Positions 1 through 46,777 of a DNA stretch of 46,777 bases are shown one piece after another; positions within the stretch are counted from its first letter, which is position 1, and each line of letters begins with the position of its first letter. A program made the translations under genes and the position numbers. This DNA is from Thermococcus sp. GTDB lineage: Archaea > Methanobacteriota_B > Thermococci > Thermococcales > Thermococcaceae. The notes beneath the pieces were generated by a model, which searched no databases, was not told where the DNA came from, and saw only the letters and a program-made list of their open reading frames with translations. Where the stretch lies: assembly GCF_015523185.1 (NCBI RefSeq), contig NZ_WAKV01000029.1, positions 1 to 46,777 of the forward strand, read 5' to 3'.

Positions 1-29
1 TATGTTTATGTTCATCGGAGGTGATTGGG

Positions 30-1133
30 TTGAGATACGTTAAGTTGCCGAAAGAACACACCTACGAGTTCCTTGAGAGGCTCAAGGAGTGGGGCAAGCT
101 CTATGCCCCGGTAAGGATTTCAGAAAAGTTCTACGACTTCAGGGAGGTCGATGATGTCAGGAAGGTCGAGTTCCACTACACGAGGACGATAATGCCACCG
201 AAGAAGTTCTTCTTCAAGCCGAGGGAGAAGCTCTTCGAGTTCGACCTGGGGAAGCCGGAGTACAGGGAAACCATAGAAGACGTTGAACCCTTCGTGATCT
301 TCGGCGTCCACGCCTGCGACATCTTCGGGCTTAAGATACTCGACACAGTTTATCTCGATGAGCTTCCCGACAAGTATTACAGGGTTCGCAGGGAGAAGGG
401 AATCATAATCGGGATAAGTTGCATGCCAGATGAGTACTGCTTCTGCAACCTAAGGGAGACCGATTTTGCCGACGACGGCTTCGACCTCTTCCTCCACGAG
501 CTCCCCGACGGCTGGCTGGTCAGGGTTGGAACCCCCACAGGTCACAGAATAGTTGACAAGAACATCGAGCTCTTTGAAGAGGTCACCACCGAGGACATCT
601 GCGCCTTCAGGGAGTTCGAGAGGAAGAGAAGCGAGGCCTTCAGGTACCACGAGGACTGGAGTGACCTGAGGTATCTCCTTGAGCTCGAAATGGAGCACCC
701 CATGTGGGATGAGGAGAGCGAGAAATGCCTGGCATGTGGAATATGCAATACCACTTGCCCCACCTGTCGCTGTTATGAGGTGCAGGACATCGTAAACCTC
801 GACGGCGTTACAGGCTATAGGGAACGGCGCTGGGACTCCTGCCAGTTCAGAAGTCACGGTTTAGTTGCCGGCGGTCACAACTTTAGACCAACCAAAAAGG
901 ACCGCTTTAGAAACCGCTACCTTTGCAAGAACTCCTACAACGAAAAGCTCGGTCTAAGCTTCTGTGTCGGCTGTGGCCGCTGTACGGCATTCTGTCCAGC
1001 AGGGATTAGCTTTGTGAGGAATCTGCGTGTCATTCTCGGCCTTGAGGAGCGCTCCTGTCCGACAAAGATAGCCGAGGAGATTCCGAAGAAAGGTTTTGCC
1101 TATGCAGAAAACATCAGGGGTGAGGACGTATGA
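30..1133 (+). CDS. hydB: Sulfhydrogenase beta subunit (HydB), 4Fe-4S electron transfer protein
   Basis: Iron-sulfur subunit of the heterotetrameric cytosolic NiFe sulfhydrogenase, passing electrons between the flavin subunit and the small subunit; in Pyrococcus it is also linked to sulfur or polysulfide reduction. The 367-residue protein closely follows P. furiosus HydB as I remember it. It carries two ferredoxin-like clusters, CxxCxxCxxxC at residues 233-243 ([11 protein letters not shown]) and 312-322 ([11 protein letters not shown]), plus an upstream Cys-rich CMPDEYCFC at 131-139. I chose TTG at 30 because GGAGGTGAT at 17-25 lies just before it and the protein then begins MRYVKLPKE, as in the relative. 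A GTG at 21 in the same frame lies inside that ribosome binding site. It is the first gene of hydBGDA and overlaps hydG by 4 nt. Confidence 0.95.
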
Positions 1134-2014
1134 GCGAGGTCGTGCCCAAGGATATTATGATGCCCGACGATAACCCCTACGCCCTCCACAGAGCTAAGGT
1201 TTTGAAAGTTTACAAACTCACGGAAAAGGAAAAGCTCTTCCTGTTCCGCTTTGAGGACCCGAAGATAGCCGAGAAGTGGGTCTTCAGGCCGGGCCAGTTC
1301 GTCCAGCTGACCATTCCCGGCGTTGGGGAGGTGCCAATAAGCATCTGCTCCTCGCCGATGAGAAGGGGATTCTTTGAGCTGTGCATCAGAAAAGCGGGAA
1401 GGGTGACAACTGTCGTCCACAGGCTTAAGCCCGGAGATACGGTTTTAGTTCGCGGCCCCTACGGCAACGGCTTCCCTGTGGACGAATGGGAGGGTATGGA
1501 CCTGCTACTTATCGCCGCGGGCCTCGGAACGGCTCCACTGAGGAGCGTTTTCCTTTACGCGATGGATAACCGCTGGAAGTACGGCAACATAACATTCATC
1601 AACACCGCCCGCTACGGTAAGGACCTGCTCTTTTACAAGGAGCTTGAGGCAATGAAGGACTTGGCGGAAGCTGAGAACGTCAAAATAATCCAGAGCGTAA
1701 CCAGAGACCCAGACTGGCCCGGGAGACACGGCAGGCCCCAGAAGTTTATCCCCGAGGCAAACACCGACCCGAAGAAGACGGCCATAGCCATCTGCGGTCC
1801 CCCGAGGATGTATAAGTCAGTCTTTGAAGCCCTCATAGAATACGGCTACCGGCCGGAGAACATCTACGTAACACTAGAGAGGAAGATGAAGTGTGGAATC
1901 GGAAAATGTGGCCACTGCGTTGCCGGAACGAGCACGAGCTGGAAGTACGTCTGCAAAGACGGGCCCGTCTTCGGCTACTTCGATATAGTTTCAACGCCCG
2001 GCCTGCTCGACTGA
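1130..2014 (+). CDS. hydG: Sulfhydrogenase gamma subunit (HydG), FAD/NAD(P)H oxidoreductase
   Basis: Flavin subunit that exchanges electrons with NADP(H). The 294-residue protein is of the ferredoxin-NADP reductase/dihydroorotate dehydrogenase electron transfer type. The FAD-binding barrel covers about residues 20-118, with the R-G-P-Y-G-N-G stretch at 108-114. The nucleotide-binding domain follows, with [11 protein letters not shown] (129-139) and CGPPRMYKS (222-230). A C-terminal [2Fe-2S] motif has Cys 255, 260, 263 and 275 (CGIGKCGHC). The ATG overlaps the hydB stop by 4 nt and the next gene starts 10 nt after its stop, so the subunits are translationally coupled. Confidence 0.95.
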
Positions 2015-2024
2015 GGTGGTGGTT

Positions 2025-2819
2025 ATGGAAGAGAAAAAAATCCGCATTGGGTTTTACGCTTTAACCTCATGTTACGGCTGTCAGCTCCAGTTGGCTATGA
2101 TGGATGAGCTCCTACAACTTATTCCAAACGCCGAAATCGTCTGCTGGTACATGCTTGACAGAAACAGCGTCGAGGATGAGCCAGTTGACATAGCCTTCAT
2201 CGAGGGAAGCGTCTCAACGGAGGAAGAGGTTGAGCTGGTGAAAAAAATCAGGGAGAACGCTAAAATAGTGGTGGCCGTCGGTTCCTGTGCAGTCCAGGGC
2301 GGTGTTCAGAGCTGGGAAAAGGATAAACCCCTTGAGGAGCTCTGGAAGACGGTTTACGGCGATGCCAAGGTCAAGTTCCAGCCCAAAATGGCCGAGCCGG
2401 TCTCGAAATACATCAAGGTAGATTACAACATCTACGGCTGTCCACCAGAGAAGAGGGACTTCCTCTACGCCCTCGGGACATTCCTGATAGGTTCCTGGCC
2501 GGAGGACATAGACTACCCAGTCTGCCTTGAGTGCAGGCTGAACGGAAATCCGTGCGTGCTCCTAGAGAAGGGTGAGCCCTGCCTCGGCCCGATAACAAGG
2601 GCCGGGTGTAACGCCCGCTGTCCTGCTTACGGTATAGCGTGCATCGGTTGCAGGGGCGCGATAGGCTACGACGTTGCCTGGTTCGACTCGCTTGCGAGAG
2701 TCTTCAGGGAGAAGGGCCTGACCAAGGAAGAAATCCTGGAGAGAATGAAGATTTTCAACGCCCACAATCCAAAGGTCGAGGAAATGGTTAACAAGATATT
2801 CGAGGGGGTGAAAGAATGA
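2025..2819 (+). CDS. hydD: Sulfhydrogenase delta subunit (HydD), NiFe hydrogenase small subunit
   Basis: Small subunit of the NiFe hydrogenase, carrying the Fe-S clusters next to the active site. The proximal cluster motif is at residues 15-20 (SCYGCQ) and later Cys groups follow ([43 protein letters not shown]). It is 264 residues long from ATG 2025, which has GAGGTGGT about 4 nt upstream; a GTG at 2016 is in frame but overlaps that binding site. It has no Tat signal, consistent with a cytosolic enzyme. It overlaps hydA by 4 nt. Confidence 0.94.
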
Positions 2820-4108
2820 GCATGAAAAATCTCTACCTCCCAATCACCGTTGACCACATAGCGAGAGTGGAAGGCAAAGGCGGGGTTGAGATACTGATTG
2901 GAGAGGACGGCGTCAAGGAAGTCAAGCTCAACATCATCGAGGGGCCAAGGTTTTTCGAGGCAATAACCATAGGCAAAAAACTTGAGGAGGCCCTGGCGGT
3001 TTATCCAAGGATATGCTCCTTCTGTTCCGCCGCCCACAAGCTGACTGCGGTCGAAGCGGCCGAGAAAGCGGTAGGATTTACTCCACACGAGGAGATTCAG
3101 GCCTTAAGGGAAGTTCTTTACATAGGCGATATGATAGAGAGTCACGCGCTTCACCTCTACCTCCTCGTTCTGCCCGACTACCTCGGCTACTCCGGGCCAC
3201 TTCACATGGTTGAGGAATACAAGAAGGAGATAAGCATAGCTTTAGAGCTTAAAAATCTTGGAAGCTGGATTATGGACGTTCTTGGCTCAAGGGCAATCCA
3301 CCAGGAGAACGTCATCCTAGGTGGCTTTGGAAAGCTTCCCGACAAAAGCATTCTTGAGAAAATGAAGGAGCGCCTGAAGGAAGCTTTACCTAAAGCGGAA
3401 TACACCTTCGAGCTGTTCGCGAATCTTAAGCAGTACGAGGAAGTTGAGGGGCCGATAACCCACTTGGCGGTAAAACCGAGGGACAACGCTTACGGAATCT
3501 ACGGCGACTATATAAAGGCTAGCGACGGCAACGAGTTCCCGAGTGAAGAGTATAGGGAGCACATAAAGGAGTTCGTTGTTGAACACAGCTTTGCGAAACA
3601 CTCTCACTACCACGAAAAGCCCTTCATGGTTGGAGCCATATCGCGCGTCGTCAATAACTCGAGTCTCCTCTACGGGAAAGCTAAGGAACTTTACGAGGGC
3701 CACAGAGACCTGCTCCGCCCAACGAATCCCTTCGCTAATAACCTCGCCCAGGCGCTGGAGCTGGTGTACTTCATCGAGCGCGGAATCGACCTCATTGATA
3801 ATGCCCTCGCCAAATGGCCCTTCAGAGCCAAAGACGAGGTAAGGATTAGGGACGGCTTTGGCGTCTCTACCACGGAAGCACCGCGTGGAATACTCGTCTA
3901 CGCTCTCAAAGTTGAGAACGGAAGGATTTCCTACGCGGACATCATAACACCAACAGCCTTCAACCTAGCGATGATGGAGGAGCATGTCAGAATGATGGCC
4001 GAGAAGCACTACAACGACGACCCAGAGAGGCTGAAGCTTTTGGCTGAGATGGTCGTAAGGGCCTATGACCCGTGCATCTCCTGTTCGGTGCACGTTGCAA
4101 AGCTCTGA
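2816..4108 (+). CDS. hydA: Sulfhydrogenase alpha subunit (HydA), NiFe hydrogenase large subunit
   Basis: Catalytic subunit that reversibly oxidises H2. The four NiFe ligands are visible: RICSFC (Cys67, Cys70) near the N-terminus and DPCISC (Cys420, Cys423) near the C-terminus. The C-terminal motif DPCxxCxxH ends at His426 and is followed by the tail VAKL, which a maturation endopeptidase should remove, as in P. furiosus where the tail is VVRL. The protein is 430 residues from ATG 2816 (GGGGGTG 5 nt upstream). ATG 2822 would give the 428-residue length of the Pyrococcus protein, so the exact start is uncertain by two codons. It is the last gene of the operon; an oligo-T terminator follows. Confidence 0.95.
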
Positions 4109-4117
4109 CCTCTCAAC

Positions 4118-4125
4118 TTTTTTTT
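4118..4125 (+). terminator. Oligo-T transcription terminator of the hyd operon
   Basis: Eight consecutive T residues begin 9 nt after the hydA stop. Thermococcal RNA polymerase terminates at such T-runs on the non-template strand without needing a hairpin. Confidence 0.6.
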
Positions 4126-4150
4126 AAGGTCTTTAAATTAACTAAAATCA

Positions 4151-4344
4151 GTCGTCGTTCCCGATGGTTATGAGGAAACCTTCAAAAAAGAGGTCGAGGA
4201 GATGGCCAAATACCTGCGAAACAGGGAGGGGCTAAAGAAAAAATGGAAAAGCTCTTTGGAATCATCAAGACCGAAAAAACGTGGAAGGAACTGAAGGGGG
4301 AGATTTATAAAGGGCGTTTTGCTCGATACCTAGATTCTCCTTGA
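4151..4344 (+). pseudogene. Decayed VapB-like antitoxin
   Basis: Remnant of a small antitoxin gene. From 4151 the frame reads VVVPDGYEETFKKEVEEMAK, continuing for about 17 more codons. A shift at the A-rich stretch near 4235-4243 then moves to the frame beginning ATG 4243 (MEKLFGIIKTEKTWKELKG) and ending at TGA 4342. No ATG, GTG or TTG is left in frame before VVVPDG; the nearest upstream codon in frame is a TAA. The charged helical sequence, the EKTWKELKGEIY-type end and the overlap with the PIN-domain remnant downstream are typical of thermococcal VapB genes. The family call rests on that context and layout. Confidence 0.65.
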
Positions 4345-4737
4345 GCACTTCATGGGAAATTCCAAAGCCAAGGACATCATCCTGCGTTTAATGGACTCAG
4401 ATGTAGTTCTCTTCATTAATTCAATAGTCTTCAGTGAGGTCGTTTATCTGCTTCTCGGCTTCTATCCCGGTGATCTCTGAGAAGCCTGAAGGGAAAGCCT
4501 GAAAAGCTACCTGAAGAGCTTGACCTTGTTTTTGAAGCCCTTGAAGAATACGCCTTTGTGGAGCTCGGTGAGAAAACTTCTCTGATAGCCAGAGACCTCA
4601 TTAGGAAATACGCCATGCTCCCGAAAGACGCCTTAATCCTGGCGACCTGCATGGAGCACGACTTTTCCCTGGCGACGCTCGATGATGATTTTAAAATCCC
4701 GGTGAAAGAAGAGGGAATCCAGTTGTTAGGCGTATGA
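4307..4737 (+). pseudogene. Decayed VapC-like PIN-domain toxin ribonuclease
   Basis: PIN-domain toxin broken in three places. The expected start is ATA (4307-4309), giving (M)KGVLLDT. An in-frame TAG at 4331-4333 follows the catalytic-Asp segment LLDT. The frame then runs ILLEHFMGNSKAKD to SEVVYLLLGFYPGDL and hits TGA at 4478. A shift near 4466-4480 restores the rest in another frame: SLKGKPEKLPEELDLV, then YAMLPKDALILATCMEHDF and LATLDDDF, ending at TGA 4735. PDALILATC and TLDxDF are hallmark PIN motifs. The antitoxin remnant overlaps its 5' end in the usual vapBC order. The toxin should be inactive. Confidence 0.8.
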
Positions 4738-4757
4738 ACAAAAAACAAAAAAGAATA

Positions 4758-5498
4758 TCATCCAGTCATTCTCTCGCAGGGGAAGTAAACCTTGCCAACG
4801 AAGCCATCTCCTGTGGGCCCAACGATGTAAACGTCCCCTATTGAGTACCTGTAAACGATAGCCATGTCCCCGCTCTTGGATTTACAGACGTTGGGCAGAA
4901 CATACGTTCCGTTTATAAACTCAACCTGGGGAGCGTTGGCAATCTGCATGGGCTCGCGCAACTTCACTGTAACGTTGAACATCTCGTTCCACAGGGCTAT
5001 CTTTTTCACGGACCAGCTAAGGGGTCTCACAATGTAGTTGGTTCCGTTCTTCTCGACCTCGTAGTTGACCGTCATATCAACGGTTCTGTTGGGGACTCCT
5101 GAGACCCTAATATTCAGAAGAACGATAGAGCCGTTGTTGAGGAACGCCGTCAGTGAAAGGGGCTCGCGGGACTCGTTGTACTCATAAGCTGGAATCATGT
5201 ATGTGGGAACCATGTATACATCATTTGAGAGCCTGAAAGTCGAGACGTTGTAAACGGTCTCACCGACCTTTATGAATATCACTGGATACGAGTAGTGAAC
5301 AATTAGGTGACGGTAGCCTATGAAATCTGCTGTGACGTTAACCGTTACGGCCGTTATGTTGATGGGGACTTTAAACGGAACCTCCGTAACGTTGAGGGAA
5401 AAGCTCTGAGAAGTCGATGAGTTTCTTCCAGCCTGCCCGAGGCACCCGGCTGAGAAAACAGCCAGGAGAAGAACAAGGGAAGCAATCTTCTTTACCAT
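4758..5498 (-). CDS. Predicted secreted lipoprotein of unknown function
   Basis: A 246-residue exported protein. The N-terminus MVKKIASLVLLLAVFSAGCLG is a signal peptide ending in a lipobox-like SAGC, so the mature protein is probably lipid-anchored at Cys19. The rest is rich in Val, Asn, Thr and Tyr with many NxS/T sequons (possible N-glycosylation), suggesting an extracellular beta-sandwich protein. Two Cys pairs late in the protein (VCKS, PCER) could form disulfides. ATG 5498 is preferred over in-frame starts 11 codons upstream because it opens the signal peptide directly and follows GAGGGATG. I do not recognise a family. It is transcribed divergently from the hydrogenase protease gene. 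Confidence 0.8.
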   Translation of the reverse strand: MVKKIASLVLLLAVFSAGCLGQAGRNSSTSQSFSLNVTEVPFKVPINITAVTVNVTADFIGYRHLIVHYSYPVIFIKVGETVYNVSTFRLSNDVYMVPTYMIPAYEYNESREPLSLTAFLNNGSIVLLNIRVSGVPNRTVDMTVNYEVEKNGTNYIVRPLSWSVKKIALWNEMFNVTVKLREPMQIANAPQVEFINGTYVLPNVCKSKSGDMAIVYRYSIGDVYIVGPTGDGFVGKVYFPCERMTG

Positions 5499-5550
5499 AG
5501 GAACATCCCTCACAAATTTCTTTAATATCATTATAACGACTATCAGTTGT

Positions 5551-5560
5551 ATTTATAAGG
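5551..5560. promoter_or_regulatory. Shared near-palindromic TATA region between lipoprotein and protease genes
   Basis: ATTTATAAGG contains TTATAA and can be read as a TATA box on both strands. On the + strand it would place transcription start near 5580, before the protease ATG at 5612. On the - strand it would start near 5528, before the lipoprotein ATG at 5498. Assignment is by spacing only. Confidence 0.4.
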
Positions 5561-5611
5561 GTTTTGATAAAACTTCATAAACATCGGGGGGGAACCCAGT
5601 TGGGGAGATGT

Positions 5612-6097
5612 ATGAGGACACTGGTTCTCGCCCTCGGAAACGAACTCATGAGGGACGATGGAGTTGGACTTAAAGTTGGCAGGGTTCTCAAGGAGAGGGG
5701 CTACAACGTTCTCGAAGCCGGAACCGACGTCTTCCTCTTGGCCAACCACTACAAAGGAGAGGACAGGATTGTGATAGTTGATGCAATACTCAGCGATAAG
5801 CTTGAAGCGGGTGAAATAGTTCATCTGAGGGGGGAGGAAGTTTTTGAAAAACTAAAGGCGGAGATAAGGAGTGCTCACTTCATGGGGGCTATCGAGGGGT
5901 TAAGGCTTTTGATGGAGCTCGATGAGCGCTTAAAAAGGGCCGAGATACACTTCGTAGGCATCGTGGCAAAGGAGATAGACCTCGGCATGGAGCTTAGCGA
6001 TGAAGTCAAGGATGCCGTTCCGAGGGTCGTTGAGCTTATCGAACGCCTTTTTAGGGACAGTAAACTCCCAAAAAGAACATCCTTAAATACAATGTGA
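5612..6097 (+). CDS. Hydrogenase maturation protease (HycI/HybD family)
   Basis: Endopeptidase of 161 residues that trims the C-terminus of a NiFe hydrogenase large subunit after nickel insertion. It starts LVLALGNELMRDDGVG, the family's GNxLxxDDGxG signature. Likely nickel-sensing ligands are Asp16, Asp57 in VIVDA and His89 in RSAHF, matching the Glu16/Asp62/His93 triad of HybD in position. ATG 5612 has GGGGAGAT just upstream; longer in-frame extensions lack family resemblance. The nearest substrate is HydA, whose DPCxxCxxH-VAKL tail fits, though it could also serve membrane-bound hydrogenases elsewhere. A decayed toxin-antitoxin pair and a divergent lipoprotein gene lie between it and the hyd operon. 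Confidence 0.88.
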   Translation: MRTLVLALGNELMRDDGVGLKVGRVLKERGYNVLEAGTDVFLLANHYKGEDRIVIVDAILSDKLEAGEIVHLRGEEVFEKLKAEIRSAHFMGAIEGLRLLMELDERLKRAEIHFVGIVAKEIDLGMELSDEVKDAVPRVVELIERLFRDSKLPKRTSLNTM

Positions 6098-6121
6098 ACA
6101 TTAGGTAAATGAGTGATGTTT

Positions 6122-7108
6122 ATGGAGGCATATAAGTGCGAACGCTGTGGGGCGCCCCTTGAGGTGACCCCCGAGACAATCGTTGCCGTCTGTCCCTACT
6201 GTGGTTTTCCGAACCACATCACCGGAAACCTCAGGACGGAGGACATGTTCATCGTTCCATCAATGAACAAAAACCAGATAGCGGAAGCGTTCTGGCGAAC
6301 CGTTGAGAGGGACTTTGACCTTAGGCGGATTAAGGACTCCATCCAAATAGTGGAAATCGAAGGCCACTACGCTCCCTACTGGGTTGGGGACGTTCACGTC
6401 GAGGGAGACGTTGAGTATACGGTTCTTGAGGAGGAGTGCCACACCTACACCGACAGCGAGGGAAAAACCGAGACTAGATGCCACACCGTCGAGAGGCACT
6501 ATCACGACCACGTTGATGAGACGCTTCACCTGATAGGACCCGCCAGGAGACAGGTGGCGAGCTTCGGCGTTGACGACATCATAAAACACTACTCCAAGAC
6601 AAATCCCGAGGAGAAGCGCCTGCTCGACCTCGACGAGGGCCAGTGGGAGAGGCTCAAGCTTGAGATACTCAACACCGAGATGGACGAGGAGCAGGCGAAG
6701 CTGATGATGAGGGAAGACGCGATAGACGTCATAAGGAACCGCTATTCCGCGAAGGCTGACAGGATAGACCTCTTCGATGTAAAGGCAGGGGAACCTAATT
6801 ACACGCGCCTCGTGCTCCTGCCGATGTGGACCGTCTATTACAAGTTTGAGAACTCGATATACCATTCGGTCTTCTCGGGCTGGGACGGAAAGAGGGTGGC
6901 ATCAACCGAACCCATGTCCACCCTGAGGAGGGCCGAGTACCTCGGCGGTGTAGTGCTTGGGCTTCTCATTGGGGCCTTTGGAGTTGCCTACGGGGCGGGA
7001 GTAAACGACCTGGGCATAGGGGCTTTCTCCCTTGGAATAGGCTCAGTTCTGAGCGGTTACTTCGGTTTTAAAGTCCTCGAAGGCCAGCGCGTCGAGAGGG
7101 GTGGTTGA
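6122..7108 (+). CDS. Zinc-ribbon membrane protein, first gene of the SPFH cassette
   Basis: A 328-residue protein of unknown function. An N-terminal zinc ribbon has Cys6/Cys9 (CERC) and Cys24/Cys27 (CPYC). The central region has an acidic, Cys- and His-rich stretch (EECHTY, then RCHTVERHYHDH). Near the C-terminus two Gly-rich hydrophobic segments (about residues 275-320) should span the membrane. The start is ATG 6122 after GAGTGATG; ATG 6116 and GTG 6113 are in frame but overlap that site. TTAAATA at 6083-6089 may be the TATA box. It shares its architecture with the next gene, suggesting an ancient duplication, and the two reading frames are almost contiguous. Confidence 0.85.
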   Translation: MEAYKCERCGAPLEVTPETIVAVCPYCGFPNHITGNLRTEDMFIVPSMNKNQIAEAFWRTVERDFDLRRIKDSIQIVEIEGHYAPYWVGDVHVEGDVEYTVLEEECHTYTDSEGKTETRCHTVERHYHDHVDETLHLIGPARRQVASFGVDDIIKHYSKTNPEEKRLLDLDEGQWERLKLEILNTEMDEEQAKLMMREDAIDVIRNRYSAKADRIDLFDVKAGEPNYTRLVLLPMWTVYYKFENSIYHSVFSGWDGKRVASTEPMSTLRRAEYLGGVVLGLLIGAFGVAYGAGVNDLGIGAFSLGIGSVLSGYFGFKVLEGQRVERGG

Positions 7109-7109
7109 A

Positions 7110-8006
7110 GTGGAGGTCACCTGTCCCACCTGCTCGGCCAAGTTCAAAGTTCCCGATACCGTTGAGGTGGCAACCTGTCCCTACTGCGGAACGACGTTTC
7201 ACGTTCATACCAAAAAGACTGGTGAACACTTCTTCTTCCCGCCGATGAAAAAAGACGCAGGCGGAGTTCTCCTCAAGTTCCTCTCAAGGCAGTACGGTGC
7301 TCCGGCGGACATAACGGGGGCGAGGATAACCAAAAAGGAACTTCACTGGGTTCCGGTTTACTTCTTCTACCTCCATGGGAGGAGCAGAAGATGGGAGAGC
7401 GTTGAGGAAGTCCAGTTCATGGGAATTCCGGCGGGTTCTCCCTTCGAGAGCCTCCTTCAAGGTTATCCCTTCCCGATTAGGGGGAAGGTCTTCTTCAACG
7501 AGGACATCGTGAAGAAAGGCCACTACTACGAGCCCGAGGTGTCGAGAGAAGAGGCGGAGGAGCTGGCGAGGGTGGCTTTGATAAACGCCCTGAAGGGAGA
7601 GGGAAGTCAGGAGGACAAGCATATAAGCGAGGAGGAACTTGAGCTCGAGGTTCGCTACCTCGGTTTAGTTCATTACCCCCTTTGGGAGCTTCGCTACGAG
7701 TACGGAGATAAAGAATACTGGGGCTACGTTGACGGAACCGATGGGAGGGTCATCTCCGCGGAGTACCCGCTGGAGAGCGGGGCCAGGAAGAAGGCAACCG
7801 CCCTAGCGATGGGCGTCGTTGGAGCGGGGGCGGTTCTGGGTGTAATAGCCTCAGCTATGTTTGGAACGCCATGGGGAATTCTTGGGGGAGTTATCCCGGG
7901 CATTGCCGGGGCCTGGGGGATAGGCTCAAAGGGTGCCGTGAAGAAGAGGATAGTAAGCGGTGTCATGAAGGGTCGCTCCGGAAACCTTTACTTCCAGCCG
8001 ATTTGA
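7110..8006 (+). CDS. Zinc-ribbon membrane protein, second gene of the SPFH cassette
   Basis: A 298-residue relative of the preceding protein. The N-terminal zinc ribbon has Cys5/Cys8 (CPTC) and Cys23/Cys26 (CPYC), and the middle is soluble. Near the C-terminus lies a Gly/Ala-rich double hydrophobic hairpin (ALAMGVVGAGAVLGVIAS, then WGILGGVIPGIAGAWGIG). I chose GTG 7110, one base after the upstream stop, because GGGGTGG at 7097-7103 is correctly spaced; GTG 7101 in the same frame is too close to a binding site. The gene is 8 nt from the next one. Function unknown; the topology suggests a cytosolic zinc-ribbon and sensor part anchored to the membrane. Confidence 0.83.
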   Translation: MEVTCPTCSAKFKVPDTVEVATCPYCGTTFHVHTKKTGEHFFFPPMKKDAGGVLLKFLSRQYGAPADITGARITKKELHWVPVYFFYLHGRSRRWESVEEVQFMGIPAGSPFESLLQGYPFPIRGKVFFNEDIVKKGHYYEPEVSREEAEELARVALINALKGEGSQEDKHISEEELELEVRYLGLVHYPLWELRYEYGDKEYWGYVDGTDGRVISAEYPLESGARKKATALAMGVVGAGAVLGVIASAMFGTPWGILGGVIPGIAGAWGIGSKGAVKKRIVSGVMKGRSGNLYFQPI

Positions 8007-8015
8007 GGTGATAAC

Positions 8016-8510
8016 ATGGGGAAGGAAACCTCGATTGTTGAAAAGCTTGAGCTCGTGATTCCCGGTTTCCACGGATACAAGAAGAAGGAACTTTTGAGGG
8101 AGGACGACAGGCTAATCAGGGGCAAGGTCGCGGAGATACTCAGCCAGGCCAAGAGGGAAATGGAGAGGGCACTTCAAAGGTGCGCGATGGTAAACTGCCA
8201 GCAACTTATGGCCATTGAGAACCTCAGGAAGAAGCTTATGATGCTTGAGAGCAGGGTCAGACATGCGGAGGCCGGCTACCGCGGTTACTTCGACAGGATT
8301 AAGTTCAGGGAGGAGGAGATAAAGAGGCTCATAGAGTACGACGCCAAGATGATTGAGCTGGCTGAGGGGATACTCAACGAGGCTAAGAACCTGAACGCGC
8401 AGGTTGCAAACCCCCAGTCCATTGGAATAGCTGTGCTAAACCTCGACGACAAGCTCGTTAACTTCGAAGAGGTTTTGAGCCAGAGGATGAGCTTCGCGGT
8501 GGGTGAGTAA
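8016..8510 (+). CDS. Coiled-coil protein of the SPFH cassette
   Basis: A soluble, highly charged, mostly helical protein of 164 residues with long heptad-like stretches (for example ENLRKKLMMLESRVRHAEAG). The N-terminal segment (PGFHGYKKKELLREDDRLIR) is less helical. It has no signal or membrane segment. ATG 8016 follows a perfect GAGGTGAT, and the stop lies 1 nt before the SPFH gene start. The layout is reminiscent of PspA/ESCRT-like or scaffold partners of SPFH proteins, but sequence identity to those families is not evident by eye. Confidence 0.83.
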   Translation: MGKETSIVEKLELVIPGFHGYKKKELLREDDRLIRGKVAEILSQAKREMERALQRCAMVNCQQLMAIENLRKKLMMLESRVRHAEAGYRGYFDRIKFREEEIKRLIEYDAKMIELAEGILNEAKNLNAQVANPQSIGIAVLNLDDKLVNFEEVLSQRMSFAVGE

Positions 8511-8511
8511 T

Positions 8512-9498
8512 ATGGTTCAGGTGATAGAATGGGTCAACCCTGGGGAAGACGAGATAATCTGGCGCTATCCGAACGAGGTCATAAAGTGGGGCGCCCAGCT
8601 GATAGTCCACGAGTACGAGGTAGCGGTCTTCATGCGCGACGGAAAAATCTACGACGTCCTCGGCCCGGGAAGGCATACCTTAACGACGCAAAACTTGCCA
8701 CTCCTCTACAAGCTCGTAGGGGGGAGCAACAGCCCCTTCAAGGCCACTATAATCTTCGTCAGCACCAAGCAGTTCCAGGGACGATACGGAGGAGAAACCC
8801 AGACGAGGGAGCTGGCTCCGGTCAAGTACTACGGCGTCTACTGGTTCAAGGTTGCCGACCCGGTTCTCTTCATAACCGAGGTGGTCGGGGGGCAAAGCCT
8901 CTACGACGCTCAGGACGTTACAAAGTTCATTCGCGCTTATTTCAACGAGGGCATGATGAAGCACCTTTCCACTTACTCAATAGTTGACCTCTTCCAGAAC
9001 CTTGACATGGTGAGCACCCAAGTTAAGGTAAAGCTTATGGAGGACTTCAGAAGGCTCGGCCTTGAGCTGGTAGATGTGAAAATTGAGGGCGTCAACACCA
9101 CCGATGAGTGGCGCCAGAGGCTCTTCTGGCTCATGCAGACGGGCAACGCTCAGGCAGTGATGCAGATGGACACGGTAAAGCAAGTCGCTGCTGAACTCGG
9201 AAAGAGCCCCGGGGCAGGAATGGGAACCGGGATGGTCCTAGTTCCTCAGCTCTTCCAGCAACCGACCCAGCCGGCACAACCAGCTCAACCCTATGCCGGA
9301 ACACCTGGGGGGCCACAGCAGTCCGCTCCAGCTACACAGCAGGGCCAGCAGGAAATCTGTCCGTACTGTGGCAAGCCAATTCCACCTGGAGCGCGCTTCT
9401 GTCCCTACTGCGGGCACGAAATCAAGCGCTGTCCCAACGGCCACATAGTTCCTGAGGGAGCTAAGTTCTGTCCCGTCTGCGGGGCGAAGATTGAGTGA
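8512..9498 (+). CDS. SPFH/band-7 protein with C-terminal zinc ribbons (YdjI-like)
   Basis: A 328-residue protein. The N-terminus MVQVIEWVNPGEDEIIWRYP and the SPFH core (about 20-200, with VHEYEVAVFMRDGKI, LGPGRHTL and VKYYGVYWFKVADP) resemble the so-called virion core protein/YdjI group of SPFH proteins. A Q/P/A-rich linker (about 240-280) leads to two zinc ribbons (CPYCGKPIPPGARFCPYCG; CPNG...FCPVCG). The group has no N-terminal membrane anchor, so membrane contact would be peripheral or through the two zinc-ribbon membrane partners upstream. ATG 8512 is placed by GGGTGA at 8501-8506. It is the last gene of the cassette, converging with the ATPase gene that ends 1 nt later on the other strand. 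Confidence 0.87.
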   Translation: MVQVIEWVNPGEDEIIWRYPNEVIKWGAQLIVHEYEVAVFMRDGKIYDVLGPGRHTLTTQNLPLLYKLVGGSNSPFKATIIFVSTKQFQGRYGGETQTRELAPVKYYGVYWFKVADPVLFITEVVGGQSLYDAQDVTKFIRAYFNEGMMKHLSTYSIVDLFQNLDMVSTQVKVKLMEDFRRLGLELVDVKIEGVNTTDEWRQRLFWLMQTGNAQAVMQMDTVKQVAAELGKSPGAGMGTGMVLVPQLFQQPTQPAQPAQPYAGTPGGPQQSAPATQQGQQEICPYCGKPIPPGARFCPYCGHEIKRCPNGHIVPEGAKFCPVCGAKIE

Positions 9499-10755
9499 TT
9501 ACTTCCTCTCCATATTTTTGAGGCTCTCCCTGGCTAGTTCCAAGAGCTCCTCGGGTGTTAGGACCTCGATGTCCTCGGGTTTCTTTTCGAGCACGTCTTC
9601 CGATGGCACGATGAGGACCCTTCTGCATTTGAATTTTCCGAGTCTGTCTTCTAGCCTCCTGACTTCTTCCCTTTTAACACGCTTCTTCCACTTGACCTCA
9701 CCAACGAGCTCCAGCCGATTAAAGCCTTGGAGGGCGATGTCAAGCTCAAGCTTCGGCTTTTCTATCCTAACTGGTCTCAGTCCATAGACCTTCGACAGCA
9801 AGGATTCCACAAAGCCTTCCACCGCCTTTGGAACCTTCTCGTTAACGGCCCGCGCTATGAATTCCCTCGGGGTTTCGAGCTCGGTGTATGCGTATTTTTC
9901 TTCCAGGTAAAAATGCAGGTCGAGGAGCGGTGACGAGTGCTGATATGAGAACTTCCTTCTCCTCTTACCAGTCACGGGAAGTTTTCTGAGTATCCCCATG
10001 TCTGTCAGGATCAGCAGATACCTCTGGAGAACCCCGGGGTTGTCCTTCTCTATGAGACCCCGCGAATAAAGGAGAGACGAAAGTTCGGTGCTCGTCCTCT
10101 TTCCGTCGGCAATCCCCTTCATTATCACCTCGTAGACCGCGGTTAGTTCCTTCACCTCCTCCGTGAAGGTCTCCCCTATCAACTCCCTTATCATCAAACC
10201 CGCGGAGAAAAGGTAATCGGTTAGGAACTCTCTCAGGGAGGGTCTGTACGGCTGGATGAGAAGTGGCTCGCGGAGGTAGGCAGATGCCTCGACGAGCTCC
10301 CTTCCTCCCAGCTCCCTGGAAAGCTCCACCAAGATTTCCCTCTCGTCTATCAGACCAACCCTGACCGGTGTGACTATTCCAAGCAACGGACTTTCTTTAC
10401 TGAGCAGAACCCTCCTTGAAAGCCACAGGGTAGAGGTAACCAAGATGAGCTCTCCCCTTCCGGAATACGCGTGTAGAACATCGAGGAATCTACTTGGAAG
10501 GCGGTGAAACTCGTCAACCACTACCCTTCCTCTCTTTAAGAATCTTGGGAACAGGTTAATGAACTCGGCGCTTGTCATCGTCCCCCCGTTTGTCCTGTCG
10601 TAAACCACACCATCCCTGCCCACAAAGAAGAACTCGTCGTAATCGAGGAAATTCTGAACGAGGAATGTTTTCCCGGTCTTCCTTCTACCATAAAGCATCT
10701 TCCAGCCCTGACCTTCCAGGGCCTTAAGTTCTATTCTCCTTTGAATTATTCTCAT
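9499..10755 (-). CDS. Archaeal STAND-type ATPase with C-terminal nuclease-like domain
   Basis: A 418-residue protein of the archaeal AAA/STAND ATPase group (PF01637-like, with a DUF234-like C-terminus). Walker A is YGRRKTGKT (22-30) and Walker B VVVDEF is near 80. A helical winged-helix region follows (SRGLIEKDNPGVLQRYLLIL). The C-terminal domain has a restriction-endonuclease-like pattern, with E/D then ELVGEVKWKK. The group is common in archaea and its role is mostly unknown. ATG 10755 is favoured because the TATA box (minus strand CTTTAAATATAT, 10775-10786) lies 25 nt upstream, making the message leaderless; in-frame ATG 10770 would fall outside the transcript. Confidence 0.82.
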   Translation of the reverse strand: MRIIQRRIELKALEGQGWKMLYGRRKTGKTFLVQNFLDYDEFFFVGRDGVVYDRTNGGTMTSAEFINLFPRFLKRGRVVVDEFHRLPSRFLDVLHAYSGRGELILVTSTLWLSRRVLLSKESPLLGIVTPVRVGLIDEREILVELSRELGGRELVEASAYLREPLLIQPYRPSLREFLTDYLFSAGLMIRELIGETFTEEVKELTAVYEVIMKGIADGKRTSTELSSLLYSRGLIEKDNPGVLQRYLLILTDMGILRKLPVTGKRRRKFSYQHSSPLLDLHFYLEEKYAYTELETPREFIARAVNEKVPKAVEGFVESLLSKVYGLRPVRIEKPKLELDIALQGFNRLELVGEVKWKKRVKREEVRRLEDRLGKFKCRRVLIVPSEDVLEKKPEDIEVLTPEELLELARESLKNMERK

Positions 10756-10774
10756 GGAAATAATTTGCACAAAA

Positions 10775-10786
10775 ATATATTTAAAG
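10775..10786 (-). promoter_or_regulatory. TATA box giving a leaderless ATPase mRNA
   Basis: The minus-strand sequence CTTTAAATATAT is centred about 25 nt before the A of ATG 10755, and there is no Shine-Dalgarno sequence between them. Confidence 0.55.
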
Positions 10787-10794
10787 TTTTGGGA

Positions 10795-11568
10795 TCACTC
10801 CCCGTAGAACTCCTTCTCAAAAACATCTATCCCGACCTCAAGGTTTTCCAGCCAGTCGAGGAACTTCCCGACGTGCTCGTCCCTGAAAATCGCCCCGTGT
10901 TGCGGCGATATGACCTTCGGCTTCAGCTTCCTGACGTGCCTCACCCAGGCCCTCAGCGCCTTTGTGGAACTCATATAGCGCCTGTGGAAGCCCTCCATGT
11001 GCCGGAGATGGTCGTCGAAGTCCTCCACGAAGAGGTACCACTCCCCGTCCGTGAAGGCCGCCGCACCTATGTCCGAGCTGAAGAGGATTCCGCTCTTCTC
11101 GTCGTAGAAGGAGAAGTTGCCTGGACTGTGGAGATAGTGGCTTGGAACTGCTTTGATGATAGATTTCCCGAGCTTAAAGTCGGCTCCTTTGTCAGGGATT
11201 CCGATGGTCCTTCCCGCGCTGAGAACCGCGAGGTGCGGGATGAAGCGAACCCAAAGGTCAGAGATAACGAGTTTCGCCAGCGGGGCGTACTCGAACCAGA
11301 GGTTCAGCCCGGCCACAACATCGGGATCCTGGTGCGAGTACATGAGGTACTTTATCTGGGTCGGAGGAACTATCGAGGAGACGTTTTTAAGAACCCTGGA
11401 GAAGACGAAGAATCCGCCAGGCTCTATCAGAGCTGCCTCGCTTCCGTCAACGACCAGATACTGGTTCGTGAGAATCCCCTTCTCGTCCTCGCTCTCCTCT
11501 ATTCCGAGCCAGAATACCTTGTGCTCCCCGTCGTCGTAGAGCGGGTAGCTGTTCATGTTCCTTATCAT
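10795..11568 (-). CDS. Metallo-beta-lactamase-fold protein of the oxygen-binding di-iron (ODP) type
   Basis: A 257-residue protein equal to the beta-lactamase domain of flavodiiron proteins without the flavodoxin part. Metal ligands are readable: His79, Asp81 and Asp83 in SHQDPDVV, His147 in SHYLHSPG, Asp166 in SSDIG, His224 in SPQHGAI. The H-x-D-x-D with no following His is the flavodiiron-like rather than zinc lactamase pattern. This suggests a di-iron site for O2, NO or peroxide chemistry or sensing; substrate unknown. The start is set by GGGGGTG 5 nt upstream, and its ATG is flush with the stop of the upstream gene. It is the last of three co-directional genes. Confidence 0.85.
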   Translation of the reverse strand: MIRNMNSYPLYDDGEHKVFWLGIEESEDEKGILTNQYLVVDGSEAALIEPGGFFVFSRVLKNVSSIVPPTQIKYLMYSHQDPDVVAGLNLWFEYAPLAKLVISDLWVRFIPHLAVLSAGRTIGIPDKGADFKLGKSIIKAVPSHYLHSPGNFSFYDEKSGILFSSDIGAAAFTDGEWYLFVEDFDDHLRHMEGFHRRYMSSTKALRAWVRHVRKLKPKVISPQHGAIFRDEHVGKFLDWLENLEVGIDVFEKEFYGE

Positions 11569-12378
11569 TCAGACACCCCCAACCGGAACCCAAACGTTCA
11601 CCATAAACGCTCCCTCTATCAGCGAGGCCAGCTCGACAGCCGCCCGCGCATCAGCTTCGTTCTGGACTTTGAGGGCCTTCGGCCCGTTCTCGTCCCTGTA
11701 TTCGATGGCGAGTATCCTGCTCCCCTCGAGCAGAACCTTGAAGGACTTGGTTCCATCGTTGGTTATCCCCGAGATGTAGAGAATCTTGTCCTTCACATTA
11801 GCGCGGAGTTCTCCAACGAGGTCGAAGAAGCCGTTCTTTCCGATGATGTGAAGCCCACCGTGCACCATGCGGGACTTGGCGAGGAAGTTGGCAACGCTCA
11901 TCGGGTCCGAGAAGTCCACGTGCTCCGAGATAAACCCGTGCTCTTTCCCGGCTGGAACCTTCAGCTCCTCAGAAACGGGCCTGTTTTCCGCCAGCTCTTT
12001 CAGGGACTTTCCAATCCTGTCCACAAAGTCCTGGAGGGTTTTCCCGAGCCAGAACTTGCCTTTCCCCTGATAGGAAAGCTCCAGTTCGACACTGGTACTC
12101 TTCTGCCACTCCTTAAGGGTAACGAGGAGGACTAGATGGCCTCTCTTTCCAGTTCCGTCGTAGATGTAGCTGTTGTAGTCGGTGTGATAATCGAACTGGT
12201 ACGTGTCCCTGAACTTGAAGACGAACCTGGGGAGCATTATCTCCGCGCTCACCCCGTTCCTTGTGCTCACCTTAACCACATAGGGCCAGTTGGTTATGAA
12301 CGAGGGAAGGTCCTCAAGAACAGCCTCAACGGCTTCCTTTGGAGCGTTAACAGAAACGGAAGAGTTCTTCCTCTTCAT
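11569..12378 (-). CDS. SRPBCC-like protein, middle gene of the ODP operon
   Basis: A 269-residue protein. The first 140 residues (VSVNAPKEAVEAVLEDLPSF, then VKVSTRNGVSAEIMLP) read like a START/SRPBCC ligand-binding helix-grip domain: the N-terminal strand VSVNAPKEAV is typical. The second half (about 150-269) is an alpha/beta region with VHGGLHIIG and ILYISGI that I do not recognise. No signal peptide. It overlaps the upstream small gene by 4 nt and abuts the downstream di-iron lactamase gene, so the three products probably act together. The call of the N-terminal fold is by pattern only. Confidence 0.65.
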   Translation of the reverse strand: MKRKNSSVSVNAPKEAVEAVLEDLPSFITNWPYVVKVSTRNGVSAEIMLPRFVFKFRDTYQFDYHTDYNSYIYDGTGKRGHLVLLVTLKEWQKSTSVELELSYQGKGKFWLGKTLQDFVDRIGKSLKELAENRPVSEELKVPAGKEHGFISEHVDFSDPMSVANFLAKSRMVHGGLHIIGKNGFFDLVGELRANVKDKILYISGITNDGTKSFKVLLEGSRILAIEYRDENGPKALKVQNEADARAAVELASLIEGAFMVNVWVPVGGV

Positions 12379-12683
12379 TTTGCATCACTCAGTAGCCTAT
12401 GGATTCCGACGTAGATGCCCTCAACCCCTTCCGCAGGCCTGGCGGGCACCATGAAGTAAACGTCGTTCCCGTCCCTGAAGGAGTACTCCTTCTCCTCACT
12501 GTGGAGTATCACTTCCATCTCAAGGCCTGATATCCTGCCCTCACTGATAGTAGCCCTACCAACTACGTGAGGCACGCCCAGATTGACTCCCTCAGTTATG
12601 CTCTTCCAGAGCTTCTGGAGCTCTCCAAAAGGGTCGAGGCTCCATCCCTCAAACCTTGAAAAATTGTCACTTTCAGTGCCCAT
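12375..12683 (-). CDS. Small conserved-looking protein, first gene of the ODP operon
   Basis: A 102-residue protein of unknown family (MGTESDNFSRFEGW). It has a basic helical middle (GELQKLWKSITEGVNLGVP) and a beta-rich end (ISGLEMEVILHSEEKEYSF). ATG 12683 is preferred over in-frame GTG 12692 because GGTGGGT precedes it by a few bases. It is coupled to the next gene through ATGA. Inverted repeats at 12735-12746 and 12755-12777 lie upstream and may be regulatory. Confidence 0.65.
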   Translation of the reverse strand: MGTESDNFSRFEGWSLDPFGELQKLWKSITEGVNLGVPHVVGRATISEGRISGLEMEVILHSEEKEYSFRDGNDVYFMVPARPAEGVEGIYVGIHRLLSDAK

Positions 12684-12734
12684 AATACCCACCAGCTTTT
12701 CGCTTATTAATCATGTTTGTATAACCAACTCACA

Positions 12735-12777
12735 CAATACGTGTATTAAAACCCTTTGGTTTGCAAAATAAACCAAA
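12735..12777. repeat. Two inverted repeats upstream of the ODP operon
   Basis: AATAC-GT-GTATT (12738-12749 region) and a perfect 8-bp inverted repeat TTTGGTTT-N7-AAACCAAA (12755-12777) lie 50-95 nt upstream of ATG 12683 in an AT-rich gap of 281 nt (12684-12964). They could be an operator or hairpins. No gene is evident in the gap: a 24-codon frame starting ATG near 12870 has no supporting evidence. Confidence 0.4.
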
Positions 12778-12964
12778 TTTGTGTCGGTAATAATCAGATA
12801 TGTGCAATCTTCGGATTTTAGTTTGAATTCCAAAAATAAAGCTCGGGATTGTGGTTCGATTATAGGATATGGCCAAATGGAAACAGAAAGTTATGTTAGA
12901 AGTACCAGAGGCTCAAAAGTCCGCTTATAGAGTTCTGAGATGAATGGAAAAGGTAAACAATTAC

Positions 12965-13984
12965 TTAAAGCCCAAACCTATTCTCGATGTAAGCCCTTAT
13001 CAGCTCCTTAGTTGCGAGGAGGCCCTTAACGTGCGTCCTTTCCATACCGTGGCTCGCGTGGACACCGGGTCCGATGAGAGCAACCCTGAAGTCCCAGCCG
13101 GCCCTTAATGCTGCAGAACCATCGGAGCCGTAGTAGGGGAACACATCAACCACGTGCGGTATGTCTCTCTCCACGGCCAGCTCTATCAGTCTGGTAGTCA
13201 TCTCGTAGTCGTAGGGACCGGTTGAGTCCTTTGCCGCTATCGAGACGGCCGTTTCTTTGCCGTAGACGCCTTCGCCGACAACGCCCATATCCACAACGAG
13301 TAGCTCTTTAGTGCTGGAGGGATAGCCGGCGGAACCCCCGTGACCGACCTCCTCATAGGGTGAGAAGAAGAAGGCCACAGGGAGCTTTTCCAGTTTCTCT
13401 GCTCCAAGCTCCAAAAGCAGGTCAATCATAACCGCGATGCTCGCCTTGTCATCCAAGAAGTGCGCCTTGACGAAGCCGTTGACGTATTCGAACTTCGGGT
13501 CGAAGGCTATAAAATCCCCCGGTCTAATGCCGAGCTTCTCGGTGTCTTCCTTCTTCTCGACGAGCTCGTCGAGGCGGATGTACATGTTCTCCTCTTTCCT
13601 CTCCTTCTTTCCTGCTTCCCTATTGACGTGGACGCTCGGGTTCTTGAGGAGGAGCGTTCCTCTATAGCGCTTCCCAGAGCGGGTGATTATCGTGCAGTAC
13701 TCTCCCTCGAACGTCGGGAGAAGAAGTCCACCGATTTTTGTAAAGCTCAGGTGTCCATCTGGCAGGATTCCCTTCACCATGGCTCCAAGCGTATCAACAT
13801 GGCCCGCTATGACAAGCTCGGGCTTCGGGTGGTTGCCCGCTATTAAAGCTCCTTTGTTGGTGTAATACGTCTTTATTCCAGCCTCGTTGAGCTTCCTCTC
13901 GATGTGGGCGAGAACCTCCTTGGTGTAACCGGTTGGGGAGGGTATTTCCAGAGTCTCCCTAAGAATCTCAACGACGCGCTCCAT
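12965..13984 (-). CDS. M42 family metallo-aminopeptidase (glutamyl aminopeptidase/TET-like)
   Basis: Cytosolic aminopeptidase of 339 residues that degrades peptides; M42 enzymes form large tetrahedral assemblies. Metal and catalytic residues are in place: His62 and Asp64 in AGHVDTLG, Asp178/Asp179 in HFLDDKAS, Glu211/Glu212 in SPYEEVGHGG, Asp232 in VVDMG and His312 in VHASHGMERTH. ATG 13984 has GGTGGT at the right spacing; in-frame GTG 13993 lies inside that site. The exact peptide specificity cannot be read. A short gap separates it from the initiator tRNA, which runs on the same strand. Confidence 0.92.
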   Translation of the reverse strand: MERVVEILRETLEIPSPTGYTKEVLAHIERKLNEAGIKTYYTNKGALIAGNHPKPELVIAGHVDTLGAMVKGILPDGHLSFTKIGGLLLPTFEGEYCTIITRSGKRYRGTLLLKNPSVHVNREAGKKERKEENMYIRLDELVEKKEDTEKLGIRPGDFIAFDPKFEYVNGFVKAHFLDDKASIAVMIDLLLELGAEKLEKLPVAFFFSPYEEVGHGGSAGYPSSTKELLVVDMGVVGEGVYGKETAVSIAAKDSTGPYDYEMTTRLIELAVERDIPHVVDVFPYYGSDGSAALRAGWDFRVALIGPGVHASHGMERTHVKGLLATKELIRAYIENRFGL

Positions 13985-14066
13985 AGGAACCACCGTTAAG
14001 AAGTGGCTCGAAGGGTTAAAAAGGGCACCGGCAGAAGGTCAAGGGGACAAAAGCGCCCAAGAAATC

Positions 14067-14144
14067 TGGTAGCGGGGGGAGGATTTGAACCTCCGACCTC
14101 CGGGTTATGAGCCCGGCGGGCACTCCTAGCTGCCCCACCCCGCT
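14067..14144 (-). tRNA. Initiator tRNA-Met (CAU)
   Basis: Read on the minus strand, the 5' AGCGGGG pairs with CCCCGCT, giving the A1-U72 pair typical of archaeal initiators. The anticodon stem has the three G-C pairs (CCGGGCTCATAACCCGG) and the anticodon CAT (complement of 14107-14109). The T-arm is GGAGGTTCAAATCCTCC. CCA is encoded (complement of 14067-14069). A TATA box (TTTATAAA, 14177-14184) lies upstream. Confidence 0.95.
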
Positions 14145-14199
14145 GCTCGACCCGTTAGTTAGTCATTCGGGGAGACTTTATAAATCTTTCGGAGCGGGA

Positions 14200-14206
14200 T
14201 TTATAT
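14200..14206 (+). promoter_or_regulatory. TATA box of the phosphomevalonate dehydratase operon
   Basis: TTTATAT sits about 27 nt before a likely start near 14228, followed by GGTGGTG (14229-14235) and ATG 14238. The divergent tRNA promoter at 14177-14184 is only 16 nt away. Confidence 0.5.
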
Positions 14207-14237
14207 TCCCTCCCGTCGTTTTTGGTTCGGTGGTGTC

Positions 14238-15398
14238 ATGTACCTGACAAAGGAAGAGGAGCTCATTCTAGCTGGGGAATACGGCTACGCGCTCCAGAAG
14301 GCGATGGAAATACTAGTGGCACTCGGGGATATTTACGGTGCCGAAAGGCTCATTCCGATAAAGAGTGCACAGATTGCCGGTGTTTCCTACAAGAACCTTG
14401 GAGAGGCTGGCCTTGAGTTCCTGAGGGACTTTGTAAACGCTGGAGCAAAGGTGAGTGTCCATACAACGCTGAACCCGGCAGGGATAGGCAATGAGGAGTT
14501 CATGGAAAAGCAGAGGGAAGTCCTGGACCTTTACAGGGCCATGGGGATAGAGGTCACCTCAACGTGCACGCCCTACTACGGGGCGAACCTGCCCAAGTTC
14601 GGCGACCACGTAGCTTGGAGCGAGAGTTCGGCGGTAAGCTTTGCCAACTCTGTAATAGGTGCCAGAACCAACCGCGAGGGAGGACCTTCAAGCCTCGCCT
14701 CAGCCATCGTTGGCAAAACACCTGAATACGGGCTCCACCTCGAGGAGAACAGGAAAGCCACTGTGAGGGTGAGGGTTGAGGCAAGGGTAAAGACGTTCGT
14801 TGATTACTCGGCACTCGGCTACCACCTAGGAAAAACCCTTGGCAACGACGTGCCCTACATAACCGGCCTCATGCCGGAGAGCACAGATTACCTCAAAGAA
14901 CTCGGCGCTTCAATGGCGGCAACGGGTTCAATAGCCCTCTACCACGTCGAGAACGAGACACCTGAATACAGGGATGCGATAGACGATAGTTTGGAAACCA
15001 TAACCGTTGAGGAAAAAGATATTGAAGCCGTTAGGGAGCAGTTCCGGGATGACTGGAGGGACATAGACACGATTCTAATTGGTTGTCCTCATGCATCAAT
15101 TCAAGAGGTAAAAGGGATAGCCGAACTTTTAAAGATGAGAGGAAGGCCACTCAAAATACCGCTCTTCATCACCGCGAGTAGGGCAGTGAAGGCGCTCGCC
15201 GATGCTCTAGGCTACACTGAAATTATAGAGCGCTACAACGGCCGGATTATATCCGATTCGTGCTTTGTCGTGTCTCCAATAAGGGGCTGGTACAGGGGGA
15301 TAGCCACCAACAGCGGAAAGTCGGCCTTTTACTTCCGCTCCTTCGGCTTCAATGTCAGGCTTGACGACGCCGAGAGGCTCATAAAAGAGGCCCCGTGA
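14238..15398 (+). CDS. Phosphomevalonate dehydratase large subunit (aconitase X)
   Basis: Catalytic Fe-S subunit of the enzyme that dehydrates (R)-5-phosphomevalonate to trans-anhydromevalonate 5-phosphate in the modified archaeal mevalonate pathway, feeding isoprenoid lipid synthesis. The 386 residues fit the aconitase X large-subunit family. Probable cluster ligands are Cys110 (STCTPYYG), Cys283 (IGCPHASIQE) and Cys342 (ISDSCFVVSP). ATG 14238 follows GGTGGTG. The small-subunit gene begins 9 nt after the stop, which confirms the pairing typical of archaea; bacteria often use the same family for hydroxyproline metabolism, but that is unlikely here. Confidence 0.92.
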   Translation: MYLTKEEELILAGEYGYALQKAMEILVALGDIYGAERLIPIKSAQIAGVSYKNLGEAGLEFLRDFVNAGAKVSVHTTLNPAGIGNEEFMEKQREVLDLYRAMGIEVTSTCTPYYGANLPKFGDHVAWSESSAVSFANSVIGARTNREGGPSSLASAIVGKTPEYGLHLEENRKATVRVRVEARVKTFVDYSALGYHLGKTLGNDVPYITGLMPESTDYLKELGASMAATGSIALYHVENETPEYRDAIDDSLETITVEEKDIEAVREQFRDDWRDIDTILIGCPHASIQEVKGIAELLKMRGRPLKIPLFITASRAVKALADALGYTEIIERYNGRIISDSCFVVSPIRGWYRGIATNSGKSAFYFRSFGFNVRLDDAERLIKEAP

Positions 15399-15407
15399 GG
15401 TGAGATT

Positions 15408-15800
15408 ATGAAGCTTAGGGGAAGGAAAATCGTCGGCGGAAAGGCCGAGGGAGAACTGATAGTGTCCCAAAAGCCCCTCTCATTTCTCGGAGGCGTTGAC
15501 CCGGAAACGGGAATCGTCACCGACGCCGAGAGTGACATAAGGGGAGAGAGCATAGCCGGGAAGATACTGGCCTTCCCGAGGGGAAAGGGCTCAACGGTTG
15601 GCTCCTACATAATCTACGCTCTCAAGAAGAACGGAAAGGCACCAAAGGCTATAATAGTGGGCGAGGCAGAGACCATAGTTGCAACCGGTGCCATAATAGC
15701 AGGAATCCCGATGGTGGACGGTATAGATATCTCAAAGCTGAAGACAGGGATGAAAGTTAAGGTTGATGCCGACTCCGGGGAGGTTTACTTAGAGGAGTAA
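15408..15800 (+). CDS. Phosphomevalonate dehydratase small subunit (DUF126/AcnX swivel)
   Basis: Swivelling small subunit of 130 residues that completes the active site of the aconitase X-type dehydratase. The family motif FPRGKGSTVGSY (56-67) includes the conserved Ser62. GEAETIVATGAIIAGIP and DGIDISKLKTG follow. ATG 15408 has GAGGTGA at 15398-15404 overlapping the end of the large-subunit gene. The pair is transcribed together. Downstream, a short hairpin (GAGGCC-ATCA-GGCCTC, near 15885-15900) lies between this gene and the convergent eS1 gene. Confidence 0.92.
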   Translation: MKLRGRKIVGGKAEGELIVSQKPLSFLGGVDPETGIVTDAESDIRGESIAGKILAFPRGKGSTVGSYIIYALKKNGKAPKAIIVGEAETIVATGAIIAGIPMVDGIDISKLKTGMKVKVDADSGEVYLEE

Positions 15801-15893
15801 CCCAATTTTCTTCTCTTTGCTTTGAGAAGCTGACTTTTCAAGGAAAACGATGTCGACTAGAACACTCCCAGAAAAGGAGATTTTGAGAGGCCA

Positions 15894-16496
15894 TCAGGCC
15901 TCCGGCTCGGCGAGAACTTTAATTTTCCTAATCTCGGCGCGCTTAATTGGGTATATCTTCCTTGCTTCCTTGGCAATCTCCTGGGCAATCTGGCCGTTAA
16001 CAGACTGGAGGACGAAGTCCGCGAAGTTAAGCTCCTCGGCTTTCTTGTAGATTATGTCCTGTATTATCTTCCTGATGGCTCTCTCTTGGCTGGTCTGGAT
16101 TCTCCTGTAGGCTATGACCATGCCCATAACTCTGAGCTTGTAGCCGTCCTTGGTGGTGATGTTGAAGATTCCGTCAACGCGGGTGGTTCTTCTCCTGACG
16201 AGTGAGCGAATGTAGCTCCTCGCGAGGGTGTGACCCTTGAACTTGGTGTAGGCGTTCTGGCCCTTAACGTCGTAGACCTGGAAGTAGAGCTTGACGTGGC
16301 TCTTAGTGAAGTCTCCGGTGAGGTCCCTAAGGGTGGTCTCGATTACCCTTCCTATAACCTTTTCAGGCTCGTCCGCCGGGGTAAGTCCTATTTCCTTGCT
16401 TCCGAAAAAGTCTGGAGCGTAAATCACGAACCATTCTTTCATCTTCCACTTATCCTTAGTAGCGGCTGCCCTACGCCTTGGGTTACCCCTTGCCAT
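15894..16496 (-). CDS. rps3ae: 30S ribosomal protein eS1 (S3Ae)
   Basis: Ribosomal protein of the small subunit, archaeal/eukaryal eS1 family, 200 residues. Recognisable stretches are [36 protein letters not shown] and [23 protein letters not shown] 16496 follows a perfect GGAGGTG 5 nt upstream. It is the last gene of the uS15-GAN-pcc2-eS1 operon, 15 nt after pcc2. Confidence 0.97.
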
Positions 16497-16511
16497 CTTA
16501 ACACCTCCAAT

Positions 16512-16772
16512 TCACACCTTTTCGGTCATTTCCTCGGCGACCTTGACCGAAAACACCAAATCATCGAGCGCTTTGATGAGTGTCTCAATCTCACCCGAGT
16601 ATTTAACCTTTGTTATAACGTCCCCATCAACCCATCGGGTTCGCACATTTAAACTTTTCTTTAGCCGGGCTGGCATGGCCTCGTTGTCAACCTCTATCGC
16701 CTCAGCTATGGCCCGGGCCTTGAGTTCGTCGCCGTAGTGCCACCGTATCTCAACGTTTGCCTCAATTTCCAT
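16512..16772 (-). CDS. Pcc2, Pcc1-paralogous KEOPS subunit
   Basis: A Pcc1-fold protein of 86 residues. It begins with an EANVEIRW strand and contains [18 protein letters not shown] and [21 protein letters not shown]. It diverges from canonical Pcc1 (a separate gene at 45200 in this window carries the canonical EHKSVPYRRS and SALRGTLNSYLRW motifs). I therefore call it Pcc2, the paralogous fifth subunit reported for archaeal KEOPS, which makes the t6A tRNA modification. Its place between the GAN nuclease and eS1 genes matches other Thermococcales as I remember them. It overlaps the nuclease gene by 11 nt; GGTGA precedes the ATG. Confidence 0.8.
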
Positions 16773-18177
16773 CCTTCTTCACCTGCTTCGCTAGAACCTC
16801 GTTGAAAAACTTTATGAACTCGTCTATCTTAGATTTCGGGAACCTTATTCCCGCGGCTATTGCGTGACCACCGCCTTCTCCACCAAGCTTCTCGGCAACC
16901 TCCTTGAGTGCCTCGCCAAGGTGGTAGCCCTTCGCCAGGGCCTTTTCCGTCGTTCTTGCAGAGGCCTTCACGAGGTTTTCATCTTCTTCACTGTCCGCTA
17001 TGACAACAACAGGCTTTTCTGGATTTGCCAGGCCCGCGTTGATGGCCATGTTGGCCACTATACCAACGAGCGTGTCGCGAATGTTTTTGCCTGCGTAAAA
17101 GACGTAGGCGTGTTGGCCCTCTTCAACCATGCTCCAGTTCTGTATCAGGAACTTCCTAGCCTCTATCTGCTCCCTCTTGTAGTCCTCGAGCATCTTCCGG
17201 GCCTTTTTGTAAGCGTCTTCATCTCCGAGGCATATCGCCACGCCGAGCGTTCCAGCGTTCAGCCTTCCGGTGGCGTTAAGAAGGGTTGCAAACTCCCTCG
17301 CCTCGTGCCTGACGTCGCCCTCGGGATACAGCGGGCTTACCACGACGTCTCCTATGAGCCTGTCTATTACCTCCTTTGGCGCGGAGTGCTTTATCAGATG
17401 CACAAGCAAGGCCTCGTGAAGCTTCCGCTTTTCCTCCTCGCGGAGTTGCCAGTAATGGATTTCAGGGTCGAAGCCCCTGGCGCGGAGCCATTCAATGGCT
17501 TTCCTTTCATCCCCTGTAATCTCGGGGATTTCTGGGTTGGTGGCATAAGCTAGCATCTGGTAGAGTGGCCTACTCTCCCTGCCGAAAAGGCGAAGCTCCT
17601 TTCTAACCTCTAGAACACCCAGGTCTTTGCCGTCCTCAAGGATTTCAAGGTTCAAACCGTGGAACTGGCCGTCTATCTCCTGCATATCGCCAACGGCCCC
17701 AACCGTTGCTATGTAAGCCAAATCCCTGTTCTTCCTGTTCATCTCTCTTGCTATGAAATACGCAACGCCGGAACCACTCAAATCGCGGACGCTGTTTGCC
17801 CCGAATGGAACGGGGTTCACGAGGAGTTTCGATTCCTCCGAGAAGTCGCCCTCTGGAGGATGATGGTCGGCAACAACAACGGTTCCATCTAGTTTTTTCT
17901 GAATCGGCTCTATTGAACCGCTTCCCAAGTCACTGAAGACGTAGATTTCCCTCTTTTCCCTTGCGAGCTCTTCTATCAGCCCCTCGCTCACCTGCTTGAC
18001 TATGCTGAGCTGGAAGGTTCCACCTTCCCTCGCGACGGCTTTGGCCAGAATAGCGCCGGCTGTAATGCCATCGGCATCGCGGTGGGAGATGAGCCGTATA
18101 GTGTGGCCTAACTCGATGTGCATCTTAATAAGCTCGGCTCCCTCGCGAACCCTCTCCAGAAAGGCTTCCCTGTCCAC
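16762..18177 (-). CDS. GAN/RecJ-like single-strand-specific exonuclease (DHH family)
   Basis: DHH-family phosphoesterase of 471 residues, archaeal counterpart of RecJ and partner of the replisome (GINS-associated nuclease), degrading single-stranded DNA or RNA. Motifs in order: [10 protein letters not shown] with Asp34 and Asp36, SDLG with Asp83, ADHHP with Asp104-His105-His106, VGAVGDMQ, and the C-terminal DHHA1 motif [12 protein letters not shown]. The start is GTG 18177, with GGTGATG 4 nt before it. It lies in the ribosomal operon between uS15 and pcc2, the position of the T. kodakarensis GAN gene. Confidence 0.9.
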
Positions 18178-18208
18178 GGGGCATCACCAAGGAAGAAGAA
18201 GGAGAGGG

Positions 18209-18664
18209 TCAGCGAACAAGGAGCTTTGCCTGCTCCGGGTCGTAGCGCCACTTTGCCGGCAACTTCCCGGTTCTTCTGTAGTACTTGACGAGCCTCCTGA
18301 TTTTGCTCTCGATGAGCTGGAGACCCCTCCTGGAATGCTTGTCCTTCGGATGCTGTTCAAGGTGCTTCCTGAGGTTGACGGCTCTCCTGATGAGGAACAT
18401 TAGGTCTTCCGGTATCTCCGGTGCAAGTCCGTTCTCCTCAAGGATTTTGGTTATCTTCTTACCTGTGACGAGCTTAACGCTCGGTATGCCGTACTGGTCG
18501 CGGAGAATCGTTCCTATCATCGCTGTGCTGTAGCCCTCTTTCCTGAGCTTTATAACGAGGGCCTCGACCTCTTCAGCGGTGTATTCCACCCAGGCCGGCG
18601 GAGCGGTCCTTGGGGGCTTCTTTGAACCGGACTTACCCCTCTTTCTCGCGTGTATCCTCGCCAT
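18209..18664 (-). CDS. rps15: 30S ribosomal protein uS15 (archaeal S15/S13e)
   Basis: Small-subunit ribosomal protein of 151 residues, the archaeal long form with the basic N-terminal extension [19 protein letters not shown] and the uS15 core ([20 protein letters not shown]). ATG 18664 follows GGAGGTGG. The open frame continues upstream by 46 codons, but those lie beyond the TATA box (minus-strand CTTTTTAAATCC near 18730-18741) and do not resemble the family. It is the first gene of the uS15-GAN-pcc2-eS1 operon. Confidence 0.96.
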
Positions 18665-18729
18665 ACAACCACCTCCCGGTGACGGCCAGCTCCCGCCAGC
18701 CGCCCCTTCGCGTTGGGAATTGAGGAGGG

Positions 18730-18741
18730 ATTTAAAAAGGT
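18730..18741 (-). promoter_or_regulatory. TATA box of the uS15-GAN-pcc2-eS1 operon
   Basis: Minus-strand CTTTTTAAATCC lies in the 97-nt gap between the end of the calcium-repeat gene and uS15, giving a predicted start near 18708 and a leader of about 44 nt with GGAGGTGG at its end. Confidence 0.5.
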
Positions 18742-18761
18742 TTGCCCAAAAAAGGAAAAGG

Positions 18762-21428
18762 TCACCCGAACTCATAGCCGTAGCCTGAAACCGTGAAGCC
18801 ATAGACCTCGCAGTAGTAGTCGTTGCAGGCCTTCACCGTTACGTGGTAGGTCGTCTTCTCCCTTCTAGCCCTCATCTCGGCCTCGTTGGCGTACTGGACG
18901 GCTTTTTCGGTGACGTAGTCGAAGGTTTTGTCTACTAACTGTTCCTTCACCCAGTCGAGCAGGCCCTCTTTGAAGGCCTCCTTGTCAAAGCGTACAGAAT
19001 CGGGAGCCTCAACTCCCTCAGTCTCAGGCATTTCCTCTTCCTCTGGGATAAAGGCCTCGACGCCTCCAACGATGGTTTTCACGCCCTTCGCCAAAGCCAC
19101 CATGCCATAGGTTATCTTTGCCCCTAAGCTCCTCGCTTCTACCATTTTCGCGGTTAGAACTCCTATGTCCTTACCTGTCTTAAGGACTTCAACGCTATTC
19201 TCATACTTTGTGTGGATTGTGCCAACATCTTTCTCTCCGGGCAGTTTGTAGCGCTTTGGAACGAGCCTAGCGTAGAAGTACTTGACCGGCCTCGTCGAGC
19301 CGAGGTCAATAACCCTCTTGGGCTTTCCGTTGATTAAAGCTCCCGGCGCGCTTATCGTGACGTTCTTGCAGTGATGACACTCGAAGTAGAGAAGCCCAAC
19401 GTCTGTGCTGTTGAGCCACTCCGAGCTTACAAGCTTCACCTCGGGCTTGGCCTTATAGCGGGCCTCGATATTGAACTCGTAAGTGTAGGACTTCTCTTCG
19501 CTCCCGTCTGAAAAGCGAAGCTCCACCTTAAACGAGACGAAGGCGAAGCCAATCTCTGTGATGTTCGGCAGGCTGAGCGTGTATTCGGTCTTGCTTACCT
19601 TCTCCAGCTTATCCTTATCGTCTCCACCGAGCGATACTCCCGTGAGCTGGTATTCCTCAATGCTTCCGTCAGGTAAAGTCACCCTTATCGGGTCGGCCTT
19701 TGTCTCAAAGCTGACCGAGTTACTATCAACAACCACGGTGGTGAATTCGTCGGGTTTAATCTTCTTTCCGTCCAGGAGGAACTCAACGTGCCTGTGAACC
19801 TTTGGCCTCGGCGTTTCCTTGATAGCGGTGTCCACCTTCCTGTACTCGGGCTTTTCTGCGCTAGGTGGTGAGGTAGGCTTTGAGGTTGGGTCGTTCGGGT
19901 TGCTTCCGGCTTTGACCTCCTGGAAGTCGGTGAAGCCGTCGCCGTCGGTGTCTTGGACGAGCGGGTTTGTGTAGTACCAGAAGAGCTCTTGCCAGTCGGT
20001 AAGGCCATCGCCGTCCGTATCTGGGTTGGCCGGGTCTGTATTCGAGCGATTTTCCACTTTATCACTAACGCCGTCCTCGTCGCAGTCCAAAGCAAAGGCG
20101 CAGGCGTTGTCCTCCATCAGGCCGTCTCCATCGAAGTCGTAGTGAGCAGGAACCGGGTCGCTCCCATCGGGAATTCCGTCGCCATCCGTGTCTGGATTTG
20201 TCGGGTCGAGGATTATCTGGTTTCCCCCTATGATGGACGTGGAGTTGTCGGCCCTATCGTAGGAGGTGTAAATGTAGTTAAAATGAAGCTCATCATAGTC
20301 GCTCAAACCATCACCGTCGGTATCGGGATTCGTTGGGCTCGTGGATGGAAGGAGGAAGCAGAGCTGACCATCGTGTTCAAACATCTTTTTCCTGAAAACG
20401 TCTTCCGGGAGGCCGTATTGAACTGTTAAGCTTTTCTCATCCAACGAGCAGAGAAGGTACTTCCACTCAACGGGCTGAACGAGGTAGTAGTCAATGTACC
20501 TCGAGAGGCTTATCTCCTCACCACTCGCACCGTCCCAGACCTTCACCTCACCGGGGCTCTGCGGAAGCCACGGGGGAACTTCCCCCGTCAGCTCCATGTT
20601 CACGAGCTGGGGCATCACCTCCTCGTAATCGCTCAGGCCATCGCCGTCGGTGTCTGCATTGAACGGGTCCGTACCGAGCTTGACCTCCCAGCCGTCCCAG
20701 AGGCCGTCTCCGTCCGTATCTCTGGCGTAGACGAGCGTTCCAAGCTCCAGCTCTTCCCTATCTGTCAAGCCGTCGCCGTCGCAGTCAGGACTTAGGAAGC
20801 AGAGGTAGTAGGGCGTGTTGAAGAGCGGACTCGGTGCAGGAAACATCCCCGCGTTGTAAACCAGAGCATCTGCTGGGTACCTCCCATCATAGCGGTAAAG
20901 CTCCTCACCGTCAGGAATCCCGTCGTCGTCCCAGTCGGGATTGGTGTAGAAGGGTCTCTCCTCATCGCCGTAGAGGTACGTGAGAACCGTCGCTTCGTAG
21001 TAGTCATCAAGGCCATCGCCGTCCGTGTCTGGTGTCGTCGGGTCGCTGGGGGTTCCTTTCTCAACGCCTTGAACGAGATACCTCCCGGTAAGCTCATCGT
21101 AGTCGGGGAGATTGTCTCCGTCCGTGTCGTAGCTCACGGGATTCGTCCCGTACTTGAGAACCTCTTCACCATCGGTCAGATGGTCTGCATCGCTGTCCTG
21201 CCTCATCGGGTCACTTCCATAGTAGAACTCCAGCTTATCGCTAAGGCCATCCCCATCGCTGTCCGGGTTATTGGGCAAACTTTCGTGGGCAATCTCGAAG
21301 GCATCGCTCAGCCCATCGCCATCCGTATCGAGGTTCTGGCTCGCTCCGTTCCCGGCTGACTGCGCCTGTGGTGTGAGGAAGAGGGAAAACACGAAAATCC
21401 CCGCGAGAACGAGAGGAGTGAGCTTCAT
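18762..21428 (-). CDS. Secreted protein with thrombospondin type 3-like calcium-binding repeats
   Basis: An 888-residue exported protein. It has an N-terminal signal peptide ([20 protein letters not shown], cleaved near AQSAG). About 15 Asp-rich repeats of the D-x-D-G-D-G-L-x-D kind, each with an EF-hand-like calcium loop, fill roughly residues 34-520; some are imperfect ([27 protein letters not shown]). A Pro/Ser linker (about 525-545) leads to beta-rich domains with CHHC, and the C-terminus has a helical segment and a [11 protein letters not shown] disulfide-like motif. No transmembrane anchor is obvious. It probably acts on the cell surface as a calcium-stabilised adhesin or binding protein. 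It is coupled by ATGA to the lipoprotein gene upstream. Confidence 0.88.
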
Positions 21429-22021
21429 CCTTCCGCCTCCGTCCAGACTATCTTACATTTGTCACCAGACAGGAAAGTAACGTAGTTTCTCTCGATGCCC
21501 TTCAGCTGGCCATCCTTCATGATGACCGCTGAGTAATAGTATTTGCACGCCACCAGTTGAGTGCTCACAGGGAAGCACTCCAGGTTTTTCACCTTCAGGT
21601 CTTTGAAGTCAACCGCCTCGTAGAGCGCTTTGTGAAGCTCCTCCAACGAGCCTTCGTCAACTACTGAAAGGTCGAAGAAGCCCGAAACGTTTTTCTCACC
21701 CCTGACTGCGCTGTAGTAGCCTTCAATGACTGACGGCGCTTTATCGGAGCACGTCCAGACGTAATCCGGGACGAGCGAGGCGTTTAACTCGACCGTGCGA
21801 TTGAGCAACCTGTATGTTTTGATTCCCAGTGAGTGGGCGTAAGTAGATGTTGTAGACGTTTCACTCACCCCTGTCTGGTGCGATTCCGTTCCTTGAGCTA
21901 TGGTCTGGGTGTTTCCAGCTGGGGAACTTGAGTGTGTGGTTTCCACGCCGGAATTGATGCATCCACCGGCCAGAACGAGGAAGACAACCAAGCCAACGAG
22001 AAAAAGCCTTCCAACCTTCAA
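21425..22021 (-). CDS. Predicted lipoprotein, operon partner of the calcium-repeat protein
   Basis: A 198-residue protein with signal peptide KVGRLFLVGLVVFLVLAGGC and lipobox AGGC. A Ser/Thr-rich spacer (about 25-60) follows, then a globular domain with several Cys (VWTCSDK, NLECFPV, VACKYYYS, GDKCKIVW). I prefer TTG 22021, 7 nt after GGAGGT; GTG 22027 in frame is only 1 nt from that site. It overlaps the 888-residue protein gene by 4 nt, so the two are made together, and the lipoprotein may anchor or help export its partner. Family not recognised. Confidence 0.78.
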   Translation of the reverse strand: MKVGRLFLVGLVVFLVLAGGCINSGVETTHSSSPAGNTQTIAQGTESHQTGVSETSTTSTYAHSLGIKTYRLLNRTVELNASLVPDYVWTCSDKAPSVIEGYYSAVRGEKNVSGFFDLSVVDEGSLEELHKALYEAVDFKDLKVKNLECFPVSTQLVACKYYYSAVIMKDGQLKGIERNYVTFLSGDKCKIVWTEAEG

Positions 22022-22037
22022 GTGCACTACCTCCGCA

Positions 22038-22409
22038 CTACTTCACCTCAAACCTGCCTAAGAAGTCCCCGTGCTTCTCGATGAGATTCTCGTACTGCGC
22101 CTCGCTCAGGTGAATCCACAGCTCGAAGGTCGGGTCGAGTCTCTCCTTTTCCCTCTCGTAGACTCCCTCGTCCTCGCCCTCTGCGTAGTACCAGATTTCA
22201 ATCTTCTTCCACTCTCCCTCTCCGTCCCTGCGGACTTCGTCAATCTCATAGGGCTGGGCGTGCTTCTTAAGGCTGAAGTAAACGCTTCCAGCATCCCTTA
22301 GCTTCCCCCAGTTGTCAGCAAGCTCCGCCGCAGTCATCTTGAAGTGTTTCTTTTTCAGATGTTTGGTGGCTGAGCTGAGACCGGACTTAAGTTTTCCCAC
22401 CAGACCCAT
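22038..22409 (-). CDS. Small hypothetical protein, first gene of the calcium-repeat operon
   Basis: A 123-residue soluble, charged protein (MGLVGKLKSGLSSATKHLKK) with a beta-rich centre (WKKIEIWYYAEGEDEGVYE) and an amphipathic end. No signal peptide, unlike its two operon partners. ATG 22409 follows GGAGTGTG; 7 in-frame codons upstream are less supported. It lies 16 nt before the lipoprotein start. Not recognised. Confidence 0.65.
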   Translation of the reverse strand: MGLVGKLKSGLSSATKHLKKKHFKMTAAELADNWGKLRDAGSVYFSLKKHAQPYEIDEVRRDGEGEWKKIEIWYYAEGEDEGVYEREKERLDPTFELWIHLSEAQYENLIEKHGDFLGRFEVK

Positions 22410-22504
22410 AATAACACACTCCAAAATCATTAAAGAGAGAATAGGGCAGGAAAGCTTATTACCCTTTCCTTTTGGAAGTCTAATAAAGTTCTATAATCAA
22501 AATT

Positions 22505-23386
22505 TTAACCCAGAACAGCCTTCAGGATAACAAAGAGTCCTATGACAAGCAGTGTCAGCACAAAGGTAACGCTTATCGCCTCATCAGCCTTGAGCCTGTA
22601 TTGGGCTAAAATGGCGTTGGCCGCTATGGCCGGCGGCATGCTTGCCTCAACCAGGACAGAGTAAAAGATTTCAGGCCTTGCGTTCCTGAGTGTTAAGAAA
22701 ACGAAAATAAAGGGAATCACTATTCTAAAGGCCCCAACCTCAAGGAGCTTTCTAAGCTCGAAAGCCCTCAGCGTTATCCTTGAGCCGAAGTATATGAGAA
22801 GGAGCGGAATACTGAGCCAGCCGATGGTCTTTATTGGGTCAATGAACCAGCCCGGAAGGTTAATTCCAGCTATAATTAAGCCAAGCGCGAGGAGGTTCGC
22901 CAGCGTCGGCGGGAACTTCAAAGCTTTGAGAAAGCTCTCCCTAACGCTAGCGCCTCCACTTGAATAGTGGGCGGCAATGAAAGTAACTATGGGAATGACT
23001 ATCATCGAGTTGGTCGTTGAGTAGAGTATCGCCGGTGTTATGTCTTTCAGGAAGAGGCTCGCTATCGGAAAGCCGAGTGCTGCCGTGTTGGGATAGACCG
23101 AAAGAACCATTAAAGCCCCGGCCCAGGGGTCGTTTTTGAGAACGAACTTGCCGTAAAGGTAGGAGAAACCCAGGCTTATGCTGATTATCAGGAAGACATA
23201 GAGGAAGACAGTCTTTATGCTGAGCAGATAGTCTAAATCCTTGCTCGCGACGTTGCCGAAGATGAACAGGGCAAGAAGGACATCGTTCACCAGAATCCGG
23301 AGGTAGTCAAAGGGTTTATCGTCCTTTATGATAAGCTTAATGGCGTAACCAATGGCTATGAGCACGAGCATCTCGGCGATGTTCAT
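22505..23386 (-). CDS. AEC family membrane transporter (auxin efflux carrier-like)
   Basis: Integral membrane protein of 293 residues with about 10 transmembrane helices. The AEC signature lies in PWAGALMVLSVYPNTAALGFP and the C-terminal half contains MPPAIAANAILAQYRL. Family members carry small organic acids or amino acids; the substrate cannot be read. The start ATG 23386 has no ribosome binding site but a TATA box (minus-strand CTTTTAAGC, 23407-23415) lies 25 nt upstream, so the message is probably leaderless. The same bases form an inverted repeat CGCTT-AA-AAGCG. Confidence 0.9.
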   Translation of the reverse strand: MNIAEMLVLIAIGYAIKLIIKDDKPFDYLRILVNDVLLALFIFGNVASKDLDYLLSIKTVFLYVFLIISISLGFSYLYGKFVLKNDPWAGALMVLSVYPNTAALGFPIASLFLKDITPAILYSTTNSMIVIPIVTFIAAHYSSGGASVRESFLKALKFPPTLANLLALGLIIAGINLPGWFIDPIKTIGWLSIPLLLIYFGSRITLRAFELRKLLEVGAFRIVIPFIFVFLTLRNARPEIFYSVLVEASMPPAIAANAILAQYRLKADEAISVTFVLTLLVIGLFVILKAVLG

Positions 23387-23457
23387 GATGAAAGCTTCGG
23401 TTTAGCGCTTAAAAGCGTGTCGAAGGGAAAAGCAAAAAGGATAAAGAGATTGTGGCG

Positions 23458-26400
23458 TCACTCCTTCTCGAACTTCTTGGTCTTGTGCAGTGGCCACCAA
23501 GCCTTCTCTCCAAAGAGGCTCATCATCGCCGGACCGAGGAAGTAAACCGCCAGTGTTGCCGTTATTAGCACTCCAGCCGCCAGAGCGAATCCTATCTCCC
23601 TCGTTCCCCATGTTGAGCTGGTCATCAGCGCTCCGTAGGTTGTGGCAAGCACCGCAGCGAGGCCAATAACTACGAGGTCCATCGTTCCAGCCGCAACGAT
23701 GAGGGCTTCATCTGGCTTCCTGCGCTCGAACTCGTCTCTAGCTTTGACTAAGTAGAAGCTGTTGTAGTCTATGCCAACTCCCATGAGCACGACGAAGACC
23801 ATCAGCGGCAGGAACCACATGATTTCCTGACCAAAGACCTTCTGGAATAGCCATGTTGATATAGCTATGCTGAGCAGGACTCCCATGCCTATTGTGGTCA
23901 TAGTCGAGATAACCGCCGGGATTCCCCTGAGTGTCGGTATAAGCGACAGGAACATCAGGACGAGCGCTACTGGAAGGATTCTGTGCCAGAATATGTTGTT
24001 GATAAGGTTGCTCAAGTCGAGGTCCAGAGCGGCTCCACCGCCGACCATGCCCTTGGCTATCTTCCCGCTTGCTTCGTAACCCTTCATGAGGTTCCTTATC
24101 TGCTCAACTATGTGGTGGGCCTGTGGTGTTGTTGCCTCGTACTTGCTGACGACCTCGATGAGCACCATGTTTCCGGTAGTTGAGATGTATTTGTTGCCCC
24201 CTATTGCCTTAAGCTTGTCGAGGCTCGCATTGACAGGCTTTCCAAAGGGCTGTGTGACTGTGTAGACGTACTTAACGCCGTTAATCTTCTCGATGTCATT
24301 CACTATCTCGTTGATTGTTGCCAAATCCTTGTCGGTGATTGGGTGGTTGAACTTAACGAGGACGTAGGTTGCGCCCATGACATCTACTCCAAGCTTGCTC
24401 TGGCTTATCTCAAGGAAGTGGTATGTCTCACTGTCCTTCGGCAGGAAGAGCTTTATGTCATGGGTTCCGTTGAAGTTGGCGAAGGCATAGACTGCCGGGG
24501 CAAGCAAGAGCAGGAATATCAGCAGTACAGCCTTGGCGTGTTTGATTGACCACCTAGCTATTCTGCTCTCCTCGTGGATGTCCGTTTCGGTAATGTGCTT
24601 GATGTGCCTCGGCCACCAGAATACCGGTTTATCACCTATTAACACTGTTATTGCCGGGATGAAGGTTAGACTCGCTATAAGGACGACTATGACCGCTATT
24701 GGCGCTATTATACCCATCTGCTTGAATATGGGGAACTCCCAAGCAAGGATAAAACTCGCAAAGGCTATGATGTCAGTTGATGCACTGGCCAAAACAGCAT
24801 CTTTGGCCCTCTTCAAGGCCTCGCTTGCCGCTTTGTTGTGGTCGTAGCCTTCGGCAAGGTACTCCTTAAACCTGTGCAGGTAGTAGGTCGAGTAGTCTAT
24901 ACCGAGACCCAGTGCTGTCGTCACTGTAATCATCTGAGCCCAGCTTCCAACGTTTATGACGTCACCCTTGGCGAGCAGGTAGAGGATTCCGAGAGCGGTT
25001 AGAGTTGCCGTTGCAACACCCGTGAACGGCAGTAGTGTAGCGAGGAGAGCGGCTCCAAGGATAATAAAAAGGACTATTAAGGCCCCTATGAAGCTGAACT
25101 TCGTCGTCTTCGCGTTGTCCTCTTTGCCGTAGTGTATCATTTCATAGGTCTGAACTGGTGTTCCGCTGATGTAAGCCTTTGCATCCGGGAAGTACTTCCT
25201 CATCTCCTTAAGCAGGACTTCCTTGGCCTTCAGGGTGTTCTCGTACTGGAATTTGGTCTGTTTCTCAAGGTCGGTAACGTTCTTGAGGCTCTTTGGAACC
25301 ATCATGATTAGCATCGTCGTATTGTCAGGGCTCTTCAGCATGCCTATGTAGTCCTTTGCGAGGCTGTAGATTGACGGGTAAATCTGCTCCTCTATGGGCT
25401 TAACGTCCTCCCTGGTTATCTTGTTCGGGTCCTGCCTGAATCTAAATGCTATATCAACGAGCTGTGTGGCATTGACATGAATCGGAACACCGAGGTTTAT
25501 CTCCTTTACAAACTTCTCCACTAGCTTTGCCGTTTCTTCCTTGACAAGGGTCTCGATGTCGGAGTCGCTCATGGGGTAGTTCTTGGCAACTGTCAACAGT
25601 ATCTCCTTGAGCGTTTCCTTAACGTCCTCAGGGGCCGTGACGTTGGCGAGCTTCTCGTTTACCCCTTCCTCGAACAGACTGTAGGCTATCTGGTAGGCGT
25701 CCTCCCCGGCGTAAATCTGGTCAACAACCTTTCCGATGTCCACGGGAACTTTTCCAGCAACGCTCGTGATAATTTCCTTGACTACCTCTTTTACTCCAAT
25801 ACCCTTGGCCAGCTCCTCCGGGTTGTTGTTAATAACGGCGTTTACCATAATCTCGGTTACCTTCTCGTTCTTCACCTTCTCGGCCGTCTTCTGAATCAGG
25901 ATTTCCCTCGCTATTGGCTCAACGTTGCCGTTGGAGTCGTAAACCTTCCCTATTACATCGGCTGAGAGCTCAACGCCCCTCTCCTTGAGAACTTCCTCAA
26001 GCAACGAAACGGTGGCCTTTTTGAGCACCTCAGGTTCCTTGGCCAGAACTCCCTTGGCGTCGGGGTCGAAGCTCACAACGGTCTTCGCTATGAGCTCTGC
26101 AAGGGGCTTCTCTTCCTCAGGTAGCTTTTCCTCGAGGGCGTTGGCGAGCAGGTTAGTCTCAAGTTCCTTTGTGGGCCCGTAGAGGAGGAGGGTTCTCAAT
26201 ACTTCATCGGCGTTAGGCAGATTCATGAGCGGGCTGTTTGCCATGAGGGTCTTGGCGATTGCTATGGTCGCGTTTTCAAGGGCACTTGAGGAGGAATTCC
26301 TCCCAAGGCCTATCGAGACGTTCACGATGTAGGCCAAGGTCTGAGCAGGAACCTGACCGAAGCCCGGAACCTCAAAGCTTCCTCCGGCATTCTCAATAAC

Positions 26401-27519
26401 CAGCGGGAGGTTCTTGAGGGCCGTGCTGGCTATCTCCTCAACCGGTTGCACCGCATTCTTTCCAAGCTGAATGAGCGCGTAGTTGCTTCCAGCCTGCTCG
26501 TCGAAGGCCACAACACCCCGATAGAAGGCAACTGAATAAGCCTCGGCGAGGTTTTTCTGCATGGTGTCGTTAATCTGGCTCAGAACGATTGCCTTCGTGA
26601 CGTTGGCCAGGAAGGCATCGGTTATAGCGCCGGCTCCGTAGGCGGAGTAAACCTGATAGGTCGCGTTGTAAACCACGTAGACGAACTCCACAGGAACGTT
26701 GAGCTGGGTCGCTATGGCCTGGGCCGTTGCGCCGTCAAGTCCCCTCTCATAGGCCCCTGCCTGGACAAGGGCATCATAGGTTCCAAGAACGCCGAGGTAG
26801 GTTCTGGCATAGTCATCGCTCAGGTTGTAGAGGCCTGTATTAAGGCCAGCTATCGTTGAGTTCAGTTCCTTCAACTGCTCACTTGCTCTGGTAAGGTTCT
26901 GGTGGAGCTCAACGTAAGCCATGTCGGTCTGGTTGAGTGCCTTCCTGAGGGCGAGGCTCTGGTTGTAGAGGACAGTAAGGTTGGCTTTAAGGGCCAAATA
27001 CGCCCTTGCAAGCTCGGGAACTGTCTGGTTAAGGAGTTTCACCTGGTTGGTGAGGTTCTCAACCTGAAGGAGGGTCATCCTGTATGCGTTGCTTGCGTTG
27101 ATTGCTGAGGTATAGAACAGCTCGGTAAGGTTTGCCGTCGTTTTTGTGAGGTTCAGTGCTATGTCGTATGACTTGTTGTGGAGCAAATCGATGGCATCGT
27201 AGTAAGAGGTAAAGTTACTTCCATAGGGCTTTGCCTCCGCTTTAAAAATCTCGTAGGCTTCCTTTGCCTGCGGACTGTTGAGTTTGATGTTTGTGATAAT
27301 TATGTACGTCATGTTGTCGTTCTGGGCAAAGCTTGGGAAGTACTTGCTCATGTTGTTCTGAACCTCAACGCTCTCCACGTGCTTTGGCAGGAACTGACTC
27401 ATGCTGTAGTTGGTTACATCGCTGAGCTTCATAGCCAGCGGTGTGGCCAGTACGATGACCACTATCCAGAGGGCAACTATCAGCTTCGCGTGCTTTACAA
27501 TCCAGTCGTTCCATGCCAT
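23458..27519 (-). CDS. MMPL/RND superfamily transporter with a very large external loop
   Basis: A 1353-residue membrane protein. TM1 is near residues 13-33, and then about 750 residues of external domain follow. That domain is rich in Asn, Thr and Leu and strongly helical (TLLQVENLTNQVKLLNQTVP), with many NxT/S sequons. TMs 2-6 (about 815-960) are followed by a second external domain (about 1000-1160) and TMs 7-12. RND features include GLGIDYSTYYLHRF and GVGIDYNSFYLVKAR. MMPL proteins export lipids or hydrophobic molecules. ATG 27519 follows GGTGAT. It is divergent from the padR gene and probably repressed by its product through the operator at 27559-27579. Confidence 0.9.
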   Translation of the reverse strand: MAWNDWIVKHAKLIVALWIVVIVLATPLAMKLSDVTNYSMSQFLPKHVESVEVQNNMSKYFPSFAQNDNMTYIIITNIKLNSPQAKEAYEIFKAEAKPYGSNFTSYYDAIDLLHNKSYDIALNLTKTTANLTELFYTSAINASNAYRMTLLQVENLTNQVKLLNQTVPELARAYLALKANLTVLYNQSLALRKALNQTDMAYVELHQNLTRASEQLKELNSTIAGLNTGLYNLSDDYARTYLGVLGTYDALVQAGAYERGLDGATAQAIATQLNVPVEFVYVVYNATYQVYSAYGAGAITDAFLANVTKAIVLSQINDTMQKNLAEAYSVAFYRGVVAFDEQAGSNYALIQLGKNAVQPVEEIASTALKNLPLVIENAGGSFEVPGFGQVPAQTLAYIVNVSIGLGRNSSSSALENATIAIAKTLMANSPLMNLPNADEVLRTLLLYGPTKELETNLLANALEEKLPEEEKPLAELIAKTVVSFDPDAKGVLAKEPEVLKKATVSLLEEVLKERGVELSADVIGKVYDSNGNVEPIAREILIQKTAEKVKNEKVTEIMVNAVINNNPEELAKGIGVKEVVKEIITSVAGKVPVDIGKVVDQIYAGEDAYQIAYSLFEEGVNEKLANVTAPEDVKETLKEILLTVAKNYPMSDSDIETLVKEETAKLVEKFVKEINLGVPIHVNATQLVDIAFRFRQDPNKITREDVKPIEEQIYPSIYSLAKDYIGMLKSPDNTTMLIMMVPKSLKNVTDLEKQTKFQYENTLKAKEVLLKEMRKYFPDAKAYISGTPVQTYEMIHYGKEDNAKTTKFSFIGALIVLFIILGAALLATLLPFTGVATATLTALGILYLLAKGDVINVGSWAQMITVTTALGLGIDYSTYYLHRFKEYLAEGYDHNKAASEALKRAKDAVLASASTDIIAFASFILAWEFPIFKQMGIIAPIAVIVVLIASLTFIPAITVLIGDKPVFWWPRHIKHITETDIHEESRIARWSIKHAKAVLLIFLLLLAPAVYAFANFNGTHDIKLFLPKDSETYHFLEISQSKLGVDVMGATYVLVKFNHPITDKDLATINEIVNDIEKINGVKYVYTVTQPFGKPVNASLDKLKAIGGNKYISTTGNMVLIEVVSKYEATTPQAHHIVEQIRNLMKGYEASGKIAKGMVGGGAALDLDLSNLINNIFWHRILPVALVLMFLSLIPTLRGIPAVISTMTTIGMGVLLSIAISTWLFQKVFGQEIMWFLPLMVFVVLMGVGIDYNSFYLVKARDEFERRKPDEALIVAAGTMDLVVIGLAAVLATTYGALMTSSTWGTREIGFALAAGVLITATLAVYFLGPAMMSLFGEKAWWPLHKTKKFEKE

Positions 27520-27551
27520 GTCAATCACCTATGTTATCTTTTAACACTTCG

Positions 27552-27579
27552 TTCTTAAACATGTCTATTTCCGACATGT
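27552..27579. promoter_or_regulatory. PadR-type operator over the MMPL promoter
   Basis: A perfect inverted repeat, ACATGTC-TATTTCC-GACATGT (27559-27579), contains ATGT-N9-ACAT, close to the ATGT/ACAT motif of PadR operators. Its left arm touches the likely TATA box of the MMPL gene (minus strand GTTTAAGAAC, 27551-27560). A further half site ACATGTC lies at 27618-27624 across the padR start codon. Confidence 0.6.
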
Positions 27580-27593
27580 CATCAGAGGGAATA

Positions 27594-27604
27594 GTTTATA
27601 AAGG
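27594..27604 (+). promoter_or_regulatory. TATA box of padR giving a leaderless start
   Basis: GTTTATAAAGG is centred about 22-25 nt before ATG 27620; no Shine-Dalgarno sequence precedes that ATG. Confidence 0.5.
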
Positions 27605-27619
27605 TTTTTGGTCATTTAC

Positions 27620-28123
27620 ATGTCAGGGGTGATAGTAACGAAGGACGTTGAGCGGAAAATACTCAAAGGCCTCTTCACGGTCCCGCTGAAGAACATAATC
27701 CTTGTCATCGTTGGCCTTAAGGGAGAAACCCACGGCTATGAACTCCTTAAGGAACTGGAGAAGTTCACGGTTGGGATCTGGAAGCCGAGCCACAGCAACC
27801 TTTACACGCTCCTCAACAAGATGGTGGAGGAGGGCCTTCTCGAGCCGAGGGAAGAATACAGGGGAAAGGTGAGGCGCGTTAAGTATCGTCTCACCGAGAA
27901 GGGCTGGGAATACCTGAGGACGTCGAACGATTTAGCACTCCGCTCGCTCTATACTGCAATAAGCTACCACGAGAGGCTTAAAAAGAAGATTGAGGAGCGA
28001 GGAGGAGAGAGGAGAATCAATAAGGAAACCCTCAGAGAGTACCTGGAGTTGCTCATGAAGATTAGGGACTTACTCGATGAGGAAATAAAGACCCTGGAAA
28101 AGGAACTCTCTTCCGAGAGCTAA
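27620..28123 (+). CDS. PadR family transcriptional regulator
   Basis: A 167-residue regulator. The PadR winged helix covers about residues 18-95 (NIILVIVGLKGETHGYELLK, then SHSNLYTLLNKMVEEGLLE and RVKYRLTEKGWEYL). A long C-terminal dimerisation helix follows (about 105-165). I chose ATG 27620 because the TATA box places the transcript start there; TTG 27608 in frame would lie upstream. A half operator ACATGTC overlaps this start and a full inverted repeat lies 41-61 nt upstream, so it probably represses itself and the divergent MMPL exporter gene, a common pairing of PadR proteins with efflux systems. Confidence 0.9.
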   Translation: MSGVIVTKDVERKILKGLFTVPLKNIILVIVGLKGETHGYELLKELEKFTVGIWKPSHSNLYTLLNKMVEEGLLEPREEYRGKVRRVKYRLTEKGWEYLRTSNDLALRSLYTAISYHERLKKKIEERGGERRINKETLREYLELLMKIRDLLDEEIKTLEKELSSES

Positions 28124-28224
28124 CAGCAAATAGGGCCAACGTTGGTAGTATCTCGCCATTCTTTTGGTTTAGATTAGTGTCTCGTGTGCTGTTCTTGATA
28201 GAGCTTGTCTGCACGATCGATAAG

Positions 28225-28265
28225 TTTTTATATACTTCCAGCACAACTTAAATACATAAAATTGT
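28225..28265 (+). promoter_or_regulatory. Promoter region of the arsR-type operon
   Basis: TTTTTATATAC (28225-28235) is a good TATA box with predicted start near 28260. A second AT box CTTAAATAC (28247-28255) lies between half sites ACAACT (28243) and AATTGT (28260), a loose inverted repeat that may bind the regulator encoded downstream. Confidence 0.4.
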
Positions 28266-28293
28266 ACTACAAAACTCTGTACCTGGTGGTAGC

Positions 28294-28704
28294 ATGGAAA
28301 ACCTGAGAGCCCAGCTCGAAGAGCTGAAGAAAAGGCTGGAGGTGCTTGAGGAGAGCATAGATCCAGTTGACGAGGTAATGCTCTCTATAAAGGCCCGGTT
28401 GAGAAAGAAGCTCAGCGACGGAGAACTTCCTGAGCTGGACGAGGAAAAAGCCGCGAAGACGCTCAAGGCCCTGGCAAATCCTGATAGGATTAGAATCCTC
28501 AAGATGCTCTCCGAGAGGCCTATGGGCTTCAAGGAGATAAAAGAAGCCCTCGGCGTCGAGAGTCCAACGGTTTCCCATCATCTTAAACTCCTCACGAGAA
28601 CCAGAATGGTTAGGAAAGGAGACAAGTACGAGATATCGCCGGATGGACGTTTGTTTTTGCGTTTGCTCGAGATAATCACCGCCCTTGGGGAGGTGGAAGA
28701 ATGA
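28294..28704 (+). CDS. ArsR-type winged-helix transcriptional regulator
   Basis: A 136-residue regulator. A coiled-coil N-terminus (ENLRAQLEELKKRLEVLEES) precedes a winged helix-turn-helix of ArsR/HTH_20 type (about 50-125): LKALANPDRIRILKMLSERP, then VESPTVSHHLKLLTRTRMVR. It lacks the Cys metal-binding motif of ArsR metal sensors, so it probably senses something else. ATG 28294 follows GGTGGT. Its stop overlaps the next start (ATGA), making a three-gene operon with a membrane protein and a VNG-repeat protein. Confidence 0.88.
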   Translation: MENLRAQLEELKKRLEVLEESIDPVDEVMLSIKARLRKKLSDGELPELDEEKAAKTLKALANPDRIRILKMLSERPMGFKEIKEALGVESPTVSHHLKLLTRTRMVRKGDKYEISPDGRLFLRLLEIITALGEVEE

Positions 28705-29984
28705 GTTATCCCTTTGTAGATGAGAGCTCAAGGTTTAAGGTCGCCGATTACCTGAAGAAGCTCACCGCGGTTCTTTTGATAGTATGGCTCTTCAAAGGCC
28801 ACCTTGGATTAGAGAACTACAACGAATACCTCGTTTACATGATAATCGCGCTGATATTCGCCTTCGAACTATTAAGCGTTGGCAAATGGTTCGGTATTAC
28901 ACTCAGCGGGGTTATATTTGCCCTGTCAAAGGCCTTCTTCTGGACGGCCCTCTTTCTCTACGTTGGTGGATGGCTTGGAATGCCGGAGGGCCTTCACGGT
29001 CTCGCGGGCAGGGCTTTCGCCTACTCGGTTGTGCTGGCAATAGCCGGCCTACTCCTGGGAAGGGCCGAGAGTGATAGGCTTGAGTGGAAGGTCGAGAAGA
29101 AGGCCTACTCTTTCGACGGTGCCGACTTCGGCAATGTAATATTAAGGGGAAAGGGAAAGGCCTATCCAGTAAAGTTCGGCGGAAAGAGGGTCGGTTGGGT
29201 TATAGACGGAAGCGTTGAAGTTGAGGCCAACACACCCCTTGGGAAGATAAAGAAAGTCCTCTCAAGTCCAGTTGCAGTATGGGGAGAGCTTGAGGTTGGG
29301 AAGAAAGTCAAGGTCGATGAGGCCTTTGTTGAGACAGCATCAAGACTAATCGACCCGGACAGGCTTTACAGGAAGGTCAAGAAAGGTTCAATGGCAGTTG
29401 ACCTCGGAATAATCAAGGTTTACGAGGGCGAGGACTTTGAGTACGTGAAGTTGCCCTTCATCGAGGTCATTGAGACGCCCACCGGCCAGGAGGTCAAAGT
29501 CGGGCCGATACACATCCACGATGGCAAGGTTAAGAAACCGGAGGGGATGCTCACTATCAAGGAGCTTCGCAACGGATTCCAGCTCACAAAAGTCGGGGAC
29601 AGGCTAAAAATTCAGACCGAGGAGTTCTTGATTGAAGTAGAAGGCAACAGGGTCACCTACAGGAGCGGAGACGAGACGTTAAGCCTTGGCGATTCTGTAT
29701 CTCTCCGCTCTGGGGACGTTTCCGTCACCGTTGGGAGAGGCAGGGCTAAGATACGCATCGGGGACGTCGTAATCTCGGCAAGGGACGGTACAGTCAGGAT
29801 AAGGACAGGAGGGAAGACCTACACCATAGAGGACGAGCGGGCCTACAGGCTCGTCGTAAGGAAGGCAAAGGAGATAGTCGAGGAGCAGAGCGCCGGCCTC
29901 ATTGAAGGTTTGGGCATCAACAGGACGCTCCTGAACAAGCACGTGAAGGAACTTATTGACGAGCTGATGGACTATCTGGGGTGA
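28701..29984 (+). CDS. Membrane protein with C-terminal beta-repeat domain
   Basis: A 427-residue protein of unknown family. The first 120 residues hold about four transmembrane helices (LTAVLLIVWLF, YLVYMIIALIFAFELL, LSGVIFALSKAFFWTALFLY, AYSVVLAIAGLLLG). The rest is soluble and beta-rich, with short repeats near the end (SVSLRSGDVSVTVGRGRAKI, then RIGDVVISARDGTVRIRTGG) that suggest a solenoid, closing with a helix. It is translationally coupled to both neighbours: an ArsR-type regulator and a DUF4097-like repeat protein. The set could form a regulated envelope-stress module, which is inference. Confidence 0.75.
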   Translation: MSYPFVDESSRFKVADYLKKLTAVLLIVWLFKGHLGLENYNEYLVYMIIALIFAFELLSVGKWFGITLSGVIFALSKAFFWTALFLYVGGWLGMPEGLHGLAGRAFAYSVVLAIAGLLLGRAESDRLEWKVEKKAYSFDGADFGNVILRGKGKAYPVKFGGKRVGWVIDGSVEVEANTPLGKIKKVLSSPVAVWGELEVGKKVKVDEAFVETASRLIDPDRLYRKVKKGSMAVDLGIIKVYEGEDFEYVKLPFIEVIETPTGQEVKVGPIHIHDGKVKKPEGMLTIKELRNGFQLTKVGDRLKIQTEEFLIEVEGNRVTYRSGDETLSLGDSVSLRSGDVSVTVGRGRAKIRIGDVVISARDGTVRIRTGGKTYTIEDERAYRLVVRKAKEIVEEQSAGLIEGLGINRTLLNKHVKELIDELMDYLG

Positions 29985-29989
29985 AGACA

Positions 29990-30652
29990 ATGGAATTTGA
30001 AAACGTCAAGGAAATCGAGGCAACGGCAGTTAACGGTAGGGTCAGGATTGAGGGCTGGGAAAACGACTACGTTGAGGTGAACTACACCCTGCACGGGGAG
30101 GTGGACGTCGAGGTTGAGCAGAGCGGAGGGAGGTTACTCGTCAGGGAGAAGCCCAAGACCAAGAAGGTCCTCGGAATCTTCCCAAAATCCTCTGAGGGAT
30201 GGGCGGAGATAAGCCTGAAGGTGCCGAAGAGTGCCATCGTAAACGCCAGGAACGTCAACGGCGAGCTTAAAGCCAAAGGTGTGCGCTTTGAGGAGGTAAC
30301 AACGGTTAACGGGGAGATTCACCTTGAGGACTGCGAGGCCGAAAAGCTCTCCACAGTCAACGGAGAGATAATGGCCCATCTAAGCGTTGCTGGACCACTC
30401 AGAGCTTCAACTGTCAACGGAGAACTTGAGATTACCATCGAGGAACTCGAAGGTGACGTGGAGGCGAGCTGTGTTAATGGCGATATCGTTCTCCGCCTCA
30501 CGGACTTCTGCGATGCGAGGATAGAAACGAAGAAAGCCAACGGTGACGTTGAGTTTGTCGGGGTAGACCCGGACGACCCTGTGATAGGTACGGGGGAGTT
30601 TACCGTCAAAGTAAGCACCGTCAACGGGGACGTGAGAATAGAGCTTATTTGA
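29990..30652 (+). CDS. DUF4097-like VNG-repeat beta-solenoid protein
   Basis: A 220-residue protein with eight repeats about 20-25 residues apart centred on V-N-G-[ED/R]: AVNGRVRI, NVNGELKA, TVNGEIHL, TVNGEIMA, TVNGELEI, CVNGDIVL, KANGDVEF, TVNGDVRI. This is the pattern of DUF4097/DUF2807 right-handed beta-solenoid proteins. There is no signal peptide, so it should be cytosolic or held at the membrane by its operon partner. ATG 29990 is 5 nt after GGGGTGA; GTG 29981 in frame is part of that site. It is the last gene of the ArsR-membrane protein operon. Confidence 0.82.
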   Translation: MEFENVKEIEATAVNGRVRIEGWENDYVEVNYTLHGEVDVEVEQSGGRLLVREKPKTKKVLGIFPKSSEGWAEISLKVPKSAIVNARNVNGELKAKGVRFEEVTTVNGEIHLEDCEAEKLSTVNGEIMAHLSVAGPLRASTVNGELEITIEELEGDVEASCVNGDIVLRLTDFCDARIETKKANGDVEFVGVDPDDPVIGTGEFTVKVSTVNGDVRIELI

Positions 30653-30656
30653 TTAA

Positions 30657-30672
30657 ACAATTACCGAATTGT
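30657..30672. promoter_or_regulatory. Perfect palindrome upstream of the MFS gene
   Basis: ACAATT-ACCG-AATTGT lies between the VNG-repeat gene and the MFS gene, about 50 nt before ATG 30722 and next to AT-rich bases (TAATATAA) that could be its TATA box. It is a candidate operator; the half site AATTGT also occurs in the promoter of the ArsR-type gene. Confidence 0.45.
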
Positions 30673-30721
30673 CTAATATAACATGGCGAGAGTTATTCAC
30701 TAATTCCGTGGAGGGTTCCAT

Positions 30722-31966
30722 ATGGAAACTCGAAAAGGGATTGGCAGGAACTTCTGGCTCTTTGCAGTGGGTCGCTTTATTTCACAGCTCGGCTGGGCGG
30801 TTCAGGACGTCGCTTTGCCACTCTATGTTCTCGACAAAACGCACAGCGGGACCATGATGACGGCATTTATCTTGGCTGAGATGGTGCCAGCTTTGATTGT
30901 TATGCCCTTCGCCGGTGTGGTTGGAGACCGCTACAACAGAAAGCACCTGATGGTCAGTTTTGACCTCGCGCGCGGAGTTCTTCTCTTCGGCGTTTTAGCT
31001 TTCAATCTGCTCTCAATCAAGCAACTCCTCGTTGTTCAGGTTGTCATGGCCACGATGGGAGCGTTTTTTGGAGCATCAACGAGCGCAATGTTTCCTGACC
31101 TCGTTGACTCTGACGAGCTTGAGAGAGCCAACTCCATAACGAGCTCATTCAACATTTTCGCAAGGCTTGTTGGCCCGGCCCTCGGTGGCTTCATCTACGC
31201 GGTTGGGGGGATAGCCTTAGCACTCTTCGTCAACGCGGTGAGTTTCTTCGGCTCCGGTCTCTTTGAAATCCTCATCAAATACGAATGGAAGGCGAAGAAA
31301 CTTGAGGGCTTTTCTCAAGTAGTATCGGACTTAAGGGAGGGTATATCCTTCATCCGCTCGAACCGCTACCTCTGGACGCTTATGGGTTTTGCAATATTCA
31401 TGATAGCATTCGCCCAGCCCTTTGGAGCCGTTCTGATGCCTTACTCCATGAGGGAAATCCTGAAGTTCTCAAGCTACCAGTTTGGACTCCAGGAGAGCGC
31501 CTTCATGGTTGGAGCTTTAATAGGGAACGTGCTCATAGCAACGAAATTCGGCAGAAAAGCTGGTAGATATCTCTTTCACGCACTTCTTTTCAATGGTTTG
31601 CTTATACTCGCCTTTACGTGGTTAATAAGCCCCTTTTCGGATTTTTCCAGAAATACGGCATTTTTTGCCCTCGCAATAGTAAACGTCCTCTGGGGTACTC
31701 TCTCGGCCTTTATAGACGTCCCAATAACAGCTAGGATACAGCGCGCCGTCCCAAGTGAGGTGCGCGGGAGGGTCTTCTCGGCCATGGCAGTGCTCATGCA
31801 TTCGGCTGGTCCCTTCGGGCTAATCGCTGTCGGTCCTCTCCTTGACAGGTTCCCAGCGTGGCTTGTCTCGCTCAGTCTCTGGACAGGAATGGGGGTGGTG
31901 GTGCTCTACTATTGGGCAAGGTACAGGGACATCCTAACTGGAGATTCAGAAGCTACAAATGGATAA
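30722..31966 (+). CDS. MFS transporter (MFS_3/EntS-like exporter)
   Basis: A 414-residue integral membrane protein with about 12 helices. It starts NFWLFAVGRFISQLGWAVQD and has the loop 2-3 signature GDRYNRKHLM. GASTSAMFPDLVDSDELERANS and VPSEVRGRVFSAMAVLMH are typical of the MFS_3 group that exports siderophores, macrolides or other drugs. The substrate is unknown. ATG 30722 follows GGAGGG. It may be a target of the ArsR-type regulator encoded 2 kb upstream. Confidence 0.88.
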   Translation: METRKGIGRNFWLFAVGRFISQLGWAVQDVALPLYVLDKTHSGTMMTAFILAEMVPALIVMPFAGVVGDRYNRKHLMVSFDLARGVLLFGVLAFNLLSIKQLLVVQVVMATMGAFFGASTSAMFPDLVDSDELERANSITSSFNIFARLVGPALGGFIYAVGGIALALFVNAVSFFGSGLFEILIKYEWKAKKLEGFSQVVSDLREGISFIRSNRYLWTLMGFAIFMIAFAQPFGAVLMPYSMREILKFSSYQFGLQESAFMVGALIGNVLIATKFGRKAGRYLFHALLFNGLLILAFTWLISPFSDFSRNTAFFALAIVNVLWGTLSAFIDVPITARIQRAVPSEVRGRVFSAMAVLMHSAGPFGLIAVGPLLDRFPAWLVSLSLWTGMGVVVLYYWARYRDILTGDSEATNG

Positions 31967-32029
31967 CGGGCCAGAAAAAGCGTAAAATTTTTAAGTTACT
32001 TTTTGTTTCTAAACTTGGGGGTGGGACCC

Positions 32030-32398
32030 ATGGCGGCGGTGGACCTCGTGATGGGAAAGATACTAACGGACATGCTTGAAATAGACGGTGTTATTGGAAC
32101 GATAGTGGTTGACAAGGACGGCCTTGTAATCGAATCGGCCATGAAGAAGAACCTCGACAGGGAAGCTATAGCCGGAGTTCTCCATGAGCTGGTCTCCGCG
32201 ATAAAGCTGATGGGGGACCAGTTTGGGGCCGGCGAGCTTAAGGAAGCCATACTCGAATACAAGAACGCAAGAACCTTCGTGAACCCAATTGGTGGAGACT
32301 ATTACCTTATAGTTATCGGCGATGAGAACCTTAACCTTGGAAGAATGAAACTCGAGCTGAGAAAGGTCCTTCCAAAGCTCGATGAGATGCTCTACTGA
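32030..32398 (+). CDS. Roadblock/LC7 domain protein
   Basis: A 122-residue single-domain protein. GVIGTIVVDKDGLVIESAMK, IAGVLHELVSAIKLMGDQFG and YYLIVIGDENLNLGRMKLEL follow the alpha-beta-beta-alpha Roadblock/LC7 pattern (MglB-like). Such proteins bind and regulate small Ras-like GTPases, but no GTPase gene lies nearby. ATG 32030 follows GGGGGTG; a TATA box ATTTTTAAGTT is at 31987-31996. The next gene starts 28 nt downstream on the same strand and probably works with it. Confidence 0.85.
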   Translation: MAAVDLVMGKILTDMLEIDGVIGTIVVDKDGLVIESAMKKNLDREAIAGVLHELVSAIKLMGDQFGAGELKEAILEYKNARTFVNPIGGDYYLIVIGDENLNLGRMKLELRKVLPKLDEMLY

Positions 32399-32425
32399 TT
32401 TTCTTTCCATTTTGGGGGTGAGAAG

Positions 32426-32791
32426 ATGCCAGTGAAGATACTGTCGTTTCTTTGGGGCAGGGGAAAGCCAGAAATATACGAAATGGTCATCACGCAGGAT
32501 GGCCTGAGCCTCGAGGGCAACGAGAACCTTGGAGCCCACATAGAGGACATCCTCCACTACGTCGAGAAGAAGGCTCCCGAACTCGGAGTCAAGAAGGAGG
32601 AACTTCAAATATTTATCAAGAATGGCAAGAAGGTCATAGCAATACGTAGGATGGAAGGGCTCGGCGTTGCCGTCGTTAGCTCGTCTATAGAGGGTGCCAT
32701 TGAGGCCCTAAAAGACATCGAAGGCAGGGTTAAGGAGCTTCTCAGGGACAAATATGAAGAGAGAATGAAAGAGTTCAGGAAGTCGGCTTGA
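32426..32791 (+). CDS. Hypothetical protein co-transcribed with the Roadblock gene
   Basis: A 121-residue soluble protein (MPVKILSFLWGRGKPEIYEM). Strand-rich first half and a charged C-terminal helix (EGRVKELLRDKYEERMKEF). I do not recognise a family; its alternation of strands and helices (VAVVSSSIEGAIEALKDI) could be a distant Roadblock/longin fold, which would make a heterodimer with the gene upstream. GGGGGTGAG precedes the ATG. Its end overlaps the convergent cobalamin adenosyltransferase gene by 17 nt. Confidence 0.7.
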   Translation: MPVKILSFLWGRGKPEIYEMVITQDGLSLEGNENLGAHIEDILHYVEKKAPELGVKKEELQIFIKNGKKVIAIRRMEGLGVAVVSSSIEGAIEALKDIEGRVKELLRDKYEERMKEFRKSA

Positions 32792-33299
32792 CTTCCCTAA
32801 GCTTTCCTTCGCGCTTCTCTATAACCCTCGCCATTACAAAGAGCAAATCGCTGAGTCTGTTGAGATAGACGAGGGCGTTCTTTCCAAAGCCATACTCAAG
32901 GACTATTTTTGCGACCTTTCTCTCGGCCCTCCTAGCTATAGCTCTACAAATGTCAAGCTTTGCACTGCCTATCGTCGAACCAGGTAGAACGAAGGCCCTC
33001 ATCTGAAATTCTTCCTCGTATTTTGCAATTAGCTCTTCTAGCCACTTGATTTCTTTGTCGCCTATTTTGGAGTATTTGCCCTTGCTAGCGAGCTCGCCCA
33101 TCAACTCGTAGAGCTGGACCTGTATCGTTTCTATTATCCCTGACATCTCTTTAGGAACGTAGTGCATTGCCTCTCCAAGGAAACTATCAAGTTCATCTAT
33201 GGTTCCGTTAGCCTCCATTATTGAGGAATACTTCACGACCCTGTCGCCAGTAAATAAACCCGTCAACCCCTCATCGCCGGTTTTTGTTGTCACGGACAT
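32775..33299 (-). CDS. Cob(I)alamin adenosyltransferase, PduO type
   Basis: Enzyme of 174 residues that transfers the adenosyl group of ATP to cob(I)alamin, making coenzyme B12. The N-terminal TKTGDEGLTGLFTGDRV motif binds ATP. EANGTIDELDSFLGEA, VLPGSTIGSAKLDICRAIAR and RRAERKV are family hallmarks. ATG 33299 follows GGTGA by 5 nt; codons upstream in frame are not conserved-looking. It stands alone, without other cobalamin genes beside it. Confidence 0.93.
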   Translation of the reverse strand: MSVTTKTGDEGLTGLFTGDRVVKYSSIMEANGTIDELDSFLGEAMHYVPKEMSGIIETIQVQLYELMGELASKGKYSKIGDKEIKWLEELIAKYEEEFQMRAFVLPGSTIGSAKLDICRAIARRAERKVAKIVLEYGFGKNALVYLNRLSDLLFVMARVIEKREGKLREVKPTS

Positions 33300-33388
33300 G
33301 TTTTTCACCGCAGGGTTTAACATGTTCCTGTTTATTAGGCTTCCGGAAAGCTTTTTAGGGAGTTTATGAAGAATACGCGGGTGATGTC

Positions 33389-35491
33389 ATGAAGCGCCTG
33401 GCGATTGCAATTGTGTTACTACTATTAATGGTTTTTGCGCCAGTGGGTGGAATAAAACTTGCACTTGCGACTACTTCCGAACCCGCTGGCCAATATGTTG
33501 TGAAAATAATCAACGTGACAGCAAGTGCAGACGCCTACAGTTACATCTACAAGGGACAGTATTACAAGTGGTATAGCTATCATGAATATTCCGGAAAATA
33601 TGAGCTCGCTATTGGAAACAGCTCTTACTATCAGAGAGAACGCACGTATCTTCGCTTCAATCTCTCTGAAATACCCAAAGTCGCCGAAATAGCAAACGCC
33701 GAGGTGTGCGTTTACGTTGCCTACATAAAATACTTCTCAACCCCGATGAACGTGGGTATCTACAACATCACCAACGACTGGAAGGAAAGTTACACGAATC
33801 CCGCTCCCACCCCGGAGGTTCTTTTTGATAACAAAACCCTCTCCAAAGGTTGGGTATGCTTCAACGTTACAAGCTACATCAAGGCAAAATTCCCGGAGCA
33901 GAGTGTGTTTAGTTTCGTTCTTAAGCTTGTAAATGAGAGCATATACAACTACGCTTGGATATACTCAAGAGAAAACGCCTTTGACAAGCCAGTTTTAAAG
34001 ATATCCTATTACGTCCCCGTTGCGGTTAGCTCCCTTGTGGTAAACGAGCCCGTTTATTCTGGAATTCCAAGCAAAATCTACGCCAGTATAACCAACGGCG
34101 GGAACGTGGAGACCAACGTCACCTTCTATCTTAAGATAAACGGCGTTCCCCTCTACATTGAGAACATAACACTTCAACCAAAGAGCACCGAGACGATTGT
34201 TAAGACATGGATACCAACGATGGAAGGCCAGTATAATATTACAGCTGAAATAGTTGGAAACGGTGTAAGCGACCTCATAACCAAGAGCGTTCAGGTTTAT
34301 GTCAACCCATACAGGCTGTTCTACGGTCTCACATACCTCTACGAAAACGGCTACGAGAAGATTGCGCCCCAGCTTGACGAGTTCTACGCTAATTTCACTG
34401 CCACAGTTCAGGAGCTCGAAAAGTGTGGTGTAAATCTCGGCGACTTGGCTGACGACGTCAAATGGATTGAGACCAATTACAACCTCACAAAGGCAGAATA
34501 TGCCAAGTTCCTTGAGATGAAGAACAGAACTGCACTGTTTCTTTCAGGAAACAGACTCTACACATATTCCGTTATGGTCCACATAAGAAAGGCCCGCTTC
34601 TTGGCCCAAGATGTAGTTGAGAGGATTGAAAAAGTCCTTCCAGTTCTTCAGGAGACGCTTGTCAAGGTCGAGCCCCTCTGTCACCCGCAGGTGAATGAGA
34701 CGAACCAGACCCAGACGAACCAGACGACTGGAAACATAACCGCGCCTTCTAATGGAACCACAGTGAATCAGACGGCGAACTACACCATACACATAACCAA
34801 AGTTCTCATTGACCTCTCGCACGGCCAGTACTACTTCACCAGATACGGCTTTACAGGACTACAGAAGGACATTGAGGAACTCGGCTGGGAAGTTAACGTC
34901 ACCTACGCCCCGCTCACATACGACGAACTGAAGGAATACGACGTTGTTATACTCACCAACCCCAAGACTAAGCTGAGCGATGATGAAATAAGCGCCCTCA
35001 GAAAGTACGTTAAGGATGGAGGAGCTCTCTTCGTTGCGGGCGACTGGTACAAGTACCTGAGCGAGGACCTCAACGTACTCCTCGAAGGAACGGGAGTGCG
35101 GTTTGAGAAGACCGAGCTCATGGACGACGACAGGAACAGTGGAAAGCCCTACTATCCGTTCGTTGGAGTCTACAATAGGAACTGCTCAATAACCAAGTTC
35201 ATTCCTGAGAACTGGACGATGTACTACAACGGCGACACCATTAAGGTTACAGGAAATGCAATCTGGATAATCAGGGGCTACGAGAGCGCCTACGCGGTTG
35301 ATGCCGATGGGAACATTGTTTACGAGAAGGGAAGCGAACCCGTTGTTGCCGCGGCAGTAACCTTCGGAAAGGGCAGAATAGTTGTCTACGGCTCAAGCAA
35401 GGCCTTGAGTGATGCCTATTACGGAAAGTACATCAAGAGCAACTGGCCCTTTGTCAAGGGCGCCCTCCTCTGGCTCGTCGGGGAGAACTGA
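33389..35491 (+). CDS. Secreted mosaic protein: DNRLRE-like, CARDB-like and GATase-like domains
   Basis: A 700-residue exported protein. It has a signal peptide (MKRLAIAIVLLLLMVFAPVG). A beta-sandwich follows (about 30-205) that resembles the DNRLRE/TGF-propeptide-like type (RTYLRFNLSEIPKVAEIANA, FNVTSYIKAKFP). A CARDB-like domain is at about 210-300 (SSLVVNEPVYSGIPSKIYAS), then a helical region with NxT sequons. A Thr/Asn-rich linker (NETNQTQTNQTTGNITAP) leads to a C-terminal domain (about 465-700) of GATase1/DUF4350-like Rossmann type (VLIDLSHGQYYFTRYGF, YDVVILTNPKTKLSDDE, YVKDGGALFVAGDW). ATG 33389 follows GGGTGATG. Extracellular; function unknown. Confidence 0.83.
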   Translation: MKRLAIAIVLLLLMVFAPVGGIKLALATTSEPAGQYVVKIINVTASADAYSYIYKGQYYKWYSYHEYSGKYELAIGNSSYYQRERTYLRFNLSEIPKVAEIANAEVCVYVAYIKYFSTPMNVGIYNITNDWKESYTNPAPTPEVLFDNKTLSKGWVCFNVTSYIKAKFPEQSVFSFVLKLVNESIYNYAWIYSRENAFDKPVLKISYYVPVAVSSLVVNEPVYSGIPSKIYASITNGGNVETNVTFYLKINGVPLYIENITLQPKSTETIVKTWIPTMEGQYNITAEIVGNGVSDLITKSVQVYVNPYRLFYGLTYLYENGYEKIAPQLDEFYANFTATVQELEKCGVNLGDLADDVKWIETNYNLTKAEYAKFLEMKNRTALFLSGNRLYTYSVMVHIRKARFLAQDVVERIEKVLPVLQETLVKVEPLCHPQVNETNQTQTNQTTGNITAPSNGTTVNQTANYTIHITKVLIDLSHGQYYFTRYGFTGLQKDIEELGWEVNVTYAPLTYDELKEYDVVILTNPKTKLSDDEISALRKYVKDGGALFVAGDWYKYLSEDLNVLLEGTGVRFEKTELMDDDRNSGKPYYPFVGVYNRNCSITKFIPENWTMYYNGDTIKVTGNAIWIIRGYESAYAVDADGNIVYEKGSEPVVAAAVTFGKGRIVVYGSSKALSDAYYGKYIKSNWPFVKGALLWLVGEN

Positions 35492-35504
35492 TTCTTCCCC
35501 CTCT

Positions 35505-36332
35505 TTAAATTTCTCTCGGCGGAACGAGGATTCCAAGTTCTGTAATTATGCCCCTGACGTATTTCCAGGGAGTAATGTCGAAGAGAAAGTTCCTAACGCG
35601 ATAACCCTGTCTCGCGTAGGGCCTCTCAAGTATCTCCACCTCATCGCTTTTCAGTTCGGGATGGAGCTTAAAGCTCTCAGCCGCGACATAAAAGGGAACG
35701 TTGTTGTCGTGAGAGGCAAGGGCTAGGAGATAAGTCCCAGCTTTGTTAATTACGGCCCCGTCCTTTGTTACGTTGTCCGCTCCAACCATTGCAATCGTGG
35801 CCTTTCCCGCGAAAAGTCCGAGCTGAGCATCGGTGATAAGCTCAAATGGAATTCCCTCTTTTTCAAGGGCACTAGCCAGTGCAATCCCCTCGTAGTCAGG
35901 AGCACTCTCTGTGAGTATAACCCGGAAGGTTGCCCCCTTGTTTTTTGCGCTTTTTAGTATCTCAAAAACAGCCGAGGAGAAGGAGTGTGTTATGACAATG
36001 TCTCCGTCATCAATCAGCTCGCTACCGATGTTGCCGATTGTTTTCTTTGCCTCGTCAATCAGATGGATAAACTCCTCGGCCCGTGATTTAACCAGAAAGG
36101 GATTTTCTGTTACGGGTATGAAGCGCGAGAGATTGTATAGGGAGGCCATCGTCGGATTAACGGCTGGAAGTTCCCTTCTTAGTTCAAGAAGTGCTTTCCT
36201 CAGTTCATCTCCATCCAAAAGGCTGGCAAGAACGAGATATGCCTCCGCCCCACGCCTTGCCATCCAGCTGGCACCGCGTATCCTCTCGGAGCGGAGCTCC
36301 TCCAGAATGGACTCCACCTCAGGAGGTAGCAT
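35505..36332 (-). CDS. aIF2B alpha/delta-family protein
   Basis: A 275-residue protein of the eIF2B/ribose-1,5-bisphosphate isomerase/MtnA superfamily. The N-terminal helical part (EVESILEELRSERIRGASWM) precedes a Rossmann-like core (DIVITHSFSSAVFEILKSAK, TFRVILTESAPDYEG, MVGADNVTKDGAVINKAGTY). It resembles the short aIF2B-like protein of Pyrococcus more than R15P isomerase. Exact role uncertain: translation regulator homologue or sugar-phosphate isomerase. It starts 9 nt after the KaiC-like gene stop, so the two form an operon. Confidence 0.8.
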   Translation of the reverse strand: MLPPEVESILEELRSERIRGASWMARRGAEAYLVLASLLDGDELRKALLELRRELPAVNPTMASLYNLSRFIPVTENPFLVKSRAEEFIHLIDEAKKTIGNIGSELIDDGDIVITHSFSSAVFEILKSAKNKGATFRVILTESAPDYEGIALASALEKEGIPFELITDAQLGLFAGKATIAMVGADNVTKDGAVINKAGTYLLALASHDNNVPFYVAAESFKLHPELKSDEVEILERPYARQGYRVRNFLFDITPWKYVRGIITELGILVPPREI

Positions 36333-36341
36333 TTTAATCCC

Positions 36342-37040
36342 TCAGGGGATGGTTCTGTCTGGGTGGACGACCATTCCGGTCTCGGTTATCTCGTAGGGCC
36401 TTATAACATTATCAAATCCACTCCCTCTGAACTTCGTTACCTTAATTGCCCTCATCAGCTTTCCATCACGCTCAAGGAGTTTCATCTCGATAACTCCACT
36501 TACAAGGTATTCCTCTATGTCCGTTCTTTCGAGCTCTGAAGTTATGAGAACCGTCACTCTGAGGCGCATCATACTCTTCACAAAGGTTAGAAAAGCTCTG
36601 CGGTAGTCCATCTCCTCCTTGCTGGCAAGTTTTAGCATTGTTATGGGGTCCACAACTACCCTTGAGTACCTCTTCACCCGGAATTGCTCCTTTATTGATT
36701 CAGTCAGTTTGTTGAGGTTCTTTGCAAATGTTTCAAAGAAGTCTTCAACCAAGACATAGTGTTCCGTTGTTGGAGTTGCATCTATGAGGGTGAATTCGTC
36801 ATGATAGACATCAAAGCCCATCCTCCCAAAGTCTTCCCTTATGTTTTCTGCCGGCTCCTCGAGAGTTATGTACAACACGCTCTCTCCGTTGGCCACTCCG
36901 GCCATTGCAAAGTGCATTGCAAGGGTTGTCTTCCCTGTTCCGGGAGAGCCCTTGACGAGGTAAACCCTGCCGGGAATGAGACCCCCGTGAAGCATTATGT
37001 CAAGCCCAGGAACCCCGGTTGAAATCCTACCCGCCACCAT
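36342..37040 (-). CDS. KaiC-like/RadA-superfamily ATPase
   Basis: A 232-residue single-domain KaiC-type ATPase. It begins AGRISTGVPGLDIMLHGGLI and has Walker A KGSPGTGKTTL (30-40), a conserved Glu pair in ITLEEPAENIREDFG, and Walker B RVVVDPITMLKL. The C-terminal strand region VIEMKLLERDGKLMRAIKVT is typical. Such archaeal proteins (PH0284-like) may be signalling or regulatory ATPases. The start codon is uncertain because GAGGTG overlaps the ATG at 37040. A TATA-like CTTATAATTG near 37072-37081 (minus strand) would leave a short leader. Confidence 0.85.
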   Translation of the reverse strand: MVAGRISTGVPGLDIMLHGGLIPGRVYLVKGSPGTGKTTLAMHFAMAGVANGESVLYITLEEPAENIREDFGRMGFDVYHDEFTLIDATPTTEHYVLVEDFFETFAKNLNKLTESIKEQFRVKRYSRVVVDPITMLKLASKEEMDYRRAFLTFVKSMMRLRVTVLITSELERTDIEEYLVSGVIEMKLLERDGKLMRAIKVTKFRGSGFDNVIRPYEITETGMVVHPDRTIP

Positions 37041-37096
37041 CACCTCTCAGCCATAACCACTAACGGTGTTCACAATTATAAGCTTATCTCTTCCAG

Positions 37097-37243
37097 ATTA
37101 ACACCGAATACCCCTCGGCTGAACTCCAAAAAAAGTATGGTCTGAGGAGAACTACGGGAAGGAATTACTAACCCAATGAGAAGAAATACCTCGTCATCCA
37201 CAGTGGTCTGGGTGACACTGGGCCCCTTCAAATCTCAACCGGG
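37097..37243 (+). pseudogene. Possible coding remnant in the gap upstream of EF-2
   Basis: In the 264-nt gap (37041-37304) one frame reads INTEYPSAELQKKYGL, meets TAA at 37169, and resumes PNEKKYLVIHSGLGDTGPLQ in the same frame. A neighbouring frame across the interruption reads SEENYGKELL, which would join both parts if two small shifts are allowed. Codon choice looks thermococcal. I cannot name the source protein, and chance is possible. The EF-2 TATA box lies just beyond its end. Confidence 0.3.
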
Positions 37244-37248
37244 AAAAG

Positions 37249-37256
37249 CTTTATAA
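37249..37256 (+). promoter_or_regulatory. TATA box of the EF-2 gene
   Basis: CTTTATAA, preceded by purine-rich GGGAAAAG as a possible BRE, predicts a start near 37280 and a 25-nt leader with GGTGGTG before ATG 37305. Confidence 0.55.
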
Positions 37257-37304
37257 CCGGGCCTTTTAAGTTAAGCCGACAAGCTCATCTAAAGGTGGTG
37301 TGTT

Positions 37305-39503
37305 ATGGGAAGAAGGGAAGAGATGATTGCGAAGATTAAAGAACTGATGACCCAGCCTGAGAGAATCAGGAACATGGGTATCGCCGCTCATATTGACCAC
37401 GGTAAGACAACCCTCAGCGACAACCTGCTCGCCGGAGCGGGAATGATTAGCGAGGAACTTGCTGGAAAACAGCTGGTCTTGGATTTCGATGAGCAGGAGC
37501 AGGCGAGGGGTATTACAATCAACGCGGCCAACGTCTCGATGGTCCACAACTACGAGGGCAACGACTACCTCATCAACCTGATTGACACTCCAGGTCACGT
37601 TGACTTCGGGGGTGACGTTACTAGGGCCATGCGTGCCATAGACGGTGCGATTATAGTCGTCGACGCCGTTGAGGGTGTCATGCCCCAGACCGAGACCGTT
37701 CTCAGGCAGGCCCTCAGGGAATACGTCAAGCCGGTTCTCTTCATCAATAAAGTTGACCGCCTCATAAAGGAGCTCAAGCTCGGCCCGAACGAGATACTCA
37801 ACCGCTTCGCCAAGATAATCACCGACGTCAACAGGCTGATAAAGAGATACGCCCCGGAGGAGTTCAAGAACCAGTGGCTGGTTAAAGTTGATGACGGTAG
37901 CGTCGCCTTTGGGAGTGCCTACTACAACTGGGCCCTCAGCGTTCCCTTCATGAAGAAGACAGGCGTTACCTTCAAGGACATCGTCGAGCTAACCAACGCC
38001 GGTGACCTTAAAACACTCAGGCAGAAGGCCCCGCTCCACGTCGTGGTTCTCGATATGGTCGTCAGGCACCTTCCGAACCCGCTTGAGGCCCAGAAGTACA
38101 GGATTCCGCACCTCTGGCAGGGCGACATAAACAGCGAGGTCGGTCAGGCCATGCTCAAGTGTGACCCGAAGGGCAAGATGGTCATGGTCGTGACCAAGAT
38201 AATCATTGACAAACACGCTGGTGAGGTCGCTACCGGCCGTGTCTGGAGCGGAACCGTCAAGAGCGGTAAGGAGGTCTACCTAATCAACAGCAAGAGGAAG
38301 GCCAGAATCCAGCAGGTCGGTATCTACATGGGTCCCGAGAGGATTAATATGGACGCCGTCCCGGCCGGAAACATTGTAGCGGTTACCGGTCTGCGCGACG
38401 CCATGGCCGGTGAGACCGTCGCCGAGGAGCCAATCGAACCGTTCGAGGCCCTCCACTACGTCAGCGAGCCGGTGGTTACCGTCGCCATTGAGGCCAAGAA
38501 CGTTAAAGATTTACCGAGGCTCATCGAGGCTTTGAGACAGCTCGCCAAGGAGGACCCAACGCTTCACGTCAAGATTGATGAAGAAACCGGTCAGCACCTC
38601 CTCAGTGGTATGGGTGAGCTCCACCTTGAGGTCAAGCTCGTCAAGCTCAAGGAGGACTGGAAGATTGACGTTGACGTTTCACCGCCGATAGTAGTTTACC
38701 GCGAGAGCGTCACAAAGCAGAGCCCAATCGTTGAAGGAAAGAGCCCGAACAAGCACAACAGGTTCTACATCACCGTCGAGCCCATGCCCGACGAGATTTA
38801 CGAGGCCATCAAGGAGGGTATCATTCCTGAGGGCAGGCCAAAGGACCCGAAGGCCGTCGCCAAGAAGCTCGCCGAGCTCGGCATGGACTACGAGATGGCC
38901 AAGGGTATCGTTGATGTCTACAATGGCAACATGTTCTTCGACAACACCAAGGGTATCCAGTACCTCAACGAGGTCATGGACTTACTCGTTGACGGATTCC
39001 ACATGGCCATGGATGAGGGACCGCTCGCTAAGGAGCCCGTCATGAAGGTCATAGTCAGGCTCCACGATGCCAAGATACACGAGGACAACGTCCACCGTGG
39101 TCCGGCTCAGATTTATCCGGCCATAAGGACTGCCATCCACTGTGCCATGATGAAGGCCGGCCCGGTCCTCTACGAGCCCTACCAGAAGGTCATTATCAAC
39201 GTGCCCTACGAGTACATGGGCGCCGTCAGCAGGGAAATCAACCAGAGGCGTGGTCAGCTCATCGATATGAGGCAGGAAGGTGAGGTCATGATTATCATTG
39301 CAGAGGCTCCCGTCGCAGAGATGTTCGGATTCGCGGGAGCGATACGTGGTGCGACCAGCGGAAGGGCCCTCTGGAGCACTGAACATGCGGGCTTCAAGCG
39401 CGTTCCGAACGAGCTGGCCCAGCAAATTATCAGGCAGATACGCCAGAGGAAGGGCCTCGACCCGAACCCGCCGACCGAGAAGGACGTCTGCCCGCAGCAG
39501 TGA
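37305..39503 (+). CDS. fusA: Translation elongation factor aEF-2
   Basis: GTPase of 732 residues that drives ribosomal translocation. G motifs: [14 protein letters not shown] (G1), [12 protein letters not shown] (G3), NKVDRL (G4). Domain IV ends with the diphthamide loop [15 protein letters not shown], whose second His is the likely modified residue. ATG 37305 is 4 nt after GGTGGTG. Codon use is strongly biased, as expected for a highly expressed gene. T-rich DNA (39505-39535) after the stop may terminate transcription. Confidence 0.98.
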
Positions 39504-39504
39504 G

Positions 39505-39535
39505 TTTTTCAATTCCTTTCCCTTTCTCAATTCTA
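39505..39535 (+). terminator. T-rich terminator region after EF-2
   Basis: Starting at the stop codon the non-template strand holds repeated T-runs (GTTTTTCAATTCC, TTTCCCTTTC), the usual thermococcal termination signal. Confidence 0.4.
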
Positions 39536-39622
39536 GGATATAGTTCGTTTCCAACCTAATCCTCCCACCCAGAATAGAGAAGCCCAGATTTTAACAATCC
39601 GCGTTCAAAGGCGATTAGTTAA

Positions 39623-39632
39623 CTTTTTAAAC
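39623..39632 (+). promoter_or_regulatory. TATA box of the kink-turn RNA candidate
   Basis: CTTTTTAAAC, in the context GTTAACTTTTTAAAC, is centred 25-26 nt before the G at 39653 where the GC-rich structured element begins. Confidence 0.5.
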
Positions 39633-39652
39633 TCACCCCTCAAGTTAGGGTC

Positions 39653-39711
39653 GGAACTCATGAGGCCCCCCCGTAAACGGCGGGTTCCCCGCCCGAGGGG
39701 GCTGAGGTTCG
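39653..39711 (+). ncRNA. Candidate structured small RNA with a kink-turn
   Basis: A GC-rich block in an AT-rich gap that folds by hand into one long hairpin. The basal stem GAACU (39654-39658) pairs with GGUUC (39706-39710). The 3-nt bulge is CAU (39659-39661). The tandem sheared pair is GA (39662-39663) opposite GA (39704-39705). The next stem GGCCCCC (39664-39670) pairs with GGGGGCU (39697-39703). An internal loop CCGUAAAC/CGA is followed by stem GGCGGG/CCCGCC with a UUC loop. This is the canonical kink-turn recognised by L7Ae (compare CAUGAGG/CUGAGG with the U4 motif AAUGAGG/CCGAGG). It has its own TATA box at 39623-39632. Function unknown: a small RNA, or a leader element of EF-1alpha if transcription reads through. 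Confidence 0.6.
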
Positions 39712-39712
39712 A

Positions 39713-39747
39713 AAGATTTAAAAAGCCATCCTAGTCAACGAGACTAG
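39713..39747 (+). promoter_or_regulatory. EF-1alpha promoter and start-site inverted repeat
   Basis: AAGATTTAAAAAG (39712-39724) is the likely TATA box of EF-1alpha. A perfect inverted repeat CTAGTC-AACGA-GACTAG (39731-39747) covers the predicted start site (about 39743-39746), 25 nt before ATG 39772. It may be an operator or a 5' end hairpin. Confidence 0.5.
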
Positions 39748-39771
39748 ACCAAAATCTGGAGGTGTTTGAAA

Positions 39772-41058
39772 ATGCCAAAGGAGAAGCCGCACGTTAATAT
39801 AGTGTTTATCGGCCACGTCGACCACGGAAAGAGCACCACCATCGGAAGACTGCTCTTCGACACCGCCAACATACCGGAGAACATCATTAAGAAGTTCGAG
39901 GAGATGGGTGAGAAGGGTAAGTCCTTCAAGTTCGCTTGGGTCATGGACAGGCTTAAGGAGGAGCGCGAGAGGGGTATCACCATTGACGTTGCCCACACCA
40001 AGTTCGAGACCCCGCACAGGTACATTACTATCATTGACGCTCCAGGCCACAGGGACTTCGTTAAGAACATGATTACAGGTGCCAGCCAGGCTGACGCCGC
40101 CGTTCTCATCGTCGCCGCCACCGACGGTGTCATGCCCCAGACCAAGGAGCACGCTTTCCTTGCCAGGACCCTTGGTATAAACCACATAATCGTCGCCATC
40201 AACAAGATGGACATGGTCAACTACGACCAGAAGGCCTTTGAGAAGGTCAAGGCCCAGGTCGAGAAGCTTCTCAAGATGCTCGGCTACAAGGACTTCCCAG
40301 TTATACCGATTAGCGCCTGGGAAGGCGATAACGTCGTTAAGAAGAGCGACAAGATGCCCTGGTACAACGGCCCGACCCTCATCGAGGCCCTCGACCAGAT
40401 ACCCGAGCCGCCGAAGCCAACCGACAAGCCGCTCAGGATACCGATTCAGGACGTCTACTCAATCAAGGGTGTCGGTACCGTTCCCGTTGGTAGAGTCGAG
40501 ACCGGTGTCCTTCGCGTCGGTGACGTAGTTATCTTCGAGCCGGCGAGCACCATCTTCCACAAGCCCATCCAGGGTGAAGTCAAGTCTATCGAGATGCACC
40601 ACGAGCCACTCCAAGAGGCTTACCCGGGTGACAACATCGGATTCAACGTCCGTGGCGTTGGTAAGAACGACATAAAGCGCGGTGACGTTGCCGGACACAC
40701 CAACAACCCACCGACCGTCGTCAGGCCAAAGGACACCTTCAAGGCCCAGATAATCGTCCTCAACCACCCGACTGCTATTACAGTCGGATACACCCCGGTA
40801 CTGCACGCCCACACTACTCAGGTCGCTGTTAGATTCGAGCAGCTCCTCGCTAAGCTCGACCCCAGGACCGGTAACGTCGTCGAGGAGAACCCGCAGTTCA
40901 TCAAGACCGGTGACTCAGCCATCGTCATCCTCAGGCCGACCAAGGCCATGGTCATCGAGCCAGTCAAGGAGATACCGCAGCTCGGTAGGTTCGCCATCCG
41001 TGACATGGGCCAGACCGTTGCTGCCGGTATGGTTATCTCCATCCAGAAGGCCGAGTGA
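39772..41058 (+). CDS. tuf: Translation elongation factor aEF-1alpha
   Basis: GTPase of 428 residues that delivers aminoacyl-tRNA to the ribosome. G motifs: GHVDHGKST (14-22), [29 protein letters not shown] 39772 follows GGAGGTG by 7 nt. Strong codon bias indicates high expression. The uS10 gene starts 46 nt downstream, followed by tRNA-Ser, an arrangement widely conserved in archaea. Confidence 0.98.
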
Positions 41059-41104
41059 TTTCTTCGGCCTTTCCTTTACTTCCTAAACCTTAGGAGGGGC
41101 GGAA

Positions 41105-41413
41105 ATGCAGAAGGCGAGGATTAAGCTTGCTAGTACCAACATCAAGGCCCTCAACGAAGTCACCGACCAGATTAAACAGATAGCCGAGAGAACCGGTGTC
41201 AGGATGAGCGGCCCAATCCCACTCCCGACCAAGAGGATAAGGATAACTACTAGGAAGAGCCCGGACGGAGAGGGTTCAGCCACTTTCGACCGCTGGGAGC
41301 TTCGCGTTCACAAGAGGCTCGTTGACATAGAGGCCGACGAGAGGGCCATGCGCCAGATTATGCGCATCCGTGTTCCTGAGGATGTCACCATCGAGATTGA
41401 GCTCATCTCTTGA
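41105..41413 (+). CDS. rps10: 30S ribosomal protein uS10
   Basis: Small-subunit ribosomal protein of 102 residues. [40 protein letters not shown] and [20 protein letters not shown] are uS10 hallmarks. A GGAGGGGCGG site precedes ATG 41105. It is transcribed with EF-1alpha and followed after 16 nt by tRNA-Ser. Confidence 0.98.
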
Positions 41414-41429
41414 TTCCTCTCCTTTATGC

Positions 41430-41516
41430 GCCGGGGTAGCCTAGCCTGGGAAGGCGCGGGCCTGGAGAGTCCGTGGGCGTTAGCCCGCCAGGGTTCAAAT
41501 CCCTGCCCCGGCGCCA
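41430..41516 (+). tRNA. tRNA-Ser (GGA)
   Basis: An 87-nt tRNA with acceptor stem GCCGGGG/CCCCGGC, G73 and encoded CCA. The anticodon loop CTGGAGA gives GGA (41464-41466). A long variable arm GGGC-GTTA-GCCC and T-arm CAGGGTTCAAATCCCTG mark it as serine. No TATA box is visible in the 16 nt after uS10 or in the end of that gene, so it is probably cut from the EF-1alpha-uS10 transcript. Confidence 0.95.
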
Positions 41517-41629
41517 AAACCATTTTGCCATCGTTTTCATCGTTAAGGGCCTTTGTTGTGACACAGAAGATAGCATTACTCTTTATTCAACGCTCGCAAT
41601 GAAAACAGAACAAGAGGATGAATGGCAGT

Positions 41630-42838
41630 TCAATGGCGCCTTCTCCTATGTCTCGGCATGTTCTTTCCCCATCTTCGCCTGTACTCGTTCTCAAGCTCGT
41701 CCCTTCTCACCATCTCGCGGTACTCCCTAGGCAGTTCCTCGCTCAGCTCCGACTTCCTGACGTCAACGCCAGACTGCCTTGCTATATACCTAAACCTTCT
41801 CAGTTCCCCGGGTGCGATGAATGTTATCGCCTTACCCCTCTTACCCATCCTCCCCGTTCTCCCAATCCGGTGGATATATTGCTCCGCGTTCATCGGTATA
41901 GAGTAGTTAACAACATGAGTAATCTCTGGGACGTCCAGACCCCTAGCGGCAACATCCGTCGCAACCAGAACCCTTGTTCTGCCCTCCTTAAAGCGCCTGA
42001 AGGTTTTCTCCCGGGATGGCTGGCTCATGTCACCGTTAAGGGCCTCAGCTTTGAAACCGTCCTTTCTAAGCCTGCCGGCCAACTCCTTTGTCTCCACCTT
42101 CGTCTGGCAGAAAACTATACCGTAGAAGTTACCGCTCAGAATTTTCTGTAGGATTCTGTAGCGTCTCGCGGGAACGGTCTCTACAAACTCCTGCTCTACC
42201 TCACCCGGTACTAACTCGTCCCTGCTGACGATTACTACCTCCGGGTTTCTCATATACTTCTTGGCGAGTAAAAGCACTTCCATCGGCATCGTGGCCGAGA
42301 ACATCATGACGCGCTTTTCCCGGGGTGTTACCCTAAAAATCGCCTCGATGTCCTCCTGAAAGCCCATGTCCAACATCCTATCAGCTTCGTCAAGGACGAA
42401 GAAGCGAAGGGAGTCAAGCTTAAGGGTGCCACGCCTGATGTGGTCGAGAACCCTGCCGGGTGTTCCAACAACTATTTGGGCCGTTTTAAGGGCCCTCATC
42501 TGGGGACCTATTGGCTGACCGCCGTAGACCGCGTAGATGTCTATCTTCCGCTTTCCACGAAGAGAGCGGAGCTCCTCACTCACCTGAATTGCCAGCTCCC
42601 TAGTGGGAGTAAGGATAAGCGCCTGAACCCTCCTTTGTCCGGCCTCAACCATATCAAGGATTGGCAGGCCAAAAGCCGCCGTCTTTCCGGTGCCCGTCTT
42701 TGACTGACCAACAATATCATTCTCCCCCCGGAGAACAAGTGGTATGACCTCCCTCTGAACGTCAGTGGGCTCAAAAAAGCCCTTTCTCTCAACGGCCTTA
42801 ACTGAGGCCTCCGATAAGCCAAGCTCCTTAAAACTCAT
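41630..42838 (-). CDS. DEAD-box RNA helicase
   Basis: ATP-dependent RNA helicase of 402 residues. Motifs: Q motif F(22)EPTDVQ, motif I QSKTGTGKT (45-53), Ia PTRELA, Ib TPGRV, II DEAD (150-153), III SAT (181-183), V TDVAARGLD, VI HRIGRTGRMG. A basic tail (RRRWGKNMPRHRRRRH) may bind RNA. ATG 42838 follows GGAG by 8 nt; TTG 42844 in frame is less likely. It should unwind RNA during ribosome assembly or mRNA turnover. It is convergent with tRNA-Ser; the 113-nt gap between them holds no gene that I can see. Confidence 0.95.
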   Translation of the reverse strand: MSFKELGLSEASVKAVERKGFFEPTDVQREVIPLVLRGENDIVGQSKTGTGKTAAFGLPILDMVEAGQRRVQALILTPTRELAIQVSEELRSLRGKRKIDIYAVYGGQPIGPQMRALKTAQIVVGTPGRVLDHIRRGTLKLDSLRFFVLDEADRMLDMGFQEDIEAIFRVTPREKRVMMFSATMPMEVLLLAKKYMRNPEVVIVSRDELVPGEVEQEFVETVPARRYRILQKILSGNFYGIVFCQTKVETKELAGRLRKDGFKAEALNGDMSQPSREKTFRRFKEGRTRVLVATDVAARGLDVPEITHVVNYSIPMNAEQYIHRIGRTGRMGKRGKAITFIAPGELRRFRYIARQSGVDVRKSELSEELPREYREMVRRDELENEYRRRWGKNMPRHRRRRH

Positions 42839-42908
42839 TTCCAAATCTCCTTAAAGCTGAAGTCCTAAACGCGCTCCTTCTCAGAACGCGCCGAGGAGAA
42901 ACGCGTTT

Positions 42909-42986
42909 TGGCGGGCCGGGGGGGATTCGAACCCCCGACCTGCGGATTAAGAGTCCGCCGCTCTAACCAGGCTAAGCTACCGGCCC
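42909..42986 (-). tRNA. tRNA-Lys (CUU)
   Basis: On the minus strand GGGCCGG pairs with CCGGCCC, followed by G73 and encoded CCA (complement of 42909-42911). The anticodon loop CTCTTAA gives CTT. The T-arm is CGGGGGTTCGAATCCCCC. A TATA box (ATTTATAAATT, 43015-43025) lies about 34 nt upstream of the 5' end. Confidence 0.95.
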
Positions 42987-43081
42987 ACGACCCGAAACCA
43001 TAGAGGGGAAGTGTATTTATAAATTTTTCGGTTCGTAACAGTTATTAGGCCTTTGAATATGACCACCATGAGGTAAGGGAG

Positions 43082-43837
43082 TTGAAGGGAGAATATCAGG
43101 CAATAAAACTCCTGGCAGAGATTGTGGCATTTATTGCGCTCACATCGGCCATCATAGTCGTCTACTCCCTGAGGGATATAATGGTTGGGTACCTTGATAA
43201 GAGAACACTCCGCGGTGTTTTTCTGGGTGTTTTCATATTCTGGGCAGGGTACCTTGAGAACGTTTTCAATGACGTCTATACCACAGAGCTCACAAAGGTT
43301 CTTGATGACGTTCTCGTGGCATTGGGAATGATGATAATTCTCATAACTTCCCTCCGAATGAAGACCGAAATCCGTGCTATAAAACCCAGGGTCATTACCG
43401 AAGGATAGTCCATCCTAAAGCCCGGCGCCTATGTAACAAGCAGGGCATCACTTCCCGAGATACTCTCCCTCCTTCAGGGCAAACGCCTGCTGGCCATCAC
43501 GAGGCACCCACGACAATACGAAAGGCACGGGATTCCATACATCTGGGTCAGCAACGCCCCGTCAGAGACCGCAATAAGACCCACGGAACTGGCCCCTCTC
43601 CTCCACAAGGTTCTCTCCAGTGCGGGAGAAGACACGTTTATACTTCTCGACGGGGTTGAATACCTGATACCTAACAACGGTTTTGAACCCGTTATGAAGT
43701 TTCTCCTGAACCTAAAGGACAACCTGATAGCCAGAAACGCAGGGATTATTATTTCAATTGACCCAAAGGCCCTCGATGAAAAGTACGTGAATATGCTGAT
43801 GAGGGAGTTCAAAAGATTGCCCGGGGAGAGACCGTAA
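43082..43837 (+). pseudogene. TM-DUF835 membrane protein gene interrupted by one in-frame TAG
   Basis: The first part (43082-43405, 108 residues from TTG) has about three hydrophobic helices (LLAEIVAFIALTSAIIVVYS, TLRGVFLGVFIFWAGYLENV, VLVALGMMIILITSL). After TAG at 43406-43408 the same frame continues to TAA 43835 and encodes a DUF835 domain: SILKPGAYVTSRASLPEILS, RLLAITRHPRQYERHGIPYI, FILLDGVEYLIPNNGFEPVM and AGIIISIDPKALDEKY. Membrane helices followed by DUF835 are a common architecture in Thermococcales. The second part has no plausible start near its beginning. One nonsense mutation, or a sequencing error, separates the halves. The tRNA-Leu promoter overlaps the 3' end. Confidence 0.82.
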
Positions 43838-43874
43838 AATTTATAAATGCGCCAACGCCCTTATATCTGGCGAC

Positions 43875-43962
43875 GCGGGGGTTGCCGAGCCTGGTCAAAG
43901 GCGCGGGATTGAGGGTCCCGTCCCGTAGGGGTTCCGGGGTTCAAATCCCCGCCCCCGCACCA
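43875..43962 (+). tRNA. tRNA-Leu (GAG)
   Basis: An 88-nt tRNA with acceptor stem GCGGGGG/CCCCCGC, A73 and encoded CCA. The anticodon loop TTGAGGG gives GAG (43911-43913). It has a long variable arm and T-arm CGGGGTTCAAATCCCCG. The TATA box TTTATAAAT (43840-43848) is 31 nt upstream and overlaps the last bases of the DUF835 gene. Confidence 0.95.
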
Positions 43963-43991
43963 GAAAATTTTCTTGCAAAAAGTTTCTTTGG

Positions 43992-44014
43992 TGAAGCTTT
44001 TTCCAAAAGCTTCA
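43992..44014. repeat. Perfect 10-bp inverted repeat downstream of tRNA-Leu
   Basis: TGAAGCTTTT-TCC-AAAAGCTTCA forms a perfect stem with a 3-nt loop. It begins 29 nt after tRNA-Leu and about 117 nt before the eL43 gene, and contains a T-run, so it may terminate the tRNA transcript or be a dispersed intergenic repeat. A smaller palindrome CCGGA-TG-TCCGG lies at about 44043-44054. Confidence 0.55.
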
Positions 44015-44066
44015 ACGTAAGGTTTATTAGGAGCCTTCCCCCCGGATGTCCGGAGTTATGCAAAGG

Positions 44067-44074
44067 TTTATAAA
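44067..44074 (+). promoter_or_regulatory. TATA box of the eL43-rpoP-Brix-pcc1 operon
   Basis: TTTATAAA predicts a start near 44096 and a leader of about 35 nt ending in GGGGTGATG before ATG 44131. Confidence 0.5.
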
Positions 44075-44130
44075 ACGTCTCCGGAAACACTTTCCAGTCG
44101 TGAAAATTGCCTAACTCTGGGGTGATGCTC

Positions 44131-44391
44131 ATGGGAAGAACTGTCAAGGTCGGTTCCGCTGGAAGGTTCGGTCCGAGGTACGGTCTCAAGATAAGGAGAA
44201 GGGTCGCGGCTGTTGAGGCCAAGATGAAGCAGAAGCACGTCTGTCCTGTCTGCGGAAGGAAGGCCGTCAGGAGGATAAGCACTGGAATATGGCAGTGCCA
44301 GAAGTGCGGTGCAACGTTCGCCGGTGGAGCTTACCTGCCGACCACTCCGGCTGGAAAGGTCGCGAAGCGCGTCGTCGCTTCCAAGGCCTGA
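44131..44391 (+). CDS. rpl37ae: 50S ribosomal protein eL43 (L37Ae)
   Basis: Large-subunit protein of 86 residues with a zinc ribbon, Cys38/Cys41 (CPVC) and Cys56/Cys59 (CQKC). [20 protein letters not shown] and [14 protein letters not shown] are family hallmarks. ATG 44131 gives the usual start MGRTVKVG; upstream in-frame codons lie over the ribosome binding site. It leads an operon with rpoP, Brix and pcc1. Confidence 0.96.
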
Positions 44392-44415
44392 TTCTTTCTA
44401 TTTGGGGTGATTTTC

Positions 44416-44565
44416 ATGGTTAGGGCGATTTACCGCTGTGCAAAATGCGGTAGAGAGGTCGAACTCGACCTCGCGACAACCAGAGAGGTTCGCTGTCCCT
44501 ACTGTGGCAGTAAGATACTCTACAAGCCCCGACCCAAGGTCGCGAGAAGGGTCAAAGCCATCTGA
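44416..44565 (+). CDS. rpoP: DNA-directed RNA polymerase subunit P (Rpb12-like)
   Basis: A 49-residue polymerase subunit: ATG GTT AGG GCG at 44416 encodes VRAIYRCAKCGREVELD, then EVRCPYCGSKILYKPRP, ending KVARRVKAI at TGA 44563-44565. One zinc ribbon uses Cys8/Cys11 and Cys27/Cys30. GGGGTGATTTTC precedes the start. It is easily missed because of its size. It sits between the eL43 and Brix genes, the standard archaeal order. Confidence 0.94.
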   Translation: MVRAIYRCAKCGREVELDLATTREVRCPYCGSKILYKPRPKVARRVKAI

Positions 44566-44615
44566 ACCTTTTCTTTCGAAAGGCTTTTATCAACTAACCC
44601 CAACGAGTGGTTGCT

Positions 44616-45248
44616 ATGATGCTGATAACGACTTCCCACCGACCGACGAGGAGGACGAGGAGCTTCGGTCACGACTTGGAGAGGGTTTTCCCCAACTCCC
44701 TTTACCTAACCAGGGGAAAGAAGACAATCCAGGATTTGCTCATGGAAGCATATGACAGGAACTACGAGAGACTCCTAATAATCAACGTCTGGAAGGGAAA
44801 CCCCCTCAAGATGACCTTTATCAAGGTGGACCCCGAGGACTGGGGTTACCTCGGCTACCTCTACCTCCACGGCATTAAGCTCCAGCGTGAGATGGGTTTC
44901 AGGAACCTTAGACCAATCCGCGAGGAGATGCCCTTCATTGTAACCACAGCGAAGAGGGTTGGCATTGACCACACGGCCTTTGCCCAAGCCTTCGCCGAGC
45001 TTACCGGCGGAAGATTCGTGCCGAGGGGGAACAAGAGCCTCCAGACGATAGCGGACAGGCACAACACCGATGTGATAGGGGTAATTGAGAACTATCCAAG
45101 GGGCATGGCAGTTAACTTCTACCGCCTTGACGTCACCAGAGACAGGCCCGTTGGACCTCTAATCCTCGTGAAAATCTGGATAATGGAGGACGGCAGGAGA
45201 TGGGACTACAGGGAGGCCCTGACAAAGGCTGGCCAATCGAGGGGATAG
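44616..45248 (+). CDS. Brix domain ribosome biogenesis protein
   Basis: A 210-residue archaeal Brix/Imp4-type protein taking part in rRNA processing and large-subunit assembly. The N-terminus MLITTSHRPTRRTRSFGHDL and FPNSLYLTRGKKTIQDLLME are signatures of the family, followed by HGIKLQREMGFRNLRPI. The start is ATG 44616 (or 44619) after GTGGT. The last 49 nt overlap the pcc1 gene in another frame. Confidence 0.92.
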   Translation: MMLITTSHRPTRRTRSFGHDLERVFPNSLYLTRGKKTIQDLLMEAYDRNYERLLIINVWKGNPLKMTFIKVDPEDWGYLGYLYLHGIKLQREMGFRNLRPIREEMPFIVTTAKRVGIDHTAFAQAFAELTGGRFVPRGNKSLQTIADRHNTDVIGVIENYPRGMAVNFYRLDVTRDRPVGPLILVKIWIMEDGRRWDYREALTKAGQSRG

Positions 45249-45469
45249 TTGAGCTCTCCTTCCCGGACGAGGAAACCGCCAAGATAGTTTACGAGAGCGT
45301 TCTCTACGAGCACAAGAGCGTGCCCTACAGGAGGAGCAGGATAGAGTTTCTGCGCGAGGGGAACATGATAATAATCCGCTTTTTGACCAGGGACAACTCA
45401 GCTTTGAGGGGAACGCTGAACTCGTATCTGAGATGGATTAAGGTCGCGATGGATTCGCTGGATTTATAA
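45200..45469 (+). CDS. KEOPS complex subunit Pcc1
   Basis: Dimerising subunit of KEOPS, which makes the universal t6A modification at position 37 of ANN-decoding tRNAs. The 89-residue reading frame contains GIVELSFPDEETAKIVYESV, LYEHKSVPYRRSRIEF and DNSALRGTLNSYLRWIK, the canonical Pcc1 core. ATG 45200 is inside the Brix gene, overlapping it by 49 nt, with GGAGG about 10 nt upstream; the true start is somewhat uncertain as the first 14 residues are not typical. The paralogous Pcc2 lies at 16512-16772. Confidence 0.9.
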   Translation: MGLQGGPDKGWPIEGIVELSFPDEETAKIVYESVLYEHKSVPYRRSRIEFLREGNMIIIRFLTRDNSALRGTLNSYLRWIKVAMDSLDL

Positions 45470-45521
45470 TTTATAAATTACATATTGTCTGAGTCTAACA
45501 TACATTTTGTAAATTCGAAAC

Positions 45522-45531
45522 ATTTAAATAC
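45522..45531 (+). promoter_or_regulatory. TATA box of the secreted orphan gene
   Basis: ATTTAAATAC in an AT-rich gap predicts a start near 45551, followed by TTGGGGGGGTC and ATG 45577. Confidence 0.45.
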
Positions 45532-45576
45532 TATGAGTTTAGTAATTGGAATTGACAATCCCGTTGGGGGGGTCAG

Positions 45577-46677
45577 ATGCGACAGAAAGTGGTATGGTTT
45601 GTACTTGGAGTTCTAGTTGGAAGTCTTTTTGTTGTTTCAGCGTACCCACAGAGCAGTGCCTCTCCAGCAAGCCCAATTTCCGGGATTTACCCAATAAACC
45701 AAAACGTCTCCAAAATTTTGGCAGGACTGAAAAAGGGCAACTTTGAGGTTATGGATTCTCAAATACTGAAAAACCTAGTTAAGACAGGAACTATTCCTTA
45801 CGCTCCAATCTTTGAGGGCAACACACTCTACGCCGTGAAGATGCTACCAGATGGGAAGTTCTTCATATACGCGGGAACCAATATAAAGAACATTAACAAG
45901 TTCCTTAATGATGCTAAGAGAGAGTTCTCCGAGGTGGACTGGAACAGTGAGGTTACTCTTAGTGTAGAGCCTTCTAAATTTTCTTGGCAGATAAAGATCA
46001 ATGGAAATCCTACTGCAACCTACACTCCCATGGCAACTACAACAATAAGTGCCCATATTGAGAGCACTATCGAGTGGAGTTCCTACGATAACTGGAAACC
46101 CCATGGCAAGTTAAAGCTTGTGTGGGAAGTTTACAGACTTGCGGACACCGACCCAAAGAACGATTACCGGGTTGTAGACATGAAGACCTTTGTCTGGTCT
46201 GGGCATTATCTCTACGGCGATAGTGGAGCTGGAGTGTGGCAGATTGACACAGTTAAAGTTTATGCCAACGTTAAGCCCGATGGAAACAGTGTTTTTGATC
46301 TAGCGGACTTTGGCCCAAGTCATTACATCAATGAATACAGCTCAAAGGCTCAATCTACTATTTCATACACCTTGGGGACAGGAGGAGCGTCTGTTACAAT
46401 CCAACAAGTTATCAAGCTCTTTAAAATAGCGGTCGATACCAACGGCGACTGGGTCAGGTGGACGTACACATTTAACAGAAACGAGCTAGGAAGTTACGCT
46501 GATAGCTGGATTAAACTTGAACCGGGGTACCAGTTTATAACTCACGTTCCAAGCTCCCCAACAACAGTCCACCAAAAGCTAGTTGCTTCAGTTGAGTGGA
46601 CGTACAATCGCCCCCTGCTTCCGGACGATCACTGGACCGGCTCAATAACCATAGATTGGATATGGAACTTTAAGTGA
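45577..46677 (+). CDS. Secreted protein of unknown function
   Basis: A 366-residue exported protein with a signal peptide (MRQKVVWFVLGVLVGSLFVV, cleavage near SAYPQ). The mature part is rich in Trp, Tyr, Thr and Ser and almost free of Cys; the second half looks beta-rich (SAHIESTIEWSSYDNWKP, GKLKLVWEVYRLADTDPKND, HYLYGDSGAGVWQIDTVKV, ending HWTGSITIDWIWNF). There is no C-terminal anchor. I do not recognise a family. It is monocistronic with its own promoter, and a T-rich terminator follows at 46684-46701. Confidence 0.8.
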   Translation: MRQKVVWFVLGVLVGSLFVVSAYPQSSASPASPISGIYPINQNVSKILAGLKKGNFEVMDSQILKNLVKTGTIPYAPIFEGNTLYAVKMLPDGKFFIYAGTNIKNINKFLNDAKREFSEVDWNSEVTLSVEPSKFSWQIKINGNPTATYTPMATTTISAHIESTIEWSSYDNWKPHGKLKLVWEVYRLADTDPKNDYRVVDMKTFVWSGHYLYGDSGAGVWQIDTVKVYANVKPDGNSVFDLADFGPSHYINEYSSKAQSTISYTLGTGGASVTIQQVIKLFKIAVDTNGDWVRWTYTFNRNELGSYADSWIKLEPGYQFITHVPSSPTTVHQKLVASVEWTYNRPLLPDDHWTGSITIDWIWNFK

Positions 46678-46683
46678 GGGATT

Positions 46684-46701
46684 TTTATCTTCCTCTTTTT
46701 T
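46684..46701 (+). terminator. T-rich terminator after the secreted orphan gene
   Basis: TTTTTATCTTCC followed by six T residues (46696-46701) starts 7 nt after the stop codon. Confidence 0.45.
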
Positions 46702-46770
46702 AGTCGTCCCAAACTTATTTAAAGCTCACCCCTTATTCTAACCCGGCATCGCGATTACGGAGGTGCGAAC

Positions 46771-46777
46771 ATGCAGA
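46771..46777 (+). CDS. Start of a gene cut by the window edge
   Basis: ATG CAG A follows a strong GGAGGTG (46759-46765, spacing 5 nt) and a TATA-like CTTATTTAAAGC (46714-46725). Only two codons are visible, so the product cannot be named. Confidence 0.5.

Follow-up and report, generated by a model that had tools for sequence, protein, structure and literature searches.

The GC-rich hairpin upstream of the EF-1alpha gene in the 46,777-nucleotide stretch of Thermococcus DNA analyzed here (the window) is, with near certainty, the small RNA SscA (Rfam RF00063). The family is thus already known; our addition to it consists of an invariant kink-turn core at the base of the hairpin and a second, smaller hairpin, which are missing from the Rfam structure and visible in alignments of 65 to 84 sequences. 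SscA is reported, and so cited by later papers, to be a small RNA predicted in Pyrococcus furiosus in 2002.

Identity of the RNA and its transcripts in relatives

A covariance search had been proposed in a first, sequence-only reading of this DNA, which took the locus to be an unannotated RNA gene or a leader with its own promoter, located between EF-2 and EF-1alpha. The search returned RF00063 at positions 39653 to 39748 of the forward strand with 90.1 bits, over the full model (positions 1 to 96 of 96) and above the gathering cut-off of 60 bits. It therefore upheld the conserved RNA structure and removed the unannotated status, the RNA being Rfam SscA, also called sRk33; a new RNA family was dropped on the same ground. 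The window copy agrees with SscA in score, hairpin, embedded promoter, place before aEF1alpha and 5′ end. Both flanking genes were confirmed in the window, and a TATA-like box does precede the 5′ base of the hairpin (Table 1).

Expression as an RNA of about 100 nt is known from P. abyssi and T. kodakarensis. The P. abyssi RNA, sRk33, was detected on northern blots at 100 nt with similar intensity in every growth phase; its 5′ end lies at 636804 by primer extension, and it covers the predicted promoter of its downstream gene (PMC3124441). In T. kodakarensis, where the aEF1alpha gene TK0308 has a 118-nt leader, SscA is an abundant RNA contained in that leader, and its function “remains to be determined” according to that study (PMC4247193). 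Its level in T. onnurineus is lower in one growth medium (PMC5316973). When the published 5′ ends of P. abyssi (primer extension) and T. kodakarensis (dRNA-seq) were transferred through our alignment, with sequences L001 and L005 presumed to represent these two species, both fell on alignment column 58, which is window position 39654. This is within one base of the start near 39653 that had been predicted, so that reading the locus as a gene or leader RNA transcribed from its own promoter agrees with ends measured in two relatives. The 3′ end of the 100-nt P. abyssi RNA maps near 39754, an approximate position obtained from the alignment.

Table 1. Features of the SscA-EF-1alpha locus (window positions).
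Feature	Position	Strand	Basis or remark
EF-2 gene, other flank	37305-39503
Distal promoter of SscA (AGTTAACTTTTTAAAC)	39617-39632	+	97% mean column conservation; 3′ end about 22 nt from mapped 5′ end
TATA-like box within distal promoter	39624-39632
SscA RNA	39654-39754	+	5′ end mapped by alignment from two relatives; 3′ end approximate
C-stem, 5′ strand, GAACU	39654-39658	+	Fold; pairs in 96% of cells, no covariation beyond shuffles
Kink-turn bulge CAU (39659-39661) and GA (39662-39663), bulged strand	39659-39663	+	R-U-G-A in 84/84 genomes
NC-stem, 5′ strand, seven pairs and two beyond C.A mismatch	39664-39673	+	Covariation
A-rich one-sided bulge	39674-39678	+	Sequence and length vary
Apical hairpin GGCGGG-UUC-CCCGCC	39679-39693	+	94% conserved; double changes at three pairs
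NC-stem, 3′ strand	39694-39703	+	Fold, covariation
GA (39704-39705, non-bulged strand) and C-stem, 3′ strand, GGUUC	39704-39710	+	GA in 84/84
Proximal BRE/TATA promoter of EF-1alpha (CGAAAGATTTAAAAAG), inside SscA	39710-39725	+	93% conserved
Second hairpin CUAGUC-AACGA-GACUAG	39731-39747	+	Covariation; missing from Rfam structure
Predicted start of short EF-1alpha mRNA	39746-39748	+	TATA-to-start spacing of distal promoter applied to proximal promoter
Shine-Dalgarno GGAGGTG	39758-39764	+	Invariant save one genome (GGGGGTG in L095)
aEF1alpha gene	39772-41058	+	Start codon 39772; adjacent to SscA in 84/84 genomes

A covarying hairpin with an invariant kink-turn core

The sequence agrees with its earlier description, and RNAfold returned exactly the kink-turn that had been read from the letters. 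A five-pair C-stem (39654-39658/39706-39710) and a seven-pair NC-stem (39664-39670/39697-39703) are separated by the five nucleotides CAUGA facing the two nucleotides GA, an arrangement that has the 3-nt bulge and, next to it, the G.A and A.G tandem of a standard kink-turn. The fold has an energy of -32.0 kcal/mol (z = -2.46), and 3 of 200 shuffled sequences were equally stable. The GUAAAC that had been placed in an apical loop sits instead in the one-sided bulge, and no such loop exists.

Covariation is the strongest evidence for the hairpin. Over the whole structure 97.5% of the cells pair and 77 cells are doubly changed, compared with a mean of 16.3 in shuffled alignments, a level of covariation reached by none of 500 shuffles and by no slid version of the structure. 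When changes in the seven main NC-stem pairs were placed on a tree of EF-1alpha coding sequence, 56 were inferred; pairing was retained in every one, and 16 were double changes. The tree was built on 330 nt and is short, so these event numbers are rough. By the criterion of covariation in the alignment, the hairpin is proven.

The kink-turn pattern by itself is not significant, as three further chance matches of the same stringency occur on the other strand of the window. We consider the motif to be real because of its conservation: the G.A/A.G tandem and the bulged U are unchanged in 84 sequences, and the NC-stem covaries. All 84 have the core RUGA facing GA, whereas the stem next to it varies. 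As for the C-stem, its sequence is conserved and it covaries no more than shuffled alignments do. In two sequences of the P. horikoshii type (L091 and L093) it is disrupted, with two pairs lost beside the bulge and RUGA and GA retained. Since the core is invariant yet the C-stem shows no covariation and is broken in two sequences, the kink-turn is well supported and unproven. The proposed check for compensatory changes in relatives thus came out strongly for the NC-stem and empty for the C-stem, and the textbook kink-turn that had been read at this site stands in its core without compensatory change in the C-stem.

The invariant core suggests that L7Ae binds SscA. We infer binding because at 85°C the protein-free C-stem is predicted to be unfolded, and because the 3b:3n position is Watson-Crick or G.U (G-C, G-U or A-U in the alignment). 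By published rules, kink-turns of this kind fail to fold by ions alone, and every kink-turn tested folds with L7Ae (PMC6298567). The literature searched nowhere describes a kink-turn in SscA and holds no data on SscA-L7Ae binding; among the three kink-turn RNAs of Phok et al., the text names sRkB, sRkC and sRk52, not sRk33.

A second hairpin and a second promoter within SscA

The 3′ part of sRk33 has been called unstructured (PMC3124441), and it carries no pairs in the Rfam consensus. Across 65 sequences, the pairs of the second hairpin are retained in 95% of the cells, and its covariation score exceeds that of all 500 shuffles. The signal comes mainly from one pair, which occurs as GC, CG, AU and GU. 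On the gene tree, seven double changes fall at one pair. At 85°C the hairpin is predicted to be melted, and Pyrococcus has a weak version of it. The Pyrococcus loci L001 to L003, L091 to L095 and L107 share an identical CAAAAGTAGGGTTAGGC at the 3′ end of SscA, where the other genera have the covarying hairpin.

The EF-1alpha promoter lies between the main and second hairpins. Conservation reaches 97% in the distal box and 93% in the proximal BRE/TATA element, as against 61% in the spacer from the distal box to the RNA start and 53% upstream. In the P. abyssi homologue the proximal box is the putative promoter of the downstream gene (PMC3124441). If transcription from the proximal promoter begins at the spacing seen at the distal one, it would start near 39746 to 39748; both hairpins would then lie upstream of the short mRNA, whose start would be near the 3′ end of SscA.

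Distribution and neighboring genes

SscA turned up in 65 of 121 relatives in a first search; a second placed it above the cut-off in 84 of 115 genomes. All positive genomes belong to one family, the Thermococcaceae, and represent six genera; eight same-genus genomes lacking it are incomplete, with no assembled EF-1alpha start. Outside the family, the whole-genome search gave sub-threshold scores only (best E 0.063), and no standard kink-turn precedes EF-1alpha in 14 class-level relatives. The genome contains no SscA paralogues. In all 84 aligned loci SscA directly precedes aEF1alpha with its ribosome binding site and start. The EF-2 neighbor is present in just 27 of 65 loci, many of which have short flanks, and it is also missing in P. 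abyssi and others with 1.5-kb flanks. Because the EF-2 neighbor varies and the EF-1alpha adjacency is constant, SscA is linked to EF-1alpha.

Comparison with other RNA classes

The core RUGA/YGA resembles boxes C and D. In the window copy, guide, C′/D′ boxes, a two-sided pocket and an ACA box are absent, and no Rfam guide family matches at E values up to 10, in line with the earlier view that this is no ordinary guide RNA. Of the elements of a box C/D guide it offers just AUGAGGC and CUGA, with a closed hairpin between them, and neither a RUGAUGA/CUGA pair of boxes nor a guide. An H/ACA guide was rejected as well, because the internal bulge is one-sided and the kink-turn is followed in the window by GGUUCGAAAG. 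Some other genera read UUACAG at the position of GGUUCGAAAG. In L054 to L057 and L063, from other Thermococcaceae genera, GGUUACAG lies just 3′ of the hairpin, versus GGUUCG in Thermococcus, giving an ACA triplet that is probably there by chance. A match to the c-di-AMP riboswitch on the other strand is attributed to chance (E 9.5). A short ORF from the AUG of the bulge (24 codons in the window) was rejected, because its spacing from the promoter falls in all three classes modulo 3 and because the frame closes after 4 or 5 codons in 13 of 84 sequences.

A close parallel is the leader of the l7ae mRNA (Daume 2017, PMC5539422; Huang 2019, PMC6298567), which likewise has a C-stem too weak without protein and a 3b:3n pair unfavorable to ion-induced folding. 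In contrast to that leader, the SscA kink-turn is remote from the ribosome binding site, the downstream gene is EF-1alpha and L7Ae binding is putative. A leader of the L7Ae autoregulatory type would have its kink-turn beside or over that site, whereas here the site lies at 39758 to 39764 and the kink-turn at 39654 to 39710. The P. abyssi RNAs sRkB and sRkC (PMC3124441) are also thermococcal small RNAs with kink-turns, sRkB being derived from a leader; they are repetitive, species specific and shown to bind L7Ae, whereas SscA is single copy and universal in the Thermococcaceae examined. Elsewhere in the window, a tRNA-Lys (42909-42986, reverse strand) directly precedes a DEAD-box helicase gene (41630-42844, reverse strand), the same arrangement that has been reported in T. 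kodakarensis for TK0306 and its 159-nt leader (PMC4247193).

Possible function of SscA

We tentatively propose that SscA is a promoter-overlapping leader RNA that is bound by L7Ae and released as a stable RNA of about 100 nt, although the mechanism as a whole is somewhat more likely to be wrong in part than right throughout. The distal promoter starts the RNA at 39654, the position mapped from two relatives, and the RNA folds into the covarying hairpin with the invariant kink-turn core at its base, after which come the embedded EF-1alpha promoter and the second small hairpin. The kink-turn would be bound and stabilized by L7Ae, and the bound leader would be separated just before the ribosome binding site to yield the stable RNA. 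EF-1alpha would be made partly from the short transcript of the proximal promoter, and distal transcription across that promoter would be tied to free L7Ae through SscA, which may act in cis through the stability of the leader or through promoter interference. For P. abyssi, maturation of the leader and occlusion of the promoter have likewise been proposed (PMC3124441).

SscA might instead act mainly in trans, as an RNA-protein particle built on L7Ae whose position at EF-1alpha only ensures high, growth-coupled transcription. In favor of such a particle are the stability and abundance of the RNA of about 100 nt in both P. abyssi and T. kodakarensis and the unchanging kink-turn core, but the A-rich bulge and the loop of the second hairpin vary in sequence and length, leaving no conserved target-binding stretch, and SscA is never seen away from EF-1alpha; we find this reading somewhat unlikely. 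A cis role is more likely than one in trans, because SscA is always at EF-1alpha and lacks a conserved unpaired stretch for a target.

SscA might also regulate translation of the long EF-1alpha mRNA in cis, with L7Ae altering ribosome access as in the l7ae leader. In several archaea L7Ae does repress the mRNA that encodes it, by way of a kink-turn in the leader (PMC5539422; PMC6298567), and in T. kodakarensis SscA is contained in the EF-1alpha leader. The kink-turn is nevertheless about 50 to 100 nt upstream of the ribosome binding site rather than adjoining it, and the predicted accessibility of the site at 85°C is nearly equal in the long leader (0.66) and the short one (0.61). Neither anatomy nor folding thus supports a simple masking of that site of the kind seen in the l7ae leader, and we regard this reading as unlikely.

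Promoter interference alone, in which transcription from the distal promoter runs across the core promoter of EF-1alpha and yields the RNA only as a by-product, was suggested in PMC3124441 and would fit the location of the proximal BRE/TATA element inside SscA; it is improbable, as strong RNA covariation and an invariant kink-turn core are unexpected for a by-product. It is very improbable that the second hairpin acts as DNA, as an operator at which a repressor would control the proximal promoter: it forms a perfect inverted repeat just 3′ of the TATA box and its 6-bp RNA stem is predicted to be melted at 85°C, but G-U wobble states are common, fitting RNA and not a DNA palindrome, and a genome-wide operator motif was rejected, the exact repeat occurring once in the genome and inexact copies about as often as a control pattern.

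Returning to the L7Ae-bound leader, one could go further and see in SscA a sensor of L7Ae that couples EF-1alpha expression to the free level of a protein shared by ribosomes and guide RNPs, through a leader that holds the second promoter of the gene; this is doubtful. We suggest adding the kink-turn and the second hairpin to the Rfam model. If L7Ae binds, SscA, on record since 2002, would gain a concrete partner that is cheap to test, and a ribosomal protein would be linked to the gene of a central translation factor of these archaea.
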